Assembly (NCBI GenBank): GCA_028868515.1
Contig: JAGWUI010000013.1
Coordinates: forward strand, 1-64,000
DNA: 64,000 bases
Direction of reading: 5' to 3'
From: Gammaproteobacteria bacterium
GTDB taxonomy: Bacteria > Pseudomonadota > Gammaproteobacteria > Pseudomonadales > Moraxellaceae
Shown: positions 1-64,000 of the stretch, piece after piece
Position numbering within the stretch: position 1 is the stretch's first letter
Layout of the letters: the number at the start of each line of letters is the position of its first letter
The notes under the pieces: model-generated
What the model saw: the letters and a program-made list of their open reading frames with translations, nothing else
The model's database searches: none
What the model was told of the DNA's origin: nothing
Made by a program: the position numbers and the translations under genes

Positions 1-87
1 GCTAGACCGATCCAGTTCAAAGTATTGTTTGTTGGCATCAGATTCATCAACTTTTTCGGTTGTTTCAATTAATATCTGATAGTACAT
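1..87 (-). CDS. N-terminal fragment of an unknown protein, cut by the window edge
   Basis: An open frame on the minus strand begins with ATG at 87 and runs off the window at base 1, giving 29 codons. The peptide starts MYYQILIETTEKVDESDANK and is mostly polar. A GTGAG stretch upstream on the minus strand could serve as ribosome binding site. I do not recognise the family, and too little is present to predict a function. It is divergent from the oxidoreductase gene at 261. Confidence 0.45.
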   Translation of the reverse strand, partial: MYYQILIETTEKVDESDANKQYFELDRSS

Positions 88-260
88 GGTTGCTCACGAT
101 CTGAAATTTGGATGGTCACAAAAACGCTATAATAATCTTGAATTAAATACTGAAGACTCACAAAAGTCCATATCAAATTATTTCATTTAAGAAAAATTAC
201 ACGAAGAAAGTTTTTGATACATAGTATTGTTCTTCAACAAGGAAAGTCAGAGGGTGTTTC

Positions 261-1277
261 ATGAAAGCTGTCGGGTATCAAGAATCTCGAGCGATTGATG
301 ATGTATTGTCGCTACAAGATATTGTGTTGCCAGAACCTGAAGTTGGCGAATATGACCTGCTGGTTGAGGTTCATGCAGTTTCCGTGAATCCAGTGGACAC
401 CAAAGTCCGTAAAAATATGGCGCCACCTGCGGGTGAATTTAAAGTGCTGGGTTGGGATGCTACGGGCATCGTGAAAGCGGTAGGTAAAAAAGTCACATTG
501 TTTCAACCGAATGAACGTGTGTGGTATGCAGGTGCGCTTGCGCGATCAGGCAGTAATCGTGAGCGTCAAGTCGTCGACGAATGCATTGTTGGGAGAATGC
601 CAAAGACCCTTGATTTTGTTCAAGCTGCGGCATTGCCTTTGACCAGTGTGACGGCGTGGGAAATGCTCTTTGATCGTTTAGGTGTTGTTGAGGGGCAGGA
701 CAATTTAGGTCAAACGTTGTTAGTTGTAGGTGCAGCTGGTGGTGTCGGTTCTATTCTAATTCAGCTTGCACGACAACTGACGGGTTTGACTGTCATTGGC
801 ACGGCATCGCGCCCAGAAACGATGGCGTGGGTTAAACAGTTGGGTGCACATCATGTGATTGATCATCGTAACCCGTTATCAGATGAGTTAAAGCGTATCG
901 GGATTCCTGAAGTGACTTTTGTGGCCAGCCTCAATCAGACCGATCAACATTTCACTGAAATTGCGACATGTCTTGCACCGCAAGGTCGTCTGGCATTGAT
1001 TGATGATCCTGTGTTGCCGTTAGATATTAAATTGCTGAAACGTAAGTCGATTTCATTGCATTGGGAATATATGTTTACGCGTTCTTTTTTTGAAACTGCC
1101 GATATGGTTCAGCAGCATCATATTTTGAACCGAATGGCTGATTTGGTTGATCAGGGTGTTTTAAAGACTACATTTACCGAGCATTTTGGCAAGATCAATG
1201 CAGAGAATTTACGTCGAGCGCATGCGTTGATTGAAAGTGGGAAGGCGAAAGGGAAGGTTGTGTTGGAGGGTTTTTAA
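261..1277 (+). CDS. Zinc-free quinone oxidoreductase / alcohol dehydrogenase-like protein
   Basis: This 338-residue protein is a medium-chain dehydrogenase/reductase of the quinone oxidoreductase type (the group often named zinc-binding alcohol dehydrogenase family protein). A GroES-like half spans about residues 1-120, followed by a Rossmann fold with the NADPH loop AAGGVG at 158-163. The cysteine cluster of true zinc alcohol dehydrogenases is absent, so an NADPH-dependent quinone or enone reductase is more likely than an alcohol dehydrogenase. It is probably cytoplasmic. The ATG follows a GAGGG ribosome binding site with 6-base spacing. It is a single-gene unit, convergent with the patatin gene. 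The substrate cannot be told from the sequence. Confidence 0.85.
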   Translation: MKAVGYQESRAIDDVLSLQDIVLPEPEVGEYDLLVEVHAVSVNPVDTKVRKNMAPPAGEFKVLGWDATGIVKAVGKKVTLFQPNERVWYAGALARSGSNRERQVVDECIVGRMPKTLDFVQAAALPLTSVTAWEMLFDRLGVVEGQDNLGQTLLVVGAAGGVGSILIQLARQLTGLTVIGTASRPETMAWVKQLGAHHVIDHRNPLSDELKRIGIPEVTFVASLNQTDQHFTEIATCLAPQGRLALIDDPVLPLDIKLLKRKSISLHWEYMFTRSFFETADMVQQHHILNRMADLVDQGVLKTTFTEHFGKINAENLRRAHALIESGKAKGKVVLEGF

Positions 1278-1322
1278 CATGTGGTAATAACGACCCACGC
1301 TTTGGTTGTGAGTCATTTGTGC

Positions 1323-2558
1323 TTAGGGTTGAGCATGATCAAATAAGAAATGTTCGATTTCATCGGCGCGTAATCCTGCATCGTGATAACCCAATTGAAT
1401 TAATTCGCGCGTGAACGCGGAATCAAACAATAAGAAACTCATTAAGTCGGCACTTTGAGCATCGGGTTGTCCTAGTCCATCCATTAAATAACGGATACTG
1501 CGCGGCATACGGTGTTCCAGTGTTTTGGCGATAATGGCAATATCGGCTGAAGGTGAAATCACCAATGGTGTCACAACACGCATGGGTTCGTGCAGCACTT
1601 GATCTACCGCAGGAACTTTCTTTTCCAGTTCTTGGTAGGCAGCGACGAAGTTATTCATTCGGTTGAGATGATCTAAGTCGGCATCAAGATGATCTAGGAA
1701 GATTGCATTCATTAATGTTCCACAAATCTGCGATAAGGGTGGACGCTTTAACTGCGTGACATAATCATCATTAGTCGATAATTCTGAACGGAGTAGGCTA
1801 TTTGCGGACTCCTGACAACGTACTCCGATTGCAAACAAGCGTTCTGCACCTAAACGAATGGCTGGACTCAGTGGCGTGATGAGACGCATCGCACCGTCAC
1901 CAAAATATGCCACAGAGTCGCCTGTTTTAAGTGCAACAGGAGGGAAGACCAGTGGAATCGCAGCAGATGCGAGTACATGGTCAAGGGTTAGTTGTGTACG
2001 AAGCGCTACGCGGCGACTTTTATTCCACAGTGCATGTCCCAACTGACCTTGAACAAATGTGAAGGCTTTGCCTGAGTGATAGCCTGTTGCGGTGACTCCC
2101 AACGCATAGAGGTGACCTGCTTGTATGGCTTGCTCAATCCCAGCAAAATCGATGCTCTTTTCCAGAAGGTGCCGTAAGGGTGCTGCATCTAAAAATGACT
2201 TTAAACGCCCTGCGCCGAATAACCCACCAAATGCAAAATCGAGTGCAGCTTGAGTCCCTGTATGAGCTAATGAAAGAGGATCATAGTGAAACACCTGTGC
2301 GGCATTCAGATTAGACCAGAGGCGAACGAGTAATTTAGTTCCAGCCGTAAAATCAGCACTATTTGCTGCGATGGTTGTTCCGTTAATAGCACCTGCGGAA
2401 GCTCCCGTAACGATTTTGAAAGGGGAGGGTTTACCTAAAAGTGCAGGTATTTCACTGACTCGTTTGAGGACTCCAGCTTGGTAGGCACCACGTGCACCGC
2501 CAGCCGTCAGTACAAGCCCATTCATGTTGCTGGGAATTTTTGGGGCTACATTGAGCAT
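1323..2558 (-). CDS. Patatin-like phospholipase
   Basis: A 411-residue patatin-domain lipid acyl hydrolase. The glycine-rich oxyanion motif GGARGAY is at residues 20-26, the nucleophile elbow GASAG at 52-56 (Ser54), and the catalytic aspartate lies in DGA at 221-223, so the Ser-Asp dyad is complete. A conserved ASAAIP lies at 197-202. There is no clear signal peptide, which points to action on membrane phospholipids from the cytoplasm. About 150 residues beyond the catalytic domain are of unknown role. The chosen ATG has a strong GAGGAG site upstream; an internal ATG at 2525 would remove residues before the oxyanion motif and is less likely. Confidence 0.88.
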   Translation of the reverse strand: MLNVAPKIPSNMNGLVLTAGGARGAYQAGVLKRVSEIPALLGKPSPFKIVTGASAGAINGTTIAANSADFTAGTKLLVRLWSNLNAAQVFHYDPLSLAHTGTQAALDFAFGGLFGAGRLKSFLDAAPLRHLLEKSIDFAGIEQAIQAGHLYALGVTATGYHSGKAFTFVQGQLGHALWNKSRRVALRTQLTLDHVLASAAIPLVFPPVALKTGDSVAYFGDGAMRLITPLSPAIRLGAERLFAIGVRCQESANSLLRSELSTNDDYVTQLKRPPLSQICGTLMNAIFLDHLDADLDHLNRMNNFVAAYQELEKKVPAVDQVLHEPMRVVTPLVISPSADIAIIAKTLEHRMPRSIRYLMDGLGQPDAQSADLMSFLLFDSAFTRELIQLGYHDAGLRADEIEHFLFDHAQP

Positions 2559-2793
2559 AAGAGTCTCCTCGTGATGTCGTTATTTGATCAAGAGTTTATT
2601 GAAAGATACTCAAAGGTTATCGCAGCAAGTCTTGTACCATTTAAGGCTAAACCTTTTTAATTTGTCGCTTTGTTGCATTTATAGATTGGTTTGTATCTGG
2701 TGTCAGTTTGTTCACTCGTTATCATGGTTTTTCATGACACTTTGATGATTTTTCTAGAGATAATTGATCACTATAGTTTTATTGAAGCTCAAT

Positions 2794-2823
2794 AAAAAAC
2801 CCCGCTTGCGCGAGGTCTTTTGC
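2794..2823 (-). terminator. Rho-independent terminator of serA
   Basis: Read on the minus strand, a CCTCGCG...CGCGGGG-type G+C stem with a short loop is followed by a run of T. It lies about 20 bases after the serA stop codon. Confidence 0.75.
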
Positions 2824-2843
2824 AACTCTAAAACGGCTTTGGA

Positions 2844-4076
2844 TTAGTACAGTACGCGAACGCGCAGTGTGCCTTCAACGCCTTGGAGTTTTTCAAATGC
2901 AAGGCTTGAGTCGCTACCCGCAACGTCCATCACGAGATAGCCTACATCACCTTTGGTCATCAGGCTTTGCGCTACGATGTTGATGTTGCTTTGTGCAAAC
3001 AAGCTGTTGACCGCAGACAGTACGCCTGGGACGTTTTTGTGGATGTGCAGCAGACGATGTGTACCTTCTTGCTGTGGAATCGATACTTCTGGGAAGTTGA
3101 CAGAAGTGATCGTCGCACCAGTGTCTGAGTAACGAACGAATTTATCAGCAACTTCCAAACCGATGTTTGCTTGTGCTTCTAAAGTCGAACCACCGATATG
3201 CGGAGTCAAAATGACATTGTCATATTTACGCAGCGGTGACAGGAACTCTTCGTCGTTTGCTTTTGGTTCTTTCGGGAACACGTCGATTGCCGCGCCGCCT
3301 AAATGTTTGCTTTCAATCGCTGCTGCCAAGTCATCGATCACCACGCAAGTACCGCGTGCTGCATTGATGAAGATTGAGCCTTTTTTCATTTTGGCAAACT
3401 GTTCTGCGCCCATCATGTTGTTGGTTGATGGCAATTGTGGAACGTGCAGAGAAACCACATCACTCGATGCCAACAGCTCATCCATCGTCGCAACTTGACG
3501 TGCATTACCGAGTGGTAGTTTGGTCACAACGTCAAAGTAAATCACTTTCATACCGAGTGATTCAGCCAAAACTGACAATTGTGAACCGATTGAGCCGTAA
3601 CCGACCAAACCTAAAGTTTTACCACGCGCTTCAAATGAACCTTCAGCAGATTTTGACCAGCCACCGCGATGCACGAGTGCATTTTTTTCTGGAATACCGC
3701 GAAGTAACAAGATCAATTGACCGAGAACCAGTTCAGCAACTGAACGGGTGTTTGAGTATGGTGCGTTGAATACTGGAATACCGCGTTCCATTGCTGCATC
3801 CAAATCCACTTGGTTTGTTCCGATACAGAAGCAACCAATTGAAGTCAGTTTGTTTGCAGCTTCAAGGACTTTTTCAGTCACGTGGGTACGTGAGCGAATG
3901 CCGAGGAAGTGAACATCTTTGATCGCTTCGATCAATGCATCTTCGTCGAGTGCAGTTTTACGATAATCAATGTTGGTGTAGCCGTTTGCATGCAGCTCGT
4001 CCAGCGCGGTTTGGTGCACGCCTTCCAGAAGCAAGAAACGAATTTTGTCTTTTTCCAAAGAAAACTGCTGACTCAT
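2844..4076 (-). CDS. serA: D-3-phosphoglycerate dehydrogenase
   Basis: The first enzyme of serine synthesis, oxidising 3-phosphoglycerate with NAD+. The 410-residue length matches the Escherichia coli-type enzyme. The NAD-binding loop GYGSIG is at 159-164, and catalytic residues are visible as Arg241 (AARGT), Glu270 (PKEP) and His293 (PHIGGS). A C-terminal ACT domain (about 339-410) should bind serine as feedback inhibitor. It is divergent from the FAD-dependent dehydrogenase at 4185 with 108 bases between them. SerA of this type is known also to reduce 2-oxoglutarate to D-2-hydroxyglutarate, which makes this neighbour meaningful. A terminator follows. Confidence 0.97.
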   Translation of the reverse strand: MSQQFSLEKDKIRFLLLEGVHQTALDELHANGYTNIDYRKTALDEDALIEAIKDVHFLGIRSRTHVTEKVLEAANKLTSIGCFCIGTNQVDLDAAMERGIPVFNAPYSNTRSVAELVLGQLILLLRGIPEKNALVHRGGWSKSAEGSFEARGKTLGLVGYGSIGSQLSVLAESLGMKVIYFDVVTKLPLGNARQVATMDELLASSDVVSLHVPQLPSTNNMMGAEQFAKMKKGSIFINAARGTCVVIDDLAAAIESKHLGGAAIDVFPKEPKANDEEFLSPLRKYDNVILTPHIGGSTLEAQANIGLEVADKFVRYSDTGATITSVNFPEVSIPQQEGTHRLLHIHKNVPGVLSAVNSLFAQSNINIVAQSLMTKGDVGYLVMDVAGSDSSLAFEKLQGVEGTLRVRVLY

Positions 4077-4184
4077 GTTGTGCCCTCAAAATTAACGCAA
4101 AAGCCGCAAAGCAAAAAAATAGGCGGCTATGGTAACATATTACGACCTTTTATTGCGTTACCCCTGTTATAGGTTTTCCAAGAT

Positions 4185-5606
4185 ATGAATATAGCTTCTT
4201 CTGATATTGTGACACCGCAATTACCTGCTGCTCTGATTGCTGGATTACAGCAAGCTGTTGGTGAAAATCGTGTGCATTTGGATTCCGACACCTTAAAAAC
4301 ATGGGGTAAGGACTGGACCAAGCATTTTGAGCCAAATCCGTCGGTTGTGGTCTTTCCTGCCAATACTGCCGAAGTACAAGCGATTGTGAAACTGGCCAAC
4401 GAGTTTGGCGTTGCGATTACCCCAAGCGGTGGTCGTACAGGTTTGTCTGCCGGTGCTGTGGCTGCCAACGGCGAAATCGTCGTCAGTCTTGATCGCATGA
4501 ATAAAGTGATTGATTTCTTGCCTGCGGATCGTATGGTGCGCATTCAAGCAGGCATGGTGACTGAACAACTACAACAATTTGCCGAAGAACAAGGTTTGTA
4601 TTACCCAGTTGATTTTGCATCTGCGGGTTCAAGTCAGATCGGTGGCAATATCGGAACCAACGCTGGCGGAATTAAAGTCATCAAATATGGCATGACCCGT
4701 CAATGGGTGCTTGGCATGACCGTGGTTACAGGCAAAGGCGACATTCTGCGTCTCAACAAAGGCATGATTAAAAATGCGACTGGTTACGATCTACGTCATC
4801 TCATGATCGGCGCGGAAGGCACGCTCGGTATCGTAACTGAAGTGGATATCAAGCTAGAACGTCAACCACAAGATTTACGCGTGTTGGTACTCGGTGTGCC
4901 TGAATTCGCGGCAGTGATGCATATTCTACAAGCCTTCCAAAATCGCATTGATTTGACTGCATTTGAGTTTTTTGGCGAAGTGGCGATGCAAAAAGTCATC
5001 GCGCATACAGGCATTCCACGTCCATTTGAGTCTGAATGTCCGTTCTATGTATTGCTTGAGTTTGAAGGTCGTTTTGAAGCGATTGTCGATGATGCGATGG
5101 CGACGTTTGAACATTGTATGGAGCAGGGTTGGGTGATTGATGGCGTCATGAGCCAGAATCAAACTCAAGCTGCGACATTGTGGCGTTTGCGCGAAGACAT
5201 CAGCGAAACGATTGCGCCATTTACGCCGTATAAGAATGATATTTCAGTGCTGATTACGCATGTACCAGCGTTTATTGCTGATATTGATGCGATTGTGAAT
5301 GAATCTTACCCAGACTTTGAAATTTGCTGGTTTGGTCATATCGGCGATGGCAATTTGCATTTGAATATCTTGAAGCCAGCGAACCTGACTAAAGATGAGT
5401 TCTTTGAGAAGTGTAAAGTCGTGAATAAACAGGTCTTTGAAACTGTGCAGAAATATGATGGTTCGATCTCTGCGGAACATGGTGTGGGCATGACCAAACG
5501 TGATTATTTGACTTATACGCGTGATGCGGTTGAGATTGAATATTTGCGTGAAATTAAAAAGGTCTTTGATCCGAAAGGGATTATGAATCCTGGGAAGATT
5601 TTTTGA
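4185..5606 (+). CDS. FAD-linked D-2-hydroxyacid dehydrogenase, probably D-2-hydroxyglutarate dehydrogenase
   Basis: A 473-residue member of the GlcD/D-lactate dehydrogenase family. An N-terminal PCMH FAD-binding domain (about 50-225) carries GGRTGLSAGA at 82-91. A C-terminal FAD-oxidase domain carries the metal-binding HIGDGNLH motif near residue 385 and ends with NPGKIF. Reactions in this family oxidise D-lactate, glycolate or D-2-hydroxyglutarate and pass electrons to a flavoprotein or quinone. Divergent pairing with serA supports D-2-hydroxyglutarate, because in Pseudomonas the same pair recycles the D-2-hydroxyglutarate made by SerA. The assignment of substrate is inference; the fold is certain. 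Confidence 0.9.
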   Translation: MNIASSDIVTPQLPAALIAGLQQAVGENRVHLDSDTLKTWGKDWTKHFEPNPSVVVFPANTAEVQAIVKLANEFGVAITPSGGRTGLSAGAVAANGEIVVSLDRMNKVIDFLPADRMVRIQAGMVTEQLQQFAEEQGLYYPVDFASAGSSQIGGNIGTNAGGIKVIKYGMTRQWVLGMTVVTGKGDILRLNKGMIKNATGYDLRHLMIGAEGTLGIVTEVDIKLERQPQDLRVLVLGVPEFAAVMHILQAFQNRIDLTAFEFFGEVAMQKVIAHTGIPRPFESECPFYVLLEFEGRFEAIVDDAMATFEHCMEQGWVIDGVMSQNQTQAATLWRLREDISETIAPFTPYKNDISVLITHVPAFIADIDAIVNESYPDFEICWFGHIGDGNLHLNILKPANLTKDEFFEKCKVVNKQVFETVQKYDGSISAEHGVGMTKRDYLTYTRDAVEIEYLREIKKVFDPKGIMNPGKIF

Positions 5607-5632
5607 TTAGAGTGAAAGATATAGGCGTAGTT

Positions 5633-5655
5633 AATCTACGCCTTTTTATTTTTTA
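5633..5655 (+). terminator. Terminator after the FAD-linked dehydrogenase
   Basis: GGCGTAG and CTACGCC form a 7-bp stem with a TTAAT loop, followed by TTTTTATTTTTT. It separates the core gene from the AbiH gene that starts at 5679. Confidence 0.85.
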
Positions 5656-5678
5656 AATGTAGGAAGAACAATAAAAAT

Positions 5679-6998
5679 ATGAAAATTTTAGTGATCGGAA
5701 ACGGATTTGATTTAGCGCATTACTTACCGACGAGTTATAACCATTTTATGGGTGTAATGCAGGCCATAGAAAATTTGCCTGATGGAAAAGACAAGATTGG
5801 TTTTGATGATTTGTTTGGCGAGTTAGCGAAACAAGAAAAATTAGAACAAAAAGAATGGTATTTTTTCGATCGAATGAAAGAACTTTATGCTCTTGAAGAT
5901 ATGACTATCGATTGTCAAGTTGTTGAAAAAACTAGAGTGAAACTCAAGAAAAATTCTTGGTACGCATATTTTAAACATCATTTATCAGATATAGAGTCGT
6001 GGATAGATTTTGAAACCAAGATAGGGGAAGCATTAAGTATTTTTAGTCTTATATCAGAGCTATTCCAAGAGTATGACGTTGAAAATATTGTAATGAGGCA
6101 AATTAAATTTTCTTCTAATGAGAAAGTGTTTCAGAAAGTATTTAGTAATAGTAAAATTTTAGATATTTTTCAGCTATTTAAATTCATAGAAGTCGATACG
6201 TTTTCTGATTATGCTCAATTTGGTTTAGATGAGGGTGTTATTAGTAGCATTAGTTTTAATGAAAGATACTTCAGAAAGTATAAGAAGGACTATAAATTTT
6301 CCTTTGGGGATTTGCTCTCTGAGCTTAGGACTGAGTTAGAGTGTTTTATTGAAATCTTTAACATTTATCTGACTGATTTTGTTGGTAAGTTTGAACCGAA
6401 AAATTCATTGGAAGCAATAGGTGAACTACCCGAACTAGATATTATATTTTCCTTTAATTATACATCTACGTTTAGAAATTTTTATCAACCAGATATTTAT
6501 TCTGATGCAATAAAGATTGAATTTCTACATGGAAAATCAGAAGTAAATACAAAAGGTTTAGTTTTAGGAATTGATGATTTTACACATGAGTTATTAAGAG
6601 AGCATAAGGCATATGGTTTTATAAAATATCACCAAAAGTTAGTCAAAGAGACCGATTATTTATTCTTAAAAGAAAATAATGGTGTTCTAGCTGAATTAGG
6701 TCCAAGGCAATATTTAGGCGATAGTGATGGGGAAATAGATATTTATATTTGGGGGCATTCACTTGATGTATCAGATAGAGATTATATTGAAGAAATTTTC
6801 TCGCTCAATGACTCTATTGAAAGTGAGTGCTTAACTAGAGTAGTCATTTACTATCATAATGATGCTTCTCGTTTTTCGATGCTTGCTAATTTAATCCATA
6901 TCCTAGGAAAGGATTTAGTAGAGCGTTGGATGAAAAAAGGTTGGCTTAAATTTGATGTGGTGCCTGATATTTATAAGCTGAACCGCCAGCTAATATAG
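5679..6998 (+). CDS. AbiH-family abortive infection protein
   Basis: A 439-residue protein with the family's hallmarks: N-terminal GNGFDLAH at 7-14, SFNYT at 258-262, FLHG at 282-285, a LVLGIDD segment at 294-300 and WGHSL at 358-362. AbiH was first described as a lactococcal abortive infection protein active against phage; the biochemical mechanism is not established. Codon use is visibly more A+T-rich than in its neighbours, which suggests recent acquisition. It stands alone between two hairpins, with no integrase or toxin partner, between otherwise housekeeping genes. The ATG is preceded by AGGAAGAA. A defence role is inferred from family membership only. Confidence 0.87.
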   Translation: MKILVIGNGFDLAHYLPTSYNHFMGVMQAIENLPDGKDKIGFDDLFGELAKQEKLEQKEWYFFDRMKELYALEDMTIDCQVVEKTRVKLKKNSWYAYFKHHLSDIESWIDFETKIGEALSIFSLISELFQEYDVENIVMRQIKFSSNEKVFQKVFSNSKILDIFQLFKFIEVDTFSDYAQFGLDEGVISSISFNERYFRKYKKDYKFSFGDLLSELRTELECFIEIFNIYLTDFVGKFEPKNSLEAIGELPELDIIFSFNYTSTFRNFYQPDIYSDAIKIEFLHGKSEVNTKGLVLGIDDFTHELLREHKAYGFIKYHQKLVKETDYLFLKENNGVLAELGPRQYLGDSDGEIDIYIWGHSLDVSDRDYIEEIFSLNDSIESECLTRVVIYYHNDASRFSMLANLIHILGKDLVERWMKKGWLKFDVVPDIYKLNRQLI

Positions 6999-7015
6999 GG
7001 TGCGCATTGCGCACC
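6999..7015. terminator. Hairpin at the end of the AbiH gene
   Basis: GGTGCGC-ATT-GCGCACC is a perfect 7-bp stem that begins directly at the AbiH stop codon. The T tract after it is short (TTATT), so termination may be weak. It lies between converging genes and may work in both directions. Confidence 0.5.
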
Positions 7016-7048
7016 TTATTGGATTCAACTTGAATATCGAGAGTTTAC

Positions 7049-7636
7049 TTAACCCTTCATCACTTTCTGAAACGCTGGACGTTCATACAAATTATTCAAA
7101 TACGCTTCAAAAGCAGGTCGCATTGGAATGGTCTTAAACGTCGTTCCCCAATATAACTGCGCACCGATATACACGTCTGCTGCGGTAAATTGATTTCCAG
7201 TAATGAACTTTTTATCTGTTAGTGCCTGCTCAAGCACATTGATGACGCGATCATAGTCGCCATAGCCGACAAAACCTTGCTGTTCTTGAGTCGGATTTGT
7301 GCCTAATGTTCGATTAGTCACCGCATGCTCTAAAGGCCCCGCCGTAAAAAATAACCAACGATAATAGTCCGCACGATCACTCAGTGCTGGCGCTAGATTC
7401 TTTTCTGGAAAAGCATCCGCTAAATAAGCACAAATAGCCGCCGTTTCTGTGACGACTTTGCCATCGTGGACAATCGCAGGCACTTTGCCCATAGGATTGA
7501 TCTTTAAATATTCTGGTGATTTCATCGTCGTACCGTAGTCTAACGCCACGGTGACATAAGTTTCGCCCACTTCCTCCAACATCCAGCGCGCAATTTGTCC
7601 ACGAGATTTAGGGTTGGTGTATAGCGTTAATGACAT
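7049..7636 (-). CDS. Glutathione S-transferase
   Basis: A 195-residue cytosolic GST. A thioredoxin-like N-terminal domain (about 1-78) starts with a beta strand and PKSRGQIARW, and carries the cis-proline region KVPAIV and the glutathione-contacting TETAAI motif. It is followed by an all-alpha C-terminal domain. The first strand lacks the usual Cys or Tyr of some classes; the serine in PKSRG is the likely thiol-activating position. The ATG has AAGGAAA upstream. It stands alone and the substrate is unknown. Confidence 0.9.
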   Translation of the reverse strand: MSLTLYTNPKSRGQIARWMLEEVGETYVTVALDYGTTMKSPEYLKINPMGKVPAIVHDGKVVTETAAICAYLADAFPEKNLAPALSDRADYYRWLFFTAGPLEHAVTNRTLGTNPTQEQQGFVGYGDYDRVINVLEQALTDKKFITGNQFTAADVYIGAQLYWGTTFKTIPMRPAFEAYLNNLYERPAFQKVMKG

Positions 7637-7816
7637 CGTTGATTTCCTTTTTTGATATAGATGATCCTGAGAACGTTTTTACCAGAAATTCTGCTAAAGA
7701 ATAGATGATGAAATGTTAAGAAGGCTAATTAAGTTTAATCATTTGCGTGAGTGATCTTGAGTAATCAGCTTAATGTGGCAAGATATGCCATATTTGATTT
7801 GATAGATGAAAATGTC

Positions 7817-8449
7817 ATGACTAAACCCTCAAAAATCGTCTGCGTTGGTCGTAACTACGCCGATCATGCCCGCGAGCTCGGCAGTGAAGTTCCAGATACC
7901 CCAATTCTGTTCATCAAACCACCAAGCAGCTTAATTGGCTTAAACGACGGTATTACTTGGAATACCAATCTAGGTTCATGCCATTTTGAATGTGAACTTT
8001 CTATCCAAATCGGACATACATTAAAGAATGCTAACGAACTTGAAGCGCGCGCGGCGATTTCAGGTGTGACACTGGGTTTGGATTTAACCTTGCGTGATCT
8101 ACAAAATAGTCTCAAAGATCAGGGGTATCCGTGGGAGCGTTCGAAGGCATTTGATGGTTCTTGCGTACTTGGCGACTGGCTTGCACCTGATGTCATCGCG
8201 GATTACAAGAACGCACGCTATACCTTCAAGGTCAACGGTGAGACTCGCCAAGTTGGTGAAACTGAAAAAATGCTGTTTGATATCGTTGGTTTGATTGCAC
8301 ACATCAGTGAATCATTCACTCTTGAGAAAGGCGATGTGGTGATGACAGGAACGCCTGCAGGCGTTGGCCCATTGAAGTCTGGCGATCAGTTGGAAATGAC
8401 GCTGGATACCGTCTTGGGTGACGTGAGCTGGAAGACGTTTGTTCGTTAA
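7817..8449 (+). CDS. Fumarylacetoacetate hydrolase family protein
   Basis: A 210-residue single-domain FAH-family enzyme, the size of YcgM and human FAHD1-type acylpyruvate hydrolases. GRNYADHARELG lies near the N-terminus, the metal ligands are in FECELS and in LDLTLRD, and GTPAGVG closes the active site near the C-terminus. Family members cleave C-C bonds of acylpyruvates or decarboxylate oxaloacetate. A longer frame opens with GTG at 7751, but the ATG at 7817 gives the family's normal N-terminus and is preferred, though its ribosome binding site is weak. Confidence 0.87.
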   Translation: MTKPSKIVCVGRNYADHARELGSEVPDTPILFIKPPSSLIGLNDGITWNTNLGSCHFECELSIQIGHTLKNANELEARAAISGVTLGLDLTLRDLQNSLKDQGYPWERSKAFDGSCVLGDWLAPDVIADYKNARYTFKVNGETRQVGETEKMLFDIVGLIAHISESFTLEKGDVVMTGTPAGVGPLKSGDQLEMTLDTVLGDVSWKTFVR

Positions 8450-8466
8450 AAACATCTGAGAAAGAT

Positions 8467-8528
8467 CATTAAGCCTGTCGATGTAGAGTGGTGTTTTATA
8501 CCTCCACAATACGCCGATAGGCTTAATG
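8467..8528. repeat. Inverted repeat after the FAH gene
   Basis: CATTAAGCCTGTCG and CGATAGGCTTAATG are 14-base arms with a single mismatch, 34 bases apart, with an inner GTGG...CCAC pairing. The element sits between two converging genes. It lacks a clear T tract, so it may be a processed or attenuating hairpin, or a short repeat element, rather than a classic terminator. Confidence 0.5.
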
Positions 8529-8561
8529 AGCGATTTAATTTTGCAGGATTAACATAAAGCT

Positions 8562-10232
8562 TTAAGCGTTCTTTGCAAGAAGCGCTTTGGCTTCTGTCAT
8601 TGCGTCATCAACGCTGCGTGCGTCGTAACATGTAGTTGGAATCTCTGGTAAATTCACAGTTCTAAAAATATCGCGCAATGGATCTTTGACACGAGCAAAG
8701 AGCAGTGCAATGTTGCGTCTTTGCATATTATCAGCGAAATCGCGTAAGGCTTCCAAACTGGTGCTGTCTAAATCTGGTGATTCTTCAAAACTGATAATCA
8801 TGATTTTTGTCGAAGGTGTTGCGTCAATTTTGGCGAGAATGAGTCCAAATATTTTTTCAGCATTGGCAAAAAATAATGCAGATTCTGGACGGGCAATCAG
8901 CACATCTGGAACTGTAATCGCATTTGAATGCCTGAGAATATCCACGTAGTCGTGACTATCCCCTAACTCTCCTAACCATGCTACGCGCACATCAGACATG
9001 GTGCGTAGCATCATAATTAAACTGACACCAATTGCTGCCAGTAAACCATCCAATACGCCTAGAACCAAAACGGCCAGAACTGCGGAAACGATGATGATTC
9101 GATCTCGTTTCCACATAAAATACGGACGAAATGTATCCCATGTAATGCTATGACTGACTGCATGAATGACGATTGCCGCAAGAATAGGCTCAGGCGTATG
9201 TTCAATCCAAGGCAACAGCGTGAGGACAAGTGCAAGCACGACCAGCGCGGCAATCCAGCCAGACCAGCGGCTTTGTGCCCCAGCAGATTCATTGGCGGAG
9301 GTTGCAGAATAACCTGCACCAACAGGCATGCCATGAAAGAAACCAGAGAGAATATTGGATATACCAAGTGCCATTAAATCACGGTTGGGCGCAGAACTAT
9401 CGCCATGCTTGATTGCAAACGTGCGAATTGCACCATAGGATTCAGCATATAGAATCATTAGCAATGCGATGGCTAACTCACCGAGGCGTAACCATTCAAG
9501 ACGGCTCAGTGTAGGAAGTGTCGGCCACTCCAAAGTCAAATTGATCGTACCAACCGCTGCAACGCCGTGAGCTGCGGTGAAACCAGAAACATCCAATGCA
9601 ATACCGCCTGCAATGACCAGCAGCGCACCGGGAATAGTTCTCCAATGCGCAAAGATTTTCAGTAAAACTAATGCAACCACTGCAATCACCAGTCCTGTGA
9701 GATTCCAGTGCGGCAGGCCAAGCGCAAGATCGTTGATATAACGAAAAATATCAGAGTGTGTTGGCTTTACATCGATGATGTTGGGAAACTGCTTGATGAC
9801 AATGGTAATGGCCAGTCCAACCGCAAAACCGCGTAGCACAGGTTTTGCAATAAAGTTGGAGATTTCACCGAGCTTGGCAATCGATGCTAAAACAAAGAAA
9901 CCACCTGTGAGGATAATGAGCCCACTGGCAAGCAGCAGTCGATGTGCTGGGTCAATATCAGCCATGCTATAGACAGCGGAATAAAGTACGGCTGCTGATG
10001 AAGAAGTTGCTGAGACAATCGCAAAACGGCTTGTACCAATCAGACCATAACACAATAAGCCAATGAGTAAGCCAATAACCCCTGCCTGCGGTGGTAATCC
10101 TGCAATTCCAGAGTAAGCTACTGCTTCTGGAAGTAGTAATCCTGCAATAGATAAGCCTGCGATGAGATCAACGAGACCGAAGGTTCTCTGTTCATGCGGA
10201 TTGTTAGTCTGGGGGCTGGCGGACTCATTCAT
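8562..10232 (-). CDS. SulP-family anion transporter with STAS domain
   Basis: A 556-residue inner-membrane transporter of the SulP/SLC26 family, which carries sulfate, bicarbonate or dicarboxylates. The conserved first-helix region LLLPEAVAYSGIAGLPPQAG is near residues 32-51, and many hydrophobic segments follow up to about 420. A cytoplasmic STAS domain (about 440-550) contains the conserved DLDSTS loop. It is 6 bases downstream of the ParB-like gene, so the two are almost certainly co-transcribed. No carbonic anhydrase is adjacent (one lies 19 kb away), so the substrate cannot be decided. Confidence 0.92.
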   Translation of the reverse strand: MNESASPQTNNPHEQRTFGLVDLIAGLSIAGLLLPEAVAYSGIAGLPPQAGVIGLLIGLLCYGLIGTSRFAIVSATSSSAAVLYSAVYSMADIDPAHRLLLASGLIILTGGFFVLASIAKLGEISNFIAKPVLRGFAVGLAITIVIKQFPNIIDVKPTHSDIFRYINDLALGLPHWNLTGLVIAVVALVLLKIFAHWRTIPGALLVIAGGIALDVSGFTAAHGVAAVGTINLTLEWPTLPTLSRLEWLRLGELAIALLMILYAESYGAIRTFAIKHGDSSAPNRDLMALGISNILSGFFHGMPVGAGYSATSANESAGAQSRWSGWIAALVVLALVLTLLPWIEHTPEPILAAIVIHAVSHSITWDTFRPYFMWKRDRIIIVSAVLAVLVLGVLDGLLAAIGVSLIMMLRTMSDVRVAWLGELGDSHDYVDILRHSNAITVPDVLIARPESALFFANAEKIFGLILAKIDATPSTKIMIISFEESPDLDSTSLEALRDFADNMQRRNIALLFARVKDPLRDIFRTVNLPEIPTTCYDARSVDDAMTEAKALLAKNA

Positions 10233-10238
10233 GGTGTA

Positions 10239-10868
10239 TTAGCCTTTCGTCGGTGGTGAAAGAGGGACACCAGTCCATCCCGGCAAATAGCGCGCTTCAC
10301 TACCACGAGCAAGACCAACGGCTTGTTCTACAGCTTGCTTAGGTGATTGATTAATCAGGTCTACACTGATTTGAGGTCTAAAAAAATCAGCCCAGAGAAA
10401 CTCAGTAAATGGTGCTGAATCTTTGGCATAACCGCCTGCGACACGGACAAATCCAGCCAAACTACGGTATGGGTCATTGCGTAGCTGAGTGATGTCTTTT
10501 GGAATGGCTGAGTATTCAAGGCGGTTGCCATTTTCATCATAAGGATGCGTGAGTTGATGAAAATCCATGACACGCCAGAATCGATCGGGATCTAACCACG
10601 AATAATCACGTTGTACAGTCACCCATGCGGACGCAATCCCTTCTTCTAGCAATGCAAGTCCGAGATGATGGTGATCCGTAATGTAATAGCGACCTTTTGG
10701 CCCTAGTACGCTGGGAAACCACTGTTGTTTGAGGCGTTTATTGCGGTCTTTTTTGCCCAAAGCATGCCATTCCGCTCGTTTTTTTGCGACTTCAGCGATG
10801 CCAACAGTGACTTGGGTCGGGCGTAAGGATGCGATATCGACTTCGATGAGATGTTGATGGCTATTCAT
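10239..10868 (-). CDS. ParB-like (ParBc_2) domain protein
   Basis: A 209-residue protein resembling the ParB-like nuclease-fold family (Pfam ParBc_2). The N-terminal part has VDIASLRPTQVTVG and the central YYITDHHHLGLAL motif, a ParB/sulfiredoxin-fold signature. There is no helix-turn-helix for parS binding and no ParA next to it, so a role in chromosome segregation is unlikely. It heads the operon with the SulP transporter. The ParB/Srx fold is known to bind or hydrolyse nucleotides, but the role here is unknown. A GGATAAA sequence precedes the ATG. Confidence 0.75.
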   Translation of the reverse strand: MNSHQHLIEVDIASLRPTQVTVGIAEVAKKRAEWHALGKKDRNKRLKQQWFPSVLGPKGRYYITDHHHLGLALLEEGIASAWVTVQRDYSWLDPDRFWRVMDFHQLTHPYDENGNRLEYSAIPKDITQLRNDPYRSLAGFVRVAGGYAKDSAPFTEFLWADFFRPQISVDLINQSPKQAVEQAVGLARGSEARYLPGWTGVPLSPPTKG

Positions 10869-11000
10869 TTATTTTATCCATGAACCTAATGGTCAGTTAG
10901 GTTGTTTATCCTATTGATCGTAAAAATGATTCCACAAAGAGTTTATATCTTTTGATTTGTGAGATGTATCTCTAATGTAAAAAATGAATCCATAAAAAGC

Positions 11001-11034
11001 AATACGCCGATACATGTATTGGTATCGGCGTATT
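11001..11034 (-). terminator. Long hairpin terminator after the DUF3761 gene
   Basis: AATACGCCGATAC and GTATCGGCGTATT pair perfectly over 13 bp. On the minus strand the stem is followed by GCTTTTTATGG. It lies about 50 bases beyond the stop of the DUF3761 gene. Confidence 0.75.
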
Positions 11035-11087
11035 GAACATCAGGAATACTTTAGTCAACGTAAATTGCTGACCATAGTCACGTTAGC

Positions 11088-11666
11088 TTACGAACATGCT
11101 TTACCATGATCAGGACGTGCACCTGCTGCTTTTGCTGCTGCTTCAGTCATGTATTGACCAGCTTTGGTTTTGCCATAGTATTTTGAACCAGAACAATGGT
11201 AAACCTTGGATGCGGTATTGACCCAAACTTGACCTGCACCACCGCCAACTGCTGGAGTTGTTGTACTCGTTGTTGTCTTGGTCGTGGCTGCTGGAGCTGC
11301 TGCGGTTGTGGTTGCTGCTGTTGCGGCAGTACCAGTAGCGGCAGGGGCTGCGGGTTTTTTGCTAAAAATTGACATAAGTCCTTTTTTTGCAGGAGCCGCG
11401 GCAGGCGTGGTTGCAGGAGTCGTGGTTGTAGTTGGCGCAGGAGTGGCTGTTGTTGATGCACTTGCGGTGTACCAAACTTTGATGCCTTTATGCCCTTGGC
11501 ATGCACCAGTTTTCGTTGGTGTTGTGTTCAAAGAACCATCGTTACACACACCTGTTGTACCTGCTGGGGTGCCTGCAGGTGCAGCCACTTCGTTTGCTTT
11601 TGCGAACGCACCAGCTGAAGCCATTAAACCAATGACAAGCGTTGCAGATGCAAATAATGTTTTCAT
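11088..11666 (-). CDS. Secreted DUF3761-type protein with a low-complexity Ala/Thr linker
   Basis: A 192-residue exported protein of unknown function. The signal peptide MKTLFASATLVIGLMASAGA is followed by a likely cut after AFA at 22. A DUF3761-like segment (CNDGS...TGACQGHKGIKVWY) comes next, then about 80 residues made almost only of Ala, Thr and Pro with a short Lys/Phe-rich island (MSIFSKK). A C-terminal cysteine-containing domain follows, with YYGKTKAGQYM and a PDHGKAC end. Four cysteines suggest disulfides in the periplasm or outside. The ATG at 11666 is chosen over the upstream one at 11729 because it starts the signal peptide and has a GCGAGA site. Confidence 0.8.
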   Translation of the reverse strand: MKTLFASATLVIGLMASAGAFAKANEVAAPAGTPAGTTGVCNDGSLNTTPTKTGACQGHKGIKVWYTASASTTATPAPTTTTTPATTPAAAPAKKGLMSIFSKKPAAPAATGTAATAATTTAAAPAATTKTTTSTTTPAVGGGAGQVWVNTASKVYHCSGSKYYGKTKAGQYMTEAAAKAAGARPDHGKACS

Positions 11667-11846
11667 ATGAATTTCTCGCTTTAAGGTCAAAAATCGTTTT
11701 TGTAACTCTGTTTCATTGACATAAAGCATTTTTGAGTTCGGCCTCCATAGCCTTATTCGGGATGCTTGTGAATAAATAATAGCCGTGTACGCATTTTTAT
11801 GATGGTAATGTTACAAATCATTACCAATTGATTGCATTTAGAATGA

Positions 11847-12836
11847 TTACAGGGGGCGATACCAACGCTCTATTCCGACCTGATGTAAACTTAGGCGTGA
11901 CAATTCGTCGGGTAGCCATTGTTCATAGTCACCCGTTGCTCGCATGAGAAAATCTAAAATGGTCCAATGCTGGCGCAGTACACGACGCAAACGATGCGGC
12001 AACATCGGATGAAAGAGTCCAAAACGTTGGAAGAATTGACGTGGATTTTTACGCAGCCAGAGCCATGATCCCATTTCTAGTGTATAGGGCAGAAATAATG
12101 GTTTTCCCGCACTATTGGCATGATCATAGAGGTAATCCCACAAATCACCATGCGTGGTGTAGTGCATACTTTGCGGTTCAATATGATAAAAATCATGCAA
12201 TGGATAATTTTGATTAAACAAGTCGCATAACGCGACCGCTTCGGCGAGATGTGGCGGTGGCATACGATGTGCTGCATAAGGAAACCACAAACTATCGTAT
12301 TGCCCAAAACCAGAATGCAAATCCATCGCCATCATGAAACTGGCGTTTTTGTGAGATTGCACAACACTATCAATCAACGCTTGGCTCTCTGGTGCAAGAC
12401 TTTGACCGCGATACCATGGTAGATGACGACTGATTTTTTGTCCTGCGAGTGGCCAAATGTGTGGGCCGATGGCATCGACAGGCGCATTGCGCATGAGGTC
12501 GATGCCTTTGGAGGTGGCTCGTGTACCTAAATGCAATCCCGTGACGTTGATCAGTGGAATCGAAACGATTCGCATGGTTTTCAGACGTTGTTGCAGTGAG
12601 CTATCCCAAGCCAGACAGCTCAAAGTGTGTTCTAACCACGCTAAAAGAACTTGAGAGCCGATGCGTTCATTACCATGAATGCCTGCGTAAAGACCCAGTG
12701 TTGGAACATCTTTTTCTTCAGAACCAATCGATAATTCCCAGATCGAAAATCCATCGATTTCAGCTAAGACGCGTGAGCGAACTAAGGGATGTGAGCGGAT
12801 CATCTCTAGGCGAGAGAATTCAGCAATTTCAAACAT
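11847..12836 (-). CDS. M14-family zinc carboxypeptidase-like protein
   Basis: A 329-residue metallopeptidase of the M14 / succinylglutamate desuccinylase-aspartoacylase superfamily. The zinc ligands are visible as HGNE (His54, Glu57) and His174 in MDLHSG, and a catalytic glutamate as Glu254 in YTLEMGS. There is no signal peptide, so it is probably cytoplasmic. Members cleave C-terminal residues, muropeptide crosslinks or acyl amino acids; which one applies here cannot be told. It is a single-gene unit downstream of hslO on the same strand with a 177-base gap. Confidence 0.82.
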   Translation of the reverse strand: MFEIAEFSRLEMIRSHPLVRSRVLAEIDGFSIWELSIGSEEKDVPTLGLYAGIHGNERIGSQVLLAWLEHTLSCLAWDSSLQQRLKTMRIVSIPLINVTGLHLGTRATSKGIDLMRNAPVDAIGPHIWPLAGQKISRHLPWYRGQSLAPESQALIDSVVQSHKNASFMMAMDLHSGFGQYDSLWFPYAAHRMPPPHLAEAVALCDLFNQNYPLHDFYHIEPQSMHYTTHGDLWDYLYDHANSAGKPLFLPYTLEMGSWLWLRKNPRQFFQRFGLFHPMLPHRLRRVLRQHWTILDFLMRATGDYEQWLPDELSRLSLHQVGIERWYRPL

Positions 12837-13013
12837 ATTTATTGTACATCCAGCATTTAGAGAAGCTTAATTCGATAGAAATATAGCGTATTTAGGCGAG
12901 ACTATGCTGTTGTAAGGTGACAGAATGATGACAAGAAAATTGAGGGAAAGATAGATTTTCTTCTAATCACATCAGGATGATTAGAAGAAAGGTAGACAAC
13001 AAAAAAAGAGAAG

Positions 13014-13922
13014 TTAACTGACTTTTAGACCAAAAATCGCCATGGCTTGGACAGGATTAAAGCGATAGGCGGTATTACAAAATTGGCAATCCATTTTAAT
13101 TTCATCGTCCGTCGCCAGAATTTCCGTTACAGCATCTTGTCCCACTTGTTTGAGCGCTTCGACGCATCGCTCGCGCGAACAAGTGCAACCAAACTTCAGA
13201 GATTCTGCTTCAGGTAGACGGACATCTTCTTCGTGATATAAACGATGCAAAATTTCTCGTGCAGGAAGCTCAATAAGTTCCTCTGAGCCAAGCGTCTGGG
13301 TCAGCATGGTGAGACGAGGCCATAGGTCGTCATCGACATGTTCTTGCTCTGCTTCAGTGTTGCGCGGTAGTAATTGAATCAATAGACCCGCAGCTGATTC
13401 CAAATCACAAGCCAGTGTGAGTTGCGTTGGAATTTGTGCAGAAAGAACATAATACTGACTCAAACATCCCGCAATCGTGGGTTCTTCAAGAGGGACGATT
13501 CCTTGATAGCGTTCGCCATGTTGGTGTTCGATATTGATGAACAGTACGGCATCTGTCAGGGCATCTAACGCATCTGCACTGGTTTTCAGTTGGCTGAAAT
13601 CAGTTTGTTCATCCCATTCTGCTAAACCGCGTAATTCACCTTGGTCGGTACATTCCGCCATGACCCATTTCAGATCACCACTGCCTTGGGCTTGTAAACT
13701 CAGGCGACCTTTAAATTTAAGCGTTGTTGCTAATAGCGCTGCCGCAGCTAACATTTCGCCGAGCATTAATGCAATCGCGTGAGGGTAGTCGCGTTGTTCG
13801 AGAATGGTTTGTAGTGCCTGATGAATATGTACGACATCTCCACGGACAGGACTGTTATCAATAAAGAACCGTTGTCGTGTATCGCGGCGACTTGGATTGA
13901 TGTTATTTGTTGCTTCAGTCAT
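13014..13922 (-). CDS. hslO: Hsp33 redox-regulated chaperone
   Basis: A 302-residue holdase that is activated by oxidation. The redox switch is intact: CTC at 246-248 and CQFC at 279-282 form the CxC...CxxC zinc site at the same spacing as in Escherichia coli Hsp33. Zinc is bound by the four thiolates when reduced, and disulfides form under oxidative heat stress to expose the substrate-binding surface. It acts in the cytoplasm together with DnaK, also encoded in this window. A sigma-32-like promoter lies upstream at 13959-13987. Confidence 0.97.
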   Translation of the reverse strand: MTEATNNINPSRRDTRQRFFIDNSPVRGDVVHIHQALQTILEQRDYPHAIALMLGEMLAAAALLATTLKFKGRLSLQAQGSGDLKWVMAECTDQGELRGLAEWDEQTDFSQLKTSADALDALTDAVLFINIEHQHGERYQGIVPLEEPTIAGCLSQYYVLSAQIPTQLTLACDLESAAGLLIQLLPRNTEAEQEHVDDDLWPRLTMLTQTLGSEELIELPAREILHRLYHEEDVRLPEAESLKFGCTCSRERCVEALKQVGQDAVTEILATDDEIKMDCQFCNTAYRFNPVQAMAIFGLKVS

Positions 13923-13958
13923 GTTGGACTCGAGAAAATAGATATGATTTAAACTCTT

Positions 13959-13987
13959 TAATGGAGATGATGATCCCTGTTATCAAG
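13959..13987 (-). promoter_or_regulatory. Sigma-32-like heat-shock promoter of hslO
   Basis: On the minus strand CTTGATA (-35) is followed after 14 bases by CTCCATTA (-10). This compares with the sigma-32 consensus CTTGAAA and CCCCATNT at 11-16 base spacing. It ends 37 bases before the hslO start codon. Confidence 0.55.
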
Positions 13988-14010
13988 AATAAAAGTTTTG
14001 CAGAGATATA

Positions 14011-14038
14011 AAAAATGCCCCAATTCAGGGGCATTTTT
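14011..14038 (-). terminator. Terminator of ppa
   Basis: TGCCCC and GGGGCA form a short G+C-rich stem with A and T runs on both sides, so it could work in both directions. It lies about 25 bases after the ppa stop codon. Confidence 0.8.
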
Positions 14039-14062
14039 ATGTCAGTCAATCAGCAGATCAGA

Positions 14063-14590
14063 TTATTTCTTAGCTGCAGCGATTGATTTAACGATTTCTT
14101 GACGAGCAACTTCAGCACCTTGCCAGCCGCTGATTTTGACCCATTTACCTGGCTCAAGATCTTTGTAGCGTGTGAAGAAGTGTTCGATTTGCTTGATCAG
14201 AAGTTCTGGCAAATCGGTGTATTCTTGAACGTGCTTGTAGAGCGGTGTCAATTTGTCATGTGGTACAGCGATGAGTTTAGCGTCGATACCGCCATCATCT
14301 TCCATATCCAATTTACCAACAACACGTGCACGGATTACTGAGCCAGCAACGACTGGGTAAGGTGTAACAACCAATACGTCTAGTGGGTCACCGTCTTCTG
14401 ACAGAGTGTTTGGAATATAACCATAGTTCGCTGGGTAGAACATTGGTGTACCCATGAAACGGTCTACGAACAATGCATCAGAATCTTTGTCGATTTCGTA
14501 TTTGATTGGATCGTTGTTTGCTGGGATTTCGATGACAACGTAAATGTCATGGGGCGCATCTTTGCCCGGTGGAATGCTGTTATAGCTCAT
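14063..14590 (-). CDS. ppa: Inorganic pyrophosphatase
   Basis: A 175-residue family I soluble pyrophosphatase. It hydrolyses PPi from biosynthetic reactions and uses Mg2+. The signature [10 protein letters not shown] is at 65-74 with its three metal-binding aspartates, and [10 protein letters not shown] at 51-60 is the conserved core. The start is set at the second ATG ([10 protein letters not shown]), which is the usual family N-terminus; three extra codons precede it in the longer frame. Monocistronic, with a terminator behind it. Confidence 0.97.
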
Positions 14591-14750
14591 CACATACACT
14601 CTTTTAGTCAGAAATTAATGGAAAATTTGCACGCGACATTATAGCGGTAAAACGTCACTTTGTTTTAGTTTGCGTGTGTGTAATACGTTAAATATTTCAC
14701 AACATCATAAAATCAAAGATGAGCAGTCACGCTATCTGAGCAATCAGGAT

Positions 14751-15146
14751 TTATAGTCGTGCCGCCATATAAAATAAGTACATGGGGCAGAAAAAAGCCA
14801 TCGTCCAAATGATCGAGCGGAAGGTCGCCAGATTCAATGCATATGCCGCAACGTATATGACTCGTAAAAAGACATAAGCCCACGCAAAGTAATTCACCAG
14901 AGGTTGTGGAACGACCATATATTCTGCGGTGAGTACGGCTGCAAGGAAGACGGGTAATGTCTCGTAACTATTTAAGTGTGCATTGTGGATTCGTGCAGCA
15001 GCACCCGTAAGTTGTTGCTGAAAAGCGCGTGGGTTTTGGTTGTCTTTAATTTGAAAACGCCCGACTATTTTTGCGAGTCCAGAGATAAGTAGTGGAAGCG
15101 CGCTGGCTGTAATCATTGCGTAAATGGCAGTAGAAAGAGGATGCAT
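14751..15146 (-). CDS. MAPEG-family membrane protein
   Basis: A 131-residue integral membrane protein with four hydrophobic segments. The conserved stretch RIHNAHLNSYETLPVFLAAV (about 52-71) is the MAPEG signature, in which an Asn/Glu-containing helix contacts glutathione in the eukaryotic relatives. Bacterial members are mostly uncharacterised, with possible roles in glutathione-linked or lipid peroxide detoxification. A single-gene unit. Confidence 0.82.
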   Translation of the reverse strand: MHPLSTAIYAMITASALPLLISGLAKIVGRFQIKDNQNPRAFQQQLTGAAARIHNAHLNSYETLPVFLAAVLTAEYMVVPQPLVNYFAWAYVFLRVIYVAAYALNLATFRSIIWTMAFFCPMYLFYMAARL

Positions 15147-15247
15147 TATTGTTTAAATATCGAGATAAAGAAGTGCTAAAGAGTATGACAGTAGTTAAGA
15201 CACTTTTCACTTGGAGTTTTTTGAATCTTTTCTGTACCTAAAAAATA

Positions 15248-15320
15248 TAGCTCACTGAGCTTGTCGAAGTGACGTGGCATTTACCGCACATTTCGATACT
15301 TCGACAGGCTCAATGAGCTA
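15248..15320. repeat. REP-like palindrome, copy 1
   Basis: TAGCTCACTGAGCTTGTCG and its reverse complement variant CGACAGGCTCAATGAGCTA flank a short spacer. The core CTGAGC...GTCGAAGT recurs at 34820, 48361 and 61755. It lies between cysK and the MAPEG gene, ending 19 bases after the cysK stop codon, and could also stabilise the transcript end. Confidence 0.7.
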
Positions 15321-15339
15321 AAATAAAAGGATTCAGCCA

Positions 15340-16332
15340 TTAAGCCTCATCAAACAAACCCGCAAACAGCACTGACGATAAATAGCGTTCGCCTGAGTCT
15401 GGCAGGATGACAACGATGGTTTTACCTTGCCATTCTGGGCGTTCAGCCACTTTCACCGCCGCCGCAATTGCTGCACCTGATGAAATTCCAGACAAGATCC
15501 CTTCTTCTGTGGCAAGTCGGCGCGACCATGCAATTGCTTCATCGCCATTCACAGTTTGCACTTCATCGACGATGGATAAATCTAGGTTCTTAGGAACAAA
15601 GTTTGCGCCAATTCCTTGAATTTTATGAGGAGCAGGCTTGAGGTCTTCGCCATTGCGTGTTTGAGTAATCAGTGGTGACTCTGTCGGCTCTACTGCGACG
15701 CTATGTAACGATTTTCCTTTGATTTGTTCAAAGTACTGAGAGATCCCACTGATCGTTCCTCCAGTGCCGACGCCTGCGACGAGAGCATCAATATTGCCAC
15801 CAGTCGCATTCCAAATTTCAGGACCTGTGGTTTCACGGTGAATTTTTGGATTGGCTGGATTCTCAAATTGCTGTGGTAGGAAATAGTGTTCAGGATCACT
15901 ATCTTTGATTCGCTGTGCTTCAGCAATCGCTCCTTTCATTCCAAGCGCTGGGTCAGTGAGAACCAGTTCAGCGCCCAGTGCTTTGAGTACTTTACGACGC
16001 TCTAAACTCATACTCGAAGGCATGGTGAGGATGATTTTGTAACCTTTTGCCGCAGCCACAAATGCGAGTGCAATGCCTGTATTACCACTGGTAGGTTCAA
16101 TGATCGTGACGCCTTGTTTAAGGACTCCACGTGCTTCTGCATCTGCGATTAAGCTTGCGCCAATACGATCTTTTACTGATGCAGCAGGATTGCGGCTTTC
16201 GATTTTTGCCAGAATGGTGACGCCTACAGGTCCGAGTTTGTTAATGCGAATTAAAGGTGTATTGCCAATTGACTCGGCATTTGACGGATAAATTGCGATG
16301 CCTGCGTTGGTGTTTGAGGTTTCTATAGTCAT
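15340..16332 (-). CDS. cysK: Cysteine synthase A (O-acetylserine sulfhydrylase)
   Basis: A 330-residue PLP enzyme making cysteine from O-acetylserine and sulfide. The PLP lysine is Lys54 in ASVKDR, the substrate loop TSGNTG lies near 83-88, and the phosphate-binding loop [10 protein letters not shown] is near 185-194. CysK rather than CysM is favoured by the [11 protein letters not shown] context and by overall similarity to the A-type. A 470-base upstream gap holds an inverted repeat at 16430-16452. Confidence 0.95.
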
Positions 16333-16804
16333 GATCGTGTCTTTTTTTAGGTGAGTGGTGCGGGAAAATTGATATCGCTAATCTTGCACTGAAATACGCT
16401 TATTTTTCAATAACTGTTTGTATTAGTCGTAAATTAATAAATAGTTAATTTATTTAGACTTTGCTAAAAACAAATCAATGAATCATCTATTCTTTTCAGA
16501 AGAAACTATAAGCTTAATGATGGGTATGATGAATCATTCATTAGATATTCCTTTTTATGCTTTTCATTTTCTTATGTGGGTTTTGCTTTTAATGGATGTT
16601 TAGTGCTATTCGTCGATTTGTCACGATATTGTCTGACAAAAATAGCTTAAATGTTCACCAAAATGGGGCGAATGTCACATTTTGCCAAGTAAACAACGAT
16701 TTTTGCCAGCTATATTCGGTTCAATAGGTATTTCTGACAATACATCATGTCTTGATGGTTGTCTTATCATGCGCAAAAAGAGAGCAGTTTGAGGAGCAGT
16801 GCAG
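16333..16804. other. Intergenic region between cysK and a divergent hydrolase gene
   Basis: This 472-base A+T-rich stretch holds the two divergent promoters. The arms TAAATTAA and TTAATTTA (16430-16452, 7-base spacer) form an inverted repeat that may be an operator for cysK. TTGTC-T-GACAA lies near 16629-16639. An imperfect relative of the TGACAAT-N4-ATTGTCA box lies at 16735-16752. A 41-codon frame at 16478-16603 encodes a hydrophobic peptide but has no ribosome binding site. No RNA gene was recognised. Confidence 0.5.
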
Positions 16805-17893
16805 ATGACTAAAGCAGCTACACATGTAATTGCAAATGACAAACCGTCTTTTATTGATATTTTGAAAGAGGGTATGACTGGTTCTACTCAAGATATAGAC
16901 ATCAAAGCACTTAAAAACTGGAAACTTTCGAGTTCATTGCTTTCTGTTTTAAATCAGATTCAAGGCTATGCGACAGGGATGCAGCGTCGCAGCACTTATG
17001 TTCGCTCACAAAAGATTGTTTGGTTTGAGGGTGGAAACCCAAATGGTGAGCCTGTATTGCTGCTACACGGTTTTGCCTCCAATAAAGAAAATTGGATTTT
17101 GATCATGCCATTTTTGATCAAACGTTATCGATTATTTATTCCAGATCTTCCAGGCTGGGGCGAAAGTGCTTTTGAGGTGAATGAACACTATAGTATTGCC
17201 GCACAGGTCGAGCGGATTCATTTTTGGGCTGAGAAATATTTACCCGATGAGTTTCATGTGGTGGGTAGTTCAATGGGCGGTGGTCTCGCTTCATTATTGA
17301 CGATTCAATTTCCCGCAAAAATTTTGAGTTTGACGCTGATGAATGCACTCGGTGTATTTGGTGCGGAGCAAACTTTCTTTGAAAAAGAACTTCAACAAGG
17401 TCGCAATCATTTAATCCCAAGTCGTTTGATTGGTGTAGTACAGATGATGAGTACTGTGACGTCATATCATCGCTGGGCTTTAGCGGCACTTCTTGCGCCA
17501 GTGATGTATCAAGAGCTGATCGCACGTCGTCATGTCAATCAGTATTTATTCCAGCAATTAGTTCACCATGCATCATCCGATACTTTTGATGGACTTGCTA
17601 ATATTCAGGTTCCAACATTTGTGTTCTGGGGTGAGGATGATCAGATCTTGCACTCATCATGTGCAGATGTATTTAAAGAACTGATTCCTCATGCAGATGT
17701 CAAAGTTTTACGTGGCGTAGGTCATTTACCAATGCTGGAAATGCCTGCTGTGACGGCAAGAGCGTTGCACAAATTCTGGTTAAACGCTTCATCTAAACGC
17801 TCTATCTTTGTGAAGGATAAACCTGTAAGAAGAACGCGTAAGGTGACTTCTAAGATAGCCGCAGATGGACAGATTGATGTGTCTTATGCCTAA
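16805..17893 (+). CDS. Alpha/beta-fold hydrolase (lipase/esterase-like)
   Basis: A 362-residue hydrolase. LLLHGF supplies the oxyanion turn, VVGSSMGGG holds the nucleophilic serine at about residue 156, an Asp lies in FWGEDDQIL, and the catalytic His is in GVGHLPMLE, so the triad is complete. An N-terminal extension of about 75 residues precedes the fold and a basic tail of about 40 residues follows it. There is no signal peptide. The ATG at 16805 lies 8 bases after GAGGAG and is preferred to the GTG at 16799. The substrate is unknown. Confidence 0.85.
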   Translation: MTKAATHVIANDKPSFIDILKEGMTGSTQDIDIKALKNWKLSSSLLSVLNQIQGYATGMQRRSTYVRSQKIVWFEGGNPNGEPVLLLHGFASNKENWILIMPFLIKRYRLFIPDLPGWGESAFEVNEHYSIAAQVERIHFWAEKYLPDEFHVVGSSMGGGLASLLTIQFPAKILSLTLMNALGVFGAEQTFFEKELQQGRNHLIPSRLIGVVQMMSTVTSYHRWALAALLAPVMYQELIARRHVNQYLFQQLVHHASSDTFDGLANIQVPTFVFWGEDDQILHSSCADVFKELIPHADVKVLRGVGHLPMLEMPAVTARALHKFWLNASSKRSIFVKDKPVRRTRKVTSKIAADGQIDVSYA

Positions 17894-17913
17894 TTAGTGC
17901 GAATACAAAGCTG

Positions 17914-17949
17914 GAAAAAAGAGCACTGTTTTTACAGTGCTCTTTTTTA
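17914..17949 (+). terminator. Terminator after the alpha/beta hydrolase
   Basis: GAGCACTG and CAGTGCTC form an 8-bp stem with a TTTTTA loop, preceded by A6 and followed by T6. Confidence 0.9.
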
Positions 17950-18115
17950 TTTGAAGTTGTACTGAATTGTTATGAGCGTTGTTTATTAAAATAAAACATA
18001 ATCCCAATGCTAGAAGCAAGAATTTAGGCTATGGTAGCCAACAACGATATTCCAAATACCAATGAGCCTATTTAAATTCTGATTCAATATGAATTCGATG
18101 AGGGAGAGGGAAATT

Positions 18116-19132
18116 ATGTCAAATGTACGCGCTTATGCTGCCCATGCGCCTAATCAGCAATTAGAGCCATATCAATATGAAGCAGGAGAACTGCAAGCTC
18201 ATGAAGTTGAGGTCAAAGTTGAATATTGTGGAATTTGCCATTCTGATCTTTCTGTGATTGATAACGAATGGGGGAGTACGATTTATCCAGTGGTAGGCGG
18301 ACACGAGATCATTGGCAAAATCACAGCTTTAGGTGCTGAAGCACGTGGATTAAGTATTGGACAAACTGTCGGGATTGGTTGGACTGCGGATAGCTGTCAG
18401 CATTGCAATCCATGTATTAATGGTAAGCAAAATCTCTGTGCAAATAGTACGGCGACAATTATCAAACATCATGGTGGCTTTGCTGAAACCGTTCGAGCGA
18501 GCTGGCAGTGGGCGATTCCTGTTCCTGCAAATCTCGATCCTGCGAAGACTGGTCCGATGTTGTGTGGTGGGATTACCGTTTTTGCACCATTGCTACAACA
18601 TAACACGTTACCCATTCATAAGGTTGGTGTCGTTGGTATTGGCGGCTTAGGTCATATGGCGATCAAGTTGTTTAAGGCGTGGGGCTGTGAAGTCACGGCC
18701 TTTAGTTCAAATCCTGACAAGGTCGAAGAAATCAAGGCGATGGGCGCACATCGTGTGGTGTCTAGCCGTGATAAAAAAGAACTTGCATCGATTCGAGGTA
18801 CCTTAGATCTCATCGTGAGTACAGTGAATGTCTCTTTGGAATGGAATAGCTATTTGGCAGCACTCGCACCAGAAGGCAAACTCCATGTAGTTGGTGCTGT
18901 ATTAGAGCCTATTCCAGTCCCTGCATTTAGTTTGATCGGTGGGGCTAAGAGTGTGTCAGGTTCGCCGACGGGTTCACCTTGGGCACTGCGGACGATGCTG
19001 GATTTTGCGGCTCGTCATGGCATTGCCCCGCAAGTTGAGGAATATCCAATGTCTCAGATTAATGAAGCGATTGAGCATCTAAAAAGCGGTAAGGCTCGCT
19101 ATCGCGTGGTGTTGAAAGCAGACTTTGAGTAA
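18116..19132 (+). CDS. NADPH-dependent zinc alcohol dehydrogenase (YahK/CAD type)
   Basis: A 338-residue zinc-dependent alcohol dehydrogenase/aldehyde reductase. The catalytic zinc ligands are in CGICHSD and GGHEIIG. The structural zinc cysteines lie in CQHCNPCINGKQNLC, and the cofactor loop is GIGGLGH. Relatives such as YahK reduce broad-range aldehydes with NADPH. The ATG at 18116 follows AGGGAGAGGG and gives the normal N-terminus; an upstream ATG at 18089 would add nine residues. Convergent with phoR. Confidence 0.92.
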   Translation: MSNVRAYAAHAPNQQLEPYQYEAGELQAHEVEVKVEYCGICHSDLSVIDNEWGSTIYPVVGGHEIIGKITALGAEARGLSIGQTVGIGWTADSCQHCNPCINGKQNLCANSTATIIKHHGGFAETVRASWQWAIPVPANLDPAKTGPMLCGGITVFAPLLQHNTLPIHKVGVVGIGGLGHMAIKLFKAWGCEVTAFSSNPDKVEEIKAMGAHRVVSSRDKKELASIRGTLDLIVSTVNVSLEWNSYLAALAPEGKLHVVGAVLEPIPVPAFSLIGGAKSVSGSPTGSPWALRTMLDFAARHGIAPQVEEYPMSQINEAIEHLKSGKARYRVVLKADFE

Positions 19133-19152
19133 GAAAATCTCAACGCTTCTGT

Positions 19153-20460
19153 TTAATCGATTAACCGCTCTTTGGGAAATCGGCACAGAAATGTTGAGCC
19201 TTTTTCTCGAACAGATGTAATTTCTAAAGTGCCATCGTGTTGCAGCATGACATGTTTCACGATGGCGAGTCCTAAGCCTGTACCGCCTGTTTCACGGCTA
19301 CGATCACTGTCTATTCGATAGAAGCGTTCTGTCAGACGTGGTAAGTGATGAGGTTCAATCCCGATACCGTTGTCTGATACCGAGAAACAACTCATTTCGC
19401 CATCATCAAACCAGCGTACTGTAATCACGCCTTCTTTCGGGGTGTATTTGATTGCATTGGTAATCAGGTTGGTAAACGCACTGGTTAATTCTTGTTCGCC
19501 ACCGCGCAGATTTCGGTAGCTTTCCATTTCAAGGTGCAATTCATGTTTGAATTCAGCATTGTATGCTTGAGCATCGTCAAAAATTTTATTGAGCAAATGC
19601 GGCATATCAATGATTTTATGATGTGTCGCTGCGCTATTATTTTCCAGCCGTGAGAGCAATAGTAAGTCGTTGACGATATTGGTCATGCGGGTGGTTTGTT
19701 GTCGCATTTGTTCAAAACCACGTCGCCAGCGTGGATTGAGATCATCCTGATCAATGAATGTTTCCAAGTAACCTGATAATACGGTCAAGGGTGTGCGTAA
19801 TTCATGTGATACGTTATCGACAAAGTCTTTACGGATCATTTCTAAATTATGTAGTCGAGTGACATCATAAGCTACGAGTAGTCGGTCATTTTTGCCAAAC
19901 CGCGTGATTTTGCACTGTAAATAATGACCGCTGCTGACCCATGAAGCGAGTTTGATTTCTTGGCTATAGTTGCCTTTTTGGTAATACTCAACAAACGCAG
20001 GAGCGCGGCAGAAGAATATAATGTTCCGTCCTTGGTCTCCTGATTTTAAGCCGAGTAGTTTTTCTGCTGCGGGATTCCACCATTCGATAAGTGAGTTTTC
20101 GTCAATTAATACAATGGCTTCTTCTAGTGCAGCGACGGAGTCCTGAGCTCGACTAATCACGCCTAATAATGTTTTACGTGAGCGATCTTCGCTGATTTGG
20201 ATGCGTCTGATATTGTAAATTAATGCCCCCCATACCCCACTGAGGTCTGGTGGTTCTTGGTCTGGCGCGCTTTCAACCCAGCGAAAGAGTCGATAGAGTG
20301 AATAGAGCTGAAAGATTAGGAATAAAAACAGCCCAAGCAACATCGCGAACCAAGGCTTTCCAAAATACAAGCCGATTAATGGACAAAACAACATCACCCC
20401 CAAGAGTCGTAAAGCGTCTTGGTAGATGAAGTTGAGTAGCGATGTTGTGGATTTGCTCAT
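19153..20460 (-). CDS. phoR: Phosphate-regulon sensor histidine kinase
   Basis: A 435-residue membrane kinase. Two close transmembrane helices (about 15-33 and 36-56) with almost no periplasmic loop are typical of PhoR, which senses phosphate through the Pst transporter and PhoU. A PAS domain (about 105-205) is followed by the HisKA box with His219 in NVSHELRTP. The ATPase domain has NLITNAIKYT, DNGIGI and GGTGLGL. It lies 62 bases downstream of phoB and is probably co-transcribed. No pst or phoU gene is in the window. Confidence 0.95.
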   Translation of the reverse strand: MSKSTTSLLNFIYQDALRLLGVMLFCPLIGLYFGKPWFAMLLGLFLFLIFQLYSLYRLFRWVESAPDQEPPDLSGVWGALIYNIRRIQISEDRSRKTLLGVISRAQDSVAALEEAIVLIDENSLIEWWNPAAEKLLGLKSGDQGRNIIFFCRAPAFVEYYQKGNYSQEIKLASWVSSGHYLQCKITRFGKNDRLLVAYDVTRLHNLEMIRKDFVDNVSHELRTPLTVLSGYLETFIDQDDLNPRWRRGFEQMRQQTTRMTNIVNDLLLLSRLENNSAATHHKIIDMPHLLNKIFDDAQAYNAEFKHELHLEMESYRNLRGGEQELTSAFTNLITNAIKYTPKEGVITVRWFDDGEMSCFSVSDNGIGIEPHHLPRLTERFYRIDSDRSRETGGTGLGLAIVKHVMLQHDGTLEITSVREKGSTFLCRFPKERLID

Positions 20461-20522
20461 TTTTACAGTTTAGCCTATCTGCTTACATCTTGTTTATATT
20501 TATTTTTTTAGTTTTGTCTATT

Positions 20523-21230
20523 TTATGCAGGCTGACTGTCAATTCTGGTCGAAAAACGATAGCCCGTACCTCGTACAGTTTGAATAAAGCGATCAAATCC
20601 ATGTGGCTCAAGCACTTTGCGTAAGCGACGAATATGAACGTCAATGGTGCGGTCTTCAACATAGACATTGCCACCCCAAACCTGATCAAGCATTTGAGTG
20701 CGTGTATATGCACGTTCAGGATGCGTCATAAAGAATGCTAATAGACGATATTCCGTTGGGCCCATTTCGACGGTTTGTGAACCCACGCTGATACGCTGAC
20801 TGACAGGGTCAAGCGTTAAGCCATCTGCGTTGATTGCACGTTCAGCGTTTAGTGCGCTGGCGCGGCGTAACACGGCTTTAATGCGAGAAACAAGTTCTCG
20901 TGTTGAGAACGGTTTGGTCATATAGTCGTCTGCACCTGCATCGAGACCGAGGACTTTATTATCTTCTTCGCCGCGTGCAGTGAGCATGATGACTGGGATC
21001 TCAGAAAGGGATTCGTCTTTTTTGAGTCGACGACACAGTTCGATACCACTCATATTTCCTGGCATCATCCAGTCAAGTAGAATGAGTGCTGGGCGTTGAT
21101 CGACGATCAAGGCATGCGCTGTGCGAGCATCTTCGGCTTCGATACAGTCAAAACCCGCAAGGTCTAGTGCGGTATGGATCATCTCACGGATTGGCGCTTC
21201 ATCATCTACGATTAATATACGGTCTGTCAT
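20523..21230 (-). CDS. phoB: Phosphate-regulon response regulator
   Basis: A 235-residue OmpR/PhoB-type regulator. The receiver domain has the acidic pair DD at 9-10, the phosphorylation site Asp53 in LLDWMMPG, and the switch lysine in MTKPFS. The C-terminal winged helix has [20 protein letters not shown] and RGTGYRF. It activates phosphate-starvation genes when phosphorylated by PhoR. A candidate Pho box at 21359-21376 suggests positive autoregulation. Confidence 0.96.
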
Positions 21231-21570
21231 GGTTCTACCTACATAAGTGCAACGCCTTAAAGATTTTGGCGTGTTTGATAGAGTTCGTGACGATACAATC
21301 CTAAGTAGTCAATTTTCTAAATAGAAAAATAGCGCCTTTTAAATATCAAGTTAAATTCATGACAATAATATTACAACGAATATTGTGACGATTTGATTAC
21401 ATCGAGAGGTTAGGAACAGTTTTTGAATATTTATGCCAATGACCACTTATTCATGAGTGATTAGAGTCTTAAAACTGTGCAGTCTGGTTTTGATGCGTTC
21501 GTACGAGTATGATGTTTGTTCTTGTCCGCGATTGACTTCACAATTTGTGCTGATTATGTGAGCTTTATTT
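21231..21570. other. Intergenic region between phoB and the SCP2-like gene
   Basis: A 340-base region holding the divergent promoters of phoB and the gene at 21571, with the Pho box in the middle. No other open frame, RNA or repeat was seen in it. Confidence 0.5.
21359..21376 (-). promoter_or_regulatory. Candidate Pho box upstream of phoB
   Basis: Read towards phoB the sequence is TTGTAAT-ATTA-TTGTCAT: two 7-base repeats separated by 4 A/T bases, the architecture of the PhoB site (CTGTCAT-N4-CTGTCAT). It lies about 130 bases before the phoB start codon. It was found by eye and not scored. Confidence 0.5.
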
Positions 21571-22062
21571 ATGGCTATTCCTGTCGTTCAACTTCCGTTA
21601 TTAAATTTATCTACACATCCATTTGATTTGTTATTGGCAGGTATTGGTCTGCGTATGATGCAGTTGGCACGCACTAATAAGGCCTTTCAAGCACTACTTG
21701 TTGATCGCAGTTTTGTCATGCAGATTGAATCTAGAGATGGTATTGCACGTAATTTCACCATTGCCAATGGTCAAGTAACAATGGCGAGTGGTCATGCTGC
21801 AAAGGCTGATTTTACTTTACGTTTTCGTGATGGCAATCAAGCGATTAAGATTCTGACTCAAGGTAAACCTGCTGCATTTATGGTTGGAATGCAGGATGGT
21901 TCGGTGCAGATGGAAGGCGATTTTAGCTTGCTAATGTGGTTCAATCAGGCTTCAAAAATGATCGTGCCTAAAGTTCCAAAACCAGTCATGGAAAAAGCTA
22001 AACCCGTCATACAACACGTGCAGAAATTGCACTCACGCATTCGTCCGCGTCGTCGTGCTTAA
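21571..22062 (+). CDS. SCP2-like sterol/lipid-carrier domain protein
   Basis: A 163-residue protein resembling bacterial SCP2-like proteins. The central part (about 50-130) has the pattern of SCP2 strands: FTIANGQVTMASG, then ADFTLRFRDG, then GSVQMEGDFSLLMWF. The C-terminus is basic (HSRIRPRRRA). Such domains bind hydrophobic ligands; in bacteria some relatives (UbiJ) help ubiquinone synthesis. It precedes bioB with a 49-base gap and may share its transcript. A specific role is not visible. Confidence 0.65.
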   Translation: MAIPVVQLPLLNLSTHPFDLLLAGIGLRMMQLARTNKAFQALLVDRSFVMQIESRDGIARNFTIANGQVTMASGHAAKADFTLRFRDGNQAIKILTQGKPAAFMVGMQDGSVQMEGDFSLLMWFNQASKMIVPKVPKPVMEKAKPVIQHVQKLHSRIRPRRRA

Positions 22063-22111
22063 TCTTGCAAATACCTGTTTGAGGTTTTGTTGTTTTAATT
22101 AGGAATAAATT

Positions 22112-23098
22112 ATGCTTCGTAATGATTGGACACGTGAAGAAATCGCGTCATTATTTGATTTACCATTTAATGATCTGATGTTTCAGGCACAAACGGTTCA
22201 TCGCCAGAATTTTGATGCCAATACGATTCAAGTCAGCACGTTGCTCTCCATCAAAACGGGCAACTGTCCAGAAGATTGTGGTTATTGCTCTCAGTCCGCA
22301 CATCATCAGACTGAACTCACGCCAGAAAAGAAAATTGCGATAGAGAAGGTTATCGAAGCTGCAAAAGCTGCGCGTGATTCAGGTGCATCGCGTTTCTGCA
22401 TGGGTGCTGCATGGCGTAATCCGCATGAACGTGATATGCCTTACGTGCTCGATTTGGTGAAAGAAGTAAAGTCTATGGGTTTAGAAACCTGTATGACTTT
22501 GGGGATGTTGACTTCAAATCAGGCGGAGCGTCTTGCGGAAGCTGGATTGGATTATTACAACCACAATCTTGATACGTCGCGTGAGCATTATGCGCATATC
22601 ATTCGGACACGTACTTTTGATGATCGCTTAGATACGCTGGCACATGTTCGTGCATCAGGTATGAAAGTGTGTAGTGGCGGGATTGTCGGTTTAGGCGAAT
22701 CTCGTAATGATCGTGTCGGTTTGTTGCATGAGCTAGCAACGTTGCCAATTCATCCAGAGTCAGTACCACTCAATCTCTTGGTTGCTGTTGAAGGTACGCC
22801 GCTGGGTGATACGCCGCAGCTTCCTGTATTGGAATGGATTAGAACCATTGCAGTTGCTCGCATTATTATGCCGCGCAGTTATGTGCGTTTGTCTGCAGGT
22901 CGTGAAGGGCTGACGGATGCAGAACAAGCAATGGCATTTTTGGCGGGCGCAAACTCACTCTTTTATGGTGAAAAATTGCTGACCACGCCAAATGCTGATT
23001 CATCCCGCGATGATCGTTTGTTTGAAACATTGGGTTTACAGCGTGAAGCGCCACGTGTCGATGTGAAACTCACAGCAAAAGATGCGATGAGTGCCTAA
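22112..23098 (+). CDS. bioB: Biotin synthase
   Basis: A 328-residue radical SAM enzyme inserting sulfur into dethiobiotin. The SAM cluster motif is complete with Cys52, Cys56 and Cys59 ([10 protein letters not shown]). The YNHNLDTS and GLGES motifs are present, with Arg in RLSAGRE as a ligand region of the [2Fe-2S] cluster. An AGGA site precedes the ATG. The downstream terminator separates it from bioF, so the two are not a tight operon. Confidence 0.97.
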
Positions 23099-23116
23099 TC
23101 GTTAACGCAAATTTGC

Positions 23117-23150
23117 AAAAAGCCTCCTGTTTTTAGGAGGCTTTTTATTT
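23117..23150 (+). terminator. Terminator of bioB
   Basis: AGCCTCCT and AGGAGGCT form an 8-bp stem with a GTTTTT loop, preceded by A5 and followed by T5. Confidence 0.9.
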
Positions 23151-23253
23151 GGGTTTCAGCTAGATTAGTTTGTTTCTTATTATGACTTCGTCACTTTTTT
23201 CTTCATTGTAAGCTCAGCACAAACAGAAAGTTAATATACTTGGAAAGTAGCAA

Positions 23254-24393
23254 ATGACCCTTGAAGCCTTTAACCTTGCCGAACAGCTTGCTTCATTGAC
23301 TGAACAATCGTTAAAGCGTTCGCCTCGTGCCTTGTCACATGGCGTGACGCCGAAGATCTGGCGTGATGGAAAAGAATATTTGAACTTTTCCAGTAATGAC
23401 TACTTGGGATTGGCGAGTCACTACGCACTGCGCGATGCGATTGTTGAAACGTTGAATCAGCATGGTGTGGGTGCTGGCGCAGCGCATTTGATTACGGGGC
23501 ATACAGAGTTGCATGAACGTTTGGAGCAACGATTGGCGCAAGTCAGTGGTTATCCACGAGCATTGCTGTTTTCGACAGGTTATATGGCAAATATGGGTGT
23601 GTTGGATGCGTTGCTCACACCAAAAAGCACCCTTTACCAAGACAAACTTAATCATGCTTCATTGATTGATGGTGCAAGGCTTTCTGGTGCAATTCATCGG
23701 CGTTATCCGCATCAGGATTTAGAGACGTTGGAGCGTTGGCTTGAGACGGATCAATCAGAGCTAAAACTGATTGCGACGGATCAAGTCTTTAGCATGGATG
23801 GTACAGAAGCGAATCTGCCGCAGTTACGTTTGCTGGCCGAGAAATATAAAGCCGCACTAATGATTGATGATGCGCATGGTTTTGGTGTTCGTGTTGAGCC
23901 ATTGCCTCAAGTTGATATTTATATGGCGACTTTAGGCAAAGCAGTTGGAACGTTTGGAGCATTTGTGGCAGGCTCAAACGAGCTGATAGAGTTTCTGCAA
24001 AGTCGGGCGCGGACGTTCTGTTTTACCACGGCGACCCCACCGATTTTGGCAGCGGCAACATTGGCTGCCCTTGATGTGATAGAGACTGAAACTTGGCGGC
24101 GAGAGCGTTTAGCAGGGCATGTGGCGCGATTATGTGCAGCATTACAAGAGCAGGGTTGGCAACTGACCGAGAGTCAGACCGCAATTCAACCGATTATCGT
24201 GGGTTCAGCAGAGCAGGCACTGGCTTTATCTAAGAAGTTGGAAGAGCAGGGGATTCTTGCTGTGGCGATTCGTCCACCGACGGTTCCGGTGGGAACTAGT
24301 CGGCTTCGGGTAACGCTAAGTGCGGCGCATTCGGATGAGGATGTGGAGCGGTTGATTGAGGTGTTGTCGATAATAAAATCAACAAATCAATAA
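23254..24393 (+). CDS. bioF: 8-amino-7-oxononanoate synthase
   Basis: A 379-residue PLP enzyme of the alpha-oxoamine synthase family, condensing pimeloyl-ACP or pimeloyl-CoA with alanine in biotin synthesis. The PLP-binding lysine is Lys229 in MATLGKAVG. DDAHGFG at 205-211 contains the aspartate and histidine that contact the cofactor, and SSNDYLGL at 46-53 is the family entry motif. A GGAAAG site precedes the ATG. Its stop codon is one base from the stop of the converging PPOX gene. Confidence 0.95.
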   Translation: MTLEAFNLAEQLASLTEQSLKRSPRALSHGVTPKIWRDGKEYLNFSSNDYLGLASHYALRDAIVETLNQHGVGAGAAHLITGHTELHERLEQRLAQVSGYPRALLFSTGYMANMGVLDALLTPKSTLYQDKLNHASLIDGARLSGAIHRRYPHQDLETLERWLETDQSELKLIATDQVFSMDGTEANLPQLRLLAEKYKAALMIDDAHGFGVRVEPLPQVDIYMATLGKAVGTFGAFVAGSNELIEFLQSRARTFCFTTATPPILAAATLAALDVIETETWRRERLAGHVARLCAALQEQGWQLTESQTAIQPIIVGSAEQALALSKKLEEQGILAVAIRPPTVPVGTSRLRVTLSAAHSDEDVERLIEVLSIIKSTNQ

Positions 24394-24394
24394 G

Positions 24395-24889
24395 TTATTT
24401 TCGCCACAAACCTTCCATCATCACAGGATAGCTCACAGGTCGGAATGACGTAAATTGGATGTCTCGAACATGAGTAAAGTCAGACCAGAGTAAGCGGCTG
24501 CCTTTCATCCAGCGAGTAGGGCGAATCCGCTTTTCAATTTTAGCCAGTTCCTCTGTTGTTGCGGGTCGCAGTGCCCCAACCGTCCCATATAGGCGAACTC
24601 CAGGCGGTGAGCTGAATTGCCCTTTCAACAAAGATTTAAACCAAAATGATGATTTCGTATTCACGGTCATCAGGCAAATGTTGGGATTGGTTGTAAGGTT
24701 TTTTGCGAGTGCATTGGTGTACTGATCAAAATAAAAACCAGTTTGGTCATCTCGTAAAAAGACTGTTCCGACAGGTGTCACATTAGGACACCCATCTTGA
24801 TCAACCGATGCAATTGCACAGTGTATTGCAGATTTTTGCCCACGTTCTACGACGCGTTTGATTTCATCCCAATGTGTTTTTATATTCAT
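24395..24889 (-). CDS. Pyridoxamine 5'-phosphate oxidase-like flavoprotein
   Basis: A 164-residue split-barrel protein of the PPOX/FMN-binding superfamily. Recognisable strands include CAIASVDQDGCPNVTPVGTV and TGFYFDQYTNALAKNL, with PNICLMTVN in the middle. It is shorter than true PdxH and lacks its C-terminal signature, so it is an FMN- or F420-type reductase-like protein of unknown substrate. It lies 22 bases after the GMC oxidoreductase gene and is probably co-transcribed with it. Confidence 0.78.
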   Translation of the reverse strand: MNIKTHWDEIKRVVERGQKSAIHCAIASVDQDGCPNVTPVGTVFLRDDQTGFYFDQYTNALAKNLTTNPNICLMTVNTKSSFWFKSLLKGQFSSPPGVRLYGTVGALRPATTEELAKIEKRIRPTRWMKGSRLLWSDFTHVRDIQFTSFRPVSYPVMMEGLWRK

Positions 24890-24911
24890 TTAAAATTCCT
24901 GATTTATTGTT

Positions 24912-26528
24912 TTATAGCCCAGCCTTAATCATATCCGCCGCCTTCTCTGCAATCATCACGGTTGGTGCATTGGTATTGCCATTCACCACGGTTGGCATGA
25001 TGGACGCATCGACAACGCGTAAACCTTGAATACCATAGACTTTAAGCGTTGGATCGACGACAGCCATATCATCTACGCCCATCTTGCAGCTACCAACAGG
25101 GTGATAAACCGTATCGGTGCGTTGACGTAGGATTGCGCGAATGTCGTCATCATTCTGAATGTTTGATGTAAACAAGTCTTTGCTAATCACATCTTTGAAT
25201 GCTTCTGCATCCATCAGCTTCTTCGTCATCTTGAATCCTGCAACCATATCTTCAAGATCAGCAGGATCACCAAAGAAATTTGGATCAATCAGTAGCTTGT
25301 CGTCCATCGTTGGACCACTCAGTTTCACTGTGCCTCGGCTACGTGGATTCAGCAAACAAACGTGGCAGGAAATTCCATGCCCCATGTGCATGGTGCGTGC
25401 ATGGTTGTCTACCAGTGCAACAACGAAGTGCAATTGCACATTCGGAATGTCGAGTTCAGGTTTAGTTTTCAGAAAGCCGCCACATTCCGCAAAGTTGCTG
25501 GCGACCATACCGTGATGAGTCTGGCGATATTTCTGAATTTGACCTAGCATGTTCACCGAGCCGCTGATCGAAATACCAAAAGTATCTCTGGTGTTTTGGG
25601 ACTTATAACCAAACACAAAATCAGGGTGATCATGTAAATTTTTACCAACACCAGGGAGATGCTGAGTCACTTGAATGCCATGTTTTTCTAATTCTTGGCG
25701 ATCACCAATACCCGAAACCATGAGGAGCTGAGGCGACTGAAATGCGCCAGCAGAAACAAGCACTTCACGACGTGCGAGGATTGTTCTTCTCACACCATTT
25801 TGTTTGAATTCGACGCCAACTGCACGACCATTTTCGATGATGATGCGTTGCGCCAGTGCATGGATTTCGACATGAAGGTTACTGCGTTTGCCCATGTGTG
25901 GGAATAAATAACCTTTGGCTGCACTCCAGCGTGCGCCATTCTTTTGCGTGACTTGATATGTGCCTAAACCTTCTTGGGTTGCACCATTGAAGTCATTATT
26001 AATCGGATAGCCCACTTCGTTGGCAGCAGCGAGATAGGTGTTTTGTAGCGGGTTATCGGATTGCAAGTCACTGACGTTTAATGGGCCGCCCTGACCGTGA
26101 TATTCGTCGTGAATGCGTTCGTTATTTTCTGATTTTTTGAAGTACGGGAGGACTTCGTGATAAGACCAACCTGTATTACCCAGCGCTGCCCAATCGTCAT
26201 AGTCCTTACGATTGCCGCGAATATACGCCATGGCATTGATTGCTGATGAGCCGCCTAAACATTTACCACGAGGTTGATAACCTATGCGCCCATTGAGTCC
26301 TGCTTGAGGAACGGTTTCAAGTGCCCAGTTATTCATTTTGGAGGGAATAATGAGAACTGCACCGACAGGAATATTGATCATCCAACTATCACCGCCGCCG
26401 CCAGCCTCAAGTAGACATAGCGATACATTGGGGTCTTCGGTGAGGCGACCTGCAAGCACGCTGCCTGCTGATCCGCCGCCAATCACGATATAGTCAAATT
26501 CAGTCACGCTATCAGTGGAGCTTGTCAT
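24912..26528 (-). CDS. GMC-family FAD-dependent oxidoreductase (choline dehydrogenase / AlkJ-like)
   Basis: A 538-residue flavoprotein. The FAD-binding GGGSAGSVLAGRL is near residues 17-29, the GMC signature GKCLGGSSAINAM near 87-99, and the active-site histidine lies in VYHPVGSCKMG. The final segment NGNTNAPTVMIAEKAADMI is typical. Homologues oxidise choline or medium-chain alcohols (AlkJ) and pass electrons to quinone. The alcohol dehydrogenase assignment is favoured since no betaine aldehyde dehydrogenase or BetI is beside it. First gene of a likely operon with the PPOX protein. Confidence 0.88.
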   Translation of the reverse strand: MTSSTDSVTEFDYIVIGGGSAGSVLAGRLTEDPNVSLCLLEAGGGGDSWMINIPVGAVLIIPSKMNNWALETVPQAGLNGRIGYQPRGKCLGGSSAINAMAYIRGNRKDYDDWAALGNTGWSYHEVLPYFKKSENNERIHDEYHGQGGPLNVSDLQSDNPLQNTYLAAANEVGYPINNDFNGATQEGLGTYQVTQKNGARWSAAKGYLFPHMGKRSNLHVEIHALAQRIIIENGRAVGVEFKQNGVRRTILARREVLVSAGAFQSPQLLMVSGIGDRQELEKHGIQVTQHLPGVGKNLHDHPDFVFGYKSQNTRDTFGISISGSVNMLGQIQKYRQTHHGMVASNFAECGGFLKTKPELDIPNVQLHFVVALVDNHARTMHMGHGISCHVCLLNPRSRGTVKLSGPTMDDKLLIDPNFFGDPADLEDMVAGFKMTKKLMDAEAFKDVISKDLFTSNIQNDDDIRAILRQRTDTVYHPVGSCKMGVDDMAVVDPTLKVYGIQGLRVVDASIMPTVVNGNTNAPTVMIAEKAADMIKAGL

Positions 26529-26615
26529 TTTTCTTTATCCATAAAAGTACAGTTGTATAGTTATTAATTATGCCGAAAAATGATACGTTTGCGTATCTTT
26601 ATTCATCCATAAAAC

Positions 26616-27251
26616 TTAAGCATACGTCTGTGTGATTGTCGTGAGCACAGGTTCCCATTGTGCTTGGATGGGTTGATACAGTTTTTGAGTATGATCAAAT
26701 ATACTTAAGCCTTGTATTGCGAGTTGTGGATAGGCACTACGTTCTGTAATCCATGCAATCGGCTGATGCCCCAGATGAGTGAAGAACTCTTGTAGTTGCT
26801 TGTTGGTTGCTGACTGCGCGCGGACGCGGTTTGCCAGTAAATGCACATGTACCTTGCCTTTGCGTACACGCTTGATATCGTCAATATTTTTCAAAAAACG
26901 TTGTGTACTATCAATATCAAAAAACGAAGGCTGAATCGGGGTAATGATCGCATGACTTTCCGCAATTAGTTGTTCTGCATGATCACTGTCCAATGCCCCT
27001 GGTGCATCAATGATCAACCATTCAGTTTTTTTGGGGACATCTCCGATGCTTTTGTCGTTGCGCCAATCTAAGCTGATGATTGGGTGTGCGCTTTCTGGGC
27101 GACGTTTCAGCCATTGTAGGGAAGATTTTTGTGGGTCAGCATCAGCGAGTGCGACTTTTTCACCACGTTGGGCTAGAGCGGCGGCTAGGGTAATGGCGGT
27201 CATGGTTTTGCCGCAGCCGCCTTTTTGATTGGCGATTAAGATTGTTTTCAT
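26616..27251 (-). CDS. Orphan ParA/MinD-type ATPase
   Basis: A 211-residue P-loop ATPase with the deviant Walker A motif KGGCGKT at 10-16, a second signature lysine at 10, and Walker B in WLIIDAPG. The size matches small ParA or MipZ/VirC1-type ATPases. No ParB or parS-like cluster adjoins it, so it probably positions some other cargo, or regulates, rather than segregating the chromosome. The ATG at 27251 is chosen, because the longer frame from 27278 adds nine residues before the P-loop strand. Confidence 0.85.
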
Positions 27252-27400
27252 GCAAATATCCGTTGAATAATTCTGCATCCGAGAATAGCAAAGTTTTTTA
27301 TACTTGAGTAATGGTAGCTTGTCTCATTGTTCATGCAAATAAGAGTAGTAGAAAAATACTGCTATAAATTATTCTAGTATTTTTATTCTGGGGTCTGCGT

Positions 27401-27976
27401 TTGAAAGTGATATCTGATGCAATTAATCAAAGTGGTTGGATCTATGTTGGCGTTGATTTAAGAGATCCACGTTATTTTAAACTTGGGCTTACAACAAGGG
27501 CTAATATTTATAAAAGATTCTCAGATACGACAAATCCTTTTTATATGCTGCTGCGCGGATATCGGATACCAGCTGAATTTATATATGGAACAGATATAAG
27601 TAGTCATGACTATCGGAAAAATGAAGCTTATTATTTGGAGCGTTATATTCACAAAGAGCTGGAAAAAAATTTTAAACGGCAAAAGCATCATGTGAATAAT
27701 TCTCCAACCGAGTGGTTCGAGGGAGATTGGGGGCTAGCACTAGGATGTGTCAATTATTTTTTTGCAAGAACTGTGCATCGGCTAGATGAGAATGGGAACG
27801 CTGTAATGGATAATTTAACTTACGATCCAGTTCTAAATAGTGGTTATTTCTACAATATTATTGAACCTTATAAGGGCAATAATATTCATATAGATAAATT
27901 GTTCAAAAAGTTCAATGAAGAGCATCTTGAATATTCTACTTTTGCAAGTGTTCTAGATATTCCCATAATTTGCTAA
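27401..27976 (+). CDS. T5orf172/GIY-YIG-like nuclease-domain protein
   Basis: A 191-residue protein with the T5orf172 (MUG113) pattern, a GIY-YIG relative. WIYVGVDLRDPRYFKLGLTT is near 13-32, with Arg/Phe in KRFSDTTNPF. An ERYIHKELEKNF helix then carries Glu and His, followed by SPTEWFEG near 106-113. These are the positions of the catalytic Tyr, Arg and Glu. The gene is visibly A+T-rich, starts with TTG behind a GGGG tract, and ends at its own terminator, all suggesting transfer. Relatives occur in phages and in defence or restriction contexts. The function is not known. Confidence 0.65.
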   Translation: MKVISDAINQSGWIYVGVDLRDPRYFKLGLTTRANIYKRFSDTTNPFYMLLRGYRIPAEFIYGTDISSHDYRKNEAYYLERYIHKELEKNFKRQKHHVNNSPTEWFEGDWGLALGCVNYFFARTVHRLDENGNAVMDNLTYDPVLNSGYFYNIIEPYKGNNIHIDKLFKKFNEEHLEYSTFASVLDIPIIC

Positions 27977-28000
27977 TAAATGATTTAACCGAAAACGACC

Positions 28001-28033
28001 AAAAAAAAGACCATCAAAATGGCCTTTTTTAAT
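28001..28033. terminator. Bidirectional terminator
   Basis: GACCAT and ATGGCC pair around a CAAA loop (one G-C wobble allowed), with A8 before and T6 after. It can serve both the T5orf172 gene and the converging decarboxylase gene. Confidence 0.8.
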
Positions 28034-28037
28034 TTAA

Positions 28038-29207
28038 TCAATCCAAATAGTATGTTGCCAATGGTGGGAAGCCATTGAACTCTACCGATGAGTAAGAGTT
28101 GGTGTATGCACCTGTGGTCATCCAGTAGATTTTGTCGCCAACAGCCAGATTGAGTGGTAATTGATAATCGACGTTTTCATACATGATGTCGGTTGAGTCA
28201 CAGGTTGGACCTGCGAGAACTACACCACCTTCTTTCTCTTTGTCTTCCATTTTCTCCGTATAGATCGGATATTTAATGGATTCGCCAAGTGTTTCGATTA
28301 GACCTTGGAATAGACCAACATCTAAGTAAACCCAGCGTTTGAGGTCGGTACGTGATTTACGGGAAATCAACACGACTTCGGAGACCAATACGCCTGATTC
28401 ACCAACCAGTGAACGACCTGGTTCGAGAATAATCTCAGGAATTTCATCACCATAGTCGTCTTGCAAATAACGTGTGATTTCTTCGGCGTAGGTTTGGATT
28501 GGGTTGACTTCAGAGATATAGTTCGCTGGGAAACCGCCGCCCATGTTGATCATTTTCAGGCTGACGTTTTCTTCGTATTTCATCCAGTCAAACATGTATT
28601 TAACTTTAGATAGTGCCGCATCCCAAACCGCGATGTCTTTTTGCTGACTACCGACATGGAACGAAATACCGTAAGGAACTAAACCGAGCAATTTGGCTTG
28701 TACCAACAGGTCAAGCGCCATATCTGGATGGCAACCAAATTTACGTGACAATGGCCATTCCGCAGTTTCACCGCCTTCAACCAAGATGCGTACAAAAATT
28801 TTGGAGCCTGGTGCATTTTCAGCAATGCTTTGCAGGTCATTTTTTGAGTCTGTTGCAAACAAGCGCACGCCTTTGTCATAAGCGTATTTCACATGTGCTG
28901 ATTTCTTGATGGTATTGCCATAAGAAATACGTTCAGGGTCAACACCACATTCCAATACACGATTCAGCTCAAAAATAGAGGCGATATCAAAGCTAGAACC
29001 AAGCTCATTCAGCAACTTAACGACTGGTGCACCAGGATTTGCCTTTAGAGCGTAATGCACTTTGGCTTTAGGGAAGCAAGTAATGAGTTCTTTGTATTTT
29101 TGACGAATGATTTCCAGATCGACCACCAGAAACGGCGTTTCCTTGTCTTTGGAAAACTCTTGAATTTTTGTCCACTCTGCTGGGGAGCAATAGTTATTCA
29201 GGTTCAT
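28038..29207 (-). CDS. Group IV PLP decarboxylase (ornithine/lysine decarboxylase)
   Basis: A 389-residue alanine-racemase-fold decarboxylase of the eukaryotic ODC type. The PLP lysine is Lys55 in HYALKANP, HVGSQQ marks the phosphate side, and GGGFPANY is the glycine loop. EPGRSLVG follows, and Cys336 in GPTCDSTD is the catalytic cysteine of the partner subunit. The size and motifs fit ornithine or bifunctional lysine/ornithine decarboxylase making putrescine or cadaverine, rather than diaminopimelate decarboxylase, which lacks this short form. Transcribed alone. Confidence 0.88.
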   Translation of the reverse strand: MNLNNYCSPAEWTKIQEFSKDKETPFLVVDLEIIRQKYKELITCFPKAKVHYALKANPGAPVVKLLNELGSSFDIASIFELNRVLECGVDPERISYGNTIKKSAHVKYAYDKGVRLFATDSKNDLQSIAENAPGSKIFVRILVEGGETAEWPLSRKFGCHPDMALDLLVQAKLLGLVPYGISFHVGSQQKDIAVWDAALSKVKYMFDWMKYEENVSLKMINMGGGFPANYISEVNPIQTYAEEITRYLQDDYGDEIPEIILEPGRSLVGESGVLVSEVVLISRKSRTDLKRWVYLDVGLFQGLIETLGESIKYPIYTEKMEDKEKEGGVVLAGPTCDSTDIMYENVDYQLPLNLAVGDKIYWMTTGAYTNSYSSVEFNGFPPLATYYLD

Positions 29208-29472
29208 GGTGGTTCAACTCAATGAATAAAATGGAAAAATCGTTCTGAGGATTGCTCAGTAACACCACTTTTGCATGACGTTTGCCATTGTATAAATGAC
29301 ATCGTTTAGCAGGTCTTTCTAAGACCGCCAAAGATATAGTCATAGACGATGAGATTCAAGCATCTCTGTATGTCAAATTGATAAAAAAACGACAAATTGA
29401 AAAATTATTTACATTGTTGTCGTAGATCGATGCTGTGGAGTTACGATCTACGAAGTAGCCAATCATTTTTAA

Positions 29473-30120
29473 TCAATCTGGTGCAGCAAGTAGACGCGCT
29501 TCTAAATTTGCTGCTTCAAGTTGGTCGGGATGAGTGAGAGAGAGTTTCAGATCTTTGAGTAGACCATTTTCGAGACTGTATACCCAGCCATGAACTTGAA
29601 GGGATTGACCTCGAGCCCAAGCGTCTTCAACGATGGTTGTTTGTCCGATATTGAGCACTTGTTCGCGGACGTTAAGTTCACATAAACGCGCTTGACGTTC
29701 TGCGTCGCTAGGCAAATCAGCGAGCACATCGGCATATTTGCGTGCAGTATCCTGAATGTGTTGTAACCAGTTATCAATGAGTCCAAGTCGGCGATTATGT
29801 AATGCAGCTTGAATACCACCACAGCCATAGTGACCTACAACAATGATATGTTCAACTTTTAACACATCGACGGCAAATTGCAGCACAGACAGACAGTTAA
29901 AATCGGTGCAAATCACTTGATTAGCGACGTTACGATGGACAAACATTTCGCCGGGTGCAAGGTCAACGAGTTCGGTTGCAGGAACGCGGCTATCGGAACA
30001 TCCAATCCAAAGATATTTCGGTGCTTGTTGATCAACTAATCGACTAAAAAAAGCAGGGTCGCGCTTAACTGTTTCAGCAGCCCAAGCGCGATTACTTTGT
30101 AATAAATGATCTAAAGACAT
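29473..30120 (-). CDS. can: Beta-class carbonic anhydrase
   Basis: A 215-residue zinc enzyme interconverting CO2 and bicarbonate. The zinc ligands are Cys41, His97 and Cys100 (IGCSDSR and VGHYGCGG), and Asp43 with Arg45 forms the catalytic dyad. The length and the FVHRNVAN motif match Escherichia coli Can. It is cytoplasmic and probably supplies bicarbonate for carboxylases. The 92-base gap to the next upstream gene leaves it unclear whether they share a transcript. Confidence 0.93.
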   Translation of the reverse strand: MSLDHLLQSNRAWAAETVKRDPAFFSRLVDQQAPKYLWIGCSDSRVPATELVDLAPGEMFVHRNVANQVICTDFNCLSVLQFAVDVLKVEHIIVVGHYGCGGIQAALHNRRLGLIDNWLQHIQDTARKYADVLADLPSDAERQARLCELNVREQVLNIGQTTIVEDAWARGQSLQVHGWVYSLENGLLKDLKLSLTHPDQLEAANLEARLLAAPD

Positions 30121-30212
30121 AATAATGACAGCTCAATAGTGATTTACACGAAAAAATGGATTGCAATGAATGAAGTGTAGGGCGAGATCGCTACAGTTTC
30201 ATTTATCAAGAA

Positions 30213-30659
30213 TCATTCTTTGGATGTCTGTTCGACATGTTCTACTTCAATGGATGGCGGTTGATGTCGAGCCAGATCCTCTTGATGGATATTTTCAATT
30301 AGGCGAATGAGTTTTCGTTCGCTATACATCGCGGTATAAATTTGAAAGATAAATCCTACGAGTAATGCAATGAACCCCCAAAACATCAGACTGCCTAGTG
30401 CTGCAAGTTGTACAATTTGATCTGTAGGCATTTTTCCAATCTGAATTTGGTTCGCCAGCATATGTGGATTGAGATACAACGGTTTTTGTTGGTAGAGCCA
30501 ATAGCATAAGAACGCCAATAAAACCCAAAGCAACCACCCTGTCATATTCCATGTACGAATTTGACGTAAGCGGCTTTTGATGTAGGTATCACGTTTCTGA
30601 GCATTTTTAATGAGTTGCTCGGAAATGTGGCTATCAGTGATGGTTGGATCAATCGACAT
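30213..30659 (-). CDS. Small two-helix membrane protein, unknown
   Basis: A 148-residue protein without a recognised domain. A basic N-terminal stretch (KSRLRQIRTWN) precedes transmembrane helix 1 (about 39-58). A short loop and helix 2 (about 87-110) come next, then a charged tail of about 35 residues, probably cytoplasmic. It lies upstream of the carbonic anhydrase gene on the same strand. Confidence 0.7.
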   Translation of the reverse strand: MSIDPTITDSHISEQLIKNAQKRDTYIKSRLRQIRTWNMTGWLLWVLLAFLCYWLYQQKPLYLNPHMLANQIQIGKMPTDQIVQLAALGSLMFWGFIALLVGFIFQIYTAMYSERKLIRLIENIHQEDLARHQPPSIEVEHVEQTSKE

Positions 30660-30814
30660 TCAAATCATCCTTGTAAACTGAGGCAAGGTCGCTTGGTTAA
30701 TAAAGACAAGTTATTTAACCAAAAAAACATTCATCAATAAAATGGCAATGATGCTTAGAAACGTGGCTTAAACGTTTTATTTTTAGCTCATCCCAACCCA
30801 ATTGTTTTAAATCC

Positions 30815-31330
30815 TTAACGGACACGGACTTTTTCGCGTTCGCGTTTAATGAGTTTGTCTTTGATACGCTGACGCTTCAATGGTGATAAGTAATCAACAA
30901 AGAGTTTGCCATTTAAATGATCCATTTCATGCTGAATACATACCGCTAATAAACCATCCGCTTCAATACTGATGGATTGCCCCGAAAGATCTAATGCGTC
31001 AATTCGTACACGCGCTGGTCGTTCTACTTTATCGTATATTTCAGGGACAGATAAACATCCTTCTTCATAAGGAATTGTTTCTGTGCTGAGTGGTGTGACT
31101 TTAGGGTTAATAAAAATCATCGGCTGACTTTTATCTTCAGAAATATCCATGACAATCAGTTCGATATGCCGATCAACCTGACTTGCAGCTAAACCGACGC
31201 CTGGGGCTGCATACATGGTTTCTAGCATGTCATTTGCAAGCGTACGGATATCGTCGGTGACTTTATCAATTGGCTTTGCACGCGTCCTGAGTCTAGGATC
31301 AGGAAAGCTTAAAATGGGAAGTAGTGCCAT
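30815..31330 (-). CDS. def: Peptide deformylase
   Basis: A 171-residue metallohydrolase that removes the N-formyl group from new proteins. All three motifs are present: GVGLAASQ at 44-51, EEGCLSVP at 89-96 (Cys92) and QHEMDH at 133-138 (His134, His138 as ligands, Glu135 catalytic). The ATG at 31330 gives the family start [15 protein letters not shown]; the upstream ATG at 31357 would add nine residues. It is divergent from the LysM-dprA-tsaC cluster, with no fmt gene next to it. Confidence 0.96.
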
Positions 31331-31720
31331 GATGTGATGATATTCCTTGTGTTGCATTAATCATTAAGATTTTGATTAATGAAGATCTATTTTACCGTGT
31401 ATAACACAGTGATGAAACATTGTGCGATATGAAATATTTGTCTCTGAATATGAATATGTTGCTTTATATTCCTGATCGAGTAGGTTAATCTTGGAGCACA
31501 TACGTTCAAATGCAATTAAGATAGCGTGAATACTAGACTTACAGTCAATAAACGCTTATTGTAAATGCCATCAGGGGACAGACAGGCAGTATAGCCTGAA
31601 CGTGTGATCCATTATATTAGGGAAATGATAATGAGCGTGTCTATGTCTAAATGCATGCAGCATCAATTACAGAATTCTTCAGCCGTTTCAGACCCATTGA
31701 CGCCTCCAAGCGAGCAGACC
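31331..31720. other. Divergent intergenic region between def and the LysM gene
   Basis: A 390-base region without a convincing gene of its own. It carries the promoters for def (minus) and the LysM-dprA-tsaC cluster (plus). An ATG at 31631 with an AGGGA site could start a longer LysM protein in frame. No RNA or repeat was recognised. Confidence 0.4.
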
Positions 31721-32842
31721 ATGAATAAAAAAAATCGAATGACCACCCTTGTGCTGGCCATGAGCTTAGGTTTAGGGATGCCAATCCTTGCATCAGCAGC
31801 TAATAATCCTCCTCCAGCCGTTCGTGCAGATGCTCCAGATACTTATATCGTTAAGAAAGGCGATACGCTCTGGGATATTTCAGGTAAATACCTGAAAGAT
31901 GCTTGGCGCTGGAAAGAAATCTGGGCAGTGAATCCTCAAATTAAAAATCCACATTGGATCTATCCAGGTGATCGTTTGATTCTGTGTAGTATCAAAGGTC
32001 GTACTGTGGTGGGTGTTGATCAAGGTGACGGTTGTGCTGGTGTCGCACGTCGTATGGATGCTTCGGCAGATAATTTGGATAACAATGTTGTTCACCTATC
32101 TCCAGAAATCCATGTTGAGCCGCTTGCGCCAGCCGTACCAGCAATTCCTTTAAACGACATTAAGTCGTGGTTGGTTGATGGTACTGTGGTGTCAGAAGAC
32201 ACTTTGAAGAAATCCCCTTACGTCCTAGCAACCACAGAGCGTCATGTGATTGCCGCTGCGGGTGAACCTGTCTATGTACGCGGTGGGCGTTTAGTTGCTG
32301 GTGATAGTTATGGTGTCTATCGTGCAGGTGCACCTTTTATCGATCCTGAAACTAAAGAAATTTTAGGTACAGAAGCTCGTCTGGTGGCGCGTGGTACTGC
32401 GACTGCTGTAGATGGTGATGTCTCTACCGTTGAGTTAACCGAAAATGTCCAGCAGGAAGTCCGTGCAGACGACCGAGTGATGCCTGAAGAAGTTGTGCAG
32501 AACCCAGGTATTTTCTACCCAACAAATGCTGACAATGTTGCCCCAGGTCGCTTGCTTCGCGTGATGGATGGTATTGATCAAGCATCAACCAATAGCACAA
32601 TCGCCATCAACCGTGGTGAACGCGATGGCGTCAAACCAGGCCAGGTATTTGCAATCTATCGTCGTGGTGCATTAGTGGTTGATAACCATGATGGCAAACA
32701 AGTTCGTTTGCCAAGTGAGCGTAGTGGTCTTGCGATGGTTTTCCGCTCATTCAAGAAAATGAGTTATGCGCTCGTTCTTGAAGCACATGGTTCGGTTAAA
32801 GTTGGTGATGAATTACGTCCACCAGCGGGTTCTTCGGACTAA
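31721..32842 (+). CDS. Secreted LysM-domain protein
   Basis: A 373-residue exported protein upstream of dprA. The signal peptide (basic start, then TTLVLAMSLGLGMPILASAA) is followed by a LysM domain with YIVKKGDTLWDISGKYL and NPHWIYPGDRL, which should bind peptidoglycan. The large remaining part, rich in beta-type sequence, is of unknown role. The ATG at 31721 is chosen because it begins a normal signal peptide; in-frame starts at 31631 (better Shine-Dalgarno, AGGGA) and 31604 would put 30-39 residues before it. LysM proteins in this position before dprA are common in Acinetobacter relatives. Confidence 0.83.
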   Translation: MNKKNRMTTLVLAMSLGLGMPILASAANNPPPAVRADAPDTYIVKKGDTLWDISGKYLKDAWRWKEIWAVNPQIKNPHWIYPGDRLILCSIKGRTVVGVDQGDGCAGVARRMDASADNLDNNVVHLSPEIHVEPLAPAVPAIPLNDIKSWLVDGTVVSEDTLKKSPYVLATTERHVIAAAGEPVYVRGGRLVAGDSYGVYRAGAPFIDPETKEILGTEARLVARGTATAVDGDVSTVELTENVQQEVRADDRVMPEEVVQNPGIFYPTNADNVAPGRLLRVMDGIDQASTNSTIAINRGERDGVKPGQVFAIYRRGALVVDNHDGKQVRLPSERSGLAMVFRSFKKMSYALVLEAHGSVKVGDELRPPAGSSD

Positions 32843-32870
32843 TTAGTTTTTGTTTTAAGATGATGATGAA

Positions 32871-34091
32871 ATGACGTTGGCCCTATTTACTGAGTTTGAT
32901 TTTAGTGATTCTGTGAATTTTGCCGAAAAACCATCATCCTCTTTCAAAGAAAATACACAAGGCTGGCTCTATGAGCTGGCCTTGTGGCATTTGGTCAACC
33001 ATTCTATTGTGGCGTGGCGTGGCTTAATCAGTCATTTCGGTCATGCTGAGCAGGCAATTCATTCATCCCCTAACGATTGGAAGTCACTTGCAGTACATGC
33101 AAGCCACATTAAACGTTTTAAAAGCTGGCACGAACGTGGCGATGTTTATCAGCATTTTGAACAGACATTATCTGCGTTAGAACGTGGCGACTTCCATGTG
33201 CTCTTTGAACAGATGCCAGAATATCCCGCCTTACTGGGTAAAACGACAGATTCTCCACCATTTTTATTTTATCGCGGTAATGTGCAATGCCTTCATCAGC
33301 CGCAATTGGCGATGGTAGGGACGCGTAAGCCTTCGCCGAGTGCGCGTAAAATTGCTTTTGAGTTCTCAAAAGAGTTAGCGCAGTCGGGTATTTGGATTAC
33401 CAGTGGACTCGCGCAAGGGATCGATGCAGATTGTCATCGTGGCGCACTTGCTGCGGGTGGTGGACGTACGATTGCGGTGCTCGGCACGGGCATTGATGTA
33501 TGTTATCCGACTGCGCATCAGCCACTTTATGATCAAATCGTTGCCGACGGTGGTTTGGTGCTTACGGAGTTCCTGCCAAAAACGGAACCGCTGGCACATC
33601 ATTTTCCACGACGTAATCGAATTGTCAGTGGCATGTCTGTCGGTGTGCTTGTGGTTGAGGCTGCGCTAAAAAGTGGTTCATTGATTACGGCGAGATTAGC
33701 GGCTGAACAAGGTCGGGATGTGTTGGTGATCCCAGGGCATATTGCTAATGAACAGGCTGCAGGTTGCCATCAGCTCATTCGTGAAGGTGCACGTTTGGTG
33801 ACCAGTGTGCAAGATATCTTAGAAGATTTGAATTTGTCGCGTAATCCGTTGCTTGCCAGTGATTCTTCTGTGAGTACTCATGAAAGTGAGTTGCCAGTTT
33901 CTTCTGCTACGCCCATTGAGCCGCATTTACAGCCTTTGATGGCGCATTTGGATTGGACTGGACAAAGTGTGGATACGCTGGTTGAGAATAGTGGAATAGA
34001 TGTGGCGACGTTGTCTGGACTCTTGATGGAACTTGAATTGTCGGGGTTGGTGGCGCAGGTGAATGGTCTTTATCAGCGGTGTCGGGTATGA
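32871..34091 (+). CDS. dprA: DNA-processing protein A
   Basis: A 406-residue DprA, the protein that binds incoming single-stranded DNA and loads RecA during natural transformation. The Rossmann core is complete: VGTRKPSP, then SGLAQGIDADCHRGAL, then LGTGIDVCYP, with FPRRNRIVSGMS and SGSLITARLAAEQGRDVLVIPG after it. A C-terminal winged-helix (about 345-400) is of the kind seen in many DprA proteins. Its last bases overlap the next gene by ATGA, indicating translational coupling. Presence fits a naturally competent organism. Confidence 0.95.
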   Translation: MTLALFTEFDFSDSVNFAEKPSSSFKENTQGWLYELALWHLVNHSIVAWRGLISHFGHAEQAIHSSPNDWKSLAVHASHIKRFKSWHERGDVYQHFEQTLSALERGDFHVLFEQMPEYPALLGKTTDSPPFLFYRGNVQCLHQPQLAMVGTRKPSPSARKIAFEFSKELAQSGIWITSGLAQGIDADCHRGALAAGGGRTIAVLGTGIDVCYPTAHQPLYDQIVADGGLVLTEFLPKTEPLAHHFPRRNRIVSGMSVGVLVVEAALKSGSLITARLAAEQGRDVLVIPGHIANEQAAGCHQLIREGARLVTSVQDILEDLNLSRNPLLASDSSVSTHESELPVSSATPIEPHLQPLMAHLDWTGQSVDTLVENSGIDVATLSGLLMELELSGLVAQVNGLYQRCRV

Positions 34092-34669
34092 CAGATTTTC
34101 ATGAGCAGTTTCAAGATCAGTTGGTGTTAGCCGTCGCTGCACTTAGAGATGGTGAGGTGATTGCTTATCCAACGGAAGCTGTTTGGGGATTGGGGTGTGA
34201 TCCATGGAATGAGCAGGCGGTTTTGCAAATATTGCATCTGAAGCAGCGACCTGTTGAGAAAGGCGTGATTTTAATTGCTGCTGATATTGAGCAAGTTGAA
34301 CCTTTTATTGGACAACTCACAGCCGAACAAAGACAAAGGGTTATTGCTAGTTGGTCAGATGAGTCTGCGCCTGCGACTACATGGCTTGTGCCATTAACAG
34401 CAGATATTCCAACGTGGATTTCTGGTGAACACTCGCAAGTGGCAGTGCGTGTGACCAAGCATCAGCAAACACAGGCGTTATGCCGTGCTTTTGGCAAACC
34501 GATTGTGTCAACAAGTGCAAATCCGAGCGGTGAGCCTTCGGCAATTGATGCTGCGATGGTTCGAACTTATTTTACTGAGCAGGTTTTTGTGTTTGAAGGT
34601 GCGACAGGCGGGGCGACTCAGCCAAGTGTGATTCGTGATGTGGGGACGGGAAAAGTTTTAAGAGGCTGA
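34088..34669 (+). CDS. tsaC: Threonylcarbamoyl-AMP synthase (YrdC/Sua5 family)
   Basis: A 193-residue YrdC-domain protein of the single-domain TsaC/RimN type. TsaC makes threonylcarbamoyl-AMP from threonine, bicarbonate and ATP for the t6A modification of tRNA. Visible motifs are AYPTEAVWGLGCDPWN near the N-terminus, RPVEKGVI, and STSANPSGEPS. The ATG at 34088 overlaps the dprA stop codon; an ATG at 34079 is possible but less likely. The dprA-tsaC order is conserved in many gammaproteobacteria. Confidence 0.92.
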   Translation: MTDFHEQFQDQLVLAVAALRDGEVIAYPTEAVWGLGCDPWNEQAVLQILHLKQRPVEKGVILIAADIEQVEPFIGQLTAEQRQRVIASWSDESAPATTWLVPLTADIPTWISGEHSQVAVRVTKHQQTQALCRAFGKPIVSTSANPSGEPSAIDAAMVRTYFTEQVFVFEGATGGATQPSVIRDVGTGKVLRG

Positions 34670-34976
34670 AGTAAGAGAATTTATATCAATGAAATATAAA
34701 TTGGTTGTTTAATAATCGAATTATTATAATATGATTGTCCGTGATGCAGCCTTATTGAAAAAACTTAGGGGTTTGTTGAGGTTTTATCAAAATTAAACTT
34801 TATGACCATTTTCCGCGTGTTTCGACTCTGCTCAACGAGCTATGCTGTTCACTGAGCGGAGTCGAAGTATGCCAGAGTATGATTTGGATTAAATTGTTCC
34901 TAAAACCAAACACGCTCTAGTATTCCAGCATAAGATTTGGCATTTTTTTTGCTAAAAAGCAGAGAGGCATAGCAAT
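34670..34976. other. Intergenic region with a REP copy
   Basis: A 307-base A+T-rich gap between tsaC and the small secreted-protein gene. Besides the REP-like palindrome at 34820-34869 nothing coding or structured was recognised. Confidence 0.5.
34820..34869. repeat. REP-like palindrome, copy 2
   Basis: Arms TTTCGACTCTGCTCAACGAG and CACTGAGCGGAGTCGAAGTA pair with few mismatches. It has the same core as the elements at 15248, 48361 and 61755. Confidence 0.7.
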
Positions 34977-35285
34977 ATGAAACATCAAAAGATTTTGCCC
35001 ATTTTTTTGGGAATATTTGTATTTAGCTGTATGTCTGCAAGTTGGGGGCAGTCGGAAAATCTCGAACAGAATAGAGATGCCTCTCAGGACCATCATTTAG
35101 GTCATTCAAAAGCCGCCGTGAGCTCACGAAAGTTGCCGAAAGACCAGCTTTCAGAATTAGGTTCAGAGGATCAACTAAAACTTCAACAAGAAATGGATCG
35201 TCAGAATAAGATCAAACAAGGCATGAGTAACATGATGAAAAAGGAATCTGACACATCAAGTTCGCTCATTGGGAACTTAAAGTGA
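34977..35285 (+). CDS. Small secreted protein, unknown
   Basis: A 102-residue protein with a clear signal peptide (ILPIFLGIFVFSCMSASWG; cut near residue 24). The mature part is polar, His/Gln/Lys/Ser-rich and probably helical or disordered, with DQHHLG-like and QLKLQQEMDRQNKIKQGM segments. A cysteine in the hydrophobic core (FSCMS) is not a convincing lipobox. GAGAGG lies about 10 bases before the ATG. No family is recognised. Confidence 0.6.
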   Translation: MKHQKILPIFLGIFVFSCMSASWGQSENLEQNRDASQDHHLGHSKAAVSSRKLPKDQLSELGSEDQLKLQQEMDRQNKIKQGMSNMMKKESDTSSSLIGNLK

Positions 35286-35330
35286 TTCAACGAAGGCTAG
35301 GTGACTCAGTGTAGAGACTTTTGATGGATT

Positions 35331-36419
35331 TTATAACCCATCCAACAACTCCCTAAAATCCCTAGCAATCTCAATCGTCGCTTCATGCGCGGCTTTGTTA
35401 ATCATTGCCATACTTACAAAGCCATGTCCTTGACCTTCCACACGATAAGCAACGCAGTGTGAGCCTGACGCACGCATTTTAAGGGCATAGATTTCAGCTT
35501 CATCACGCAAACTATCAAATGCCGCTGTGACAATCAGTGCAGGAGGCAGTTCTGCTAAATCACCAAACATTGGTGAAACGCGCGGATCTGATAGCGGTAA
35601 TAAACTATGTGCTAAATGCATTTCCTTGGCTAATTCCACATCCACGCGAGAAAGAAATAAACCTTCACCAAAAGCCTGATGTGATGGGTAATCATTGATC
35701 AAGTCGACAGATGGATAAATCAAAAGCTGTGCAGCAGGCGCATGGTCTGTGCCAACGGCAAGTTGACTGACGACTGCTGCAAGATTCCCTCCCGCACTAT
35801 CTCCACCTACAGCGATTTTGGTTGGGTCAGCACCTAACTGGATTGCGTTGGCGTATGCCCATCTGAGTGTATCTAAGCAATCTTCAATTGCAGCGGGTGA
35901 AGGATGATCAGGCATTAAGCGATAAGTGACGCTTAAGACTTGCATTTGTCCATGTTGGCAGAGGAGGCGACACGGATCGTCATGAGTATCGACATCACCG
36001 ACGATAAAACTGCCACCATGAAAGTAAACCAAAAGAGGTAGAGGCTCTTGGCTCTTCTTCACTGAGTGATGCAGTATAGGTGTGTAATGACGAACAGCTA
36101 GCCAGCCAGAGCGACTGGGAATTGCCCAATCTTTTACCGTTGCGACTGGAGTGGGCTTTGCAATCGCTGCCATGTCCCGACGAAAATGAAGCCGACTCGT
36201 TTCTGGTTTTGGATTGGATCCGTCTGCTGCGCTGATAAATTTTCGGACGGAAAGCAGCATCTGGACATGAGGGTCAAGATCAGGGAACTTTGCTTGGTTA
36301 AAGCCCAACGAGCGAGCAATGACGCGCTGGCCCGTTGGATGGATTCGCATTGATAATCGTAATGCGGTGCCTTTTAGTTTTTCAATGCGAGTATGCAGAT
36401 TGCGAAAGTGACCGATCAA
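35331..36419 (-). CDS. HSL-family alpha/beta hydrolase, tandem copy 1
   Basis: A 362-residue esterase/lipase of the hormone-sensitive-lipase family. The oxyanion motif is HGGSF, a departure from the usual HGGG in which the paralog agrees. The nucleophile lies in GGDSAGGN, with the Asp in TAAFDSLRDE and the His in GQGHGF. The start is a TTG at 36419, 6 bases after GAGGAG; this aligns exactly with the first residue of the paralog, while the TTG at 36425 abuts the ribosome binding site. It lies 91 bases downstream of copy 2 and is probably co-transcribed. Confidence 0.86.
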   Translation of the reverse strand: MIGHFRNLHTRIEKLKGTALRLSMRIHPTGQRVIARSLGFNQAKFPDLDPHVQMLLSVRKFISAADGSNPKPETSRLHFRRDMAAIAKPTPVATVKDWAIPSRSGWLAVRHYTPILHHSVKKSQEPLPLLVYFHGGSFIVGDVDTHDDPCRLLCQHGQMQVLSVTYRLMPDHPSPAAIEDCLDTLRWAYANAIQLGADPTKIAVGGDSAGGNLAAVVSQLAVGTDHAPAAQLLIYPSVDLINDYPSHQAFGEGLFLSRVDVELAKEMHLAHSLLPLSDPRVSPMFGDLAELPPALIVTAAFDSLRDEAEIYALKMRASGSHCVAYRVEGQGHGFVSMAMINKAAHEATIEIARDFRELLDGL

Positions 36420-36510
36420 AAGCAACTCCTCAAGATGCAGGGTTGATCAGCATAGCAAGTATGCTTTTTGTTGTCTCGATCGGATTGATTCACGACATTA
36501 AACCAGACTG

Positions 36511-37593
36511 TCAAACCAAGCTATCGAGCAAGGCTTTAAAGTCATGTGCAATTTTGACTGTTGCATCATATGCAGCACGATTAATTGGCGTGATATTAAT
36601 AAAACCATGCCCTTGTCCTTCTACACGATAGGCATCGCAATGTGTGCCTGCTTCGCGTAATTTAACAGCGTAGAGTTCACCTTCATCACGCAACGTATCG
36701 AGTTCAGCCGTCACCAGTAGTGCTGGTGCTAATCCTGCTAATTGACCGAATATAGGTGATACACGAGGATCCGTTCGCTTCACGCGAGTGCCGCCAAAAT
36801 AGGCGATTTTTGCATTATCCATGTCAGTTTGATCTAGGAATAGACCTTTGCCATACGCACCGTGCGATGGATAAACGCCATCCATGTCGACAACAGGATA
36901 GATCAGTAATTGTGCTGCCGGAGCATAGGTTTTTCCCGCAGCCAGTTGGCTGACAACTGCAGATAAGTTACCGCCTGCGCTATCGCCACCCACTGCGATT
37001 TTGCTTGGATCAACGCCGAGTTGTTTTGCGTTTTTGTGTGCCCATTTCAAGGCATCAAGGCAGTCATTGGGTGCAGCAGGGGCTGGATTTTCTGGTGCGA
37101 GTCGATATGCCACGCTGAGGACTTGTACTTGCGTGTGTTGGCAGAGTAAACGGCATGGCTCATCATGAGTATCCAAGTCACCCACTACAAAACCGCCACC
37201 GTGAAAAAATACGAGCAAAGGCAGTGGCTTCGTATTTTGACCAAAAACACGCGGAATATAGTGTCGCGCTGCGATATTGCCAGAGCGAACAGGAATGTCA
37301 AAGTCGCTGACACGTTCGACAGTAGTCGGTTTATCCATGATGGATGTCATTTCTTTACGAAAATGTTTGCGGCTTTTTTCTGGATTTGCGCCAATCAAGC
37401 CACCGCCATTCATATGGCTGCGCGCAGCAATTAAAATCTGCAGATGTGAATCAAGTGCGGAGAACTGATCATCAAAACCGAGAGCTTTGGCGAGGATACG
37501 CTGACCAAATGGTGGAATCCGCATGGTTAAACGTGCGGCTGAACCTTGAAGTTTTTCAATACGTGCAGTTAGATTTTTGACGAGTTCTGCCAC
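36511..37593 (-). CDS. HSL-family alpha/beta hydrolase, tandem copy 2
   Basis: A 360-residue paralog of the downstream gene, sharing the N-terminal RIEKL and the motif order. HGGGF and GGDSAGGN (nucleophile), Asp in TAELDTLRDE and His in GQGHGF are all intact. Substrates are probably short- to medium-chain acyl esters. It starts with GTG behind GTGAGGAC. The palindrome TGACAAT-TCAT-ATTGTCA lies 51 bases upstream (37644-37661), so a TetR-type repressor may control both copies. Confidence 0.88.
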   Translation of the reverse strand: MAELVKNLTARIEKLQGSAARLTMRIPPFGQRILAKALGFDDQFSALDSHLQILIAARSHMNGGGLIGANPEKSRKHFRKEMTSIMDKPTTVERVSDFDIPVRSGNIAARHYIPRVFGQNTKPLPLLVFFHGGGFVVGDLDTHDEPCRLLCQHTQVQVLSVAYRLAPENPAPAAPNDCLDALKWAHKNAKQLGVDPSKIAVGGDSAGGNLSAVVSQLAAGKTYAPAAQLLIYPVVDMDGVYPSHGAYGKGLFLDQTDMDNAKIAYFGGTRVKRTDPRVSPIFGQLAGLAPALLVTAELDTLRDEGELYAVKLREAGTHCDAYRVEGQGHGFINITPINRAAYDATVKIAHDFKALLDSLV

Positions 37594-37643
37594 AGCGTGT
37601 CCTCACATAGATGTAAATTTGGCGCTATTAAAACATGTATTTG

Positions 37644-37661
37644 TGACAATTCATATTGTCA
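37644..37661. promoter_or_regulatory. Palindromic operator TGACAAT-N4-ATTGTCA, site 1
   Basis: A perfect 7-4-7 inverted repeat upstream of the HSL-type hydrolase gene. The same arms and spacing occur at 46116-46133 beside a TetR gene. It is probably a binding site of that regulator. Confidence 0.6.
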
Positions 37662-37732
37662 GAATATTCTTTTCCAATGTGATCGTATTCGTCATTTTCT
37701 TCAATTAGAGTAGGCAAATTGTGCTTATTTGC

Positions 37733-37760
37733 CTTGAATTATGACGATCAAACCCAATTC
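37733..37760 (+). promoter_or_regulatory. Sigma-32-like promoter of grpE
   Basis: CTTGAAT (-35), then 13 bases, then CCCAATTC (-10), against the consensus CTTGAAA and CCCCATNT. It lies about 85 bases before the grpE ATG. Confidence 0.6.
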
Positions 37761-37845
37761 AATTCTCATGATTTTATATCACCGAGTGCGGACTGCACTG
37801 TTTCGCTGCTTTTATTATTGTTGTTATTTATTAAAGAGGTCTGTT

Positions 37846-38379
37846 ATGTCTCAGCAAGAAGTGAATGATTTACCAGAAAATAATCTTGAAGTGGACGCTG
37901 CATCAGCAGAAAAAGTAGAAGCTGTTGAAACTGAAGTTTCTCCAGAGCAAGCTCGAATTGCTGAACTCGAAGCGCAGGTCAAAGATATTCAAGCGCGTGC
38001 CAATGCGGATATGTATAACTTTCAAAAACGCGTTGAACGTGAAACAGATAATGCCAAAAAATTTGCGTTAGAAAAGTTTGCGGGTAGCTTGTTGGATGTT
38101 GTTGATAATTTAGAACGCGCAATTGCAGCTGCGCCTGCGGACAGCAATCAAGGTTTACTTGATGGTGTGCAACTGACACATAAAGCGTTATTGACTGCGC
38201 TGGAAAAACATCACATTCGTGTGATCGATCCAACAGGTCAGGCATTTGACGCTGAACAGCATCAAGCTGTGGGTATTGATCCAAATACACCAGAAGGTCA
38301 AGTCGCGAATGTCTTGCAAAAAGGCTACAGCTTGTCAGGTCGTTTGCTGCGTCCTGCAATGGTTACCGTAGGACAATAA
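37846..38379 (+). CDS. grpE: GrpE nucleotide exchange factor
   Basis: A 177-residue cochaperone that releases ADP from DnaK. An acidic N-terminal tail (about 1-35) precedes a long coiled-coil helix (about 36-90) with ALEAQVKDIQAR and NFQKRVERE. The C-terminal beta domain follows, with VGIDPNTPEGQVANVLQKGY and the family end LLRPAMVTVG. The ATG at 37846 behind AAAGAGG is chosen; the frame extends upstream to 37741, but that part would cover the promoter. Together with the following dnaK gene it forms the heat-shock module. Confidence 0.96.
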   Translation: MSQQEVNDLPENNLEVDAASAEKVEAVETEVSPEQARIAELEAQVKDIQARANADMYNFQKRVERETDNAKKFALEKFAGSLLDVVDNLERAIAAAPADSNQGLLDGVQLTHKALLTALEKHHIRVIDPTGQAFDAEQHQAVGIDPNTPEGQVANVLQKGYSLSGRLLRPAMVTVGQ

Positions 38380-38486
38380 GTTTTTTTTAATTCATTTGAG
38401 CGGCGGGCAGAGTGTCGATCGTTGCTTAAGTGTATTGATTAACCTATTCAATATAGACATTTTTTTAATAATATTTTTTGTTACAC

Positions 38487-38514
38487 CTTGAAAATTTATA
38501 CATCAGTCTCATAT
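38487..38514 (+). promoter_or_regulatory. Sigma-32-like promoter of dnaK
   Basis: CTTGAAA matches the -35 consensus exactly. After 13 bases TCTCATAT matches 6 of 8 positions of the -10. It lies about 130 bases upstream of the dnaK start, so dnaK can be induced independently of grpE. Confidence 0.65.
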
Positions 38515-38646
38515 TGAATAGCACATGCAGAATTACTGCTAAACATATCATTTTGAGTGAATGTGCTAAAGAAGTTGGATGTTTGGATGCAGGTTAAGCC
38601 CCACATCAATCCAAGCTTCAAGCACGCTTAGATAAGGAGTTATAAC

Positions 38647-40578
38647 GTGGGTAGAATTATCGGTATTGACTTAGGTACAACCAATTCATGTGTTGCTGTA
38701 ATGGAAGGCGACAAAGTTAAAGTTATTGATAACGTTGAAGGCGCGCGTACTACGCCGTCGATCGTTGCATACAAAGATGCAGAAATTTTGGTTGGTCAAA
38801 GCGCGAAACGCCAAGCAGTGACCAATCCAAAAAACACATTGTTTGCGATCAAACGTTTGATCGGTCGTCGTTATAGTGATGACGTGGTACAAAAAGACAT
38901 CGGCATGGTGCCTTACAAAATCGTGCAAGCTGACAATGGCGATGCATGGGTTGAAGTAAACGGCAAAAAACTCGCTGCACAGCAAGTTTCTGCTGAAATC
39001 CTGAAAAAAATGAAGAAAACTGCTGAAGAATATCTGGGTGAACCAGTAACTGAAGCGGTCATCACTGTACCTGCATACTTCAACGATGCACAGCGTCAAG
39101 CAACTAAAGACGCTGGTCTGATCGCAGGTCTGGATGTAAAACGTATCATCAACGAACCAACTGCAGCGGCGTTGGCATTCGGTATGGACAAAAAAGAAGG
39201 CGATCGCAAAATCGCTGTGTATGACTTGGGTGGTGGTACATTCGACGTATCAATCATTGAAATTGCTGATGTTGATGGCGACCAACAGTTTGAAGTGTTG
39301 TCAACCAACGGTGACACATTCTTGGGCGGTGAAGACTTTGACTTACGTCTGATCGACTTCTTGGTTGAAACCTTCAAATCAGAACAAGGCGTGAATCTGA
39401 AAAACGATCCACTCGCATTGCAACGTCTGAAAGAAGCAGCAGAAAAAGCGAAGATCGAATTGTCTTCTGCACAAAGCACTGAAGTGAACTTGCCATACAT
39501 CACTGCTGATGCAACTGGTCCTAAGCATTTGGTGGTGACCATTACTCGTGCAAAACTGGAAGGTTTGGTTGAAGACCTGATCGCACGCACGATTGAGCCA
39601 TGTAAGATCGCTCTGAAAGACGCTGGTTTATCAGCAAGCGATATTTCTGACGTGATTTTGGTTGGTGGTCAAACACGTATGCCTAAAGTCATGGACAAAG
39701 TGAAAGAATTCTTTGGCAAAGAGCCACGTAAAGACGTGAACCCAGACGAAGCAGTTGCGATTGGTGCAGCGATTCAAGGTGCGGTTCTGTCAGGTGACAA
39801 AAAAGACGTGTTGCTGCTCGACGTAACACCATTGACACTTGGTATCGAAACAATGGGTGGTGTGTTGACGCCAATCATTGAAAAGAACACCATGATTCCA
39901 ACCAAGAAATCACAAGTGTTCTCGACTGCAGATGACAACCAACCTGCGGTAACCATTCAAGTTTACCAAGGTGAACGTAAAATGGCTGCGCAGAACAAAT
40001 CACTCGGTCGTTTTGACCTGACTGATATTCCGCCAGCACCACGCGGTATGCCACAAATCGAAGTGACTTTTGACATCGACGCAAATGGTATCTTGAACGT
40101 GTCTGCAAAAGATAAAGGTACTGGCAAAGCGCAAAGTATCCAAATCAAAGCAAACTCAGGTTTGTCTGATGAAGAAATTCAACAAATGATCCGTGATGCA
40201 GAAGCAAATGCAGAAGAAGACAAGAAATTTGTCGACTTGGCAGCGGCGCGTAACGAAGCTGACCAATTGGTTCACGGCACTCAAAAAGCGGTGAAAGATT
40301 TGGGCGACAAAGCGACTGAAGAAGAGAAGAAAGCAATCGACGCAGCGATTGATGAGCTTGAAGCAGCAACTAAAGAAAGCGATGTTGATGCAATCAAAGC
40401 AAAAATCGAAGCATTGTCAGCAGTGTCTATGCCTTTGATGCAACGTGTGTATCAGGAAACTGAAGCAGCACAACAAGCTCAAGGTGGCGACGCAGGCCAA
40501 GGCGCTCAAGCACATCAAGCGCATGATGATGGTGTAGTTGATGCTGAATTCACAGAAGTGAAGGATGACAAGAAGTAA
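38647..40578 (+). CDS. dnaK: Hsp70 chaperone DnaK
   Basis: A 643-residue chaperone. The three Hsp70 signatures are visible: [10 protein letters not shown] near residue 6, [12 protein letters not shown] near 195, and [11 protein letters not shown] near 336. The substrate-binding domain starts after the conserved linker LLLDVTPL, and the tail ends [10 protein letters not shown], as in other proteobacterial DnaK proteins. Translation starts at GTG, 7 bases after AAGGAG. No dnaJ follows; instead a strong terminator and an unrelated minus-strand regulator gene. Confidence 0.98.
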
Positions 40579-40594
40579 TTCTTAGAGTCTGAAT

Positions 40595-40627
40595 GAAAAA
40601 AACGCTCCGTGAGGGGCGTTTTTTATT
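40595..40627 (+). terminator. Terminator of dnaK
   Basis: AACGCTCC and GGGGCGTT form a stem with a GTGA loop, preceded by A6 and followed by T6. It is about 20 bases after the dnaK stop codon. Confidence 0.88.
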
Positions 40628-40647
40628 GCACTGGACAAAATGTGACT

Positions 40648-41613
40648 TCAGGATCTATCTATTAGCCTCTCTCTTTCTTTTAATGAACCTTCATTAAAAG
40701 TGTGCATTGGAATAGAGATGTAATCGATAGAGTTTTTATTAATGAAAATTGATCTATGGTAACCTTCGATTGGTAAATAAATAAGATCATCAAGATCGTC
40801 TGGATCAAACATAATTCGTTCGAACGTATCATACACAACTTCTTTTTCTATAATATTTTCTTGGCGAATTTGACCTGATAATAGTTGCCATGTGATAGTC
40901 GTAGCGCGCTGAAAAAGCTTTTCTAGGCATTTAGATGCAGATGCGATTATTTCTTCACGTTTCTCTGCTGCAATATCTCCAGCCGCAATTCGCTGATCAA
41001 GCTTTTCTTCGGAAAATATTATAAGGTCACATAATTCATTGAATCTTTCTTCTTCATATTCCTCTTTTATATCGTCTATAAACTCTATATTTTCGATGAA
41101 ATACCAAAAATCATCGTTTGGTAGTATCCCAAGATTATGTTTGTAGTTTGGATGTTCTGGTCCAAAATCACCGTATGCCTCACTGGAAAAATATATATCA
41201 TAGATAGACTTACGACGGATAAAAACTATTCGGTTATCAAGTGATTCAATAATTAGAATATTTTGATTATTCTCAAGTTGGTTATGAATAGAGAGCCGCT
41301 GTTCTTCAGAAAGTGGAAGCAATAAAGAGGCCTGAGGTATAGCAAAATGGATGGCGACCTCCCCAAAGTATGTTCGAGAGTCGCTAATTGAGCCATCGAT
41401 TCCCATAGTATCGAATGCCTGAGCTTTTCCGAGAATAGCCTCAACATTCGTTTCGAGGACTTTAGCCAGTTTTTTTATTTTTCCTGCAGGAATTGATGCA
41501 TTACCCGCTTCCCAGCGTTGATAGTTCGGTTGACTTACTCCCATTGCCTCAGCAACTTCGACCTGAGTTTTACCAGCAAGGAGTCTTGCTTTTTTTAAAG
41601 GAGATAAAGTCAT
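40648..41613 (-). CDS. XRE-family helix-turn-helix protein with unknown C-terminal domain
   Basis: A 321-residue protein. An N-terminal Cro/cI-type HTH (about 5-58) contains KTQVEVAEAMGVSQPNYQRW. A charged region of about 260 residues follows, matching no family I know, with several FxxR and acidic stretches (KEEYEEERFNEL) and a REEIIASASKCLEKL helix. The gene is visibly A+T-rich. It sits alone between dnaK and a thioesterase gene. A TATACGTATA palindrome at 41634-41643, just upstream, could be its own operator. A mobile-element-type or defence-linked regulator is possible but unproven. Confidence 0.72.
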   Translation of the reverse strand: MTLSPLKKARLLAGKTQVEVAEAMGVSQPNYQRWEAGNASIPAGKIKKLAKVLETNVEAILGKAQAFDTMGIDGSISDSRTYFGEVAIHFAIPQASLLLPLSEEQRLSIHNQLENNQNILIIESLDNRIVFIRRKSIYDIYFSSEAYGDFGPEHPNYKHNLGILPNDDFWYFIENIEFIDDIKEEYEEERFNELCDLIIFSEEKLDQRIAAGDIAAEKREEIIASASKCLEKLFQRATTITWQLLSGQIRQENIIEKEVVYDTFERIMFDPDDLDDLIYLPIEGYHRSIFINKNSIDYISIPMHTFNEGSLKERERLIDRS

Positions 41614-41633
41614 GTGATGCTCGCAATTGATAA

Positions 41634-41643
41634 TATACGTATA
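41634..41643. promoter_or_regulatory. Palindrome TATACGTATA before the XRE gene
   Basis: A perfect 10-bp palindrome in an A+T-rich stretch 20-30 bases upstream of the XRE gene's start codon. It is a possible operator for autoregulation, by position and symmetry only. Confidence 0.35.
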
Positions 41644-41811
41644 TAATATACTTTATTGTATAATTGGTCGGCACACAATATTAACTATATACTTTTGTAG
41701 TTTTGCATCTGTGTTAGAGTTAATTATTTACCATTTTTAGATTCGTTTGGAGTCGTTATTATCTTAGAATTATTGAAAATTAATTCTTACGATCTATGAG
41801 TTCAGAAAATA

Positions 41812-42249
41812 ATGAGTAATCATGACCGTTTAGGCGAGCCTTCATCAATCTATTACAAAACCACGTATGTCGTCCAAGACAGTGATATAGATGGTTTAGG
41901 ACATATGAATAATACGGTTTACTTACGTCTGATGGAAAATTTGGCGTGGGCGCATTCTGAGCATTTGGGTTTAGGCGTCGAGGACTTCCAGCGAATCGGT
42001 TCTGCAATGGTTGCTCGTGAACATCGGATGACTTATTTAGGGGCGTTATTTGCAGGCGAGACAGTGCAGTTTGAAACGTGGCTAGATCATATCGATGCGC
42101 TGAATATGCATCGTTATTATCGCTTTACGCGTGTTTCTGATCAGAAGGTAGCGTTTGAGGCGCATACGCATTGGGTCTGTATTTCGATTGCAACTGGGCG
42201 ACCACAAAGGATGCCGCCCGAGTTTAAGGTGGTTTATCGGCTGGGATGA
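41812..42249 (+). CDS. Hotdog-fold acyl-CoA thioesterase
   Basis: A 145-residue thioesterase of the 4-hydroxybenzoyl-CoA thioesterase / YbgC type. The motif QDSDIDGLGHMNNTVYLRLM (about 22-41) has the catalytic aspartate and the conserved GHMNN. It should hydrolyse an acyl-CoA in the cytoplasm; the chain length is unknown. The ribosome binding site is weak, and an 8-codon frame at 41796-41819 overlaps its start, which could provide coupling. Convergent with the TonB_C/Sel1 gene. Confidence 0.88.
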   Translation: MSNHDRLGEPSSIYYKTTYVVQDSDIDGLGHMNNTVYLRLMENLAWAHSEHLGLGVEDFQRIGSAMVAREHRMTYLGALFAGETVQFETWLDHIDALNMHRYYRFTRVSDQKVAFEAHTHWVCISIATGRPQRMPPEFKVVYRLG

Positions 42250-42276
42250 CGGTGTATTTCTTGGCTATAGTTTTAA

Positions 42277-43401
42277 CTAAAAAGACCATTTGGATTTATT
42301 TATTTTTTTGATATTTTCTTTTGCAGGTGCGAAGTCTTGATTCGCAGATTTCTGAAACCATGCTAATGCTTGAGAGTCATTTTTTGGGACGCTTTGCCCT
42401 TCGTAATACATAAGTCCAAGCGCGTTCTGAGCGGCAGCATTGCCTTTGTAGGCAGCCTTTTCGAACCAGTTAAGTGCCTGAGTATAATCTTGTTTTACGC
42501 CTACTCCTGAACGATAGGCAGCTCCGATGTTTAATTCAGCATTCTCAAATTCTTGGTCGGCAGCTTTTTTTAACCAGATAAAGGCTTGCGTATCATCTTT
42601 TGCAACACCTTGCCCCATGTAGAACATAGAGGCTAAGGTATTTTCTGCATCAGGTAAGTTTTGGTGTGCTGCTTTCTCAAACCAATGGAATGCTTGGGTA
42701 TAATCCACAGCTATACCTTTGCCTTGCAAATACATGTTACCTAAATTATTTTCAGCTTCTGGTAAGTTCTGGCGTGCAGCTTTTTCAAACCAAATGAGTG
42801 CTTGAGCGAAATCTTGTTTAGTATTATTACCTGTAAAATAAAACATTCCTATATGATTTTCTGCCACTGGATCTCCTTGTTTAGCGGCAGCAATAATATC
42901 GGAAAGTTGGGTGGCTGGCGGTGTAACCGTAGCTGAATTAATAGATTCTTGTGACTCAGGGTAGCTAATTAAGAGCTTGTCTTTTGAAGCCGTAGCTTCA
43001 CCAGTCTTTGGATTGATATAGGGCTGATATTTATAGTGTCTGACAGCCGTCTCTGCAGCCATATCCAAATCATAATTACCAGAAGAGTTGTGAATGTCTA
43101 CGCTTGTGACATTGCCATGATCATCTATTGAAACCCATAGGAGAACTTGTCCAGTTTCTGGATGTGCAAGAAACGAAGGTGGCAGAACCAAAGGGGATTT
43201 GTGAATTATTCTGAGTAACTTGAAGTTTTCTTGGGCATCAAATTGACTATAAATTTTTTCTTTTTTTTGTTCTTCTTCATTGTGTTGAACAGGGCTAGCA
43301 AGGGTTTGTTCCGCATTTTTAATTTGAGTGTCGCTGATATCAGCAAAACTATTCAAGCTATACAGCGAGAGCAGTGCAATAGTGATTTTGGTCATGTTCA
43401 A
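42277..43401 (-). CDS. Secreted protein with a TonB C-terminal-type domain and Sel1 repeats
   Basis: A 374-residue fusion. A signal peptide (IALLSLYSLNSFA; cut near residue 20) is followed by a TonB_C-like domain (about 68-140) with TGQVLLWVSIDDHGNVTSVD and AVRHYKYQP. Five Sel1-like helical repeats (about 173-367) come next, each with an ALxWFEKAA block and a G-x-Y-G turn. There is no transmembrane anchor or proline-rich spacer, so it cannot transduce energy as TonB does; a periplasmic scaffold role is more likely. Translation can begin at TTG 43401, which has GGGAGG at 8 bases, or at the ATG six bases on (43395). Confidence 0.8.
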   Translation of the reverse strand: MNMTKITIALLSLYSLNSFADISDTQIKNAEQTLASPVQHNEEEQKKEKIYSQFDAQENFKLLRIIHKSPLVLPPSFLAHPETGQVLLWVSIDDHGNVTSVDIHNSSGNYDLDMAAETAVRHYKYQPYINPKTGEATASKDKLLISYPESQESINSATVTPPATQLSDIIAAAKQGDPVAENHIGMFYFTGNNTKQDFAQALIWFEKAARQNLPEAENNLGNMYLQGKGIAVDYTQAFHWFEKAAHQNLPDAENTLASMFYMGQGVAKDDTQAFIWLKKAADQEFENAELNIGAAYRSGVGVKQDYTQALNWFEKAAYKGNAAAQNALGLMYYEGQSVPKNDSQALAWFQKSANQDFAPAKENIKKINKSKWSF

Positions 43402-43606
43402 TGGGTTTTCCTCCCAGAATTATAAATTTGAATAAAGAAAAAGCATTTTGAGTTGATATGCTTGAGCTGGATTTGTCTTTTTAAAACCGCGTTGTACATC
43501 ATATTGAATCAGAAATACGATTCTAATCAATCTTTTTCTATGTGAAATTATCAAATACAACCTCTGTATAATGTATCCCTAGTCGCTTTCTAAGTTTTTA
43601 AGTTCA

Positions 43607-44842
43607 ATGAATAAAATAACTGTGTTAAACCGCAAAACACTAATGTTTCCGCTTGCGGTCGTCCTTTTCGAATTCTGTGTGTATATCGCCAATGACATGA
43701 TTCAACCGGGTATGATCGCGGTGATTACCGATTTTCATGTCGGTACTGAGTGGGTGGCGCGTTCGCTGACGGCGTATCTGATTGGCGGGACGTTGGTGAC
43801 GTGGTTACTTGGACCTTTATCAGATCGTTTGGGACGGCGTCCTGTGATGCTCTTTGGCGCAGTGATGTTTGCTGTGTCGCTGCTCTTGATTTTATTCTCA
43901 TGGAATATCGAAACTTTCATGCTGATGCGCATCGTGCAGGGTGTAGGGCTTTGCTATATCTTGGCGGTGGGTTATGCCGCAATCCAAGAGGCTTTTGAAG
44001 AAAAAGCCGCGATCAAAGTCATGGCAATGATGGCAAATGTTGCTTTGCTTGCACCACTGATTGGTCCCGTCGCTGGTGCGGCTGTCGTGTCGGTTTGGCC
44101 GTGGCAAGTGAGCTTTATCTTGATTGCAGTGGTGGCGGTGTTGAGCGTGGTCGGGTTGTATTTCAATATGCCTGAAACTTTGGTGGTCAATAAAGCCGAA
44201 CCCAAGCCATCGCTATCGTTCAGGGCTGTTTTGGGCGATTACTGGGCGTTGTTCCAAGAAGCACCTTTTGTGAAAGCGGCATTGTGTATGTCGTTGTTTG
44301 GTGTGCCGCTGATTGTGTGGATTGGTTTGTCTCCTGTCATTCTGATTAAAGATTCAGGCATGACACCGATGGAGTATGGTCTGTGTCAGCTTCCTGTGAT
44401 TGGCGCATTGATCATAGGCAATATCTTGTTGATGAAAGTCACGGATAAATGGCCGCTTGATCGACCAATGAAATTTTCGCCTGCGATTACGGTGCTGGGA
44501 TTGCTGTTGATGTTGCCGGTGTTGTATTTTCCTCAGCATATGTCGCTGTTTATCATTTTGGGCATGAGTTGTTTTGCCTTTGCTCAGGGATTGGCGTTTG
44601 CTGTGATGTATCGTTTTGTGATGACTTCAGCACCGCATGGTGCGGGGGTGATGGGGGCTGCGGTGGGAATGTTGTTGATGGCGGGTTATGCGGTTGAGCT
44701 GGAATTGGCGGCTTGGTTGTATAGTCACTTTTCTGCGACGGGTTTGTTTGTGATGTTGACGATTTTTGCGGTGCTTTATTTTGTGTTATTGCCAGGGGTG
44801 TTGAGGAGAGCGATGGCGCAAAGGGAGGCAGACGCAAGCTAG
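43607..44842 (+). CDS. MdfA/CraA-type multidrug MFS transporter
   Basis: A 411-residue 12-helix transporter of the DHA1 family. The first helix, FEFCVYIANDMIQPGM, holds two acidic residues, Glu22 and Asp30, at the spacing of Glu26 and Asp34 in Escherichia coli MdfA. It is closely related to CraA of Acinetobacter baumannii, which exports chloramphenicol. GPLSDRLGRRPVM is the motif between helices 2 and 3. It is a lone gene, read towards a long inverted repeat; no regulator adjoins it. Chloramphenicol export is inferred from family membership. Confidence 0.87.
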   Translation: MNKITVLNRKTLMFPLAVVLFEFCVYIANDMIQPGMIAVITDFHVGTEWVARSLTAYLIGGTLVTWLLGPLSDRLGRRPVMLFGAVMFAVSLLLILFSWNIETFMLMRIVQGVGLCYILAVGYAAIQEAFEEKAAIKVMAMMANVALLAPLIGPVAGAAVVSVWPWQVSFILIAVVAVLSVVGLYFNMPETLVVNKAEPKPSLSFRAVLGDYWALFQEAPFVKAALCMSLFGVPLIVWIGLSPVILIKDSGMTPMEYGLCQLPVIGALIIGNILLMKVTDKWPLDRPMKFSPAITVLGLLLMLPVLYFPQHMSLFIILGMSCFAFAQGLAFAVMYRFVMTSAPHGAGVMGAAVGMLLMAGYAVELELAAWLYSHFSATGLFVMLTIFAVLYFVLLPGVLRRAMAQREADAS

Positions 44843-44854
44843 GTGCTTTGAAGT

Positions 44855-44949
44855 CTTCCCCTGAGGGGGAAGATTTAGATGGGGGTGCTTTTGCTGTTCG
44901 TTGAAAAATCAAAAGCGTCCCCATCCCGACCTTCCCCCTCAGGGGAAGG
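44855..44949. repeat. Long inverted repeat after the MdfA-type gene
   Basis: Two arms of about 39 bases face each other across a short spacer. Each contains the self-complementary block CTTCCCCTGAGGGGGAAG or its complement, plus paired CCCCATC/GATGGGG and CAAAAGC/GCTTTTG stretches. This is the structure of a short palindromic repeat element, with no coding capacity, and it may end transcription of the pump gene. Confidence 0.65.
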
Positions 44950-45029
44950 AGAAAGAGCAGTTGGTCAATTCATTTGACTTCCCTCTCTAAACACCCTAAC
45001 CTTCGCGGCGAGTAATTGAGCCGACTCGT

Positions 45030-45120
45030 TTATTCTAATTCTGCGGGCTTTATTTTATAGAGTCCTCAGCCGAGGATCTTGGTTGGGGCAGGTGACTGCT
45101 ACACCTAGACGATTAGAATG
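45030..45120 (+). ncRNA. Structured small RNA candidate (C4-antisense-like)
   Basis: The segment is bounded by the complementary blocks ATTCTAAT and ATTAGAAT. It contains two internal hairpins: TCCTC-AGCC-GAGGA and AGGTG-ACTGCTA-CACCT. An intrinsic terminator follows directly on the plus strand (45122-45154). The layout resembles C4 antisense RNAs, which use two hairpins and occur in many proteobacterial genomes, but I cannot score it. It has no open frame. Its purpose and targets are unknown; the terminator also serves the SDR gene on the other strand. Confidence 0.45.
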
Positions 45121-45121
45121 T

Positions 45122-45154
45122 AAAAAAGCCGAACAGAGATGTTCGGCTTTTTTG
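45122..45154. terminator. Bidirectional terminator between the RNA candidate and the SDR gene
   Basis: AAGCCGAAC and GTTCGGCTT form a 9-bp stem with an AGAGAT loop, with A6 before and T7 after. It lies 18 bases past the SDR stop codon and directly after the RNA candidate. Confidence 0.88.
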
Positions 45155-45171
45155 CGTTTGGACATTCAGAA

Positions 45172-46047
45172 TTATGATTTGCTGGCGAGTTTCTTCGCTT
45201 GTTTTTTAGCAATTGCGCGGCTTTGTAGTTTGGTCACAGTACCGAAAATCTTTTGATAACCTTGTGGTAGGACGCGTTGGATTGCATCAAGTACTTTGGC
45301 ATCGCTACCGATCAGTAGGCGGCGTTGATCATGGCGGATCGCGTCAATGATTTGACGTGCAGCTTCTTCTGGTGGTGTGCGGAGCAATTTGTCGAACTCA
45401 GCAATGCTTTTTTCTGCACTCATACCGAGTGAGCTAACGCTGTCGCTCATGCGTGCGGCTTTTGCGATATTGGTGCGGATACCGCCTGGGTGAACGCAAG
45501 TTGAGCTCACGCCGCATTTTTGCATATCGAGTTCTTGGCGGAGTGATTCAGTGAAGCCACGAACCGCAAATTTACTTGCGTTATAAGCGCTTTGTGTTGG
45601 CTGTGAAGTGAGACCGAACAGACTCGAAATATTGACAATGTGGCCTTCGCCTGCTTTCTTCAGCAATGGCAAGAATTCTTTAGTGCCGTAAACCACACCC
45701 CAGAAGTTGATGCCCATCATCCATTCGAGATCAGCATAGCTCATGCCTTCAACGGTGCTGCCCATCGCAACGCCAGCGTTGTTGATGATGATGTTGACTT
45801 TGCCGTGTTCTTTCTCAGCGTCTTTTGCCCAAGCTGCAACTTGTTCCAGTTTAGAAACATCAACTTTTTGGGTGGTGACTTTGACATTAGAAGATTTTAC
45901 GAGATCAACTGTTGTCGCTAAGCCTTTTTCGTTGACGTCCGAAAGTGCAAGGTTGCAGCCTTCTTTAGCCAATAAAACTGCCAATTGCTGACCAATACCC
46001 GAACCCGCACCAGTGATTGCAGCAACTTTGCCTTTTAAAACTTTCAT
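45172..46047 (-). CDS. Short-chain dehydrogenase/reductase
   Basis: A 291-residue classical SDR. The cofactor loop TGAGSGIG is at 14-21, NNAG near 89-92, the catalytic serine in NISSLFGL, and the YNASK motif holds the catalytic Tyr and Lys. A C-terminal extension of about 45 basic residues (KKQAKKLASKS) goes beyond the core fold. It is divergent from a TetR-family gene, with a perfect 20-bp palindrome between them, so it is probably that regulator's target. The substrate is unknown; relatives act on lipid-like alcohols and ketones. Confidence 0.9.
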   Translation of the reverse strand: MKVLKGKVAAITGAGSGIGQQLAVLLAKEGCNLALSDVNEKGLATTVDLVKSSNVKVTTQKVDVSKLEQVAAWAKDAEKEHGKVNIIINNAGVAMGSTVEGMSYADLEWMMGINFWGVVYGTKEFLPLLKKAGEGHIVNISSLFGLTSQPTQSAYNASKFAVRGFTESLRQELDMQKCGVSSTCVHPGGIRTNIAKAARMSDSVSSLGMSAEKSIAEFDKLLRTPPEEAARQIIDAIRHDQRRLLIGSDAKVLDAIQRVLPQGYQKIFGTVTKLQSRAIAKKQAKKLASKS

Positions 46048-46115
46048 TGTTTAATTCCTCGTGGAACATCTTTGGGAGACTTATGGGGAGAGTAGCTCAG
46101 CCGTTACTATAGTTT

Positions 46116-46133
46116 TGACAATATGTATTGTCA
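46116..46133. promoter_or_regulatory. Palindromic operator TGACAAT-N4-ATTGTCA, site 2
   Basis: TGACAAT-ATGT-ATTGTCA is perfect, and the symmetry extends by a T and an A to 8-4-8 (46115-46134). It lies in the divergent SDR-TetR region, about 70 bases from the SDR start. The same box stands before the HSL-type hydrolase gene. Confidence 0.65.
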
Positions 46134-46335
46134 ATATTAATATCTAGCTCATATTGGCATTTATGCTCAAATTTTGTTTTTTTGGAAATTAAGATTGCTT
46201 ATACGACTTTTCATCACAAAGACCGCACATCAACACGCTCTAGTGATAATTTTTGCGTGATACAATGACTTAAGCATAGATAATATTCGGCAGCAGCGAT
46301 AGCGCGTTTTGTCGATAAAGATAAAGGGTTGAACT

Positions 46336-47091
46336 ATGGGAAGTGAAGTGGAAAATGTAGTGCCTGAAAGTCAAATGATTGACGAAAATGATTTGACTGC
46401 AAATGAAACGCCAATTGATGCGAAGCCTTCTGGTGTTAAGCGCCGTAGCTTTAAAGGGATGAGCTTGGAGGTTCGTCAGGCAGAGCGCCGCGAGCGGTTG
46501 ATGGAAGCGGGTTTACAGGCCTACGGCACTTTAGGTTTTTTTTCAGTCACTGTGCGTGATGTGTGTGTCGAAGCGAAGCTGACAGAGCGCTATTTTTATG
46601 AATCTTTTAAAAATAGTGGTGCGCTGTTTGATGCGATTTATATGCGTTTAGTTGAGGATTTACAACAGCATATCATGACTGCGGTAATGCAGGGTGCGCC
46701 TGATCCAAAACAAATGGTTCAACTAGGATTGACGGCATTTTTTCAGCGCTTAAGTGATGATCAACGCGTTACGAGAATTTTATTTATTGACGCGATTTTG
46801 GTTCATGAAAATGGCGGAAAGAGCATTCATAAGGCGGTCAAACGTTTTGATTTGATGACTCAATCTTTTATTACCTTAATGATTCCACAAGCCCAAGAAA
46901 ACATGGCAATGATTTCTTTAATTTCAACGGGTTTGACGGGTTATGTATCTCATCTATCGACGCGCTGGGCGATCAGTGGATTTAAAGAATCTGTGGATGA
47001 GTTAATGGCAGCATGTATGGTGTTGTATGAGGCATTACTTTCTCATTTTCAGGCTGGGGCATCATTGATCAAGGTTACTCCAAAAGAGTGA
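46336..47091 (+). CDS. TetR/AcrR-family transcriptional regulator
   Basis: A 251-residue regulator with an acidic, low-structure N-terminal tail of about 45 residues that most TetR proteins lack. The HTH (about 50-100) includes GFFSVTVRDVCVEAKLTERY and FYESFKNSGALFDAIY. The ligand-binding part is alpha-helical and unassigned. Position and the palindrome at 46116 make repression of the SDR gene and of itself likely. Its second possible target, the HSL hydrolase pair, has an identical box. Confidence 0.9.
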   Translation: MGSEVENVVPESQMIDENDLTANETPIDAKPSGVKRRSFKGMSLEVRQAERRERLMEAGLQAYGTLGFFSVTVRDVCVEAKLTERYFYESFKNSGALFDAIYMRLVEDLQQHIMTAVMQGAPDPKQMVQLGLTAFFQRLSDDQRVTRILFIDAILVHENGGKSIHKAVKRFDLMTQSFITLMIPQAQENMAMISLISTGLTGYVSHLSTRWAISGFKESVDELMAACMVLYEALLSHFQAGASLIKVTPKE

Positions 47092-47151
47092 TGAGTATTG
47101 ATCATGCAGCATGAGCTGAACGATTAATGATGTTCGCTATGAATCATTTAT

Positions 47152-48324
47152 CTATACGATTGAAGCTTTGCGTATATGTCTGATGGCGAGTGCTGACAAT
47201 CCCGCCATCAATCCCCAAAATGCAGCACCTAATCCAAAAAGTGTGACGTTCGAAGCTGTGACTAAGAAGGTGATCAGCGCAGCTTCACGCTCGGATTCTT
47301 GAGAAAGCGCAGTTGCTAAACCATTGCCAATTGTGCCAAACAGCGCCAACCCTGCGATTGCCAGTATGAGCTCTTTTGGAAATGCTAAAAATAATGAAGT
47401 GATCGTCGCGCCAAATATGCCGATCAGACAATAAAAGAATCCTGCGGTGATGGCTGCGGTATAACGTTTTTTCGGATTTTCATGCGCTTCACGTCCTGTA
47501 CAAATTGCCGCAGTGATCGCTGCCAAATTTAAGGCATAGCCGCCAAATGGCGCGAGTGCTGCATTTGCTGTTCCAATCCAACCAATCACAGGGGAGAGTG
47601 GCACGTTGTAGCCAGAGCCTCGGAGGACTGAAACGCCAGGAATGTTTTGTGATGCCATCGTGACAATAAATAATGGAATCGCAATCGCAAGTGAATTAGT
47701 ACTAAAGACTGGTGTAGTCCAGAGTGGTTTTGCGAATTGAAATTGCATGAGATTAAAGGTCAATTGCTGAGAGATCGCTGCGTAAGTAATACCAAACACC
47801 AGTGTGACAATCACGGCATAACGTGGCGAAAGACGCCGCATGACTAAGTACAGTATGAACATGCCTAAAACCATCGCCAGTTGGGTTTGCATGGCGACGA
47901 AGACATTCATGCCGAATTTGAGAAGTACACCTGCGAGCATAGCCGAGGCAAGGGAAATTGGAATTTTGCGCATGGCGCGCTCAAACACCCCAGAGAATCC
48001 AGTCAGTGTAATGAGCCCTGCTGAAATAATAAATCCGCCCACAGCTTCAGCCAATGATAAGCCAGTACTACTGCCGATCAAAAGTGCTGCCCCAGGTGTA
48101 GACCATGCTGTGACGATCGGCATACGGTAATACAGTGATAACCCCAGTGTGGTCAAACCCATACCCAAGCCCAGCGCCCAAATCCATGAAGCGATTTCTG
48201 CTGGCGATGCGCCGAGAGATTGTGCCGCTTGAAAGATCAAAACGCCTGAACTGGTAAAGCCGACTAAGACGGTGACGAAACCTGCTACGAAGGTAGAAAG
48301 GGAAAAATCTTTAAGAATAGTCAT
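47152..48324 (-). CDS. BenE-family benzoate/H+ symporter-like transporter
   Basis: A 390-residue inner-membrane protein with about 12 hydrophobic segments. The N-terminal GFVTVLVGFTSSGVLIFQAA and TAWSTPGAALLIGSSTG blocks are BenE signatures. BenE carries benzoate in Acinetobacter, but no benABCD genes are in this window, so the substrate here is uncertain. It is a lone gene with a REP-like sequence upstream. Confidence 0.87.
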   Translation of the reverse strand: MTILKDFSLSTFVAGFVTVLVGFTSSGVLIFQAAQSLGASPAEIASWIWALGLGMGLTTLGLSLYYRMPIVTAWSTPGAALLIGSSTGLSLAEAVGGFIISAGLITLTGFSGVFERAMRKIPISLASAMLAGVLLKFGMNVFVAMQTQLAMVLGMFILYLVMRRLSPRYAVIVTLVFGITYAAISQQLTFNLMQFQFAKPLWTTPVFSTNSLAIAIPLFIVTMASQNIPGVSVLRGSGYNVPLSPVIGWIGTANAALAPFGGYALNLAAITAAICTGREAHENPKKRYTAAITAGFFYCLIGIFGATITSLFLAFPKELILAIAGLALFGTIGNGLATALSQESEREAALITFLVTASNVTLFGLGAAFWGLMAGLSALAIRHIRKASIV

Positions 48325-48360
48325 TATTGATGATCTTGATTTCGATATGAATAAGTGATG

Positions 48361-48402
48361 CTTGTCGAAGCTGGATTTGCATCACGATAACACTTCGACA
48401 AG
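48361..48402. repeat. REP-like palindrome, short copy 3
   Basis: CTTGTCGAAG and CTTCGACAAG are perfect 10-base arms with a 22-base spacer. It shares the GTCGAAG core with the other REP-like copies but is shorter. Confidence 0.55.
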
Positions 48403-48433
48403 GATCACAATATACAGATTCACTTCAGAGTGA

Positions 48434-49660
48434 TTAAACTTTTTCGCTCGCCTTGTGCATATTTGGCAAGAAGATCGCTAACAGTCCGAGCAATGGCAAG
48501 AATGCACAAACATGATAAACATAGCCAATTCCATACAGATCTGCAAATTGCCCTAGTACCGCAGCACCAATCCCACCCATGCCGAAGGCAAAGCCAAAGA
48601 ATAAGCCAGAAACCATACCGACTTTATTCGGCATGACTTCCTGTGCAAATACCACAATCGCAGGGAAGGCCGATGCTAATGTAAAGCCAATCATCACGCT
48701 TAAAATACTCGTCCACATCAGATCGACATAAGGTAGTGCAAGGGTGAATGGCGCAATTCCTAAAATCGAAAACCAGATGACCTGTTTGCGACCGATACGA
48801 TCACCTATTGGGCCACCCAAGATGGTTCCCGCAGCGACCGCGCCTAAGAAGATGAATAAATACACCTGCGCCGACTGAATGGATAAGTGAAATTTATCCA
48901 TCAAGTAGAACGTGTAATAGCTGGTCAGACTGGTCAAATAGAAGTATTTGGAAAAAACCAAGAACATGAGTACCGTCATCGCCATCATAACTTGGCGCTG
49001 GGATAGCGCATTTGGCTGTGCAGGTACTTTAGGTTTTGCTGCAATCATGCGCTGTTGGTCTTTATACCAGCCACCGATTTTCCAAAGTACAGTGATGCCC
49101 GTGAGTGCAGCAAGGGCAAACCATGCGGTACTACTTTGTCCATGTGGAACAATAAAAATCGCAGCAAGCAAAGGGCCGATTGCACTACCGACATTGCCGC
49201 CAACTTGGAAGATGGATTGAGCTAGGCCATGTTTTCCGCCTGAAGCAAGACGTGCGACGCGAGAAGATTCAGGATGAAAAATCGACGAACCTGTACCCAT
49301 AAATAACGCCGCAACTAACAACATGGCGTAATTCTGGGCGAAGGCGAGCAGAATGATTCCCGTCATCGTGGAAGTCATGCCAAAGACCAAAGAGTACGGC
49401 TTTGGATGCTTGTCCGTATATGAGCCGACAATCGGCTGCAATAACGATGCGGTGACTTGATAGGTAAATGTCACTAAACCAATCTGTGCAAAACTTAAGT
49501 TGAATCCGCCTTTGAGGATTGGGTAAATGGCGAGCAGCAGAGATTGCAGCATATCATTGATAAAATGACTAAAACTAATCGCACCGAGCACACGAAAGCG
49601 TGTTGTCTCACTTTTGGTATTTGCTGGTGGCGTGATTGGTGCCGTGTCTACTGATTCCAT
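48434..49660 (-). CDS. MFS transporter of the fosmidomycin-resistance (Fsr) type
   Basis: A 408-residue 12-helix transporter. The N-terminal FSHFINDMLQSLLLAIYPIL and SYTDKHPKPYSLVFGMTST segments are typical of Fsr proteins, which export fosmidomycin and related compounds. GGPIGDRIGRKQVIW is the loop between helices 8 and 9. An AraC-family gene is divergent from it and probably controls it. Drug substrates cannot be derived from the sequence. Confidence 0.87.
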   Translation of the reverse strand: MESVDTAPITPPANTKSETTRFRVLGAISFSHFINDMLQSLLLAIYPILKGGFNLSFAQIGLVTFTYQVTASLLQPIVGSYTDKHPKPYSLVFGMTSTMTGIILLAFAQNYAMLLVAALFMGTGSSIFHPESSRVARLASGGKHGLAQSIFQVGGNVGSAIGPLLAAIFIVPHGQSSTAWFALAALTGITVLWKIGGWYKDQQRMIAAKPKVPAQPNALSQRQVMMAMTVLMFLVFSKYFYLTSLTSYYTFYLMDKFHLSIQSAQVYLFIFLGAVAAGTILGGPIGDRIGRKQVIWFSILGIAPFTLALPYVDLMWTSILSVMIGFTLASAFPAIVVFAQEVMPNKVGMVSGLFFGFAFGMGGIGAAVLGQFADLYGIGYVYHVCAFLPLLGLLAIFLPNMHKASEKV

Positions 49661-49845
49661 AACAACCTCGTCTGTCAGTGAATGACAAAATATCGATATA
49701 TAAGATCAATGCAACAGGCATTGATTTCATGCATAGATCATACGCCGTAATAAAACGACATTCCTGCGAGAATATGGCAATATATATTGCAAAAGTGACA
49801 TTGTTTGTATTTGTTGGAAATCCCGATCAATCATGGAGTCATCCG

Positions 49846-50637
49846 ATGTCTCAATCGAGACAAAAAACAAGCCATGAATGCTTGCACTACACTCAGTTTG
49901 ATCAGCGTGACATGCCAGTTACGGCATTGGCGAAGAACTATGCACATGGTCATACGACGGGTCGACATTCACATCCACATGCCCAGCTCATTTATGCGGT
50001 ACGCGGCGTGATGTTGGTCGGAACAGATCAAGGACAATGGATTGTGCCGCCTTCGCGTGCAATCTGGATGCCTGCACATATTGAGCATTGGGTACGAATG
50101 ATCGGTGAAGTACACATGCGTACTGCGTACATTCGACCAGATGCAGCGCCTGATTTGTTGACGTCCTGTCGTGTCGTTGGTGTGACGGCGTTATTACGTG
50201 AATTACTGCTTGCTGCGATAGATGTCGAGCATCCATATCGTGCAGATACACGAGATGGACACTTAATGCAGTTATTGCTGGATGAAATTAAAAGTGTTCA
50301 GCCATTTTCCTTGCAACTTCCGAATCCTCAAGATTCGCGTTTGGTGCAAATTACTCAGACATTGAGTCAAAATCCAGAAGACAGTACAACGGTTGAACGA
50401 TGGGCAGAACGATTGAACATCACGCCAAAAACGATTCATCGCTTGTTCTTAAAAGAAACAGGCATGACCTTTGGACAATGGCGACAGCAAGCGAGATTAT
50501 TGACCGCACTGGAAAGATTGGCACAAGGGGAGAAGGTGCTCAGTGTTGCCCTTGGACTGGGATACAACAGCCCAAGTGCATTTGCAACGATGTTTAAGCG
50601 GCAGTTTGGTGTGTCGCCAAGTCGCTTTTTTGATTAA
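49846..50637 (+). CDS. AraC-family transcriptional regulator
   Basis: A 263-residue regulator. An N-terminal cupin-like sensor domain carries the GRHSHPHAQLIYAVRG pattern. A C-terminal double HTH (about 160-260) includes WAERLNITPKTIHRLFLKE and the hallmark LGYNSPSAFATMFKRQFGVS. The ATG at 49846 follows GGAG and starts a normal N-terminus; the frame goes further upstream to 49678, but those 56 residues look non-coding. It is divergent from the Fsr-type transporter gene, which it probably regulates. Confidence 0.9.
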   Translation: MSQSRQKTSHECLHYTQFDQRDMPVTALAKNYAHGHTTGRHSHPHAQLIYAVRGVMLVGTDQGQWIVPPSRAIWMPAHIEHWVRMIGEVHMRTAYIRPDAAPDLLTSCRVVGVTALLRELLLAAIDVEHPYRADTRDGHLMQLLLDEIKSVQPFSLQLPNPQDSRLVQITQTLSQNPEDSTTVERWAERLNITPKTIHRLFLKETGMTFGQWRQQARLLTALERLAQGEKVLSVALGLGYNSPSAFATMFKRQFGVSPSRFFD

Positions 50638-50651
50638 CAGCTTCTTTGAAA

Positions 50652-51644
50652 TCAGGTGGTTTTATATTCCAAAATAGCATTAGCATCACACAGTTGTTTG
50701 AGCATATCCAATGAAATGTTATTTTGATCAGCGAGACGACTAAAATCACTATAAAGCTGAACGACTTCCCCACTCGCATGGTCGGCGTGACCTTCCAGCA
50801 TGGCATGTACGATCTTAAATCGAAACAATATAAACAAACTTAATTGCATCAATGTTTTGGGAACGAACATATCTAATAACTGTAAATTAAATGGAGTAAG
50901 TGTGATGTTGTTTTGATGAAGTAATTGAAAACATTCACCTATTGCACTTGCAATGATGTTGCTATCCGACCAACTTAGCGTGAAAGATTGGTTCATCTTG
51001 AGTTTGTGTACGCCATAAGCGATAAGGGGGAGCATTAACGCGCTATGCGTTTTTAACCACGCCTCCATTTGATCGACGCCTTTTGAAGGAATGCCTGCTT
51101 GGTTAAACAAATCGACTAATATTTGTTTAGAAGCAGTGGTCTGGCGAGATGCTCCAGGTTGAATACTACCGATGGTTGTGATTTGAAGGAAACTTAATAC
51201 GCGCGGTAAGATGAAATGATGGGAAATACCTGTATCAGCATCGAATCCAGCGAGCATAGCTGGGAATGCCCAAAATAAACGTTCGCCAAACCTTTGACGT
51301 AAATCTGTAAAGTCACCCGCATAATTAAACATGCATACTATTCTGGGGCAAGGATGAGCCTCTAAAGAAGGGAGTAAAGCGTCCAGATGTTGTCGCTGGA
51401 CAGTGAGAATAATAATGTCAGCGGGTATATCAGGTAATAACTCGGGAATGACATCCACTTTTAAATGGCGTGTTTTTACTTCTGCGAATGGATTTACTAG
51501 AATCTTTTTAAAGAGCATACCTTGACGCTGTAATTGAATGAAGCGCTTATTGCGTGCAACAATTTTGACATCGTGTCCAGTTTCAATCATTTGACTTGCA
51601 ATAGCGCCACCAATACTTCCTGCACCAATAATAATGATATTCAA
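50652..51644 (-). CDS. 2-dehydropantoate 2-reductase-like protein (ApbA/PanE family)
   Basis: A 330-residue NADPH-dependent ketopantoate reductase homologue. The Rossmann loop IGAGSIGGAIA near 5-15 is intact and RNKR lies at the NADPH phosphate position. LTVQRQHLDALL resembles the family's lysine/asparagine region but lacks the standard K-x-x-Q motif, so catalytic activity on ketopantoate is not assured. Translation starts at TTG, 7 bases after AGGAG. Convergent with the AraC gene. Whether it is the pathway PanE or a diverged paralog is open. Confidence 0.72.
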   Translation of the reverse strand: MNIIIIGAGSIGGAIASQMIETGHDVKIVARNKRFIQLQRQGMLFKKILVNPFAEVKTRHLKVDVIPELLPDIPADIIILTVQRQHLDALLPSLEAHPCPRIVCMFNYAGDFTDLRQRFGERLFWAFPAMLAGFDADTGISHHFILPRVLSFLQITTIGSIQPGASRQTTASKQILVDLFNQAGIPSKGVDQMEAWLKTHSALMLPLIAYGVHKLKMNQSFTLSWSDSNIIASAIGECFQLLHQNNITLTPFNLQLLDMFVPKTLMQLSLFILFRFKIVHAMLEGHADHASGEVVQLYSDFSRLADQNNISLDMLKQLCDANAILEYKTT

Positions 51645-51773
51645 ATACTTTCTCCTATGTGGATGTCAATGAGCTGATATCAGAGAAGGTTGATATGAGG
51701 TTTTACGTTTTTGCACAAAAGAGCATCAACTTGTAAAACGCTCAATATCAACCATTCTGTGTTGATCTGATGA

Positions 51774-52793
51774 TTAACGCTTTGGGTTTTGAATGAAGAA
51801 GTTAATTAAGTTCTCACCCAAATTGAAAGTGTCCTGACAGACTAACCATCCAGGAGGTGTCGTCACGGGTAGGCAATGCCCAGCGAGAGGGTAGCTTGCG
51901 CCACTATGCTTTACATTTTCTAGAATCAGAGACCCTTGGGTATAGCGTTTATGTGATTGTTTGCCTACTGGAACCCAACCCGAGGAGGTATAAGTGAGGT
52001 TTGGTGTTTGCCATGATGGATCTTCAGCAACAACACTCGTTACCGTTTGTGGATTTGCTGCAAATGCTGCGGTTACTGCTGCTGCAAGGGTCACATTAGG
52101 ATCAGTCAATCCATTCGTCATCATGAGTGGTCGAGTGATTGCACAAGTCGCCTCACCGCCTGTCATCGCATAGCTCGCATATAAGCTACTATTATTGCAG
52201 TAGAAAACATTTGCAGTTTGTGCACCACGTGAGAACCCATGAACGTGAATGCGTTTGTTGTCAACATGAAGGGCTTGAATGACATTGTTGACGAACTGAC
52301 TAATGATAGGAAGCTCGTTGTTATAAGCACCGCCCATCACTGATAATGGGTCGAGTGTGTCATTTTGTGTATCGAATAAATTGGTAAGATTTGGCTGAAT
52401 GACAATGTATGGTGTACTTGCACCGTACTGAGGAGCTTTCCAGCCGTAATATTGTAACTTAGTCCCTGCATTTTCCTCGGCTGCATTCATTGTTGCACCG
52501 TGGATATCTAAAATCAGTCCGCAAGACACGGTCTTACATGCTTTTGGAATAGTGACGGTAAAGACGACATAATGCGCATTGGAAGAACATCCGTACTGTC
52601 GTACACCTAGCATGGTTCCATCAGCACTTTCTGTTGTATTGCTATTGCTAAAATCACAGCTATCCGTAGCTGTCGGTTGATTGTCTACTAAAGGGATATT
52701 TGAAGCTGCTGATGCATGATGAGCAAACAATATCGTCAAACAAATCACCGTGCTTTTTAGGATATATCGAAGAAAAATAAATGAACGTGTCAT
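51774..52793 (-). CDS. Secreted PHB-depolymerase-like esterase
   Basis: A 339-residue exported hydrolase. The signal peptide (YILKSTVICLTILFAHHASA, cut near residue 30) precedes an alpha/beta-hydrolase domain. The nucleophile box GFSRG (about 190-194) and the aspartate region LTDPNVTLA match the PHB depolymerase/feruloyl esterase family. The final histidine could lie in AGHCLPV. Six or more cysteines suggest disulfides. A true poly-hydroxybutyrate substrate is uncertain; no phaC gene is nearby. Confidence 0.75.
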   Translation of the reverse strand: MTRSFIFLRYILKSTVICLTILFAHHASAASNIPLVDNQPTATDSCDFSNSNTTESADGTMLGVRQYGCSSNAHYVVFTVTIPKACKTVSCGLILDIHGATMNAAEENAGTKLQYYGWKAPQYGASTPYIVIQPNLTNLFDTQNDTLDPLSVMGGAYNNELPIISQFVNNVIQALHVDNKRIHVHGFSRGAQTANVFYCNNSSLYASYAMTGGEATCAITRPLMMTNGLTDPNVTLAAAVTAAFAANPQTVTSVVAEDPSWQTPNLTYTSSGWVPVGKQSHKRYTQGSLILENVKHSGASYPLAGHCLPVTTPPGWLVCQDTFNLGENLINFFIQNPKR

Positions 52794-53123
52794 TTCCGTG
52801 ATCCTCTTTTGGTTGATGTGTTATTAATCAAAAGTCACATTGCTCGGCAAAGATGATTCACTTCCAACCTATCCACTGAGTCATAGTTGTAAGCGGTTAA
52901 TCTTTAATCAAAGTCGTCTGAATGTAATGATTTTTAGTGATTTAATCTTGACTATTTGTTGTAGTAATTTGACTTATTGTTTGAAATGAGCACGATCTCA
53001 CATATTTTATGAGCTTGAGAGTGCGCTTTTATGATGCGGAGTTTGCAGGAGGGTGTTGAGATTTGATTGGGTGTTTTTATCGTAAAAATCAAACCTCAAC
53101 AGACCGCTATCCATGGCGCGCTG
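52794..53123. other. Intergenic region with one hairpin
   Basis: A 330-base gap. The only structure seen is a 14-base stem, GTTGAGATTTGATT pairing with AATCAAACCTCAAC (53055-53100), with one mismatch and a loop of 18 bases, lying just past the end of the methyltransferase gene on the other strand. No T tract follows, so termination is possible but not clear. Confidence 0.4.
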
Positions 53124-53993
53124 CTAACGCAATCTAATATGAATCAAATGCGTCGCAGAAGTTGTCGTCAGATAATCACTGCGCTGATCAAAGTAACGCT
53201 CGTTCTGCGCATCACCCGACAGGTCTTCGAGGACATCAAAACCAATGTCGTTTAGTGCAGCATGCAGCTCTTCAGGGACAAATTGTCCAATCAGCGGTTC
53301 GCTCATATAACGTGTAAAACGCGACAACGCGAAGCTACCTAAACGCTCAGCGCCAGCAAGCTGATGATAAGGAATGGAATAATCAAACACGACTTCGCTA
53401 CCAGAAGCTGCAACCTTGGCAATTGCGCGCAATGTATTTAATGTGGTTTCAGGTTGCAGATAATGTGTCGTACCGAGCCATGAAAAGAATGCAGCTTGAT
53501 CTCGCCTAAAACTGCTACGAACGAGTGCTTCAAATAAGGATTCTTGTTCAAAGTTAATCGCAACAAATTCAACATTACTTGGAATATTACCCATGAGTGC
53601 AAGATGCTGTTTTTTAGCATCTTGTGTATCAGGATGATCCACTTCAAAGATTTTCAGTGATGTGTCGTCTGGATTCTGGCGCAACGAAAATGAATCTAAT
53701 CCTGCCCCAACAATCACATATTGGTGGACACCCTGTGCGATCGCATCGGCAAGTTTATCTTCCGCATAGCGTGAGCGACCAATAACTTGCCCAATCAGTA
53801 AACCAATCGGACTAAATGCGCGTGGCAAAAGAAAATGATGCCATTTTTTGCTTTTTAAAATTCTACGCCAGCCAGAGCTGGTGAGCTTAATGGCATAAGG
53901 ATCAGAAAATAGTGGATTTTCTGCATAGATCGTATGACTTGCGCGCAATGCTGCGGCACCTTCAGCTGTACGACTGCGTTGTCCTGGCTTCAT
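53124..53993 (-). CDS. Class I SAM-dependent methyltransferase (leucine carboxyl methyltransferase-like)
   Basis: A 289-residue protein of the putative-methyltransferase family related to LCM (TIGR00027 type). The N-terminal GQRSRTAEGAAALRA and FSDPYA motifs are family marks. SAM binding is by YVIVGAGLDSFSLR (about 92-105) and EVDHPDTQ (about 117-124). It is cytoplasmic; the acceptor is unknown, and members modify O- or N-groups of small molecules. An imperfect copy of the TGACAAT-N4-ATTGTCA box lies about 150 bases upstream (54140-54157). Confidence 0.83.
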   Translation of the reverse strand: MKPGQRSRTAEGAAALRASHTIYAENPLFSDPYAIKLTSSGWRRILKSKKWHHFLLPRAFSPIGLLIGQVIGRSRYAEDKLADAIAQGVHQYVIVGAGLDSFSLRQNPDDTSLKIFEVDHPDTQDAKKQHLALMGNIPSNVEFVAINFEQESLFEALVRSSFRRDQAAFFSWLGTTHYLQPETTLNTLRAIAKVAASGSEVVFDYSIPYHQLAGAERLGSFALSRFTRYMSEPLIGQFVPEELHAALNDIGFDVLEDLSGDAQNERYFDQRSDYLTTTSATHLIHIRLR

Positions 53994-54139
53994 CTGTATG
54001 ATTCTCTTTTATAAAAAAGGCTTGTGATCTGTGAATACGAGAAATAGATCGAACGTTTGCGTTTTGTACAGGAGAGTTTAGGACTTGTATATTGCATTTT
54101 TGACCAAAAATGCAGAAATAGTGAATTAATGCTAGTTTT

Positions 54140-54157
54140 TGACATTGATCATTGTCA
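54140..54157. promoter_or_regulatory. Near-match of the TGACAAT-N4-ATTGTCA box, site 3
   Basis: TGACATT-GATC-ATTGTCA has one mismatch between its 7-base arms. It lies between the methyltransferase gene and the following TetR gene, upstream of the former. Function is uncertain since the distance to the start codon is large. Confidence 0.4.
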
Positions 54158-54189
54158 TTTGTGAGAAAGAGACTATTTAAAGATGCGCT

Positions 54190-54804
54190 TTAATCCAGCA
54201 AGCTCTTAAGCGCGATACGAATAAAGTCCTCAGTCAGTTCATTCAGTGCTAATGGCGTGAGACCATCTAACCATTGCCGAGCGTAGGTGTGTACAGGCCC
54301 AATGAGTACGGGTAAATACATGGATTCAGGTAAAACTCGTAGACGTTTGAAATCAGGCAATGCTTCTAATTGTGTAAAAAGTGCACGATGAGTCAGTGCG
54401 GTTTCTTCGCGAAAGAGAAGTTCTTGCTCGGTATCTTTCAGGACGTGACGATGCCGAAAAACAAAACGTGCCCAATCAGGATTGGCAATGATCCACTCAA
54501 TATTGGTTTGAATGATGCTGCGAATCGCATCTTCGATGGTGGTCACTTCTTTTAATGACAACTTTAATTGAAGGCTGAATTGTCTTAATCCTTCTTTGTA
54601 GAGTGCTGCGGCAATTTTTTCTTTGTTGCCAAAGTGATGATAAATACTACCGACACTTGCGCCAGACTGTTCACGAATCATCTCGATCGTTGTTGCTTCA
54701 ATACCATGATGAATAAAGCAATTCAGCGCTGCTTTGAGGATCTCAAGTTGCCGCGTATTGCGTTGTTTTGAACTGGCGAGCTGTGTTATTGACTGATTGG
54801 TCAT
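54190..54804 (-). CDS. TetR/AcrR-family transcriptional regulator
   Basis: A 204-residue regulator. The HTH (about 18-65) includes GIEATTIEMIREQSGASVGS and YHHFGNKEKIAAALYKEGL. The C-terminal part (WIIANPDWARFVFRHRHVL) is all-helical, of the TetR_C type found with lipid or drug regulators. It is divergent from a DUF4442 gene, with nested palindromes in the 79-base gap (54816-54834) that are likely its operator. Confidence 0.9.
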   Translation of the reverse strand: MTNQSITQLASSKQRNTRQLEILKAALNCFIHHGIEATTIEMIREQSGASVGSIYHHFGNKEKIAAALYKEGLRQFSLQLKLSLKEVTTIEDAIRSIIQTNIEWIIANPDWARFVFRHRHVLKDTEQELLFREETALTHRALFTQLEALPDFKRLRVLPESMYLPVLIGPVHTYARQWLDGLTPLALNELTEDFIRIALKSLLD

Positions 54805-54813
54805 CGTTAGAAC

Positions 54814-54840
54814 TATATTCTAGAATAATATTCTAATATT
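54814..54840. promoter_or_regulatory. Nested palindromes between tetR-type and DUF4442 genes
   Basis: TATTCTAGAATA (54816-54827) and AGAATAATATTCT (54822-54834) overlap, forming a repeated half site AATATTCT. The position between divergent genes suggests an operator for the TetR protein. Confidence 0.55.
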
Positions 54841-54883
54841 GTAATGTTTCTATCTTAGAAAATCGACCATTTAGGTGAATTTT

Positions 54884-55342
54884 ATGCAAGTTATCGAGAT
54901 GTTTAATAAGCTAAAAGGCTTGCCAGGCGGAACAATGTTATTCACGCGTGCAGTGTGTTTGAAAGCGCCTTATTTCAGTAGCATTCATCCATTGATTGAG
55001 GAAGTAAAACCAGCATATGTCCGCGTCAAATTACGCAAACGTCGTAGTGTGGAAAATCATTTGAAAACTGTTCATGCAATTGCGATGTGTAATATGGCTG
55101 AACTGGCGGGTGGCTTGATGACCGATGTCTCTGTGCCGAAAGGTTCACGCTGGATTCCATCAGGTATGACGGTCAAATATTTGAAGAAAGCAAAGACGGA
55201 TTTGATTGCAGTGGCGGATGGCTCGCACATTGACTGGAGTCAAGAAGGTGAAATCATTGTTCCTGTTATGCTTTCAGATACCAATAATGACATCGTTTTT
55301 TCTGCTGAAATCACAATGAATGTGAAGAAGGGCAAGGTTTAA
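54884..55342 (+). CDS. DUF4442 hotdog-fold protein
   Basis: A 152-residue protein of the DUF4442 group, whose fold is that of hotdog thioesterases. The central stretch HAIAMCNMAELAGGLMTDVS resembles the thioesterase helix, and SAEITMNVKKG closes the sheet. A thioesterase-like role on acyl groups is plausible, not shown. The ATG at 54884 follows TTAGGTGA; the GTG at 54875 is less likely. It is followed by a terminator and is probably regulated by the divergent TetR protein. Confidence 0.8.
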   Translation: MQVIEMFNKLKGLPGGTMLFTRAVCLKAPYFSSIHPLIEEVKPAYVRVKLRKRRSVENHLKTVHAIAMCNMAELAGGLMTDVSVPKGSRWIPSGMTVKYLKKAKTDLIAVADGSHIDWSQEGEIIVPVMLSDTNNDIVFSAEITMNVKKGKV

Positions 55343-55361
55343 GTAAGAGAATTGAGATCAT

Positions 55362-55386
55362 CAGCCTCCTGCTGGGGGGCTTTTTG
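55362..55386 (+). terminator. Terminator after the DUF4442 gene
   Basis: AGCCTCC and GGGGGCT form a short stem with a TGCTG-type loop, followed by T5. Confidence 0.8.
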
Positions 55387-55429
55387 ATGTCTGATTTGTT
55401 GAATCGTCAAATGGCATGATAAGCCTATG

Positions 55430-55546
55430 GTAGGATGGGCTTTAGCCCATCAAATGCATTTGATACACTCCATTCTTCGGGCTAAACTACTATAAAAACA
55501 GATAAATAATCATTGTGATCGAATGATGGGCAGAAACCCATCCTAC
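55430..55546. repeat. Palindromic repeat element (MITE/REP-like) with two hairpin ends
   Basis: The left end GTAGGATGGGCTTTAGCCC and the right end GGGCAGAAACCCATCCTAC are inverted copies. Each end is itself a hairpin (GATGGG...CCCATC). The roughly 117-base unit has no coding capacity. The GATGGGC...GCCCATCCTAC theme is known from REP-type repeats in other bacteria. Confidence 0.65.
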
Positions 55547-55595
55547 GTTTGCTAGAAATGGAAGAATTGGATTTTAGATTTTAGGAAAAAATTAG

Positions 55596-56423
55596 ATGAC
55601 TACACCACTTATTACAATGAGTTCTGGATATATTGGTAGTGTTAATAGCTGGCTTAAGCTGTGGCATGAAATCATTTATATGAAAAAAGATATTATTCAA
55701 TTGCAAAAGAGTGAATATGATAAAAATTTTTCAGAAAAACAGTTGTTGTGTTTAGAGTCTATTATTCTAAATTTCGAAGTAGTCGAGCTAAGTGAAAATG
55801 GAAAATTCACAAAATCCATAATGGATTTTTACTATTCTGGGAGTGATCGAATTCTATGCGCATTAATGGATCAATTAGATAGAACTAAAAATTTAAATAA
55901 ATTTTTCCAATTAAGTAAATTAGAGACAATCAAAAATTTAAATAAAATACATGCTAAATATTTTAAGAATTCCTTGGTCGAAGGTATACGGTCTGGAAAT
56001 ACAAAAGACTGGCAATATTATAAATTCGACTTTGAAAAATACTACCAATATAGGGAATTTGGCGCAGGTCAATGGGCATATTGCTACGAGCCTAAATGGA
56101 AAGATTATTTTAGTAATTCATTAGTTATTGGATATTTTAATGTTGGACAACTTATTTGGGTTATCCCAGATCAAGTAACTAAAGATGGTGAATGGGAGGC
56201 TTTAATTTGTACTCCTAGTGCAGATAATTCTGTAGAAAGGTATTGTTCATTTGCTGAACTAATATTTTATAGTGTTATCTGTGGTTTATTTTTCCCATCT
56301 TTAGAATCAGTAAAAAAGAATGAGATCATAGATCATCTTGCGTCTATATTATTTGATCTTGATGTAATAAAAAATCAAAAGAGACCTAATTGGTCTGAAT
56401 GGGAGCTTATTAAGCCAAAATAA
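55596..56423 (+). CDS. Unknown protein, possible orphan immunity protein
   Basis: A 275-residue protein without a recognised family. It lacks a signal peptide and membrane helices, though a hydrophobic patch occurs near residue 225 (SVICGLFFPSL). It is rich in aromatic and charged residues, notably the WQYYKFDFEKYYQYREF stretch near 140. The gene is visibly A+T-rich compared with its neighbours. It is followed by the remnant of an Rhs/YD-repeat gene in the same direction, so it could be an orphaned immunity gene of an Rhs toxin; this is inference from position. An AGGA site lies 9 bases before the ATG. Confidence 0.55.
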   Translation: MTTPLITMSSGYIGSVNSWLKLWHEIIYMKKDIIQLQKSEYDKNFSEKQLLCLESIILNFEVVELSENGKFTKSIMDFYYSGSDRILCALMDQLDRTKNLNKFFQLSKLETIKNLNKIHAKYFKNSLVEGIRSGNTKDWQYYKFDFEKYYQYREFGAGQWAYCYEPKWKDYFSNSLVIGYFNVGQLIWVIPDQVTKDGEWEALICTPSADNSVERYCSFAELIFYSVICGLFFPSLESVKKNEIIDHLASILFDLDVIKNQKRPNWSEWELIKPK

Positions 56424-56452
56424 TAGGCCTCAACAAACACACTGTCTGATAA

Positions 56453-56578
56453 TACGACAACCTGCCCCGTCTTGTTCAGGACGAAATGACAGACAACAGC
56501 CCTCGAGCCATGATCTATACCATGACTTACAGTATAGATGCTGTAGGTAACCGCACCCAATCTGACATCCGACGGTGA
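56453..56578 (+). pseudogene. Rhs/YD-repeat gene remnant
   Basis: A short open segment (stop codon to stop codon) encodes YTMTYSIDAVGNRTQSDIRR near its end. The YSIDAVGNRT block is the YD/Rhs repeat signature (Y-x-Y-D-x-x-G-N-R-T). No start codon context or further repeats remain, so it is a fragment left from a larger Rhs-type protein gene. The overlap with the preceding unknown gene's end region suggests a former Rhs locus. Confidence 0.65.
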
Positions 56579-56620
56579 CTGGAGAGTCGCGCAGAAATCC
56601 GATAAATCGGAAAATAGTTT

Positions 56621-56649
56621 TTGACTTAATAGTTACATTTGGTACTATT
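56621..56649 (+). promoter_or_regulatory. Promoter and MarR operator overlapping at the efflux operon
   Basis: TTGACT (-35) is followed after 16 bases by TACTAT (-10) at 56643-56648. The inverted repeat AATAGT-N10-ACTATT (56628-56649) covers the spacer and the -10. The start codon of the MarR gene is at 56655, so the mRNA would begin at or very near the ATG. Binding of MarR would block RNA polymerase. Confidence 0.55.
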
Positions 56650-56654
56650 TCTAA

Positions 56655-57188
56655 ATGAACAAATCAAAACGTCTCAAATACAGCGAAGTCCGCGCGCGGG
56701 TTGAACGATCCCACCAGATGGTGTTGGGTCAAACTCAGGGTCTAGGCACGATACAGATTAATCTGTTGATTAAATATAACGCTTGGCTCATGCAAGAGTT
56801 ATTAAACAAAGGGCTGGAAGACTTCGGTCTAACTGCTCCTGCGTATATCGCCATGACCATGATCAACAGTTCAACTGATCATACGGCTAATCCTTCCGAC
56901 CTGTCGTTATGCACGGGAGAAACCCGCGCGAATATGACACGCATTTGCGATGACCTTGTTGCTCAAGGGTTATTGCAGCGCGTGACCAGTCCTGTGGATC
57001 GTCGTCGTATCGATTTGTCATTGACCGAAAAAGGTCTGGATTTACTGAAAGACGTTATGCCGAAGATTCGCGAGAAGAATCGTAAGATTTTTAGTGTGTT
57101 CAGTGATGATGAACGTGAATCTCTCGAGAAATCATTATTAAAGTTGGTCAATGTGATTGAGTCGATGTCTAAATCTGCTGAGTCCTAA
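56655..57188 (+). CDS. MarR-family transcriptional repressor of the efflux operon
   Basis: A 177-residue winged-helix regulator. The DNA-binding part (about 75-140) has LSLCTGETRANMTRICDDLV and the wing RRRIDLSLTEKGLDLL. It starts without any Shine-Dalgarno motif, and the predicted promoter ends 6 bases before the ATG, suggesting leaderless translation. It is the first gene of the MarR-NodT-EmrA-EmrB operon and probably represses it; ligands are likely the exported drugs. Confidence 0.9.
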   Translation: MNKSKRLKYSEVRARVERSHQMVLGQTQGLGTIQINLLIKYNAWLMQELLNKGLEDFGLTAPAYIAMTMINSSTDHTANPSDLSLCTGETRANMTRICDDLVAQGLLQRVTSPVDRRRIDLSLTEKGLDLLKDVMPKIREKNRKIFSVFSDDERESLEKSLLKLVNVIESMSKSAES

Positions 57189-57309
57189 CGTATCTGTTGG
57201 GATTCCAAGGCCGAATTATGCAAGCTTAAGTCAAAAAATATCACCGTTTCATCCATATTGTTTCATTCCTATATTGCGATGTTGGCGATATAAAAAAGGT
57301 GGCGACATC

Positions 57310-58785
57310 ATGAATACTCCGCTCCGTACTCAACATATTTTCCTGACACCGATCGCTCTGGCAGTCATGCTGGTGACAGGTTGTGCGTCTTTGCCGCATG
57401 CTGATTCTGCACCAAAGTTGCGTGCAGCACAGAACAATGATTTTGTGACGCCTACGACTGGCCAATGGCCTGCAGCAGCATGGTGGCAAGATCTCCATGA
57501 TGCGCAGTTGAATCAGTTGATTGGACAAGCACTGAAAGATTCACCGAGCATTGAAGTTGCACAGGCGCGTGTGCTGCAAGCGCAAGCGGTCACGGATAGT
57601 GCTGCGGCGAATCGTGGCATGAAACTGGATGCCAATGGTTCATTGAGTCGGAATAAATACAGTTCCAATAGTTTTTATCCACCGCCGATTGGTGGCAAGA
57701 GCTATTACGATGGTGAGCTGTCGTTGAATTTTTCCTATGACTTCGATTTCTGGGGTCATAACCGTAAAGCTCTGCAAGCGGCTTTAGGTCGGGAAACCGC
57801 GAGTCGTGCGGATGCGGCTGGCGCAGCGGCAACATTATCTGCCAGCGTGGCCAGTACCTATTATCAATGGCAAGTCTTCAATCAGCGCATTGCCATTCAA
57901 GAGCAAATTGCGAGTGAGCAGCGTCATCTGCTGGATATCGAAATTAAACGTATGAAAGCAGGTCTCTCATCAGACAATAATGTTGCGCCGCTACGTGCTA
58001 ATGCAGCATTGCCTGAACAGACTTTGGTTCAGCTTAAATCTCAGCGTGATCAAGTTCTCTATCAGCTTAAATCGTTGGTTGCGAGCGGTTCTGATTTCCC
58101 TGCATTACAGGCACAGCCATTGCCGCAGTTAAATGGCGAGTTACCGAGCACGTTGTCACTTGATCTGATCGCACGTCGTGCGGATACCGCTGCGGCGCGT
58201 GATCGTGTGCAGGCGTCATTGACAGATGTCGAATCGGCGCGGGCAGCGTTTTATCCTGATATTAATTTATCGGCATCTGCGGGGCTGTCGAGTCTGTCGA
58301 TGGGACGTTTGTTTTCTTCGACCAGTGAGCAAACAGGCATCATGCCTGCAATCCATTTACCGCTGTTTGATTCAGGTCGTCTGCATGCAAATCTAGACAG
58401 CAACCGTGCCGAAGTTGCGCTTGCGGTCGCTCAATACAATCAGTCCGTGCAGAACGCTGTCACTGAAATTAACGATGCAGAACTGCGTGTACAAAGCGCA
58501 AATAATGAGTTTGAGCCACTGCAACGTCAGATTCAAGCGCGTCAATATGCTCTGGAAAATACACAAAAACTGGTCAAAGCGGGTTTGCAGGATGGCAGTG
58601 CCTTAGCCACCGCTAAATTATTGAAATCCAATCTGCAGGATCAGGAAATCGCACGACAAGGGCGTGCTTTGCAGGCACATATTGATTTGATTAAGGCGCT
58701 TGGCGGCGGCTATGACGATGGGGCTAAACCTCAACCATCAGATTCTGCAAAGGTTGCAATTAATCCAAGTCATTCATCTATTTAA
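57310..58785 (+). CDS. NodT-family outer-membrane efflux lipoprotein
   Basis: A 491-residue TolC/OprM-like outer-membrane channel of the NodT type. A lipoprotein signal is seen: the hydrophobic stretch ends in the lipobox VTGC (Cys near residue 25). PTTGQWPAAAWWQDLHDAQL near 45-64 is the common NodT start of the barrel part, and AQARVLQAQAV belongs to the coiled-coil hairpins. The ATG at 57310 follows AAAGGTGG; the frame opens earlier at 57157, but that would overlap the MarR gene and lacks the signal. It forms the tripartite pump with EmrA and EmrB. Confidence 0.93.
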   Translation: MNTPLRTQHIFLTPIALAVMLVTGCASLPHADSAPKLRAAQNNDFVTPTTGQWPAAAWWQDLHDAQLNQLIGQALKDSPSIEVAQARVLQAQAVTDSAAANRGMKLDANGSLSRNKYSSNSFYPPPIGGKSYYDGELSLNFSYDFDFWGHNRKALQAALGRETASRADAAGAAATLSASVASTYYQWQVFNQRIAIQEQIASEQRHLLDIEIKRMKAGLSSDNNVAPLRANAALPEQTLVQLKSQRDQVLYQLKSLVASGSDFPALQAQPLPQLNGELPSTLSLDLIARRADTAAARDRVQASLTDVESARAAFYPDINLSASAGLSSLSMGRLFSSTSEQTGIMPAIHLPLFDSGRLHANLDSNRAEVALAVAQYNQSVQNAVTEINDAELRVQSANNEFEPLQRQIQARQYALENTQKLVKAGLQDGSALATAKLLKSNLQDQEIARQGRALQAHIDLIKALGGGYDDGAKPQPSDSAKVAINPSHSSI

Positions 58786-58863
58786 TAAGCCAACTATATT
58801 AGCAAAAGCTTAATTGGCAAAAGCTCAATCAGCAAAAGCTCGACCCAAATTCTGGAGTACATC

Positions 58864-60072
58864 ATGGCTGAACAACAAAATACCGATACTGCAATTGATT
58901 CATCTGCCCAGCCAAATGGCAACCGTAAACGCGTTCTCTTGGTCATGGCGACCATTTTTATTCTGATCGCTGTGTTGTATGCGCTGTATTACTTTTTATA
59001 CGCCCAGTTCCATGAAGAAACGGACGATGCGTATGTGAATGGCAATCTGGTCTATATCAACTCGCAAGTCAGTGGAACCGTTGTCGCACTTGGCGCGGAT
59101 GATACCCAGCCTGTCAAAGCTGGTCAGTCGCTCATTACACTGGAAGGTTCAGACAGTACAGTGGCGTTGGCAAATGCTGAAGCAAAACTGGCACAAACCG
59201 TGCGCCAAATCCGTCAGCAATATCGCTCGACTGATGAAGCCAGTGCTGTCGTTGCTCAGCGCCAAACTGAACTCAATCGCGCGACTGATGACTTGAATCG
59301 TCGTCAGCAATTGGTCGGTTCGGATGCAATTACTGCGGAAGATTTAGCCCATGCGCGTGCAGCAGTTGCGACTGCAAAAGATGCGTTGACCGTTGCACAA
59401 AAACAACTGGAATCCTCTCAGGCTTCGGTTGAGGGAACAACGTTGCGTCAACATCCAGCAGTGCTACAAGCGCGTGCTGAGTTTACTCAGGCTTATCTTG
59501 CACAGCAGCGTAATGTGATTCCATCGCCAATCGATGGCTATGTTGCTCGCCGTTCAGTGCAAATTGGTCAGCGTGTGACCCCTGGCAATAATCTCATGGC
59601 AATCGTTCCACTTAATGCGCTGTGGGTCGATGCCAACCTGAAAGAAATGCAGCTACAGAATGTCCGCATTGGTCAGCCTGCAACCGTAACTGCAGATATT
59701 TATGGTGGTCATGTTGAATATCACGGCAAAGTCGTTGGCATTGCAGCAGGTACAGGTGGTGCATTCTCGTTATTACCTCCGCAGAACGCGGTGGGGAACT
59801 GGATCAAAGTTGTTCAGCGTATTCCAGTGCGCATTGCAATTGATGCCAGTGATTTGACTAAAAATCCATTGCGGATCGGCATGTCTACTACGGTCAAGAT
59901 TGATACGCATGATCGTCAAGGTTCTGTATTGAGCGCGCTTCCGATTGCGAATGCACCGATGGCGACGCCTGTATTTGATGCTCAGTTAAAAAATGCCCAA
60001 GCCAAAGCGGACAGTATCATTGCCCGTGAAGCAGGTAGCGATACCACTGCAAATGCAGGAAATACACCATGA
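58864..60072 (+). CDS. emrA: EmrA-type periplasmic adaptor of the tripartite efflux pump
   Basis: A 402-residue HlyD-family membrane-fusion protein. One N-terminal transmembrane helix (about 21-45, VLLVMATIFILIAVLYALYY) precedes TDDAYVNGNLVYINSQVSGT, the standard lipoyl-like entry. A coiled-coil hairpin of about 100 residues follows, then the beta-barrel with PSPIDGYVARRSVQIGQRV. It links EmrB in the inner membrane to the NodT channel. A GGAG site precedes the ATG. The last 4 bases overlap emrB (ATGA), so the two are translationally coupled. Confidence 0.95.
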   Translation: MAEQQNTDTAIDSSAQPNGNRKRVLLVMATIFILIAVLYALYYFLYAQFHEETDDAYVNGNLVYINSQVSGTVVALGADDTQPVKAGQSLITLEGSDSTVALANAEAKLAQTVRQIRQQYRSTDEASAVVAQRQTELNRATDDLNRRQQLVGSDAITAEDLAHARAAVATAKDALTVAQKQLESSQASVEGTTLRQHPAVLQARAEFTQAYLAQQRNVIPSPIDGYVARRSVQIGQRVTPGNNLMAIVPLNALWVDANLKEMQLQNVRIGQPATVTADIYGGHVEYHGKVVGIAAGTGGAFSLLPPQNAVGNWIKVVQRIPVRIAIDASDLTKNPLRIGMSTTVKIDTHDRQGSVLSALPIANAPMATPVFDAQLKNAQAKADSIIAREAGSDTTANAGNTP

Positions 60073-61628
60073 GTACCCCTGCGGCGGCAGCGCAACCTCA
60101 GCCTGAGCCACAGTATTTCAAGGGAATGTCACTGATCATTCTCACCATTGCTATGGCTGTCGCGACCTTTATGGAAGTGTTGGATACGGCAATTGCCAAT
60201 GTCTCCGTACCTACGATTGCGGGGAATTTGGCGACAAGCCCGAATCAGGGGACATGGGTTGTATCGTCCTATGGTCTGGCGGCGGCGATTGCTGTGCCGC
60301 TGACAGGATGGATTGCTAATCGTTTTGGGCAAGTTCGCGTTTTCTTGGTTTCGATTATTTTATTTACCTTGACTTCGGCGCTCTGTGGTTTGGCAAATAG
60401 CTTACCGATGCTGGTGAGTTTCCGATTCCTGCAAGGTCTGGTTTCTGGACCAATGGTTCCTTTGTCACAGACTTTGCTGTTGGCGAACTATCCACCGCAT
60501 CGTCGTGGGATTGCGATGGCGATTTGGGCAATGACGGTTGTGGTTGCACCGATCTTTGGACCATTACTTGGTGGTTATATCACTGACAATCTCACTTGGC
60601 CTTGGATTTTCTATATCAATGTGCCGATTGGTCTGCTTGCAGCATTTATTACCTATACCTTCTTGAGAAAAAGAGAAACACCGACTCAAAAATTACCCAT
60701 TGATATTGTTGGTATTATTTTACTTGTCCTCGGTGTGGGCAGCCTGCAATTGATGCTCGACAATGGTAATGATTTAGACTGGTTTAGCTCTAATATCATC
60801 GTTGCACTTTGTGTGACCTCGATTACTGCGTTAGCGTTTTTTGTGGCGTGGGAGTTGACAGATAAGCATCCGATTGTGGATCTAACACTATTGAAGCATC
60901 GCAATTTCCGTTATGGCGTTCTGGCGTTGTCGTTCGGCTTTATGGCGTTCTTTGGTTTGAATGTGATGTTTCCTTTATGGTTACAGACCGTGATGAACTA
61001 CACGCCAACATGGGCGGGTATCGCAACTGCACCTGTGGGAATCTTTGCGCTACTGTTTTCACCTGTGGTGGGCAAAAACATTAATCGCCTAGATTTGCGG
61101 ATGGTGGCGACAGCGTCTTTTATTATCTTTGGCGGCACAGCGTATTGGTTTTCCAAATTTAATTTGGATACTTCACTGAGCCATCTGATTCCACCTCGGA
61201 TGATTCAAGGTTTTGCAATTGCGTGTTTCTTTGTGCCGATCAATACCATCATTATTTCAGGAATTACCCCAGATAAAATGGCAGCAGCATCAGGGTTGGC
61301 AAATTTCTTTCGTACCATTTCAGGAAGTTTTGGAACCGCGCTGGTGGTGATGATTTTGTCGCATCGTTCTGAGGAACATCAGATTCGTCTTGGTGAATAT
61401 ATTTCGCCGATGAATCAACAATTCACGGAATATATGGATAAGTTGAGGTCGATTGGTATGTCGACCGATACCGCTTATGCGCAGGTTCAAAATCTGATTA
61501 CTCAGCAGAGTTTGATGATGGCAACACGCGATATTTTCTGGCTTTGTTCAGTACTGTTTATCTGTTTGATCGGTGTGATTTGGCTGACTAAGCCGCCGTT
61601 TGCTTCAGGTGCAGGCGGAGGGCATTAG
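60069..61628 (+). CDS. emrB: EmrB-type DHA2 multidrug MFS transporter
   Basis: A 519-residue 14-helix proton-driven drug exporter. The N-terminal VATFMEVLDTAIANVSVPTI is the DHA2 motif C-like/D1 region, with Asp in LDTAIAN, and WVVSSYGLAAAIAVPLTGWI follows. It overlaps emrA by 4 bases. With EmrA and the NodT channel it should export hydrophobic compounds directly across both membranes. Induction would come from MarR release. Confidence 0.95.
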   Translation: MSTPAAAAQPQPEPQYFKGMSLIILTIAMAVATFMEVLDTAIANVSVPTIAGNLATSPNQGTWVVSSYGLAAAIAVPLTGWIANRFGQVRVFLVSIILFTLTSALCGLANSLPMLVSFRFLQGLVSGPMVPLSQTLLLANYPPHRRGIAMAIWAMTVVVAPIFGPLLGGYITDNLTWPWIFYINVPIGLLAAFITYTFLRKRETPTQKLPIDIVGIILLVLGVGSLQLMLDNGNDLDWFSSNIIVALCVTSITALAFFVAWELTDKHPIVDLTLLKHRNFRYGVLALSFGFMAFFGLNVMFPLWLQTVMNYTPTWAGIATAPVGIFALLFSPVVGKNINRLDLRMVATASFIIFGGTAYWFSKFNLDTSLSHLIPPRMIQGFAIACFFVPINTIIISGITPDKMAAASGLANFFRTISGSFGTALVVMILSHRSEEHQIRLGEYISPMNQQFTEYMDKLRSIGMSTDTAYAQVQNLITQQSLMMATRDIFWLCSVLFICLIGVIWLTKPPFASGAGGGH

Positions 61629-61662
61629 TTGCTAATACAACGGCAACTTATGCAAGTTAATT

Positions 61663-61704
61663 TAACTGACAGGTAACCACAGATGCCTGTCAGTTTTTTG
61701 TTTT
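61663..61704 (+). terminator. Terminator of the efflux operon
   Basis: AACTGACAGG and CCTGTCAGTT form a perfect 10-bp stem with a 12-base loop, followed by TTTTG TTTT. It lies about 35 bases past the emrB stop codon. Confidence 0.88.
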
Positions 61705-61754
61705 AAGGTTGTCTTTTGGGATGTTATAGCTATTCCAATAAATAAAGAAACAGA

Positions 61755-61818
61755 GTCCACTGAGCGGAGTCGAAGTGACGGGATCAGATACCGTACATTT
61801 CGACTCCGCTCAATGTAC
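61755..61818. repeat. REP-like palindrome, copy 4
   Basis: Arms CACTGAGCGGAGTCGAAGTG and CATTTCGACTCCGCTCAATG pair with few mismatches across an 18-base spacer. The core is the same as at 15248, 34820 and 48361. Confidence 0.75.
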
Positions 61819-61897
61819 TATGCATTTGTATAATTATTTGCCTTTTTAGCTATAAAGGCATCTACATTTCTCATGAACTAGATTGATCAGAGACCAT

Positions 61898-61961
61898 CAA
61901 ATCTCCCTAAATCCCTCTTTAGAGAAAGAGGCTCGACATATATTTCTCGAGAGGAGATTTG
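61898..61961. repeat. Short inverted-repeat element before the LplT-PlsC gene
   Basis: CAAATCTCC and GGAGATTTG are the outer arms, and CCCTCTTT and AAAGAGG form an inner hairpin. It is a small palindromic unit in the upstream region of the next gene, without coding content. A possible TTG start at 61959 inside it is rejected. Confidence 0.55.
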
Positions 61962-62045
61962 AAAATACAGGATAATACTAATAATATTCAGTCATATTGC
62001 TCTATTTTTATAAAAATCATCATTTTCACGTCTGCAAGGAATGCA

Positions 62046-63938
62046 ATGAGTTCTCCGAATCAATTCAGGCTATTGAAACAACGACGCTTTGCGCCATTTT
62101 TCTGGACGATGTTTTTGGGCGCGTTCAATGACAATATTTATAAAAATGCTTTAGTGATATTGGTGGCATTTCAGGGTGCGAAGTTACTGGGTTTCGGTTC
62201 AAGCGATTTGGTCAATCTGGCTGGTGCGATTTTTATTGCGCCGTATATTTTATTGTCTGCAACGGCTGGTCAGATTGCAGATAAGTATGAAAAATCAGGC
62301 TTGATTCAGCGGATCAAACTATTAGAAATTAGCTTGATGGCTTTGGGTGTTGCAGGTTTTTATTGGCATAGTGTACCGCTATTATTTGCGATGTTGTTTG
62401 GTTTGGGATGCCAAGCGGCATTAATTGGCCCTGTCAAATATAGCTTTATGCCTCAACACCTGAATGATACCGAGTTAACAGGTGGTAATGGTTTGGTTGA
62501 AACAGGAATGTATGTGGCGATTCTCGGCGGGACATTGCTGGGCGGTCTTCTCATGGCAGATCATGTGCATGGGGCGATGTTCGTGGCTTTGGGTACGTTT
62601 ACATGTGCAGTGATGGGGTATTTACTGAGTCGTTTGATTCCCAAGTCTCCATCAGATGATGCAAATCTGAAAATCAACTGGAATTTATTGACAGAAACTG
62701 CGCGCAATTGGCAGATGTTACAAGGTCAACGTACCTTACGACTGGCGATTTTGGGCAACTCGTGGTTCTGGTTTTATGGTGCGATTATTCTGGCGCAGAT
62801 TCCAGCGTACACTCAAACCATTCTGCATGGCGATGAAAGTGTAACGACGCTGCTTTTAGCCGTGTTTTCTGTGGGGATTGGCTGCGGTTCTTTGCTATGT
62901 GAAAGGTTATCGCGTGGACGGGTTGAGATTGGCTTAGTGCCTTTTGGTGCGTTTGGTTTAACCATTTTTGCGTTGATATTGGTTTGGATTAAAGCACCGA
63001 GCGTGGCAATAGGAACGACTTTGACGGCAATGCAATTACTGCATGATCCGCAAGGTTGGAAGATTTTGGCAACATTGGCGCTGATTGGCATGTTTGGTGG
63101 TTTTTATATCGTGCCGCTTTATGCGATGTTGCAAGCTGACGCAAAGCCGAGCGAGCGAGCGCGAGTCATTGCCGCAAACAATATCATGAATGCGATTTTT
63201 ATCGTGGTATCCGCTGTATTTGCGATCATTTTGTTTCGATTGAATTTCACGATTTTACAACTCTTCTTTGCCGTCGCGGTGCTGAATGCCTTGGTGGCGA
63301 TTTATATTTTTACCCTTGTTCCACAGTTTATGGTGCGTTTCGTGCTGTGGTTGTTGATCAATACGATTTATCGCGTGCGTTCGGAAGGCCTAGAGCATAT
63401 TCCTGAAACTGGACCTGCGCTATTGATCTGTAACCATGTGTCATATGTCGATGCATTGATTATTGGTACTGAAATCCATCGTCCTCCGCGCTTTATCATG
63501 GATCATCTGATTTTTAAAACGCCAGTATTAGGTGGATTTTTTCGCACGATGAGAGCGATTCCGATTGCTTCATCCAAAGAAGATCCAACCCTGAAAGAGA
63601 AGGCGTTTGATGCTGCGGCGCAAGCCTTACGTGACGGTGATCTGGTGATGATTTTTCCTGAAGGAACACTGACCAAAACAGGTGATTTCAATACGTTTCG
63701 CAGTGGGATGTTAGAGATTTTGCAACGAGAACCTGTGCCTGTGATTCCGATGGCATTGCGTGGTTTGTGGGGGAGTTTCTTCTCTCGGATTGAAGGCGGT
63801 ACGGCAATGATCCGACCTTTTCGGCGAGGTATCTTGAATCGTGTGGAGTTGGTGGTTGCTGCACCAATTGCGCCGAGCGAGGTTTCGATGGAGAAGCTGC
63901 AACAACAAGTTGCCGAGATGCGCGGTGATTTGAAGTAA
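62046..63938 (+). CDS. Fusion of an LplT-like MFS transporter and a PlsC-type acyltransferase
   Basis: A 630-residue inner-membrane protein. The N-terminal part (about 1-405), starting with RRFAPFFWTMFLGAFNDNIY, resembles LplT, the lysophospholipid flippase. The C-terminal part (about 425-630) is a PlsC/1-acylglycerophosphate acyltransferase with HxxxxD at 464-469 (NHVSYVD) and EGT at 539-541. In Escherichia coli, LplT works with Aas, whose acyltransferase is fused to an acyl-ACP synthetase; that synthetase is missing here. The product probably imports lysophospholipids and reacylates them. The ATG at 62046 follows AAGGA. Confidence 0.9.
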   Translation: MSSPNQFRLLKQRRFAPFFWTMFLGAFNDNIYKNALVILVAFQGAKLLGFGSSDLVNLAGAIFIAPYILLSATAGQIADKYEKSGLIQRIKLLEISLMALGVAGFYWHSVPLLFAMLFGLGCQAALIGPVKYSFMPQHLNDTELTGGNGLVETGMYVAILGGTLLGGLLMADHVHGAMFVALGTFTCAVMGYLLSRLIPKSPSDDANLKINWNLLTETARNWQMLQGQRTLRLAILGNSWFWFYGAIILAQIPAYTQTILHGDESVTTLLLAVFSVGIGCGSLLCERLSRGRVEIGLVPFGAFGLTIFALILVWIKAPSVAIGTTLTAMQLLHDPQGWKILATLALIGMFGGFYIVPLYAMLQADAKPSERARVIAANNIMNAIFIVVSAVFAIILFRLNFTILQLFFAVAVLNALVAIYIFTLVPQFMVRFVLWLLINTIYRVRSEGLEHIPETGPALLICNHVSYVDALIIGTEIHRPPRFIMDHLIFKTPVLGGFFRTMRAIPIASSKEDPTLKEKAFDAAAQALRDGDLVMIFPEGTLTKTGDFNTFRSGMLEILQREPVPVIPMALRGLWGSFFSRIEGGTAMIRPFRRGILNRVELVVAAPIAPSEVSMEKLQQQVAEMRGDLK

Positions 63939-63967
63939 TTTTGAAGTAATAAGGTTTAATTAAAATA

Positions 63968-64000
63968 AAGACGTTTACAGTAAAACCTGAAACGTCTTTA
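63968..64000 (+). terminator. Terminator-like hairpin at the window edge
   Basis: AAGACGTTT and AAACGTCTT form a 9-bp stem with a 13-base loop. The T tract starts at the window end and is cut. Confidence 0.6.

Follow-up and report, generated by a model that had tools for sequence, protein, structure and literature searches.

A probable orphan immunity gene abutting a decayed rhs core fragment

We identified a 275-aa gene (55596-56423, +) that is probably an immunity gene left without its toxin after rhs C-terminal displacement and decay. It lies in the 64,000-nucleotide stretch of DNA analysed here (the window), which is contig C27 of genome G000. The gene is intact and low in G+C, rhs core DNA abuts its stop codon, the same layout occurs at two other loci of the genus, and its leader is shared with contig C86 of the same genome. 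Because the protein has no homologue or family and its structural model is unusable, we class the locus as what is left of a displaced rhs module and call the protein no more than a probable immunity protein.

The frame has its own ATG and runs for 275 codons. At 29.5% G+C, compared with 43.6% for the window, it has the lowest value among the 55 window frames of at least 150 aa (36.6, 29.3 and 22.5% at the three codon positions). A chance open reading frame was rejected, because 2000 first-order simulations matched in length and composition gave stop-free runs of at most 193 codons (mean of 66). Judged from its sequence, the protein looks soluble (top 19-residue hydropathy of 1.6, pI 6.0). The leader (55578-55595, +) carries an AGGA ribosome site at 55583-55586, with the ATG nine bases on. 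An earlier note on this DNA had described a 275-residue, A+T-rich protein of unknown family, and we agree on both counts: neither the whole protein nor its parts matched any family in Pfam, NCBIfam or PADLOC at E values up to 10.

Directly behind the gene lies a decayed rhs core fragment (56422-56562, +) that has no use as a gene. It is 79% identical to G003:C233:8895-9037 (E 6.0e-28), in a sister species of the same genus. From position 56430 it is also 80% identical to G000:C86:10467-10597 (E 9.7e-27). Both matches fall inside long intact frames with many RHS repeats (3311 aa in G003:C233 and 3535 aa in G000:C86). In the window, the rhs frame contains two stops and then reads YDNLPRLVQDEMTDN...YSIDAVGNRTQSDIRR up to a final stop at 56576-56578; the piece is therefore a scrap. 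The earlier note had read its YSIDAVGNRT segment as an Rhs/YD motif and the locus as degraded, and the 79-80% identity to intact rhs core and the two internal stops confirm this. Membership of the YD piece in some other gene was rejected because its DNA matches rhs core.

Features of a displaced module are thus partly present. The core fragment is homologous to an rhs gene of its own genome (C86, 80%), and G+C is low (29.5% compared with 47.4% for the C86 core). No intact same-clade rhs gene lies upstream: the neighbours are DUF4442 and MarR genes, and the nearest intact rhs relative that we found is on another contig, C86. Given that no intact rhs gene adjoins it, we consider the locus a relocated or decayed remnant. 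The rhs core homology starts within the stop codon of the 275-aa gene, which bears on whether the gene could be unrelated, horizontally acquired cargo that landed beside an rhs remnant. Such an origin seems unlikely, as the junction is as close as those at two other rhs loci and the leader is found again at the C86 rhs locus, even though cargo would suit a protein without homologue or family, a low G+C that any foreign gene might have, and a site that joins DNA 1.34 Mb apart in G001, another genome of the genus.

The position of the gene relative to the core is repeated elsewhere in the genus. We fetched eight rhs loci, some with little flank, and searched the proteins of their ten frames longer than 1000 aa against these loci and the window, considering matches outside the long frames at E ≤ 1e-4. 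Core matches of this kind came from the window and three fetched loci: G003:C233, with two pieces, L079 (G001) and L076, whose match belongs to a frame truncated at the edge of the fetched stretch. At two of the eight loci, decayed core follows within about 15 bases of a gene that occupies the immunity position; the window adds a third such case. The remaining six loci, some of them with little flank, had no core fragment behind the immunity position. At G003:C233, an intact Rhs and its tip come first and a 195-aa gene second; then follow a displaced tip weakly similar to GIY-YIG (E 0.039, short of the family cut-off), an LRR gene and core DNA. The LRR gene ends at 12634, and core runs from 12637 and again from 12766, the second piece covering the core region that is also seen in the window fragment. 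At L079, on the reverse strand, the gene that follows the intact Rhs stops at 7381, and decayed core from about 7394 represents that protein's end (70% across 130 residues). Going by position, we read the G003 and G001 genes as candidate immunity genes.

These arrangements also bear on whether the 275-aa gene is the displaced toxin tip itself rather than an immunity gene. Displaced tips likewise occur in low-G+C stretches among core fragments, according to the passages cited of PMC2935791. However, the 275-aa gene has its own ATG and ribosome site, with no core in front of it and core behind, and at G003 the displaced tip precedes a small gene, with core coming only after that gene. We thus regard a toxin tip as improbable. 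The orphan immunity gene that the earlier note proposed therefore stands as regards the degraded rhs locus and a gene position that matches two comparable loci. Its immunity role is one that we only infer, because we found no homologue and no intact cognate toxin, and the fold model is useless. Two of the fetched loci hold further arrangements. In L049 (G003:C233), the displaced tip and LRR gene at 11290-12634 lie between rhs scraps and are probably an orphan toxin-immunity pair. In L076 (G001:C1:54000-73000), frames of 1340, 1012 and 1308 aa follow one another in tandem inside 13 kb, and two or more of them contain RHS repeats.

The stretch before the start codon is shared with C86. Neither this recurrence nor the start of core homology within the stop codon features in the earlier note. 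Window positions 55549-55595 align with G000:C86:12786-12824 over 28 bases, an 8-base gap and 11 bases, with a score of 45 versus 28 or less in 1527 comparison stretches. The ungapped part of the match spans 29 bases at 90% (C86:12786-12814; genome-wide E 5.7e-4). The alignment stops at the ATG of the window gene, and its final 11 bases are the end of the leader. On C86, position 12786 is directly behind two small genes that follow the intact Rhs and are low in G+C (29.9 and 29.5%, with the C86 core at 47.4%). Read in frame, the two copies end in ...FARNGRIGF-stop and ...GFYITRNGRIGL-stop. This 47-base stretch may comprise the last codons of a toxin and the ribosome site, and we annotate 55548-55577 (+) as the putative end of a lost toxin, nine codons and a stop, based on the 29 bases shared at 90% with C86. 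Such endings would fit a toxin that finishes directly before its immunity gene. The argument is weakest here, as both copies are remnants. Of the position expected for an orphan immunity gene, the core side is present, and the toxin side amounts to a short putative remnant of at most nine codons shared with C86.

Searches with the putative toxin ending recovered no intact toxin. Among 299 family genomes, the exact pattern occurred just in its two source copies, with one match for the reversed control. A partly wider pattern gave 13 matches in the genome_contigs collection, none of them an intact toxin. We judged all 13 to be chance matches (12 were frames of at most 45 codons, and one was a frame of 131 codons without any sign of a toxin). 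The ending was shared by 0 of the 10 long frames at the fetched rhs loci. Behind the immunity position on C86, there is also a 155-aa lipoprotein-like gene (L048 12302-12769; 29.5% G+C, no Pfam match), which is perhaps a second orphan immunity gene.

A REP/MITE-like hairpin (55430-55546; about -38.7 kcal/mol when 55425-55550 is folded) stands in the place expected for the toxin body. It directly precedes the C86-shared stretch, and its ends recur in all four genus genomes (4/4). The upstream MITE-like repeat of the earlier note is thus real, with a hairpin of about -39 kcal/mol. Outside the module, the left neighbour is a DUF4442 gene (54875-55342, +; Pfam PF14539, E 5.7e-50) and the right neighbour a MarR-type regulator (56655-57188, +). 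The G001 chromosome can be aligned again from 56611, ahead of the MarR gene. The two neighbours, whose proteins we checked, are 1.34 Mb apart in G001; the rhs remnant therefore sits at a rearrangement joint. This distance fits the past rearrangement that the repeat had been taken to support, for which the repeat or rhs DNA would be no more than a possible cause.

Whether the gene is still active is a separate matter. It might be a former immunity gene that is now inert, either unexpressed or with its end cut by the core joint. The stop codon falls exactly at the core junction, and the + strand upstream has a single weak promoter-like site (9/12), such sites being no commoner than in shuffled sequence (8 found; shuffle mean 5.8, sd 2.4). 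Furthermore, a terminator-like site after the DUF4442 gene (55363-55381) makes read-through into the 275-aa gene doubtful. Nonetheless, the frame has stayed open over 275 codons at 29.5% G+C with its ribosome site kept, and the G003 gene in the immunity position likewise ends within bases of core DNA. We consider an inert gene rather unlikely; in our main reading, the gene would still be expressed and protective today.

Relatives of the protein were sought widely. The family collection comprised 348 genomes in 16 genera (an earlier scan covered 299 genomes of the same family), and the sole match was the protein itself. Among 369 genomes of the class, there was no homologue beyond the protein itself and two noise-level pieces (60 and 47 residues, E 0.001 and 0.002), which we dismissed as noise, each having an internal stop. 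Plasmids and phages yielded no homologue, nor did genome contigs and viral contigs, in scans that both reach close relatives only. The best E value against the eleven fetched loci was 3 (the phmmer part run without filters), and a sequence search of solved structures returned four matches, the best at E 0.91. Structure prediction without an alignment gave a mean pLDDT of 31.9, with zero residues at 50 or above. Homology to a toxin-paired immunity protein, a feature of orphan immunity genes, is hence absent across the 348 family genomes and the other collections. Without a homologue there is no independent link to a toxin; equally, the missing relatives do not point to another family.

We propose the following history. 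A toxin tip and its immunity gene would have been joined to rhs core DNA via C-terminal displacement, which would leave older core DNA behind the immunity gene. The toxin part would then have been lost, perhaps except for its last codons, and the REP/MITE-like element would have come to occupy its place. The downstream core piece would have decayed and the adjoining chromosome been rearranged. The gene and its ribosome site would have been kept because the product binds and blocks a matching toxin delivered by neighbouring cells.

Loci of this kind are already well described in the literature. Jackson et al. 2009 (PMC2935791) describe low-G+C tips behind rhs genes, together with rhs core fragments that vary in length, and propose recombination through circles. 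These arrays and the window are alike in having low-G+C genes and core fragments left by displacement. However, the fragments in that account are downstream of an intact rhs, whereas the window has none beside it and one short core piece after a small gene. For Serratia marcescens Db10, the cited part of PMC10539506 reports an orphan Rhs immunity protein that is demonstrably protective. As in the window, it is encoded by a small toxin-less gene and read as immunity against other strains. The Db10 gene differs in its place behind an intact rhs pair, its 88% identity to a working immunity protein and its demonstrated protection, three lines of support that set it apart from the window gene. In the Vibrio cholerae T6SS clusters described in the cited portion of PMC5361080, arrays of orphan immunity genes are retained. 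Immunity genes there outlast effector replacement, a retention akin to the one that we propose for the window. The V. cholerae arrays are in T6SS clusters and have known relatives, whereas the window has a single, relative-less gene between DUF4442 and MarR genes. For Acinetobacter baumannii, the text cited from PMC6833914 mentions a few instances of retained orphan immunity genes.

New here are a protein without a family and, from the three joints, a slight indication that core DNA resumes at the stop codon of the gene in the immunity position. If our reading is true, the rhs repertoire of the family would gain an unassigned immunity protein and, by implication, also an unassigned toxin, and an immunity gene would have outlived, at this one site, both its toxin and the carrier gene. 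The joints between core and stop codon provide a small, testable clue to where displacement units are cut and joined. We tentatively suggest that the protein could found an undescribed immunity family whose partner toxin ends like RNGRIG[F/L], and that tip-immunity units of the genus could join core at the immunity stop codon or only a few bases from it, giving them a sharp 3' edge. The general picture of rhs evolution is unchanged.

The intact Rhs proteins encoded at L048 (G000:C86, 1331-11938) and L049 (304-10239) are very large (3535 and 3311 aa), and by eye their N-terminal halves resemble a signal sequence with many repeated extracellular domains behind it. Elsewhere in the window, a 439-aa gene of the AbiH family (abortive infection; 5679-6998, +; Pfam E 1e-30) has the second lowest G+C of the 55 longer frames (31.1%), and a 191-aa gene with a T5orf172 domain (27401-27976, +; E 1.7e-9) has 34.0% G+C.
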